Shown here piece by piece: positions 1 through 36,604 of a stretch of 36,604 nucleotides of DNA (position 1 is its first letter; every line of letters begins with the position of its first letter). The DNA is taken from positions 1 through 36,604 of the forward strand of contig WIDE01000146.1 of NCBI GenBank assembly GCA_015039315.1, given 5' to 3'. Source of the stretch: Clavulina sp. PMI_390 (taxonomy: Eukaryota > Basidiomycota > Agaricomycetes > Cantharellales > Hydnaceae). A program made the translations under genes and the position numbers. Below the pieces are notes generated by a model, which was given only the letters and a program-made list of their open reading frames with translations, was not told where the DNA came from and did no database searches.

Positions 1-700
1 TAGCGTATATGCGTTCAGGAAGGCAGAGCGTAGAGCGCAGGGCGGGTGCTCGGGGCGAATAGCGAAAGGGCAAGGAGTGTGGGTAACGCAATCATAATGA
101 GCGGAAAGACCATTAAAGCATGCAGGTATTGTAAGGTATGATTGTTTTGGGATACATGGCGTGCGGGATAGCGAAAAGCGTTGCATGTTGTAAGAATGGG
201 ACGAAAGCTCGTTGTGGTGCGACGTGGCGGGATGGGGGAGCAAAATCAAATTCGCTTTGAAGCGCCGCGCTTCGGGGCGGCCCGCCATCGGACCGGGACA
301 TTCTTGTAATTATAATACTTATAGATACTATCAAGCTGCAAGGATATCCCATACCCGCACACTTTACTCAGCCCGTAATTTCAATTTCCCAGCGTCTGAT
401 AGTTTAGACCCAAAACACTTAAACGAAGTCTCACTGAGGTGCTGCTTGCTAAGACGAATCCAGAACTCGCCATAATATTCTGATAGCCGAACCGTTGGGA
501 CGTTTGCAGATTTCTGCAGATCCAAGAAGGTCATACTCGTGCCTAGCGATACCCCTGTGATGACAGATACAAGCGGAAACAGATTCGCTTAGTCCCTGGA
601 CGTTTGCCCCGGAAATCGCATGAATTTCCTCATTTGTTCACTTGTTTCAGCGAAGGCGTAGTGAGTTTAGCAAGCAACCTCTCCACTGAAGCTGCGGAGC
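1..700. other. No supported gene at left edge
   Basis: Only short unconvincing reading frames occur on both strands and none has recognisable motifs or consistent splice sites. The segment lies downstream of the 3' end of the decayed proline-rich gene copy that begins at 701 on the minus strand. Confidence 0.5.
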
Positions 701-1320
701 CTATTCAAAAACGATATCACCCGTCCAGACATCTGGAAACAATGACGATTGTCAGCAAAGTATACTAGCAGGGTATGTTCATTATCACCTCTAATCTCGC
801 GCGTATCTGCCAGAATCACCCGATATGTTCTGACTAGGGAAATGAATGAAATGATGATGATAGCCCAGATTGACGTTAGGTGGCTCACATGTATCATTCC
901 CTGCTTGGAGGGTTCTCATACTGCGGATATCCACCCATACCTTCATGCCATTGCGCAAACTTGTGCCGGACAATGACATGTTGGCGGCCGGCTTATTCAT
1001 GAATGGACCTTGTAACAAAAGGCGAATCTCGCCCGACATCCACCCAGGGGGCTGCTGCTGAGATATCGCCTTCCCGGCCTCGTTCGGGTCTATTGTCGGC
1101 TCTCCAAAGCCTGTATCATCAATTCTCCACGGTGCAATGCCACTTGGGCCCGACGCAGAGTGCTGGCGTTGAGGTGGTGATGTCAGTCAAGGGTAGCGGA
1201 AACCACGGACTATGCGATTACAACAATTTGTATCACCTCCGACGTATTATCTGACATGATAACAGAAGTTGCTTGTGGCAAGGAGATCAAAGCGACGAGA
1301 GAACGAGAATCGTCTACCAC
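701..1320 (-). pseudogene. Decayed third copy of the proline/serine-rich gene family
   Basis: Read on the minus strand, this matches the 3' half of the genes at 2238-3801 and 27491-29992. It has the same W-R-I-D-D-T-G-F-G-E-P-T block, the P-P-G-W block, the G-M-K-V-W-V-D-I-R block and the terminal W-T-G-D-I-V-F-E followed by TAG at 701-703. Splice positions are conserved: introns at 834-888 and 733-788 flank a 45-nt exon (789-833), exactly the length of the corresponding exon in both relatives. Homology to the 2238 copy (V-V-D-D-S-R-S against V-V-D-N-N-R-S) starts near 1320; upstream exons are not recognisable. In the alignment with the 2238 copy there is an in-frame TAG at 1210-1212 and, close by, a one-base deletion. 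I therefore call it a pseudogene, although a 59-bp GT-AG segment (1163-1221) would remove both lesions if spliced. Function is unknown. Confidence 0.75.
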
Positions 1321-1878
1321 CAAAGGGTGAAGAGTGGTTATTATAGAGATATTAACTGGACTCAAGCTCAGCGTCTGAATCTGGCGCTGCTCTGTAGATT
1401 TCGTAACTCAAGCTGAAATGCTCCCAAGCTTTGAATGGCTACGAGCTCCCCTGCTGATGCAGTCTCTTGCCAAGCAGAAGACACGTGTGTGCCTCTGCTA
1501 TAATTAGCCGATCCCGTGGCATTGCCTTTCGGAAACTGCTTCGTGCTTTTTGCCGGGGCGGAAAAGCAGAGCACTAGCCACAGCCCTCCTTGCCTTCAGT
1601 CGCAATCGCAATATCGTTGGTTATGAAGCTTGATGAGGTCTAGGTTGCGTTGCTATTGTCTTTGGTGCAACAAGCAAAAGCCACAAGAGTACCATCAAGA
1701 CTCGTAACTCTGACCCAGATCGTAATGGTAGCGTACATGGGTTCTCGCTGAACAGCTTGGTAGGCTGTACTGAGCGATTCGTCAATCACAAGGGCCGTGC
1801 GTTCTTACACATGGTCACAACCTCTATTCGTATATCGAACTTGGTGTAAACTATGAAGAGTAGTTCAAGCGCCGATCC
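1321..1878. other. Gap between decayed copy and duplicated promoter
   Basis: No gene can be supported. The missing 5' exons of the minus-strand decayed copy should lie here. One weak minus-strand segment (about 1690-1800) reads V-I-D-E-S with a later A-T-I-T-I, loosely recalling the V-D-E-G and V-I-T-I stretches of the intact relatives, but the match is too poor to call. Confidence 0.35.
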
Positions 1879-1964
1879 TGATCACCTCGCTTCTCAAGGA
1901 CTTGACAGTTCCGGCCGCTGCTCCTCCTTGCGGAGTAATATCAGACGAGGAATTTGAGACTGGT
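1879..1964 (+). repeat. Direct repeat of promoter plus exon 1 of the 2238 gene
   Basis: TGATCACCTCG at 1879-1889 recurs at 2173-2183, and GAATTTGAG at 1950-1958 recurs at 2250-2258, with nearly the same internal spacing (71 against 77 bp). Around the second anchor, 18 of 21 bases match exon 1 of the 2238 gene (I-S-D-E-E-F-E against M-S-D-Q-E-F-E), but the start ATG is ATA here. A GT follows at the same codon phase as the real donor. I infer a relic exon 1 left by a ~290-300 bp tandem duplication; it cannot initiate translation at the same place. Confidence 0.6.
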
Positions 1965-2237
1965 CATCAGACCCCAGATTGGACGTTGTGCCACATTTCC
2001 AGTTGGAGCAAACAGACACACACACAGAGGAGTCAAGAGCGCCGAGGGGCGAGGTGATACTGCTGACTGATTCGCCAATAAAATGGAACGCACGTTCTTT
2101 AGCTGCCCACAGCCCCGCGTCCTTTCTTTCCTCTGTTTGGCGCTGCAAGGAAGCAAACTTAAGCGTTTCTCGTGATCACCTCGTTCTCGAGCCCTCGCTA
2201 GAGCCAGATTGCGGGCTTCTACTTTCGCTGAACGAGG

Positions 2238-3801
2238 ATGTCTGACCAGGAATTTGAGTTCGGTAAAGCGCTTTATAATGATTTTATCAGAAGCTTCGAG
2301 ATAGACCGATCTCAATGACCTACCATCTGCTTGTTCACAGAGTCTTTACATCCCCCTCTGTTCTCCCTTTCGCACCCACCAGTGAGCCCCGAGATGAATC
2401 CAACTAGTCATCCACCCTCCTCTTTTCGAATGAGACCTATAATAGCGCCTTCCCCTCTGATTATTCCCAAAACGCCAGGGACACAAGGTCACCATAGGCA
2501 AGGAGGAATCGCTTCTGATGTCTGCTCCCTCCAAGTTGCTTCCTCGTCTGCCTACCCAGTTACACCACCACTCCCTTCAGCCTCGCCTCTCCAGCCACTT
2601 CCCGACAGAAAAGCCTACTGTAAGAGAGCGTGTTGTATCACATGGCCAGGCTCGATGACGACTTCAATTCTGCTTATTCTCGTAGTTCACTACCAGCTAT
2701 TCCTTGAAACCTCCGGGCTGCGGTCCCGCTTCGCTTGTGACCCAGAAAACGAGAGCATCGGTCGTATTCAAAGAAATAGAGTTTCACCACCTCATACTGC
2801 CATGAATGTGAAGCGGTTTATTGCACAGTACGAATCCTGGCCACATCTATTACATTTGACTGAAATCTGGTCAGATATCTCGGCAAGGTTCCCGATGACT
2901 GATGACGAGTTTATCGCGGTAGATGAGGGTGCTCCAGGGACCACTCCTCAGGCCCCACTTGTAATCACTATTCGAAATTCAGGCATTACTGATCAAGAAG
3001 AGCCTATCTTGACGAAAGATTACGCAGTAGCCCCACCTCCCCCTTCAGGCGACATATACTCGGGGCAATACCCAACCCCTCGTTCAACTTCTGGTTTTGT
3101 ATTTCCAACCCCGCCTCCTGCTCCGAGTGGAGTAGATGAGCAGCAATGGTCTCCGTTTCTTCTTCCATCTCCTGCCTTGTCTGTCGTAGACAATAATCGC
3201 TCTACTGCCGTTTCGATCGCTTCCCAAGAGCTGGTCGTAGTTGAACCCCTTGAGGAGGCGTCACAGCAGACGCAAATATCTCCCACCAGACAAGCCGCTG
3301 TTCCCTCTACCCCTTTAGTGACGTCCCTTCATCAGCGTCGGCGCTCCTCAACCAATCGAAGTGGTATTGAGCCATGGAGAATTGATGAGACAGGGTTTGG
3401 AGAGCCTACGATGCATCCTACCGAGGTCGGCAGGGTGATGTCTCACCGAAAACCTCCTGGATGGATTTCGGGTGAGGTTAGTTTTCTGTCATGGGGGCTC
3501 TTCATGAGTAAGATGGACAACCAGCTGCCGTCTGGCACGATCATACGCAATGGGATGAAAGTTTGGGGAGATATACGTACTGAGAGGCGGTTTAAGCTGA
3601 AAGAAGATACTTGTCAGTAATTTGACTTTATTATCAAAATTTCTCTCATCGTTTGGTCAATAGTCGGAACGTTTCGGGTTATTCTAGCCGATACACGCGA
3701 GATCGTAGGTGAAAACTTCTGACTCAAATCAGGCGTCTTACTGACAATTGTTCCCAGATCTATGGACCGGAGATCTCACCTGGGACGCGGTCCAGAGATG
3801 A
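2238..3801 (+). CDS. Proline/serine-rich protein of unknown function, short paralogue (439 aa)
   Basis: Five exons: 2238-2262, 2341-2619, 2686-3612, 3664-3708, 3758-3801. Every junction is phase 1 and matches the splice positions of the paralogue at 27491-29992, and exon 4 is 45 nt in both. Intron 2 (2620-2685, 66 bp) is a multiple of three without a stop, so an unspliced reading runs through it. Conserved blocks are a ~50-residue segment after intron 2 (H-Y-Q-L-F to K-R-F-I-A-Q-Y-E), the V-D-E-G-A-P-G-T-T-P block, W-R-I-D-E-T-G-F-G-E-P-T, K-P-P-G-W, and a C-terminal block ending L-W-T-G-D-L. The Ala/Pro/Glu repeat of the long paralogue is absent. The middle is Ser/Thr/Pro-rich and probably disordered. 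No signal peptide or membrane helix is evident. I do not recognise the family, so no function is proposed. The start is chosen because exon 1 encodes the M-S-D-Q-E-F-E-F-E stretch similar to the paralogue's N-terminus. Confidence 0.8.
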
Positions 3802-4304
3802 CAGTCAAAGAACTACTCACCAAACTACTGCTCCTAGTTTCAAGGTGACATGCCAGCCGGTCTCTATTCCAACCTTGTGCCAAGAACCAAATTGCCCAAT
3901 GAGTGCCGTCATGCACAAGTTTATTCTACATGACTGTATCCAAGATCATATAGTAAAGGATTGTTCAGTGGAGGAATACATGTATTCCCGCCATCATCTG
4001 CTATCGTACTGGACACCCTTTTTTATGCCAACCATAGCACGATGCTTGTATCCACTACTGTACAACTTGAATATCGCGTCATAATTACAGCGCTACTTTA
4101 CCAGCTAAAGCAAGCTCAAACTTGTACTCTTCTCGAGAAAACCCAAATATACTAACTTAGTGAAGAGGGGAGGTGTTAGCCCGAGGATGGTGTAGCCGCA
4201 CAATCAGTCGTTAGATAAATTTCGCTATTTTTCGCTTGTTGGGAGTAGCGCTAATCCTTTCAATCGACAATCTCTCGATTGGCAGCGAAAGATGACATCT
4301 CCAT
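3802..4304. other. Convergent 3' spacer
   Basis: This spacer separates the stop of the plus-strand proline-rich paralogue from the inferred stop of the minus-strand kinase-like gene. Short open frames occur but carry no motif, and no transposon signature is seen. Confidence 0.5.
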
Positions 4305-6572
4305 TCAGTCCAGCAACATCTGCGAACGACGATCAGTACCAACAACGCATGTGACGAGAGCATAATCCACCTTGAGATAAGAAGCAACGTTGCTGGAGCG
4401 TTTGAGGAATGATCCGTCCGTACGGCTCCTTGGGGGACTCATCACATCCTCCTCCATTTCGGAAGGTGGCGGAGGAAGAATAATCTTGAAAGCCTATGGT
4501 GAAAGTTAGCTTTTCTGGGCTTCACGAGTAGACCACTACTGCGCACGCTGGGGCGGAATTGGAAGTAAGCACGATGGTGCTTCTCAAACGTATTGGCTGT
4601 TGAGAAGAACCGTTATTTCGCTAGTCAGGAAGTGGGTAGCAAAAGAGAACCGTACCAAGCTCTCCGATACGTCGCAGTAATCCTTCGCGCTCAGTAAGCT
4701 CGCGAGCAGCTGTCTCAGCACGATCGATGCTACCCATGAAACCTGGCACATTATCCTTCAGTCAAGTAACAAATTCTGCTCCCGTGAAAGTTTCGTCATA
4801 CTCTCCGAGGATTGGGATGCGGAGTACGCGAAGTGGTAGTTCGGCTCTAGCACGAGTAAGTAGCTCGGGAACCGCACCGACGGGGAACGACACGCCTGCG
4901 AGTTCAATAGAGGCTGGCGCAAGCTGATAAGACCCAACAACGAGTTGTGGTATCGCGCGCGTTTCCGTTTCCATATATTTTGATGGTAGCACTAGAGGGT
5001 TCGAATATATCTGAGTACTTTTGGCGGGAGCCAGCGAGATTAACCCACTTGGTAGCAGCGCTCTGCTAACTACTGCGATAGTGATGCGCTCTTCAGGTTC
5101 GTGAACCCACATCTGCCCTAACAGCGACCATAATTTCAAGGTAGAAACGGCATCGAGGTCCCCGAGGCTTTCCATGGTCTCCGAGGAACGTGCATTTGAC
5201 TCGGGGCCTGGACGCCTTCCTTCCTCCAATAGCTTCACAGCTTGTATATCGCGCTCAATCTCCCAGAGGGGAACCTTTCCCACACCTAATGAGTAGATAG
5301 TCATGGCAAGGGAGTAGATGTCCGAAGCCTCGTTGGTACGGAACTGGTCAGGTCCTCGTGACAATTCCGGGGAGAGGAATCGAAGACGACCCCCTTGGCT
5401 GAGAGATGTGTTTGTGCGGGTGATATCATGCCGGATACGTGACAGACCAAAGTCGCAAATGAGGGCATCACCTGAGGCGGTAATGAGAATATTTTTCTGA
5501 GTTCGAAATGGGAGTCAGATGTTAGTAGGGGACAGATTACTGACCAAACCCACATCATGAAGGTCCCCGTGAATAACGGGAGGGCTCCGAGAATGCAAAT
5601 ATGCAAGACCGTTCACAACATCCCTCACCTGTAAGTTGAAACACGCTGTGAGTTTCTGACTTGCCTAGGGGTAGCGACAAGAAAATCACCACGCCAAGAA
5701 AACGCCCCAAACCATGTTGAGACTGTAGATATTCGCGTGCTGAGGAGTACTTAGCATGCTGAAGCACCATATTGGGTGGCTGTATGTGCTTAGGTGTATC
5801 TGCTGCGTCAGAACCCTCCGAATCGCTTGTAGCGCCCGGGTCGATTGCAGAGCCTTGAGCGGGCCTGTAGATCCCAAGAAGTCTAACAACATTAGGATGT
5901 CGAAGTTGCCAGTGAGAAACAATCTCTCTAATGATAAGCTAGAAGTGAACGAGATTGAGGATATTTGAGCTTAGCCAAACGACCGTCCACTCAGACGTTG
6001 GGCGTACCTGTGGAACAGACTTGCCCTCATTGCCCGCCCATCTGTCGTGGCCAAAATAACGGAATTCTCTCACAACAACGGTGACTCCGAGACGTCTGCC
6101 TTTGTAGGTAGTAGCCTCAGCACCACTGCCGATTGGCCGTCCTTTAGATACTTCTGTCATCCAGTATGGCTTAGGTAGCACACCAGATATCGAACAGAGA
6201 TCTTGGAGAAGCCGCAGTCGAAGAGCAGCTGTCGCCGGCGGAAGCTGGCAAGCATCAATGCACTGGATCGCAAGTGGAAGGTACCGATGGCCCAGATGAG
6301 TATCAGCTTTGGCAAGGGGACCCAGAGGGAATCAAACGCACATTCTGCGTATTAGTCACGATTCCCAATATTTCAGACTCTGATAGCTTCAGAATAACTG
6401 AGCGAAATGCTTTGAAAGATTCGTAAGGGTCATTTTCATCCAAGTAAGATGGAGTGGAATCGTAGATGGAGGAGTGGATTATCCCAAAATGAGCCGGTTG
6501 ATGACGGTAGAGATGCCCTCTCAGCTCCAAATAAGGTGAGTAAGTAGAACTAGGCCAGTGATTCCGATTCAT
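4305..6572 (-). CDS. Protein-kinase-like gene with an in-frame TGA
   Basis: Inferred minus-strand exons: 6572-6342, 6262-6008, about 5923-5693, 5628-5554, 5496-4656, 4596-4547, 4493-4305. Kinase landmarks are present. There is a glycine-rich loop (G-S-G-A-E-A-T-T-Y-K-G), an R-H-P-N-V-V-R-L-L-G-I-Y segment, the catalytic loop H-G-D-L-H-D-K-N-I-L-I (assembled across intron 5497-5553), D-F-G-L-S-R, S-P-E-L, and D-I-Y-S-L-A-M-T-I-Y-S-L-G. The catalytic and DFG aspartates are kept, but the beta-3 lysine position reads arginine (V-V-V-R). This resembles the large Agaricomycete family of divergent Ser/Thr/Tyr-type kinases. A TGA at 4762-4764 interrupts the frame after the kinase domain, yet coding-like sequence with two well-formed introns continues to 4305. 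Either the gene is truncated (about 508 aa) or a 72-nt GT-AG segment containing the TGA (4730-4801) is removed (about 599 aa). The junction at about 6007/5923 is ambiguous: GT donor at 6007 or an upstream GCAAGT donor. An in-frame TAG precedes the chosen ATG. Confidence 0.65.
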
Positions 6573-8902
6573 TCCAAACCCTCGATCCTTTGCCTAGTTG
6601 AGCTAAAATACCTCAGGTCTCGAGAGCGTGCAGGTCTATCACACCAAATACTAGCACGTGACAGTTTCAGCTCTACACCACTGTTGGGTGACAACGCCTG
6701 CTGGAAGAACTCGAGGGAGTATTCTTATCATAGAAAAATCTCCTGAACCTGTTCCGATCTCTAACATCCTAGAGACAGGATCTATACTGCAAACCGCTCT
6801 TTGTCTCATTGCTATAGGCTGCGTTGTCGTCGCAGAACTCGAAATGCTCATGTCTCTGCTGTACAGATTTTCGTGTCTGGTCCTCCTTTGTTCACGAAAT
6901 TGACATTGGTGCACATGCCCAAGGGAGCGCCACCCGCTGATAACACGCTGGTTGTGCCTCTCAAAATGACGTTCTCGGTGTATGTGTCGGGTAATGTTCT
7001 AGATTTGCACATCTCGAATAGTTACGCTGTGTGGTACGCTGGGATTAAGAAGAGACATCTTAGCAGAACCTCACTTGTGATGATCACAATAATAGGTTTG
7101 GTAGCTCAAAAAGTCGGGAAACTTATATGGGAAGCTAAGAATACTTTTAGTATAACCTTAGGGCTTGGTGAACGCTTCGCGCGGAAATCTAACGTAGCCA
7201 CAGAATTACCAACATCGCCGGCTCTCCCGTGTATAAATCATAGCTAATAGTCCTAAGCTCAAGCCCCAACATTCACTGCGGGCTGTGTGCAGCCGGTCAT
7301 ACAGGCCCATCCTTCTTTTTTCTCCAACTTTGCGCTTCGGACAACCGTTCCATTCGGACGCTGATGCTAGCCCCGTGCCGAGCGATCTAGCGTTCCAATT
7401 TTCCCAGCCAATATACTGAGGTCTTACCAAATCTATGTTCGGCGTTGTTCAGCCTTCATCCAGCCAAACAATGCGGCCTCGGCTTTCAATACTATTCCTA
7501 TCTTGTACGGTCGAGAAGATGTGATGGCGCATATGCTAGACTCTGAAGTGGCCAGTAAGTTTCTCCCAATCTAATCGGGTTGGTGGAGGAGCTTTTATTA
7601 GCTGACATTCGCGGGCTCTGTACGAAGCACCAGCTCACTCTAGTTTCATCTCCTAGGGATGACTCGGAAGCCGTGATATCTGTTGTCATCGACTACTCTC
7701 GCTAAGATCTTGTTCTCCGTGCGGATATTGAGCAATTGAAATGTATTCTTGTAGCTCTTTTCGGGAAGGATCTTACTGTGAAAGATGATAACGTTAGTCA
7801 TGGTCAGTTGAGCAGCAATGCCTTTTCCCACATCGCCCAAGTGTAGAACTGACTTAGCGTCGATCTATGGATGAGAGAACCACCCAGAAACTAGCAATTT
7901 CTCTCGCAGATAGCCCCGCTACCCATGCCACATGCACGTACAGCGCAAGCCTCAAGTTGAGGACGGATACTCGGGCTTATTTCACCGCTTCAACACTTGA
8001 TACTTTCATTGAATCTGATGTAGGATACGATAAACCTACTTGTAGCTCTATCACTATATCCTTTCACGGCACACTCTAGTCGCGGTTTCGGACATGGGCT
8101 GCTAGACAGCGCGCGCTGACACGGATATCCGCTTGTGACATATTCATTGGCGTTGACCGCGCCTCCCCGCCTTCATAATCGGGATCTGGAGTCTCAATAG
8201 TTCCGCGAGAATAAGACTACAATGAACAAAACTCGTGAGGTCCTTCTTAGTCAGCCACTTCATGCGCCGGCCAGGTGTGCAATGCAAGTTTTCTCCCAGG
8301 TGCAGGGTCGAGGCGAGGTACCGTGGAGGCTTAGCGGAGCTTCCAATATACGCATTCATGAGTGATAGACCTTCCCACTTCCTCGCCGTAGAAGTTCGGT
8401 GGACGAAATAGGTCTGTGGATGTACAATGTATATGCAGCGACTTCTCCGCAATGATGCGCTACAGTGCGAAGGAGTGGAGTACCGGCACCGAAACGGCAA
8501 TCATCTCCCAACCCGCCTCCCGGTTTTTGTGTATGCTATTGTGCGCTGGGAGTCCTCCAGACTGACTTGACAGGATCGCTGCACAAGCACGAACAGCAGC
8601 TATGAATTGCGTCATCCAGCCTAATAGGACAAGGATTGGCACTTGTCGAGTCGGCGTCACCCAGCCCGGGCGCAGTCTCTTCATTCCCTATTGAACCCTC
8701 CATACATGTACATTGTATATCGACCGATGAGCGCTACCTTGACGTTATCCGCTTCGCTATGGACAATTTGTTTTGGCGATAGGTCATAAACCGGAAGCAG
8801 CGCAGGCGAGGCGAGGCGGACGCGTGGGGCCTCGGGGCGTTCCTCGCGAGAGCGATGCACGCCCAGTCGATTCCTCCACACCGATCGAGCCTTTTGGCAG
8901 TG

Positions 8903-8924
8903 GCGCACGCGCGCATGCACGCGC
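8903..8924. other. 22-nt perfect alternating purine-pyrimidine tract
   Basis: From G8903 to C24 of this line (8924) every base alternates purine and pyrimidine (GCGCACGCGCGC followed by ATGCACGCGC). It lies inside a GC-rich island at about 8800-9060. Such tracts can adopt Z-DNA under negative supercoiling; that is a general property and not evidence of function here. Confidence 0.6.
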
Positions 8925-10583
8925 TTACTTGTCGATTATCATCGATGAGGCTAACCTAGTTAGCTTGCTCGCTCGCGCCTGTGCCTCTGTCAAGAGGTGG
9001 AGTGGTGGTGGCTGGGTGGGTGTGGCTTGGACCCGGCCCGGGGACTCAACTCGCTTGCAGGGTTGACTGAGTCCTTTGGGTATCCAGATGATCAGCGTTG
9101 CTTTTCGTCGATTGACTGACATTTAGCTTAGTCTGTGTACGATCAGAAAACGTGGAAGCCGCTTCCGCCGGGATGGGCGGACCTGCCTGTCTTGTCTCTT
9201 ACCTACTGAGCCTGGCTAATCATCTTCTGAATGCCCGAAGCTTCTTCTTCATGGTACTGTGAGAGGCAGCGGCATGCATCCCTGCTACTTCTTTCGGAAT
9301 CCGGCCTCCATTGCTGTGGCTCTAGAGGCTCAACTGCTTTGGTCAGTCGCAATGACGCGAAATATCGACGAATTCTAAGGGATACAGCTGATATTCCCTT
9401 CTTATTTGCGAAGCACATGTTAGTACAGAAAATGCTATAATCTATATGTTTCTTTCTGCTTGCTGATCGGCACCGCACACCGGAGGGTCGGGCCTTGCTA
9501 CTCCGTATCACTGGTACATCGGTGATCCTACGAGCGATCTATACCGCCTCAGATCACTCTCTTGGTAATCCTTCTGCCGCATTGTCGATCCTCCCGCTTC
9601 CTAGGCAACCGGGACATTTTCGGCGAGGGGAAAGTGCTCGCGAAAGCCGTTGAGCCCCCAAGCCCCGCTTTGATTTGTCCACAACTCCCCGGCCGGCGAT
9701 ATCAGCCTTTGCTTGCATGCACAAATGCACGTCTCCAATGTCTTCTCCCATATTCGGAAGTCGAGTCACTTCAGTGGTTTCCATGGCCTGGGCCATAGAT
9801 CCAGAGATCTACTCCTAATTCATACCACTCCCCCGCATTCCGGATCGATTTCTGGGTGCCTGCATCGCAGGGCTGCGAGGTTATTAATTTGGGAGAGCAC
9901 CTTCTCAAATTGGCATGTCGACAGCGTTGCAGAGCATCCGGCTGCCGCTCACGTTCGGGATGCTCGCTGGAGGATTTACGCGCCGCGGCATATTGGCTCG
10001 TGTCGCGATGTCGATTATACATACATCACGAACTTCGTCTCCATACAAGAAGACTCTCTAACGTAATTCGGTGAATGTATACATGCTTGATAGATAACGG
10101 CTCCGGAGTCCGTCCCGACTTCCTTCATGTTGTGTGCTGGGTGGGTTCTGAGCACCACCATCTCCGTATCCGTCGTTCTTTGAGACTTTGAGAGAGAGAT
10201 TCTTACGATAAGGAAAAAGAAGCGGAATATAGAACAGAAGTTGATGGCGTGCGGGACCGCGCAGCCGAGTCAGACAGGCCAGCAACGGGCGGTAGATCGG
10301 ACATTCTTCCATTCTGGGCAGTATCTCCCCCGGTATTGTACCGACCCAAGTAACGTCGCAAAGCAGTTAGTTATTAGATGCGGTGACGCCCACACACATG
10401 CGCGCACGGACGGACAGATGGAGATTGATAGCCGCGGTTTGATCGTTACGACTACGGTTCACTAAGGAGAATCAGCTTTGCCACTTTCATTTCCGCAGCC
10501 TGAAACATATGGCGAGCGAGCCACTGGGCTATGGGCCTGGATTGCGCAAGGCGGCAGTACCTTGGGCGTGGTACGTACTTGTA

Positions 10584-10611
10584 CACGTACACGAAGATGG
10601 ACGTGTACGTG
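10584..10611. repeat. 10-bp perfect inverted repeat with 8-nt loop
   Basis: CACGTACACG (10584-10593) is followed after eight bases by its exact reverse complement CGTGTACGTG (10602-10611). The flank adds further CGTAC/GTAC elements (10571-10583). It could be a binding site for a dimeric regulator or a hairpin. No gene with a known start sits next to it. Confidence 0.5.
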
Positions 10612-12292
10612 GAAAACACGCGCGGCGTAAAAATAAGCTTATTTTTCTTTTCAAATACCTTGGAAATTCGTTGTCTTGGTGCCTCGTGCCTTGAACAGTA
10701 TTATAATCATTATAGTATTATTGAGGCGTCGGCTCTCAGAGATGTGGTGGTATTTGGACACATGCTCGGGCATCCCCGCCGTGCGTGCGTGCGCCGGTGC
10801 CACATGTTACTACAAATGAACGCGGGCGGGACACAGCGAGAGGTGAGCGCGGAATCCGGGGCCCCACGCACACGAGGGAGGGGCGATCCTCATGGCGCCA
10901 GCCCGGGGGGCGAGGCGCATGTAAGGAGACCGGAATTCTATGTGTTATTCGTAGAGCCAAGACGGCATTATATAGTGATAAGCAACAGCAGCGTGCAGCG
11001 TAGACATCATCCCCTTGTGGAATGCACGCATGACTTGTGTGCACTTGCTCATCTTGTATACTGATCCGTGAACGCCCGATTGATAAAGTGATGTATGACA
11101 TCAGGGGGGATAAAAGTAAAGGTGGGCTTGACAGGTGTGGCATTAGTAATAATAATACAAAGGTTGTGATTGCCTATCCAGGAAAAAGCGGTGGGATTCG
11201 CACAAAGGGTGAACGTTTCAGTTCTCGAGCTTTTAGTGAAATACCGAAGCGATGCGAAGCAGAGGAATATATGATGTTCGGGAATTACTCGCTCGGGGGT
11301 GGTTAACGAGAGGGGTGTATGTGGGTCATGGGACAATTTGTGACCAGTGCACCGGTTTTTGATTGATGAAGGACATGGGGCTGGTTCGGAAATATTTGCT
11401 GTTTTGATTTTCTCGGTGCTATGGCAGGAGAACAGTTGGTTTTCCAACGTTTGATCAGGAGGATACGAGTAACGAGTAACCAGATTCATCTATAGAGGGG
11501 GTTTGATGCTACCTATCCCCGCCTCAAAGGGGGAAGCATCTCGAAACAGGTGTGGGGGTATGAATAGAGATGCAGACCGCTTGGACCCCAGTCGCTCCTT
11601 GTAACGCCGCCACAAGGCAAATTTGGACGAAAGAGAGGGGCCCCGCACAGGGATCAGCTGGACACTCCTTCCTTTGGTTGGAGCGCGGAGCAAGTTGACG
11701 CAGATATGACGACGAGCATGATAAGTATTAGCAGTATCCACCTCCCCTCCATTTTTGAGGGGATTTCTTCGCCAAGCGCCACAGCAACCCGTTATAGCCG
11801 GGTCTGGTGACGGAAATGTGGACAAACATGCAATAAGAACAAAGATGGCGAGCGCGACATGGAAAACCAAAAGGAATGCGAAAAGGAAAAGGAAATTGTG
11901 AAAGGGAGGGGGGGGGCTAATCACAGAGGGCCAAATTTGTTGTAAAGGGGTGAGCCAATCCGCTCTTGGAAAAAGGACGAGGGCGGGTCGGCCAGCCGGG
12001 CCGGCATAGATCCAAGCACCGACGCGCGTGACCGCTTTCCTTTTCTGGTAAACGAGAGTCTGTCGAGCGAGTGCTTGAATCGAACCTCCACCCTCCCTTC
12101 CACTCGCTGGCAGGCGCCTGCGCCGGCAACAGCAACAGTTCTTCTCCACGCCACCGACACCGACGTTGTGTGCAGCATCGTCTATCTTCTTCTACTTCAC
12201 CAACTTTTGTGTGTGCCTGGTTTCTATTCGCCTCGCAAAGCAAGCGTCGCACATCTCGCTCGCTCTAGGAAAAGCGAGCACCCCCGCATCCC

Positions 12293-15200
12293 ATGCGATT
12301 CAGCGATTCAGTCCTCGCGATTGACGTCGAAGCTGTCGCCAGACTTCAGGGCGACGACGCGCTCAGTGGCCTTTGGAACGGTCCGTGGCTCTTCGTTTGT
12401 TCCAGTCGTCGTCGTAGCCGTCAGCTGACAAGTGATCCTCGTTTTTGTTTTGTGGCTGCCCCCATGGGTGGCGAACTATTTTTTTCTCTCTTCTATATGC
12501 ATGCATGCAGTCTTCACAAAGTGCAAACACTCGCTACATGATGGACCGCGTCTGGAGAATATCACCTGGCGCCTGTGGCATAAGGAACTGGCAGACCAGG
12601 CGCTACCCCGGATCGCCTCGGCTACTGACCTCGACGGGCAATGCCTCAGCAGTGATCTTGAGCATGATATCATCCCTGCCACACCGTCTTCTATGACCAT
12701 GATAAGTGACAGCCTAAGTGAGAGTGATCATGCAACCCTCGCAACCCCCTCGCCGCTCTCCCCAGATCCGTCGTCGAGCTATCTCGCCCCCACTCCATCC
12801 ACCGCATTCCCTGCCGTCTCCCCCGTCCTCCGTTCGTCCTCCCAACCATCCGCAAATCTGGCATCCTCCTCAACCGTCCCCTATACAAGCCTTGGTGGCG
12901 GCCACGACGGCCATCTGATTTTCGATTCTCATCATCGGACCTCTTCTGCGCCAAATGGTTTATCCGCCGACGCGGCCGCTGCCTCGACTGTACCAGCTAC
13001 AGCCGCCACAACAGCCTTATCAATAGCCCCCTCTATGAGACATCAATCTTTCAGCGGCCATACTCCTGCTCCTGCGCGCTCAACTCATGATGCGACGAGC
13101 CGACCCCGCGGTCGGAGGGCCAACTCGCATGTCGGGCGTATCATCAGCGAAATGTTGTTGCCTGAAAAATTCAACCCGAATAGGACCTTCGAGACCTCCA
13201 CACCTGTCAGTTTTTCCCTCCTCTCTTCTTGGCCCCCGGAAGTCGTTCCGCTGATGCGATTGACCATGTTGATACATCAATACAGAACTCGAATGGCCGT
13301 GCGGTTATGGTGCTTGGAGCACCCTTACCGCTCTATCGCAATCTTGACCTAGCTCATCGACCTGCATCTGCCCCATCGAATGGCAGCGATATGCGTTCAA
13401 CAGCAGGGATTTTTATCCCTGCAGGGCATGCTCAGCAGCAGGTAGGGACTGATCGCGGCCCTCTCTTACGTCTGGACAGCACGACGAGCACCCAAGCGAG
13501 CAGTGAGCGACATCCCTCCGCATCATCTGTCTCCGGCATGTACCTATTGCCGTCCTCAATATCTTCGGCCGCCTCCTCAGCATCTACCTCCTCGTTGATG
13601 TCCTCGCTTTCATCTGCGCCTCCATCTACACCCCCTTCGGGTTCGGAGGATCTGCTATCCGAGCAAGCAGCAGGAGGCATGAGGAATACGAACGCGCATG
13701 TGCTCGATCGTCACATGAACGGGGGCTTCGTCATTCCGCCATCCGGTGCTCCCTCTCATGGTCTGCCTCATACCCATACCCATGCTCGTGCTAATGCCAC
13801 CCAGGCTCATCAGGGTCCAGAAGCCCGGGCGGGAGATCCGGATGCTGGTTCGGGATCGGCAACTCCACGCGCCCCTGTGTCGCCCACGGGTTCGCGCACA
13901 CGGTCACCTGCAACAAGCATTAGCATCGGCGCGGGTGGGAATGGCGCTGGCTTCGGTATTGGTGGGAGTAATGCAACATGGAGCACGACTACGACGCCCA
14001 GGCCATCTGTCCCTAATGCGTGGGAGTCACCTCTAGCGACGTTCGTTGCCTCTTCGTCTGATTCTGCTTCTGCTTCTACTTCTACTGGGCCCGTCGTGCC
14101 CGAAGTTGTGGCTGGTTCATCGTCTCACTCGCATTCACCATCACATTCGCAATCACAATCATCGCATTCACATTCGCAATCATCACATTTGCATCCTCAG
14201 CAATCGCACTCGCACTCGCATTCACACTCGAACGGAAATAATAATAATACTCATTTGTATCCCGCTATCAACAACATGACTTCGACTCCCGCTCCCACTC
14301 ACGCATTGCGCTCTGCACCTTCTTCTCGACCATCAAGTCGACCGTCCTCTCCTCCCCGTTCCTCCACAAATCCCACCGCCAACCCAAACGCCGCCCTAAC
14401 GGTGAGGGTCATCAATCCCACACCCCGTCCAACCCCGCCTTCTTCGCGACCTCTTTCACCGTCTGATGGAAATGCGTCTTCTTCTTCCTCTGGCTTGTCG
14501 TCATCATCCAGTGGGGAGAAGCCGTTCCAGTATCTCACACTACCTAATCCAAATAGGAATCGGTCGAGACAGAACAGCACCGCTTCTCGCACTGCTGCTC
14601 CTACCATCAATGGTAGTGAGGGCGGAAATAGTGGAGGCGGAGCTGCACCTGGAGGCTTGGTGCGGACAGCGACCAGTTCGCAGCTGCATCGGCCAAGAGG
14701 GGCAAGTATTGGAGGGGTAGTAATGGCTCCACGGAGGAGAGTTCTACCAACGCTGGTTCCTTTTGCGCTACCACTCAACGATAGCTCTTCCAATACTGCG
14801 TCGATGTCGTCCGCGGCTGCTCCTGAAACCCCCTCAGCACCTGAAGGTGAAGGGGAAATTCCCATCCCTGCCGCATATACGCTGTCGACATCTCCGACCA
14901 TCCCCGGGCCCTCTCTCGCGCGCGACGTCGTCTCTTCCCCACCTACCCCGAGCGGGCGAGGTGTTGGAGCAGGCGATCGCAGACGGTTTATGGGCTATCG
15001 TCAAGAGAGGCCTGTGCCTACCTTGCTGGCGACGCCATTCGGGGTGCCAGTCGTGGATGAGAGGGAGTGGGAAGCGAACGAGAGTGGGAATGGAGGTGCC
15101 CGATCGAGAGCTGGGACGATGGCTAACGGTGTGGGTGGACGGAACAGAGCTGGGTCAAGGGCGTTCAGAGCAGCGTCAGACCCACCTGCGCGCTCTGCAG

Positions 15201-18200
15201 AATTACAAGCATTGGCACCTATCACGGGGCCAGCCGCAAACGTTATTCCTGCTCCCCCGACAACTACCTCGTCTGCTTCGACTTCCACGACTGCAACGCC
15301 TGCTACAGCTCGCCCTGTTCCTACTCCATCGCATTCCCGCCGTACCTCGGTTTCCCAGCCATATCCGCCTAGTAATGATGGCCAGCAACCGCCAGCCCAG
15401 GATTCCGAGCTCGTTGCTCGTGCCGCGCGCAAGATCTTCTTCATTCAGCGGTCGCCCCCTGGCGGCTACGCAGGGCCCAATGGTGTGAATGGTGCAGGCT
15501 CTAACCGCGGACTGGCAGGCAGCATTGGAATGGATGGTGATGGCAGCAGCGCGTCAAGTGGTACAGGGACCCTGAGCGCGTCCCTGATGGGTGGAGTTTC
15601 ATCTATTGGCGGTGTTTCCCCAACTCCCCCACCCCCACCTGCGCACATTCCTGCAGAGCACGGCCAGGGTGCTAATGGTATTATAACAAATGGCATCAAT
15701 GCTATGGCGCCTCCCACACCTGGAAATGCAAGGTCAAGAACCGTTGCCCCTGTGGCAATGACAGGGCTCCCGCCTTCTCGTACCCAGACTCCCGCTCCTG
15801 CCCAGATCCCAGCTGTCGTTCCCTTACGGGGGCCCAGTGCGGAACTTCGTTCTTCCACTCGTGGTGAGCCTATTTTTTTCTTACTTCTGTCATGGTATGT
15901 TGTGTTGGAATTTTCATTGACCTTACCAATGCCTTTTGTAGCCTCCGGCGATTTGCCCAATGCAGCCGAGAGAAACGCACCCTCTTCTGCATTACCGCCA
16001 GCGCATCAACACCAACAGGCTGTCACGAGCGCTCCAATTGTTGATGGTGCTTCCACGTCATCGCCAGCGCACGAGGCAAATCGTGCTCACCCGACGCATT
16101 CTTCCGCGACGCCGAGGCAGAAGAAGTCCGCAGCGAGTGGTACATCGACAGTAGCCGATATTAGTGCGCCATCGCCTGCGGTACCTGTCGCTAGTTCTTC
16201 GGGTGCCGGAGCTGTCTCTCGTTCTGCTCCACGTGAGCGAGTCGGTCCGTCGGTCTCGTTTGGTGCGGTTGAAGTCGTTCCGCCACCCAAGGCTATCGTG
16301 GAGGAACCTCCTGCTTCTGCGTCCGAGGCTGTTGCGCCTGAGGATGAAGAAATAACAGAGGAGGAGGATGAGGAGGAAGAAGACACCCAACCGGCTCGGA
16401 TGCGTTCCTCAGCGTCCATGGCGCACCTCCCTCAGAAACGGTCGACGGCATTGACCAAGAGCCACTCGCATACAACCCTCCATCGCAAGGGCCAGCGAGG
16501 CCACGCACTTACGAGTCTAGCACGGATCGTCAACCAAAAGGAGAAGAGCGGAAGTGGAAGCGAGAAGCGCAAGAAGCCGACGAGGCAGACCTCTACAGGC
16601 TCATCAAGCTCTCAACTGGCCAAGCTTGCTGCCGCAGAAGGCAATGCAGCTGGTGTGAACGGGTCTTCCTCGTCAAAACGGAAGGCTTCTGGGTCGAGCC
16701 AGCCGCTAGCGAGACAGGATTCGACTGCTTCGGTTGCTACGTCGGTCAGCAATGGCACACAATCAAAGTCTCCTGCCGGCTCTGGATCGGTTCCTCATCG
16801 GTCCTTTGTTGCATCCCCGCTCTCCACGGTGGTCGTTCCGCTTCCCCCAGTTGTCGAACCAGTTCAGGCTCCTCAACATCCTGCGGAAACCTCGGCAGCA
16901 GCAGCAGCTCGCAATCCCAACCCTACTGCAGCTCTCGAGTCATCTCGCTCTCCGCCTAAAGCTCATGCTGCCGTAAAGTCGAAACGTCCTGGTATGCCTG
17001 GCCGCTCGCACACTTCGGCTGCCATTCTTCGTTCGACTCATCAGGAGGCTGCTCATCATCATGGAGCAGTGGCATCTGCGGCAATGAAAGCTCAGCAGTC
17101 AAAATCGCCATCGAAACGTTCACTCAAAGCGGGGGTGACCGTTGCTGCAGCTGCAGCAGCTGCCGCCGCTAGTGGTCCTGCTCCTGCAAAGAAGAAGCCG
17201 GTACTCGATATGCATTCATCGGACTTTGAAACCACTGATGAAGACTCGGAAGCTTGGTCGTCGGATGACGAGGAAGACGAGCCACCACAGCCTCGCGCCG
17301 CCGGGATGCAGCAACAACGTCAGGCCCATCTACAGCAGCCCTACGGCGGTGGCGGAAGAGCCAATGGTAAGGGCAAGGGTCGTGCTGCTGATCATAAGGA
17401 AGCAGACCTCGCGCAAGCTGCTGCGGAAGCCGCTCGACAGCGCGAGATGTTCCGCAAGGTCCCAAGTCGCTCATATTCGAGCTTGGGACTACAGCGACAA
17501 TCAGGCTTGCTCACCCCACTTCTTAAGCCGGACCCTCGCCTTGTCCCATACTTGCCGCCAAATATTCCTGGCATGCTCTCTAATCCGCCCCTTGCAGAGA
17601 ATGGTGCCCAGCTGGGGAGGACCCACAACTCGACGCATAACCTGGGACGACGCCCTGCTCCTCTGGGTCCCCTGGCTGCCCTGAAGCCTATGACTAGTAA
17701 GGCTTCCTTGCTCTCATTCTTAATGTTACCGGACACTAATTCTCTTCTTTTATCAGGTCGAGCTCCTGCTCCCACTACTACTGCAACAACAGTTCTCTCT
17801 GCTAGCCCCTCAACAGCATCCATCCTCAAGCCCAGCAAGAGCGCCGCAGAAGTCCGCATAGCGCCTGTGAGCGTCACTTCCCAGGTCGCTGTCAATCCAA
17901 GCGGCCGCCCAGGGTACCGACTCAAAGGTCGCCCAGATGGCGCCGACGTTGAGTCTGAGTCTGAAGAGGAGAATCCTGCCAACGTGGACGGCATGTCCAA
18001 ATCGCTTGCTCAGCGCAAACTTGAGCAGCTTGCTGGGTTACGCAGTTCTTCACGACGCTCGCCGTCCCAGGCTCAGCAACAGCAGCAGCAGGCTCAGCCA
18101 CAACAGCAACAGCAACCGCCGCCATCTACTCACTCGCGGCGAAGCGACCCCTCGGATGAACAGATGTCGAGACAACCATACCCGTCCCCACAAGCATCAT

Positions 18201-18592
18201 ATATTACTCAGCAGGTGCAGCAACACGACGAGTTCAGGTCAGAACTCATGCGAACTCCGTCTCTCCCACTCGACCTCCCGCATCCATACAACCTTCCGGC
18301 GCCCTCGATGCCACAATCCCCTCGCACGACGCGCCGGCAGATGATGCAGAACGAGATGAGCGAATCTCTCCGACGGAATTTGTTGTGGGAGCGCCATCTC
18401 AGTCGAAAAATGCTTGGAGGTGGGATCACTCGCATCACGCCCATCGAACCTGTACAACAACAAAATGGCCAGGGAGCCTCTGGGTCTGGTGCCCAACAGC
18501 AACAGCAAACTAGTGGCCGACAGAGAAGCTCTGGAGCTCTCTCTCGCACAAAGAGCTGGGCTGCTGATGACTACCACGCGACGGGATGGTAG
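12293..18592 (+). CDS. AreA-type GATA-like domain / DUF3295 (Mks1-like) regulator, 1983 aa
   Basis: Five exons: 12293-12380, 12511-13205, 13286-15863, 15942-17696, 17757-18592. Joining exon 1 to exon 2 restores the family motif running L-W-N-V-F-T-K-C-K-H, then R-L-E-N-I-T-W-R-L-W-H-K-E (residues about 28-55). This is the N-terminal GATA-like domain known from AreA (PF08550, formerly DUF1752). DUF3295/Mks1-type blocks follow: A-R-K-I-F-F-I-Q (about 975-982), the T-K-S-H-S-H-T-T-L-H-R-K-G-Q-R-G-H-A-L block (about 1285-1320), an acidic T-D-E-D-S-E-A-W-S-S-D-D patch (about 1550), R-S-Y-S-S-L-G (about 1628), and S-E-S-L-R-R-N-L-L-W-E-R near the C-terminus (about 1905-1916). The rest is Ser/Pro/Ala/Gln-rich, with a His-Ser repeat (about 540-580) and polyQ, and is probably disordered. 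Yeast Mks1 represses the retrograde/nitrogen response through Rtg2 and 14-3-3 proteins; a nutrient-signalling role here is inference. Introns 3 (78 bp) and 4 (60 bp) are stop-free multiples of three. An in-frame TAG at 12266 lies upstream of the start ATG. Confidence 0.9.
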
Positions 18593-19193
18593 TTCTTTTG
18601 TCTTTTTCTTCTCTATGCTTCTCGGTCTCTTTCTATTCCTCATGCTACCTATTTTGTCCCCCATCACCGCGTCTTGATGTTGTAACACTTATTCTTCTGC
18701 GTGATCTTGCATTCGGGTGCATTTTGGCCCTCATCGTATCATATTTCGCATACGGTTTACCCTTCACTCTATGAACTTCACTCCCGCGAGCCATTCGTCA
18801 TTTGTCTCATCCTACTCTTGTCTCGCTCTCCGTGCACTAATACCTCCTCGCATTTTGCCTCGCTCAGTCTATTAACTTACCCCATTGCACGACCACTTGT
18901 GTTTTTAAAAAACCTCCATTTTTCTCTCTCGCTTTCTGCTTCACTTTTGTCATTGTTCAGTTTTCTCTTCGTTACGACAACCATATCTCAATTCCACACA
19001 CTCCACACTTCTCTCTATCATCTCATTCTGGATTCCCTCATCGCCATGCCTCGTCCTGTTAATCCAGGACATTCATTCAGCGAATTTCCTTTGCTGCCGT
19101 TCTAAATCATACTAGTTCATTGGTATCGATATATTGTTAACGAATATCATTCACGAGGGCCCTGCCCCTGCACGAGTCACCATGTTGTGAATC
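18593..19193. other. Convergent 3' spacer, pyrimidine-rich
   Basis: This lies between the stop of the large regulator and the stop of the minus-strand unknown gene. The plus strand is strongly T/C-rich with many TCTC tracts (about 18590-19020), which produces an open frame at 18701-19105 with biased composition and no motif. I read it as 3' untranslated or spacer sequence. Confidence 0.5.
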
Positions 19194-20185
19194 CTACAAT
19201 AGTGAGTGGTCATTTGCCGAACTCAACAGCATCTGTGTGGGAGAAACAAGATGAGCAAGGCAAAATGGATCGTCAGTCGAACACAGCGAAAGAGGTACTA
19301 TACCTGAAGCAATGACTGGGAAAGGAGAAATAATGAGTGCTCAGAACAACGAGACGATGAAAACAACTGAGGGACGAACGTACATCCTAATTCAAGACTC
19401 AGTGGTAGGATTGCTCGATAGGCCGACTCCCAAGCTAGAAAACGAGCAAAATTAGCCAAGCAGCGACATCAGTTTTTCGTCCTAGCTCCTTACAATTTTG
19501 TATTGTCGTTGCCAGCTCTGTCGTGGCGTCAATGAATACATGCTGTCTTGGGCGAAGAGCCGTCGTCCTTCCAGCAACAGATTGGAAATATGGTGCACTT
19601 CCGGTCGACTTGACTTGCCGTGCCCGCACGGTAATCCAGCCAGAGGGGCAGTCTGGGTACTTTACCCTTCCGTCTTCCAATGGGTCGAGCACAGGGTCGG
19701 CTACACCATTAATTACCTTGGATAAGCAGCATAGGAGCGGGCGGTCTGGAGTAACTCCAGGATAGACCGCCTGAGTAGCACTTAGGGCAAAGTCGTCATT
19801 GATAGGAGGCCCGTTGGTGTCAAAGTGTAGCGACTGGAAACGGGACTCTGGGATGGACTCGAGCTGTGCGATCGCGGTCATAAATGTGCCCACATCGAGC
19901 TGAGGGCCGACGCGAGACGATAGGACCCGCCCGATGGAGAGGTCTGTCAGGTCGAACGCCTCCTTCGACTCCATCGCCAGCCCATTCTCGAATATCCGGT
20001 AATAAACTATGTTTCACACGAGGATTCAGCGAAGTCACGGTGCGGCTTAGATCAAAGTTTGACAGACAATAAGGGATGGGAGCGAGCTTTGGAGAGGAAT
20101 TGTCTCTCGATGTCGAATCTGGGTGAATCATGCCGCTGTACGAGCTTGGAGTCGAGGACGAGCGCTTATAGACGCGTTCAGTCAT
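19194..20185 (-). CDS. Unknown protein, four exons (267 aa)
   Basis: Inferred minus-strand exons: 20185-20068, 20006-19494, 19434-19384, 19315-19194. Introns are 61, 59 and 68 bp. The 59-bp one (19435-19493) has a GTAAGG donor, a GCTAAT branch-like site and a TTTCTAG acceptor, and its acceptor TAG is what ends an unspliced reading at 19435. All junctions are phase 1 and the total is an exact multiple of three. The central exon is even in composition, with stretches such as F-D-L-T-D-L-S-I-G-R-V-L and V-Y-P-G-V-T-P-D-R-P-L-L. I recognise no domain, signal peptide or clear membrane helix. The start at 20185 (M-T-E-R-V-Y-K-R) is one choice; the frame stays open upstream to about 20380, so an earlier start is possible. 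The gene converges on the large regulator. Confidence 0.5.
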
Positions 20186-21116
20186 AGGGCAGGGGCCTCG
20201 TAAGTACCCCACATCACAACTACCGCCATATATGCGGAATGAAGCTGCGCTAATATAGCAGCACGAGGACGTGGCGTGGGTGATGTAGCTGCCTCGAGGC
20301 TCCAGTGCCGCGCTCACAGCACAAGACCTGAGAGAGAAAAGTTTCGCGTTTCGGGAATGCCGATAAGCTTGGATTTCCATATCTAACGGCTATTACGAAG
20401 AGCGATCCCATCAAGAAAAAATCCCCGGGCGACTCGACTTGGCATAGAGTGGCCCTGAAACTAGAACCATAATGACGAGCTATTGAATTGAATAGAGATT
20501 TTTGGCAGACTTGATATCACATTTGAATGTCCTTGCTATGAGAGACCCGTCAATGGGGATGAATCAAAAGTAAGCGGGTTCATCGAAAACAGAGTTGACC
20601 GCCATCACAACGGGAGTCAAGAAGATCAAGCTGAAAGAGGTCAGCCGCTACTCAACATCAGCGGCCATTCTGGCCTCGAACTTGGTCACACTACATCCTA
20701 TTGGTTATAGAGAAACCTTGGCGGATTGTGCCGTTCTAGAGCGGAATGGACCAAACATTCCCAACTCAGGTCTCAGGTCTCCAACCACAAGACCAAACGG
20801 CTTTAGTTTATGGGGTTGCATAGCCCCGACAAGTTTCCGATCGGTACCGAACCTTGGACGCCATATTTCTGGGCTGTGACCAGTCAAAACGTGCACATGG
20901 CCCAGCGCCCAAGCCATCGGGAGAACCATCCCCATTTTGATGCAGGAGCGGACCGCAACCGCCCAAAGTCAACAGACCCTGATCTACAAAAGCATGACAT
21001 GAAACCATTCGCGGTGCATCTTGGACAGCATGTGGACTACGTGCGAGATATATTTATTGGGGAAGACGAGCACTACCAATGCTCCTTTCCAACGCTCACT
21101 CTCATGAATTCGGCCT
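20186..21116. other. Spacer between unknown gene and first DUF6534-like gene
   Basis: No supported gene. The minus-strand frame of the neighbouring gene stays open to about 20380 and may include its 5' leader. Open frames at 20595-20879 and 20810-21226 on the plus strand have no motif, and the latter overlaps the true first exon of the membrane protein gene in another frame. Confidence 0.45.
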
Positions 21117-23118
21117 ATGATTCCTCAGGCGCCTTTCCCTTGCCAGGCTTATGCTCTCCTTCAGCATCAATCTCTAGTCGGCTTATTCATTGGAGTAATA
21201 CTCAACAGCTTGTGAGACCTCTCTAAGTACTATGATGATTCGTTTGCCTAAACAAGTGGGGAAATTAAGCTGGACCGCCGTCATGCACATTCAAATCTAC
21301 ACCTGGCGCCGAAGGTTTCCTAAGGACTCGCCTCACATCAAGGTATTGGTGAGTAACGAAACCGCTCGCCATCCTAGACCCTCTTTCAACCTGGATGTCA
21401 ACACCAATTTCTTGTAGATTGGAACTTTGTGGTGAGTGAGGCCCGATTTCCCTCTAGGCGTTTCCTCTAGTTTATGGATTTGTCTGTTTGGTCTGGAAGG
21501 CTCGCTCAAACTTTTTACTTGTTCGTGCATTACCAATGGCAGAGATTTCGGCTGTTGCTTTATAGTGTTCATGACGTCCATTTAATTAGGTTCAGCGCTT
21601 CCACATTGCTGTATAATGCGTTGATTAGTGATGCAAGGAGCTCTTCTGATGCTTCCCTATGGTGCGATATTTTCCTCGCATCTGGCTGACATTACTGACC
21701 TAAATATCATCCCCAGGGAGCTGAACTGGATGGGACCCCATAAGGTCAGCGGTCGAGACTCGCAATAACTGAGCCGCCTTGCGCGCACAGACGATGTTAG
21801 GAGCTGATCAGATCTGTCCTTGATCCATGTGATAAAGGCCTTGGTGACAACATTGTATCAGATCTTCTTCACCGTTCGGCTATGGCTGTGTGAGTTGTTT
21901 TATTTGATATGATCCTGGCAGCTTGATCTGATTCTATGGAACTATATCTAGATGGTCGTGACCTTCGTTTCGTCGTACCATTAGTGAGATTATTCTGAAA
22001 AGCGTGATGAGATTTGTTCGCCCGACTCATGACGAATTCCGCGGCCTACTTTGTAATAGGTTCTTTTTGTGGCCACTACCGCAGGTAAGGTCCCTAAGGA
22101 TGCGATTTCAGATAATCCCACTGACTCTTCCGGGTGACATATGAGCAGGATTCGGCATATGTGAGCATTTTATCGTTGAAAGCCGCATTAGGGCTGATAT
22201 TTGAGTCATAGTCAATGCTTGGTATGCATGGAATCGGTTTGCTGAGTTTTGGTGGCAGAAGACAGCAGTTTATGCACTTATTGTATATTCATCAACAGCG
22301 AAACTGAGCGAGGTCCTGACACAAGTCTGTTCATAGTTGATCACTGATATATTACTTTCGGGCTATCTTGCCTTCTTGATGTTTCGTCCAAGAAGCAGGT
22401 TCAAATCGTGAGTCATACTCGTGCCTATCGAATCAAATGATGGTATTCAGTAACATGAATTCCAGTACAGAGTCCATGATGTACTTGATTATGGTCTACG
22501 GTGTAGCAACAGGTGCCATAACTTCAGTATTGGCTTTGGTTGGGCTTATTTCGGTGCGTGCACGTTTCCGATTTTTCGCACTGATCACAGAATGTAACAC
22601 TGCGTTGTAATGAAGAACCAGATTGGGTGGTTCGACGGCATTATTGCAAACTTAACGGTGTGTGGAACCGACCTCGAATATTCTCTCCCGAGCTGCTTAA
22701 TAAAACACGCCTCATACCATGTGCCTCTAGTGGGCACCCCCCGTTATGATATGTGCAATCTTGGCAAAGTGAGCTGTTTGATCCATTACATGCTGCGAGT
22801 TCATCGTGATGCCAACATGCCCATACCCATAGCCTGCACTTGAGAAGTAGTCTTCGTGCTTTCATGCCACCTAATGAGAGCATTCCGACACCTAGTTTCT
22901 CCCTCCATGTCTTGCGGAGAGCCCCGTTGGCGGGAAACGGATACAACGCGGCGGGATATCTAAATTTTCAGCCCCCATCATCAAGCACGCAAAATATCCC
23001 CCCTCAAGATGGTACTGGCGATAATGAATCGACACCATCAAGTATGATGAACTCTCTCCATTCTGCAGGAGTGCTAAGCACTTCAGACGGCGCACTTGGT
23101 GAGCGTATTAGCGATTAA
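21117..23118 (+). CDS. DUF6534-like seven-helix membrane protein A, 16 exons (341 aa)
   Basis: Exons: 21117-21211, 21270-21348, 21418-21431, 21500-21520, 21590-21661, 21717-21744, 21838-21889, 21952-21983, 22060-22084, 22149-22160, 22212-22282, 22337-22407, 22466-22553, 22616-22657, 22731-22768, 22833-23118. The sum is 1026 nt. Seven hydrophobic helices are visible: residues about 20-45, 55-85, 103-120, 125-150, 158-185, 192-220 and 225-250. Family-type features are the T-L-Y-Q-I-F-F-T-V-R-L-W helix, T-D-I-L-L-S-G-Y-L-A-F-L-M-F followed by basic residues, V-Y-G-V-A-T-G before helix 6's end, and a cytoplasmic Ser/Pro-rich tail. The DUF6534 family is common in Agaricomycetes and has no established function; a plasma- or endomembrane location is inferred from the helices. 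Exon lengths match gene B (32652-34537) at 14 of the first 15 exons, which supports the model. The TAG before exon 15 is the splice acceptor and not a nonsense codon. Confidence 0.8.
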
Positions 23119-23394
23119 AAGCGAATATTTACCCCGAAACAAAAGCGGCCAACTGATAGCACCTTGGCCTTTTGATTTCTTTGTAGGTACTGTTGGGAAT
23201 TGATCCAACGGCTCAACGTTGGTATCTGAGGATCGCATCGGGCATCAAGGGTTTCTTCTGAAATTTTGATCTCGGACACTCTAATCGTTCACTCTATATA
23301 CCCCAGTGTAGCTAACACGTTAGTTTGTGATGTCCTGCATAGTGAGAGTTAATTGTAGTTGTATTCACGACGCCTTCACATTTTGAACAGTTGG

Positions 23395-26037
23395 CTATCC
23401 GACACGCTCAAATGTATTCCATCGCATGATGCCCTTTGACCAATGGTCGTTTCCAGCGATAAAGTCGCCTCGCACGACCTTGCCACGTTGCACGAGAGTC
23501 CCATCTCGTTCAAGCTTCACATAGACACCCTCGATTCGCCCATCGTAGAACAAGCTCCGGCGCTGCACCATATCCAGTAGCCGCTGGCGCCCAAGGTCCA
23601 CATCCTTCAACGGCCCACGCTCAATCACAGGCACCAAAGCGATACCTCTGGAGCCAACGGTCCGCTCGAGAACGTCCCGCGTCGCCCAGCGGTTTAACGA
23701 GCGATCGTACAGATCGAACGCAATGAAGAGATCGGGAAGGCGAGTGTACGAGACAGAGTGCGTCGCGACCATCCATTCTCCAAAGAGAATATAGCGCTCC
23801 GGGAAGTAGGGATCCGACCCAAGAATCTCATGCAAGGCACTGGATATCCGGGGGGTCTCAAGCCAATGAGAGAGCTTCCCGAATTGAGCATGCGAGTTGG
23901 ACGCGATGTAGTGCGACCGGTTCTGTACCACGAAGCGCCGATCTGCATCAAGGGAGATACCCATGTTTGCACCGTCGATTTTCTCGGTGATGACGAGGTG
24001 AAGATTCGCGGCGTCCGCTTCGGAGAAGGTAGGGAGGTCTACGATGATATCGTCGTCTGTTGCGCTGCCGAGGTTGAGGAGATGGGCGGTGCGAGGAAAT
24101 TTGAAGAGATCGATTGGAGGGGAGAGCTTGCGAATGAGCGAGTTGGCAGCTTCGAATGATCTCACTATCACGATAGACTTGAACCCCTCACTCAGAGTCG
24201 GCTCTTGCATCGCGGCTTTCATAGAGCCAACTGCAGCGCGAACCCGACCTCCTGGAGGAAGCGTAGGGTGCCCAATGCGGTTTTGAGCTCGAGATGTACA
24301 TAACTCAACATCGTAGTCAAACCAAATGCAAGTTGGCGACCGGGCCCATGTCGCTGCTAGTGAAAGCCAGTATTTGCGGTCTTCGGCACTAGCATTGCAG
24401 CGATCAAGGATGGCTCTTGAGACACCAGGTCTGCCGATCTCGGTCTCGCAGAAAGCGCGACTTCCACTGAGGTCTTGCGAGATGTGCTGCCACGGAGCTT
24501 TTGATGAGGCTCGAGCCATGAGACACCTCGTGAAGTGGCTCTTCCCTGAACCAGGGAGACCCACGAGCATGAGCAGGTCACTATTTTTCAGATTACCATC
24601 ACCGACGACCTCGATATCGCAGGGAGCAGGTTCTGAGACCAGAGAAGGGAGGACGGCGCCTCGCTTCCACACAGCGCTGCACCAATTATGCACGAATTTC
24701 TCCTGCTGCTGCGTCTCGATGCTCCCTGGTCGGATAGCGCGCAACGAGGCGATTGCGTCGGTCGCTGACATTGCGGGTTCAGCACGACTCGTGTCAGCTT
24801 GCGCGAACCCAAATGCAGCAATGAAGCACGCTGCAATGGTCCCTGCGCGGCCTTTGCCTCCCCCACAGTGCACGAGGATTGGAAGCTTGCTTTCGTCCTC
24901 AAATTGACGAAGGATAATATCCATCTGTTCGATTGAGGGAGGTTGATAGTTGGGGATCGGCATAAATGTGTGCGTGATGGGCCGACGACTACTAGACTGG
25001 AACCATTCTGCAGGGAGAGGCGTTTCTTCTGTGAGAGTGATGACGTGACGAATACCGATATGCTCGCTTGCGAGGAGCTGGATATCTTCGGCGTTACGTG
25101 GGGTGCTCATGAGGGCAAAGTGGAAGGGGACGATCCACCTAAAGAATCGCGGTAGTGTGATGGGATTCTCGCTGCTGGAGGAGGGGAGGGACAGGCGCTC
25201 TCTTGATTCGAGACATAATGTGGGGACATGCGGACGCTCATACGACGCGATGGCATCCTTGACTGCGTCTTCCCAGGGTACAACTAACAGTGAGCGCAGA
25301 GTAGGGTCGATTTGTTGGTCCCATTCGTCAGAGGTGAAGATGCACCCCCACTCGGTGTATCGCGAGCATTGATACATTGCATGCACGCAGTAGTTCTTGA
25401 GACGGCCTGAAGAGGATTCGTCTAGTGCTAGCACTCGTGCGTAGGAGAGCATAGCTTGCTTGTGAAGGTCTCGCCGGACGGAAGCATCTGCTAGCCTGAG
25501 ATAGCCCTTTGTGGAAGAAGGATACTCTAGACACATATGAGAAGCAACTTGGGTGGGGAGAGTAGGATCGTTGGGAGAGCCATGTTGATGAAGGGAGTGG
25601 GCGATGTGATCTAGTTCGTCGAGAGTGAATGAAGAGAGCCGGGAAGGAAGGGGAACAGCGAGTGATGCGATGCCCTTGTCAAGGGTATGATCGTCCTCCT
25701 CTGAGAGGGTTATATGGAATTGTTTGGGAGGGAGGCCGAATCGCTTTCGGAAGATTTGCCCAGCATTCCATATCACGACGAGGAATCGAACGGCGGATTG
25801 TTTGTGGGACGAGTTTTCGCCGAGACAGACGAGGTGTGAAGTATCGATGGCAGGAAGAGACGTCACTATTTCGTCTCTTCTAGATGAGAGAGACCGCATT
25901 TCATCTTTAGTGATGATGGTGATATGGAGTGGCATGGTATAGGATGCTGAGACTGGGGCTTTTGCATGTTGAACGATGTCGTCGACAGTGGTGCCCACAC
26001 GAGACACAGTCCCTCGAAAGAGCTGGAGATCGCCCAT
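23395..26037 (-). CDS. Four-domain RNA repair enzyme: 2H phosphoesterase, cysteine phosphatase, polynucleotide kinase, RNA ligase (880 aa)
   Basis: A single uninterrupted minus-strand exon of 880 codons. Domain order: (1) residues about 30-130, 2H-phosphoesterase-like, with two H-I-T motifs (H38, H108), the fold used for 2',3'-cyclic phosphate opening. (2) About 295-455, a dual-specificity-type cysteine phosphatase with H390-C391-G-G-G-K-G-R397 and R-P-G-S-I-E-T downstream. (3) About 485-635, a P-loop kinase with G-L-P-G-S-G-K-S (493-500) and L-D-R-C-N (544-548). (4) About 640-880, an Rnl2-like nucleotidyltransferase with motif I K686-I-D-G-A-N, motif III F-G-E-W (752-755), IIIa-like F-I-A-F-D, motif IV E-G-V-Y-V-K (836-841) and motif V K-V-V-R (853-856). 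Together these could heal and seal broken RNA. Fungal tRNA ligase Trl1 instead runs ligase-kinase-CPDase without a phosphatase. Oddities: the usual phosphatase general-acid Asp position reads Asn363 (I-P-N-Y), and the Ser/Thr after the P-loop Arg is Ala398. Residues 131-294 are unassigned. Confidence 0.85.
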   Translation of the reverse strand: MGDLQLFRGTVSRVGTTVDDIVQHAKAPVSASYTMPLHITIITKDEMRSLSSRRDEIVTSLPAIDTSHLVCLGENSSHKQSAVRFLVVIWNAGQIFRKRFGLPPKQFHITLSEEDDHTLDKGIASLAVPLPSRLSSFTLDELDHIAHSLHQHGSPNDPTLPTQVASHMCLEYPSSTKGYLRLADASVRRDLHKQAMLSYARVLALDESSSGRLKNYCVHAMYQCSRYTEWGCIFTSDEWDQQIDPTLRSLLVVPWEDAVKDAIASYERPHVPTLCLESRERLSLPSSSSENPITLPRFFRWIVPFHFALMSTPRNAEDIQLLASEHIGIRHVITLTEETPLPAEWFQSSSRRPITHTFMPIPNYQPPSIEQMDIILRQFEDESKLPILVHCGGGKGRAGTIAACFIAAFGFAQADTSRAEPAMSATDAIASLRAIRPGSIETQQQEKFVHNWCSAVWKRGAVLPSLVSEPAPCDIEVVGDGNLKNSDLLMLVGLPGSGKSHFTRCLMARASSKAPWQHISQDLSGSRAFCETEIGRPGVSRAILDRCNASAEDRKYWLSLAATWARSPTCIWFDYDVELCTSRAQNRIGHPTLPPGGRVRAAVGSMKAAMQEPTLSEGFKSIVIVRSFEAANSLIRKLSPPIDLFKFPRTAHLLNLGSATDDDIIVDLPTFSEADAANLHLVITEKIDGANMGISLDADRRFVVQNRSHYIASNSHAQFGKLSHWLETPRISSALHEILGSDPYFPERYILFGEWMVATHSVSYTRLPDLFIAFDLYDRSLNRWATRDVLERTVGSRGIALVPVIERGPLKDVDLGRQRLLDMVQRRSLFYDGRIEGVYVKLERDGTLVQRGKVVRGDFIAGNDHWSKGIMRWNTFERVG

Positions 26038-27490
26038 AATATCAGAAGATTAACTTAGGGGATAGAATAGGTGTGTGGGTGCAGGAGGAGAATGATGCAT
26101 CAGGCATGCTCTAATAGGGAGAGATGAGGCTATGCTGGTTGGGCTCATCATCGTCGGTTCCGAGAATTGAACACATCAAGTCAGGTTCCACAGCAACCTG
26201 AGTCAGGTTTGCGATTATGATGGGAGTGCAGTACATTATGTGGGGTTTGGAAAGTCCGTGACTGTGTGTCTTTAGGAGGTGTGCGGCATATACCTCATAA
26301 GAAATGCTCTCAATGATCGCGACGTCGAGATGAAGTAGGTGCTTCCACGATCAAGAAGACTATGGAAATCGAATTGATTTCTCCACAAGATTTGCTTCTG
26401 TGCTAAAATTATTCTACATAGCAATCGAGGTTCTCAACCATCTACCTCGCTTCTCAGCACAACACAGTGCTACCCTTCCTTATGAACATCTCCCACCTTA
26501 GGCCCGCTCCAACGAATGGGCTTTTGTTATCCAATCCGATCCTGCTTTATAGCACTAAGAGAAACGATGCCCTCCATAGATTGGGTGGAGCCATCATGAT
26601 TACTCGGAGGAGTGCTGCATGTCTCCGATGGACCGTCGGAAAATGCACGATTTATATCCCTGAAGGGACTCCTAAAGCCAGATTCTACCGCGTTTATGAT
26701 GCCTGGAGTAGTGCGGATCAACTGGATGAGACGAGCGCCAGAACACATTGCATGACCTGACAGAGGCCTTTACGCTTGCGATATTTGTATTTCGTGACTT
26801 TTTGCAAGGCCCCGTGGTGCGAAAAGACGGAAACACAGGCAAGACTTGCAGATCTTACGTATAACGGTGGCTGAGCATGGAAAAGCAGCTGTCCAGGTCG
26901 ATCGATCGAGGCTGGGCTTGGGATGTCATGTTGAGTGCTTTGAGCCGTTTGATTCGCCGGGTATACAAACTAATAATTTAAGCGGAGCACGGACCAGAAC
27001 AGTCCCCTGCAAGGCGCTCGCTTCGTCTCAGATTCTCAGGCGCGCCCAATCAAAAGTGAGAAGGGGGGCTGGAACGTGACAGAACGCGTTACGCCTCCTA
27101 TTTGAATTCGGCTTCGCTAAGCGCGTCCGGGCCCCGAATTCTCACTCCATGATTGGAATGCTCAAGCCTCTTTTAGACCAGCGACCGTGTTCTGCACTGA
27201 TGATGTCTCTCCTGGCTGCCATTAAGCGTTGTCCGACATAGTTCCTGAATTTCTGTGAATTGTGGTAATAAATTTCCCTACAAGTCACGCTGTTTTTTCG
27301 CATGGCAAATAGTGGTTGCTTTATATGGGAGGAGTGGACAGCCTCAAAGCGTCCATAGTCATTAGTTGCGTTCCATCGCCGCATGCCACAACCCTTCTCT
27401 CGCTAACTGAAACCACACACTCCCCCCCCCTTATCTTCCTAGCAACTAGAAGTGCACTTTAGGGTGTGCTGATCTCCCATAATCAGCATC
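26038..27490. other. Divergent intergenic region upstream of the RNA repair gene and the long proline-rich gene
   Basis: This contains the presumed promoters of the minus-strand RNA repair gene and the plus-strand gene at 27491. Open frames at 26467-26760 (+) and 27142-27384 (-) show no motif. A nine-C run lies at 27422-27430, about 60 bp before the 27491 start. A small hairpin is listed separately. Nothing else recognisable. Confidence 0.45.
26181..26201. repeat. 7-bp inverted repeat upstream of the RNA repair gene
   Basis: TCAGGTT (26181-26187) and AACCTGA (26195-26201) form a perfect inverted repeat around a 7-nt loop, and a third direct TCAGGTT follows at 26203. It lies about 150 bp upstream of the start of the RNA repair gene. 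It could be a regulator site, but no known motif is claimed and short repeats occur by chance. Confidence 0.35.
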
Positions 27491-29992
27491 ATGTCGATGT
27501 TTGAGACAGAGGGTGTCGACTTTGGTAACGATCTTGCCCAATTCGTTTTCGCTTCCGCTCGCCTGTCCCTTTCCCTAAACTCTCTCTCGCGGGTTGCCCG
27601 TTTTCTTCCCATCTTATATAGAGTCGATCCAGCCTCCACCGTACACGCTTCTGGGCGATAACCCCGTTCCGGACGATTTCGTGCTCACCAGCGCCAATTC
27701 TGCTGCCCTCGCCAGCCTTGACCCTAATCGCCGACGCCGTCAAGACCCAGTGGCCGCTGCTGCAGGTGCTCGCAGGAATGATACGCTTCCCCCCATACCC
27801 TACGATGATGCCATAGTCAACTCGCCTATCCCACCTTTGGCACGAATGCCTCGACCAGCAGGTGCACGAGCCCCAGCTCCGGTTCCTGCACCTGCACCTG
27901 CTCCCGTTCCTGTTCCTGCCCCTGTACTTGTAGAGGAACCTGCACCGATAGAGGAGCCAGCGCCTGTACCTCCAGAGGAACCAGTACCAGCACCAGCTCC
28001 TGCTCCTCCTGTTGTTCATGTACTAGCCACCGAACCCGAACCCGAACCTGAACCCGAAGTTGAGCCTGAGCCTGCACCAGTAGCTGCACCAGCACCTATT
28101 CCTGCACCTGCTCCTACTGCTCCAGAAGCCACCCCAGCTGCCCCTGCACCCCCTCAACGTGCGCCCTCTGCAGCGCAGATCCGGTACAGTAAGTTCATTT
28201 CCCATTTCAAAGGCCTCGGTTCCTGTTTCCCAAGCCCGCTTGAACTAATTTATTCATCGCTTCTCTCGCTCCACCCTTCTCTATGCACGTACAGTCTACT
28301 ACAAGATATTTGGCAGTTCGGCCGACCTCACATCGCGCCAAGCCTTTGACCCAGAGGATCCCACTATCGGACGTGTGCCACGATCAAAGATCGCTCCTCC
28401 ACGCACCGCTTTGATCCTCAAGCGATACATCGCACAGCTCGAAGGCTTGGCTATCACTCAGATCACAGGCGTATACCTTGACCCTGAGGAAGATGCTATC
28501 GCAGACAACACTCGGATTGGTGTGGACGAAGGCGCACCTGGTACCCACCCCGATGCACCTATCGTTCTAACGATTGAGGAGATTATTGAAGAGCCTCTGG
28601 AAATGCCGGTCGCTCATGCGACACCAGGCCCATCGGCAAGCTACTTGACGCCAAACTCGCTTCCTGATAATGGGGATTTCGCTTCGAGGCATCATCATCG
28701 CTATAGCTCGGGGTCGGGCTCTATTGCTAGTTCTTCGGCACTGCCTACGCCTGTAACGCCACCGCGAGGAGGTTTGCTTCTTTCAGGCGCAGGTGTCCCT
28801 TCTATGCACCTTCCTTCCCCTTGGCTTCCTGCGCAGACTCCACAGACCCCGCCTTCCCCGGCCGTCTCGTTCGCTCCTTCTAGCTTCAGTGGCGGATCAG
28901 CTGGTGCTGTAGCTGCTGGCGGAGGGGGTGATGGAGGAGCTAACCTGGCCCGTTCCGTAACAGATGGGGCGAGCCGCATGCCACAGCCCAACCCCGCAGC
29001 TCTGAATCGTTATCGCTCTGTTACGGGTGCATCGTCCAACTCGAGTGGATCCCAGCGTGACCTCTCGCTCGCGACGCTCAGCTTGCAGATGCCCACGCCC
29101 TCCGCGACACTACGTCCTGGCCCTGCTGCCAGCCCGTACGCTGGGCCTGGACTATCACCATCATTCCCAACGCCATCACCCCTCGCGACTCCAGGTGCAG
29201 GCCCCAGTAACGCCCCGTACGTGCACCCGTACGTAGCGGCGCACATGCGCCATCCAAGCGGCGACGCAGACGCAGAGTCCATTACACTTTCGATGATGAG
29301 CTCGGAGCCCCCCGCATCCATCGCCGCCCCAACCGCTAACACGATCCCGCGCTGGACGCTCGACGGGGAAGGCTTTGCAGAGCCCACTATGTCTCCTACC
29401 GAAGCCGACAAAGTCGTCTCGTCGCGCCAGCCTCCAGGATGGCAGACAGGTCGGATCCAGATGATCGGAAAGGGCCTGTTTATGGGTAAAGCGGGCTCGT
29501 CGAGCAGTGGAGGGGGGTTTAAGAGCTTGTTTGGTGGGGGTAAGAAGAAGAAGAATGAGCCTCCTGCTCAGCCTGGTGTGCATACGGGTTTTGGAGCGTC
29601 AGGCTCGACGTTGCCGAGTGGGACGATGGTTCGTGATGGAATGAGGATTTATGTGGATACGCGCGTTATGCGCAAGCTGAATATCAAGACGGGGGATTCC
29701 TGTGCGTATACCTAACCCGATCATGCTCATTCGTCCATTCACCCCTTCTTTTCGTGTTTCCCTTTGACTGACGCGTTGGTTCCACTCTTTTCTAGTCAAC
29801 ACGTTCCGCGTCATCATCCCAGAAACGAGGGAGCTAACCAGTACGTATCGTGCCCCCACTTCGCCATCATTATTTCGACTGGCTGTTTCTTTCGAATCAT
29901 AATTGATTGACTTACACCCCCTCTTTTTTGCAGACCTCTGGACCGGCGATATCGTCATTGACCCAGTCCAGCACCCGCCAAAGCAGAACTAG
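27491..29992 (+). CDS. Proline/serine-rich protein of unknown function, long paralogue (703 aa)
   Basis: Five exons: 27491-27524, 27622-28188, 28295-29701, 29796-29840, 29934-29992, all junctions phase 1. Introns are 97, 106, 94 and 93 bp. The short first exon encodes M-S-M-F-E-T-E-G-V-D-F. Residues about 85-195 are an Ala/Pro/Val then Glu/Pro repeat (A-P-V-P-A-P and E-P-E-P-E-P units), absent from the short paralogue. A conserved block follows the second intron (Y-Y-K-I-F-G-S-S to L-K-R-Y-I-A-Q-L-E, about 202-250), then V-D-E-G-A-P-G-T-H-P. A long Ser/Pro-rich linker leads to W-T-L-D-G-E-G-F-A-E-P-T (about 553) with P-P-G-W, and a C-terminal block (about 640-703) ending L-W-T-G-D-I-V-I-D. 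A Lys/Gly-rich insert (K-K-K-K-N) precedes the last block. I do not recognise the family; the alternating conserved blocks and disordered linkers suggest a scaffold, but that is a guess. It has intact and decayed relatives at 2238-3801 and 701-1320. Confidence 0.85.
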
Positions 29993-31012
29993 TGCTTAGC
30001 GGTTGCCCACGTTTCATATTACGCTCATTTTCCCCCTCGTGTCCTTCTGGTTTTGCGTTTGTCCTCTAGACTGAATGATCCAGACTGGCTTCAGATCTTC
30101 TTCATTCCCCCAAAAATGTGTTCTCCATCTATATACCGATTTGTTTTCCGATGGTTTACTGATATTCTTGTCTGCTCTCATTGACGATACCCACTCTTTT
30201 TCCCCTCTTTACCCTTGGACTCTGCTTGCATTTTGCTATGATTTTTCCTTGATTTCGAGACTCCCCTTTTTGTTTCTCTCTTTGGGGGGATGATGGTGTT
30301 GTTGCTGTTGCTGCCGTGTTGTCAACCACACCTCGGACTTTGAGTTGAGGTCGCGTCAAGTGCGCCTCAACGCCAAGTACATGTAGTATGTCATTGTGCA
30401 CACCGCGTCGAGGGGCTCAATTTTCCCTGTTGGTGTTTAGAAAATAAAAATCCCAATAGAGCCAGTTTGTTCAATGCCGATGCTGATACGATTTTACCTG
30501 TACCGTTACCGTGTGATGTACTTGTGTACTAGCTGGGTATTACATGTAATCGGGCTAAGACTCCAACAAGGGAGGGCGGCAATGACTATTTACACGTGTC
30601 AGCGCCGAAACTCTGCACCGCAAATCGTGGCTCTACACCCGATATTGTGCAGCTCACGGCTCAGCGCGCGCAAAGATCTGCTACCTTCATCGACGGTTCT
30701 AGGCATACCGATACCCTTTACCTGGTACTGACAGTTTGTGTAGATAATTGCTACCGCGCTCCTTTAGAGCAACCAGGTAAGGGTCTTCCTACCATTGGAT
30801 TATATCTCCAACCTGATCTTCTAGTCTATTGGGTTTCTTCTTTTGTTTTTGGATAGAAGCTGATGGTTTAGGCCCGCTCGATCCTTTGCATACCAGCCAT
30901 TGAATGGCCAATCATCGTCATTATGAGCCTTTTCGGTCAAACAAGGATCTAGAAATGATCATGGGCATTCAGCCTCGGTGATACTAACGTGTCTACCGGC
31001 TAAGGCTTCACC

Positions 31013-31043
<31 letters not shown>

Positions 31044-32651
31044 ATCATGGGCATTGGTCCGTGCCATTATTATGGCGAATGAGCTTGATGTTAGATCTGA
31101 AGCGTCCATTATGTTCGCGGAAATGGATCCCTCGGTACATGGTGACGGTTGTGGACGCTGTTCTACTTCCAGGACCATAAAACACCGTTCAGCTACAGAG
31201 CTCTATGTTCTGTCTAATTTTAGAAGTCGCGTGGTAATAACAAAAGATGAGACGTTGCAGGAGATCAGTACTTATCAATAGCGACGAGGTGGATCGAATC
31301 AGTCGCGTAGGTCTCGGGCTTCACCAGCCCGTAATGCTTCACACTAGGATCCACGACGAATTGCGGCCGACTCAGAGCGCCTCAACCCCTAACTTTTTTC
31401 CCGATGCAGCATCAATACCTCCACTTCCCATTCCCTGGAAGATGAATCGTCTCCTGGTACTCCTTCGTTAGGACCCCGAAACAATACATCACAATCTTTG
31501 TTCCCAACAAACCCAACTAGGGGAGAAAACTGGCAAATCGCATATTCGACAACACTGCATCCAGCTTCTATGCTCTTTTCGGCTGGAAAGTTCGTTGGAG
31601 AATCGGTTTAATTATCGTGCTCCTGCCGAGCAGGCGAGCCGATCGATTCAGTTGGTGGGTGGTGGCGCGGAGGATTCCCCAATACCTGTGGGGTCCCTGC
31701 AAGTGTTCGCTCATTATTGAACAATAATCCCAGGAACTGTTCAGGGTCCTCTCAATGCTTTCATGCACCCAACAGGACGCTAAACCTACTAGGGGGCGAG
31801 GCCCATTTGGCCTAGCGAGGACGCACTTGATTTAACCCCCTTTGTCGACTTCAACACAAGAACCCCGTGTGTGCTCGAACATCACTGCACCCTAAATGTC
31901 ATAAAATATGACTAAACTTCCGGTTCCTCCCTGCCAATGGGTTGAGAGATTGATGACAGCCTCGGCTAATGTGTTTGTGCGTAGAAACGGCAGCTTCGTC
32001 GGCCACATAAACCCTTACACCGAACTTGTCACCATTGTTGGGCAAATCCACACCCCGATTATGGTTGATCTCAATTGATCGCCGTCCCTTGCCGCCGGCA
32101 GGTTGTTGGGACGATCGGTCAATGACTCAATCAGCTCAGTTGTGGTTGTGAGCTGGGCGGCATTGATATCGAGAGAACTCGAACTCTGAGTCTAGGTCAG
32201 CCCAGTTGTGCCGTCCTTCTGATATGGCACGGCACGGCGAAACTTTGGCCCCACCCCCATTATTGAAATGCCGCGTCTTGCACATTCAACAAGCGCTTGT
32301 CGCGGCCATACGGTCGGGACCTAGTGGATTCGATATTCGTCCTTGTTGCTCTAGGCGGAGTTACGGGGTTGGATCACGGTGGGTCGGGTGCCAAGCACTC
32401 TTACTTGGGTTACAAGCAACATACGGCGAGTCACCCGAGTAATCGGGGGCTCGCTCCCCATTTGAGGTAGATCCTTCTTTCAACCGCTCCTATCATTCCC
32501 GAATTGCAAACATGAGATACATCTTGACCCAATGATCGGCGCTACGAGAACTTGGTGTGTTGCTCACTTTCGTGCGAACTTTTCGCGCTGTCGATCTATT
32601 CGGCGTCCTCTCAGACGCATCTTCGACGCTCGAGGCACGCAGCCTTGCCCA
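29993..32651. other. Intergenic region with a poly(A) retro-insertion and no supported gene
   Basis: The first ~450 bp are pyrimidine-rich and probably 3' untranslated sequence of the proline-rich gene; an AATAAA lies near 30443. The rest has short open frames without motifs. The one structured element is the poly(A) insertion flanked by direct repeats at 30955-31055, listed separately. Confidence 0.5.
30955..31055 (+). mobile_element. Minute retroposed insertion: 43-nt body plus A28, with 15-bp target-site duplication
   Basis: ATGATCATGGGCATT occurs at 30955-30969 and again at 31041-31055. Between the copies are a 43-nt body (30970-31012) and 28 consecutive A (31013-31040). A target-site duplication around a 3' poly(A) tail is the hallmark of LINE-type target-primed reverse transcription. 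The body has complementary sub-ends (GGTGA at 30977-30981 and TCACC at 31008-31012), so it could fold. I cannot identify the parent RNA: it could be a 5'-truncated LINE or SINE end or a fragment of a small RNA. Confidence 0.75.
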
Positions 32652-34537
32652 ATGCTTCGCCCCCCAGCCTCGACGCGCCAGGTTTTCCCTCCACTTCAAC
32701 ACCCAATTTTAGTGGATTTGTTTGTTGGGGTTATATTGAACAGCTTGTGAGTGTTCTCCAGGTATCAGTGGCACCTCGGTTCAAAAACTGACGCCCTTCT
32801 CTTCGCTCTAGTTGGACTGGAGTCATGCACGTCCAAATGTATACCTGGTACTGCCGATTTCCGAGGGACCCGTACCACATCAAGGTTATGGTGAGTGACA
32901 AAGCAAGCTGCTCCAAGTGCTTGAACTATGAACCGGCTCAAAAACCTCGCAGATCACACTTCTATGGTATCCTACATTTAGGCTGCCTTTACATATCTCT
33001 GAACTGATGTCAATGCCGTTTCTTCTTTAAAGGATTGCCCAGACATTTTACTTGTTCGTCCACGATACCTGTGATCGCCTCGTGGCGTACTGATGACCGA
33101 CATATTCACATTGCTCAGCTTCAGCAATTCCTGCATGCTTTACCGCGCCTTGGTCAGCGATGTGAAAAGTTATGCTAATGCCCCAATATGGTATGATGCT
33201 ACTTGCGTTTTGTTGAACACGCTTAGTCTGACAGCTTCTAGGGAGCTAAAATGGATCGGGCCCCACAAGGTGGGTAGATGTTTCGGATCATACGTGTACA
33301 GCTGGCATGGTTTTTGACGTTGATCTGATCGGCTTTTCTGACCCACAACTCCGAAGCTTGTTGTCACGACGCTATACCAGATCTTCTTCACTTTGCGGCT
33401 ATGGTCATGTGAGTTGGGTTTTCTTCATCCCCGCCAAGCATCCCTTATCCTATAACAATGTATCAGATGGCCGAGAACCTCGAATTATTGTGCCACTGGT
33501 AAGATTCCGCTGTCGAGTCGATGCCTCTTCCTCACCCTGAGGCGTGCCCTCTTGCAGGGGTTATTTGCAGCAGCAACCGCAGGTTTATCCCTATGTCATT
33601 CAGGTTGAGATCCACCTACTAACTCTCCTCTATGATGGTGACTACTTTATAGCGTTCGGCATCAGTAAGCATAGCTATTATCCTCTTCCTCAATTGCTCC
33701 ATTGTGGTTTTTGTTTTTTTTTACTTTCAGTAAACGTTCATCATGTGTGGCGTATCCCAGTCAACATACAGTACGCAACGTTCTGGTGGGAGAAGTCCGC
33801 GTGGAACGGCGCAATCGTATGCACGCACCTTCACAAAGTGGCATTCTCTAACACATGACTTTGCTTGATAGGCTGTAACGGATATTTTGCTATCGGCATA
33901 CCTTGCCTTCTTGATGCTACGGCGGAGAAATGGGTTCAAATCGTCCGTCTCAATTCTTTCGGTGCCTTATGTAAAACATATACAGCTGACCGTTCTCCGA
34001 TCCTCCTCAGCACGAGGACCATTATGCAGCTAATTACCATCTACGGCGTCGCTACTGGGGGGTTGAGCGCGATACTCGCGATAGTAACGCTGATTTCGGT
34101 ATGGTTTTTTTAGCGTTGATATGCTATTTCTACTAATAATCTCCTGTTATGAAGGGCCAACTTGATTGGCTCGGTGGAATTTATGCAACAGCAACAGTAT
34201 GTTGAATTTGCGTCGCTGACCGTTACTTTTCGCACTAAGCCCAGCAATGTCGCCTATCTATACACAGTGGGCACCGGCTGTCATGATATGCGCAATTATG
34301 GCAAAGTCAGCTCTTCCTATTACCCTCATGATTCGATTGCGGTACGACTAACGTTTATGTAGCCTTCATTTAAGAAGTAGCCTTCGCGCCTCCATGCCCC
34401 GCGAAGAGAGCATTCCGACGCCTAGTTTCTCGCTCCATGTCTTAGGGAGAGCATCATCGACGTCCAGTGATCACAATGCGTTGGCAAGTGGAACCTCGAG
34501 GACGGTATCAAGCGCGATACCATCAGCGCCGCAATGA
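32652..34537 (+). CDS. DUF6534-like seven-helix membrane protein B, 16 exons (309 aa)
   Basis: Exons: 32652-32746, 32812-32890, 32953-32966, 33033-33053, 33119-33190, 33242-33269, 33357-33408, 33467-33498, 33558-33582, 33653-33664, 33731-33816, 33872-33942, 34011-34098, 34155-34196, 34268-34305, 34363-34537. The sum is 930 nt. Its exons 1-15 have the same lengths as gene A (21117-23118) except exon 11, which is 86 instead of 71 nt (five extra codons). The helices and motifs correspond: T-L-Y-Q-I-F-F-T-L-R-L-W, A-V-T-D-I-L-L-S-A-Y-L-A-F-L-M-L-R-R-R, and I-Y-G-V-A-T-G-G. The C-terminal tail is shorter (about 37 fewer residues) but shares S-I-P-T-P-S-F-S-L-H-V-L. The start was chosen by analogy with A, since both first exons are then 95 nt; the frame is open to an upstream ATG at 32532. 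Family function is not established. Intron sequences of A and B look unrelated, which suggests an old duplication. Confidence 0.8.
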
Positions 34538-36604
34538 TCCGCGACGGAACACAATCCCCATCCAAAAGTCGCGGAATTAGCCTTAGATAGGAGCGGCCAA
34601 GCCTTATTGGCATCATCACTATTTTCGGCGAGGATATCTCCTCTCGTCTATAAACCTGGCCAACCCACAGAGCGATAGTGTCGCAATTGGAATCCCTTGG
34701 CGATCGTTTCGGATTAGCCGAAAGATTAGCGTGGCGAATTGGCGAGACTAGGCTGGTACCCCACAATGTGCGAGGGATCCACCGAATATCACAACATCCC
34801 TGTTGACGCCTGCATCAACATCCACCTTAACGCTCGCTCCCCTCAACAGGCGCCTTCCAAAATCTCCCTTCCTCCTTCTCATCAAGCCTAGACCCCTAAG
34901 CGATCCACCGTTCGGCTCAGGTGCCGAAAGCTTCCCGGATTAATAATCCAAGCCTTAAGCATACAGCTGATTCCATTCCAGGTAAGCTGCCACCGCTGAT
35001 AGTAGCAAGCAGACGCTAGTACTTATAATAAAGCACCATTCTATCGCTGGTATAGAGGGTGAATAGAAACCCCTTGAATTCGCCGGTGGTTCGGTCTAAA
35101 TCGATTGATTCCGTGCTAACCTCTGCCAGCTGGCTCTTCAAACTTTGACACCAGTCTTGCTCCGTGAGGAGATAAAGTTGCCTCGCTACCGCAAAACTGC
35201 CTCCAGGTAGCTGATGAGCTTCCTTAAATGGGGAGTGGGTGAGGAGAGGGCGATGGGAGCACTCATTGGCGCGAAGCTCCCACAGTCGATGCCATTAAAC
35301 TCTCGCTGTAGAACTCTAATTATTGGCTACAATCATACTACAAATAGAGAATCAAAAACATGATCTCCTCGCGAGTTTCAGCCATGCAGCCCTTACTACG
35401 CCAACTGCCATTGCGCTAGCTTCCATACTAGCCTAAGTCTTATGGCTTCCCTGACGGTACTTGAAGACACTGCCGTGCTCAACATCAACGCAGCATCTGA
35501 CTTGTGCTCGATGACCCTTGGCAATGAGATAGTCAGAGCGTTCCAGCATCTGTCTTACGTTCCCGTGAAATGCTCCTTTGAGTGGCATCACTATGACCTG
35601 TTTCCTCATTTGACCGCCCGAGCCTGCCAAAACCTGATAGTCCGTGTAACAATGGTGGATCCTCGCGTCTATGACATATCAGCATCATTTCTTGCTTCCA
35701 CAATTTGTTGTACTCTAGGCTTCTCGCTGCTCTTCCCCCTTTATGCTACGTTTTCGTCGCACCTAGCTTCCCAGCATCGTAACAGGAGCGCCGCATTCAA
35801 CTTCCTTATCAGTGTTGTGCTCAATATTTAATTCTAACCTTGCAAATGCCGAATCTCGTGATAATTGATTCATACTGAGTACTGCAAAGAGCTCATACGA
35901 CTTGTGCAATATTTCTCGCTTATTCTAATGGTGGTAGTTACTGTCGTTCAATTGTGGAACTTTCCGTTGTTCGAGCAGTCACTCACTATTATAGTATGTG
36001 ATTCCACATGCTTCTACGCACTGGAGATTGCAATGTGGACGGCAAAGCATTGTAATACACACACAACTGTGGAAACACGATCACATCTACGAACGGCTAT
36101 GCTTCGATTACGGACACACCCCGAGAACTCGTTCACCAAATCTAACTACCCTGGAGCAGAATAATGACAAATAGATGTCTTCTATTTGAATTCTCTGGTG
36201 GTGTGATGGGAATCCCATATGGGGATCACTGTCATCATCTTCCTCTTGCCGAGGGAATCAGTAGGTCGTACGAGCGGTTCCCTGGGGGCAAGTCACTATC
36301 CAAGGTAGTAGAGGACCGGACGGAGTGTCGTGCAAGTTAACAACCTGTCACATTCCTTACACTTTCAGAGAAAGAACTAGCGAACTTTGCCATTACAGTT
36401 TAGAACCATCGTAACATGCCGGTCGCGCCATCTCAGACTCGGCAGGATTATTTGTTCTCCCCTATCTGCTTCACTGAGTGATTGATGGAAGTCTCGGCCA
36501 AAGTCCTTGATGCAAATAAATGGTGTCGGGGAGCGTCATTAGTGTCGGCCTCACGTACCCTTACTCCGACTCCTCGGGCAAATCGCGACCTCGAGGTGCG
36601 GATT
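34538..36604. other. Right-edge region without a confident gene
   Basis: About 2 kb with mostly frame-broken sequence. Open frames at 34422-34766 (-) and 35865-36164 (+) have no clear motif. The best candidate exon, 35442-35831, is listed separately. A gene may be cut by the window end. Confidence 0.4.
35442..35831 (+). CDS. Possible small membrane protein or exon (129 aa), unrecognised
   Basis: An uninterrupted frame from ATG to TAA with even composition and one hydrophobic segment (residues about 80-107, rich in Leu/Phe/Thr/Ser). The next frame (35865-36164) also has a hydrophobic stretch, so the two could be exons of one gene, but I found no convincing donor-acceptor pair. It may equally be a chance reading frame. 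Confidence 0.2.
   Translation: MASLTVLEDTAVLNINAASDLCSMTLGNEIVRAFQHLSYVPVKCSFEWHHYDLFPHLTARACQNLIVRVTMVDPRVYDISASFLASTICCTLGFSLLFPLYATFSSHLASQHRNRSAAFNFLISVVLNI

Follow-up and report, generated by a model that had tools for sequence, protein, structure and literature searches.

A single-exon SAK protein of Clavulina sp. PMI_390 combining 2H, cysteine phosphatase, polynucleotide kinase and RNA ligase modules, a candidate for the repair of nuclease-cut RNA

The window analysed here, by which we mean the whole 36,604-nucleotide stretch of contig WIDE01000146.1 of Clavulina sp. PMI_390, carries on its minus strand an unbroken open reading frame of 880 amino acids (26037..23395), which begins with an ATG at 26037 and has an in-frame stop immediately upstream. 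For comparison, when the bases of the window were shuffled 100 times, no stop-free frame exceeded 288 amino acids (mean 194). AlphaFold2 gave a confident model of the full chain (mean pLDDT 92.8, pTM 0.86), and all four domain matches in the Pfam scan exceeded the curated cut-offs. The modules were arranged in the order 2H, TPR-like spacer, cysteine phosphatase, PNKP-type kinase and Rnl2-type RNA ligase, with catalytic motifs present in all but the spacer:

23395..26037, minus strand: complete single-exon coding sequence (P0001), 880 amino acids plus stop; homologues align across 90–100% of its length
25687..25935, minus strand: 2H phosphoesterase-type domain, residues 35–117, HIT at 38–40 and 108–110 (Pfam 2H-SAK, PF22547)
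25228..25632, minus strand: helical TPR-like spacer, about residues 136–270, missed in the earlier note on this DNA
24691..25152, minus strand: DSP-type cysteine phosphatase, residues 296–449, HC-X5-R loop at 390–397 (HCGGGKGR), Asn363 (Pfam PTP-SAK)
24118..24600, minus strand: PNKP-type 5'-OH polynucleotide kinase, about residues 480–640, P-loop at 493–500, Asp522 (AAA_33, likeness to PNKP)
23476..24000, minus strand: Rnl2-type RNA ligase nucleotidyltransferase, residues 680–854, Lys686 of motif I (Pfam RNA_ligase)

The earlier note had described the motifs in this order within one unbroken exon, and each of them was found in the 880-residue frame. Its proposal that several RNA-end modules share one polypeptide was likewise confirmed by Pfam (2H-SAK, PTP-SAK, AAA_33 and RNA_ligase).

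The neighbours of this gene in the window gave no functional clue: one is a fragment of a protein kinase, and the others are long frames that matched nothing in Pfam. PADLOC returned no match, and no tRNA gene was found in the window by a search with the bacterial code. By eye, four frames (791–1186, minus; 2319–3620, plus; 19435–20013, minus; 28249–29715, plus) look like one local protein family; three have a GFGEPT...PPGW-like motif and the fourth resembles 28249–29715 N-terminally, and the two that were scanned had no Pfam match. The frame at 13184–18592 (plus) is a Ser/Pro-rich open frame of 1802 residues, also without a Pfam match.

The N-terminal part of the protein matched 2H-SAK with an E value of 1.1e-18 (68.1 bits, cut-off 27). 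When the 2H piece was scanned alone the E value was 4.9e-20, and no other 2H family in Pfam matched at E up to 10. Both HIT motifs fell in predicted beta strands of the AlphaFold2 model. Structure searches (Foldseek, VIA) with the confident model of residues 1–292 gave lists filled by TPR matches, and the absence of 2H chains from them carries no weight for or against a 2H fold. The TPR-like module may serve in the docking of a partner or of a ribosome or tRNA complex, although this is a guess. Among the 121 full-length proteins compared (the window protein included), position 38 was His in 113, position 40 Thr in 111, position 108 His in 118 and position 110 Thr in 109. In 16 of the 121, either one of the motifs or both differ from HxT/S; setting aside the partial record P0102 leaves 15, and many of the altered proteins were from Mycena or close relatives. 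From this pattern, the 2H site appears to be the most dispensable part of the protein and would be an optional module.

The phosphatase matched the Pfam model PTP-SAK (PF22784; E 1.2e-56, 191.4 bits, cut-off 27). Both its HC-X5-R loop and its fold were those of a DSP-type phosphatase; the fold match was VHZ, and the closest solved relatives lay among DUSP23/VHZ and archaeal-type PTPs rather than among the RNA triphosphatases. In such cysteine phosphatases an aspartate acts as the general acid. This residue, which is typical but not universal in DSP-type phosphatases, is absent from the window protein: an Asp lies opposite Asn363 in all four of the displayed PDB alignments, which represent three proteins (25xa, DUSP23 in two entries, and ShufPTP). 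The position is Asn in 118 of the 121 full-length proteins and Asp in the other 3; of 64 shorter proteins, 46 have Asn there, 1 has Asp and 17 have a gap. Two other carboxylates of the module, Glu441 (121/121) and Glu338 (120/121), are conserved and might be substitute general acids. Because Asn363 stands in place of the usual aspartate, removal of a 2'- or 3'-phosphate is not to be assumed for this module; we predict it as the likeliest of the readings.

The kinase module, with its P-loop GLPGSGKS at residues 493–500, matched Pfam AAA_33 from residue 488 (E 4.7e-10) and PNKP with an E value of 2.9e-11. The P-loop Lys and the catalytic Asp are present in a related fold, and the fold matches were PNKP/Pnkp-type kinases. 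The NCBIfam PNK-3'Pase model scored 40.9 bits on the window protein, under its full-length cut-off of 502.8. The ligase matched PF09414 (RNA_ligase) with an E value of 2.4e-26 and has the motifs I, III, IV and V (EKIDG, 685–689; FGEW, 752–755; EGVYVK, 836–841; RGKVVR, 851–856) together with the nucleotidyltransferase fold of the Rnl2 type, its fold matches being RNA ligases. The ligase module alone had no relative among PDB sequences at E up to 0.1. K686, E754, E836 and K853 were present in 121 of 121 full-length proteins.

The architecture, which the earlier note had set apart from known systems, proved not to be new in kind. Two of its domains already bear the label "Swiss Army Knife" in Pfam, whose authors were thus aware of them as components of multi-tool proteins. 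The window protein has the same layout as the listed fungal homologues of the SAK proteins (PF22784 PTP-SAK, PF22547 2H-SAK), kinase and Rnl2-type ligase included. The description presumably derives from Burroughs and Aravind (2016; doi 10.1093/nar/gkw722), which two rotifer papers cite. A literature search, which was not exhaustive, turned up no biochemical work on any SAK protein. The homologue search, which scored only the 7,991 candidates with the most words in common, found 513 proteins. With our own HMMs, every one of the 120 listed homologues (the best 120 of 513) showed all five modules, from the 2H domain and the TPR-like part to the phosphatase, kinase and ligase. The count is partly circular, since 83 of the 84 aligned proteins used to build these HMMs belong to the same 120; the precomputed Pfam column for these homologues is independent of the HMMs. 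The named members of the best 120 of 513 were all basidiomycetes (Jaapia, Mycena, Trametes, Coprinopsis, Armillaria, Tulasnella and others). Three environmental proteins were 66, 65 and 61% identical to the window protein, and the named homologues listed were at most about 54% identical. Several homologues carry the name "ATP dependent DNA ligase", for which their domains give no support.

Median identity to the window protein, calculated from 116–117 proteins with the three closest excluded, was 43% for the 2H domain, 33% for the TPR-like spacer, 63% for the phosphatase, 59% for the kinase and 55% for the ligase. By this measure, the phosphatase is the best-conserved module. In addition, C391, R397, K499, D522 and K686 were invariant in the 121 full-length proteins. 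Some family members departed from the common layout in other ways. Altered 2H residues with intact downstream modules were seen in P0034, P0048, P0053, P0054, P0055, P0069, P0077, P0083, P0116 and P0118, from Mycena and close relatives. Three SAK proteins of 1224–1335 amino acids (P0026, P0038 and P0107) have an additional PF00294 domain (PfkB carbohydrate kinase) and are either gene-model fusions or real.

A second search was made with the kinase-ligase half, which admits proteins of about 226–718 amino acids; the best 120 of 435 were listed, among them the window's own frame (P0122). Of those 120, the phosphatase HMM matched 68, and in 66 of these the 2H HMM found nothing, a figure that means little because many of these proteins are fragments or split gene models and the window's own frame is in the list. 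The rotifer proteins are better evidence. P0141 (Rotaria) and P0145 (Adineta), which represent clusters of 15 and 20 sequences, start with MFSLPRF/YFRWIV, corresponding to the window protein from residue 295 onward. These bdelloid proteins have the same phosphatase-kinase-ligase modules, are 54–55% identical to the kinase-ligase half of the window protein and are without a 2H or TPR-like part. Based on the rotifer proteins beginning at the phosphatase, and on the loss of 2H residues in 15 of 121 proteins in which the five downstream residues are invariant, the conserved core of the family would be phosphatase-kinase-ligase. A eukprot transcript in the same material, P0220, has two RNA_ligase domains flanking the kinase.

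In addition to the bdelloid rotifers, the named members of the kinase-ligase list (best 120 of 435) included two oomycetes, a chytrid, Trebouxia (an alga), Elsinoe (an ascomycete) and two tremellomycetes. In a midpoint-rooted tree of 40 kinase-ligase sequences the rotifers formed one group (100/100) beside the chytrid and oomycetes (91/84), within a wider group with Agaricomycetes (96/89); Kwoniella adjoined Armillaria, and Cutaneotrichosporon grouped with Elsinoe. This branching pattern, which has moderate support and a midpoint root, suggests transfer between lineages. PMC11258130 describes strong induction of horizontally acquired RNA-ligase genes in bdelloids under fungal attack and suggests a role in the repair of ribotoxin damage, and PMC10809525 describes two radiation-induced RNA ligases predicted to be horizontally acquired. 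Through its rotifer members, the SAK family would be connected with the study of RNA ligases gained by horizontal transfer and switched on when a fungus attacks.

Elsewhere in the Clavulina genome, on contig C280, we found a canonical Trl1 with ligase (PF09511), kinase (PF08303) and CPD (PF08302) domains spread over two neighbouring frames, all three Pfam families matching at the locus. The suggestion that this fungus has a second RNA repair enzyme alongside Trl1 is supported as far as the presence of a separate Trl1 gene goes, and the SAK protein would be a second sealing system. Trl1 and the window protein are alike in having ligase, kinase and 2H-type modules on one chain, but they differ in order (ligase-kinase-CPD in Trl1) and Trl1 is without a cysteine phosphatase. 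None of PF09511, PF08303 and PF08302 matched the window protein, in agreement with the earlier view that its domain order and ligase type are unlike those of Trl1, and a profile comparison with the CPD-containing Trl1 frame gave no 2H match. Background on Trl1 and 2H enzymes is given in PMC3400036 and PMC5434554. Only one locus in the genome matches PTP-SAK strongly; three further matches are weak (E 2.4e-5 to 8.2e-4). Pieces of two intron-broken tRNA endonuclease genes were found. Tpt1 (PF01885) had no match in any contig at E up to 10 in an exon-by-exon search that could miss a split gene; the result possibly reflects such a gene and possibly a real absence.

Bacterial Pnkp (Clostridium thermocellum type) and Pnkp1-Rnl-Hen1 resemble the window protein in bringing kinase, phosphatase and ligase together and in having a related kinase domain. 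According to PMC4411300, the kinase, phosphatase and ligase of bacterial Pnkp1-Rnl-Hen1 act jointly on ribotoxin-cut RNA. Judged from the same source, the bacterial phosphatase belongs to a fold family unrelated to that of the window phosphatase; the domain order differs too. The bacter_Pnkp model matched only the kinase of the window protein, with 20.5 bits (cut-off 750), and Pfam gave no metallophosphoesterase, HAD-type phosphatase or Hen1 methyltransferase match.

Together, the domains, motifs, conservation, confident model and fold matches, the separate Trl1 gene and the joint action of the bacterial Pnkp1-Rnl-Hen1 enzymes lead us to propose, with confidence somewhat better than even, that the window protein is a fungal SAK enzyme that heals and seals RNA breaks made by transesterifying nucleases, which leave 2',3'-cyclic phosphate and 5'-OH ends. 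Its activities, the order of the steps and the substrate are all predicted on this basis. The 2H domain would open the 2',3'-cyclic phosphate and the cysteine phosphatase would clear the leftover 2'- or 3'-phosphate to give a 3'-OH. The PNKP-type kinase would phosphorylate the 5'-OH, and the Rnl2-type ligase would seal the 3'-OH/5'-P junction via ligase-AMP and AppRNA. The sealed junction would carry no leftover 2'-phosphate, in contrast to the Trl1 junction. Of the earlier suggestion that the cyclic phosphate is opened and the phosphate then removed, the modules were found as described, but the activities stand as a prediction, given Asn363 and the altered or missing 2H site of some relatives. 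Several observations count against our proposal. An Asn at position 363 in 118 of 121 proteins fits poorly with ribose-phosphate removal. Of the 121 full-length proteins, 15 have altered HIT residues, and 66 of the 68 phosphatase proteins in the list of shorter sequences, many of them fragments, gave no 2H match. The structure searches likewise gave no 2H fold, the CPD-containing Trl1 frame showed no 2H match, and the ligase alone had no sequence relative in the PDB at E up to 0.1. We nevertheless regard the repair of nuclease-cut RNA as the most likely role.

The phosphatase could instead be an RNA 5'-tri- or diphosphatase of the DUSP11/PIR1 or metazoan capping-enzyme branch, which together with the kinase would turn 5'-ppp, pp or OH ends into 5'-P, with the 2H domain as an add-on. 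We consider this unlikely, although it would account for the Asn at the general-acid position (118 of 121 full-length proteins and 46 of the 47 shorter ones with a residue there), where the PDB proteins have Asp, and for a phosphatase-kinase-ligase core that is kept in proteins with an altered or missing 2H domain. The mammalian RNA triphosphatase, as Changela et al. reportedly described in 2001, cleaves a phosphoanhydride and for that reason has no carboxylate as general acid. The nearest solved relatives, however, lie outside the RNA triphosphatases, the products of the 2H domain would stay blocked for the ligase, and the conserved Glu441 and Glu338 are possible acids. It is quite unlikely, in our estimation, that SAK is a 5'-end-normalising RNA ligase in which the Asn-containing phosphatase acts on 5'-tri- and diphosphates and the kinase on 5'-OH, the 2H domain is an optional 3'-end tool, and the core has moved among fungi, oomycetes and bdelloid rotifers.

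A role in normal RNA maturation (tRNA splicing, Ire1-type mRNA splicing or circular RNA), as a back-up to Trl1 and not in damage repair, strikes us as distinctly improbable. The single strong locus here and its conservation in many Agaricomycetes are what such a role would lead one to expect, as is a genome with intron-broken tRNA endonuclease genes and no match to Tpt1, which the Trl1 pathway needs. Yet the exon-by-exon search could have missed a split Tpt1 gene, a canonical Trl1 is present, and the tree, within the limits of its rooting and support, looks like that of a gene transferred between lineages (rotifers, oomycetes and chytrid together; Kwoniella by Armillaria) and not of a core housekeeping gene. 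Partial decay, leaving mainly a kinase-ligase with the 2H and phosphatase parts as binding modules, would be in line with the 2H motif losses, Asn363 and the lower conservation of the 2H and TPR-like parts, but is very improbable given that the phosphatase is the most conserved module with invariant Cys and Arg and that the window protein keeps both HIT motifs.

If the window protein is the RNA repair enzyme that we propose, many mushroom-forming fungi would possess next to Trl1, in a single polypeptide, a full healing and sealing pathway that needs no Tpt1 and mends RNA that nuclease toxins or stress have cut. The enzyme would also be a compact tool for laboratory RNA work. With the general acid missing from an otherwise highly conserved phosphatase and with the 2H module optional, a single protein would be enough to test the chemistry.

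The ligase shares the Rnl2-type nucleotidyltransferase fold with T4 Rnl2, the partner of T4 Pnkp, and with eukaryotic Rnl2-type ligases (Naegleria and the Trypanosoma editing ligase), but it stops soon after motif V, unlike those enzymes. Kinase and ligase lay in separate frames in the viral loci fetched. A prokaryotic or viral origin of the whole protein was considered and rejected: in 98 loci (at least 18 prokaryote genome contigs, and 80 of 94 viral ones), collected with patterns from two short stretches per scan and not as a full survey, no frame had two SAK domains and none matched the 2H, TPR-like or phosphatase HMMs. By our HMMs, 28 of the 98 had the kinase only, 53 the ligase only and 17 both in different frames. 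One set of these loci (L006–L022) consisted mostly of stand-alone short kinase frames (148–183 amino acids) related to the SAK kinase, chiefly from Acidobacteria such as Bryobacterales.
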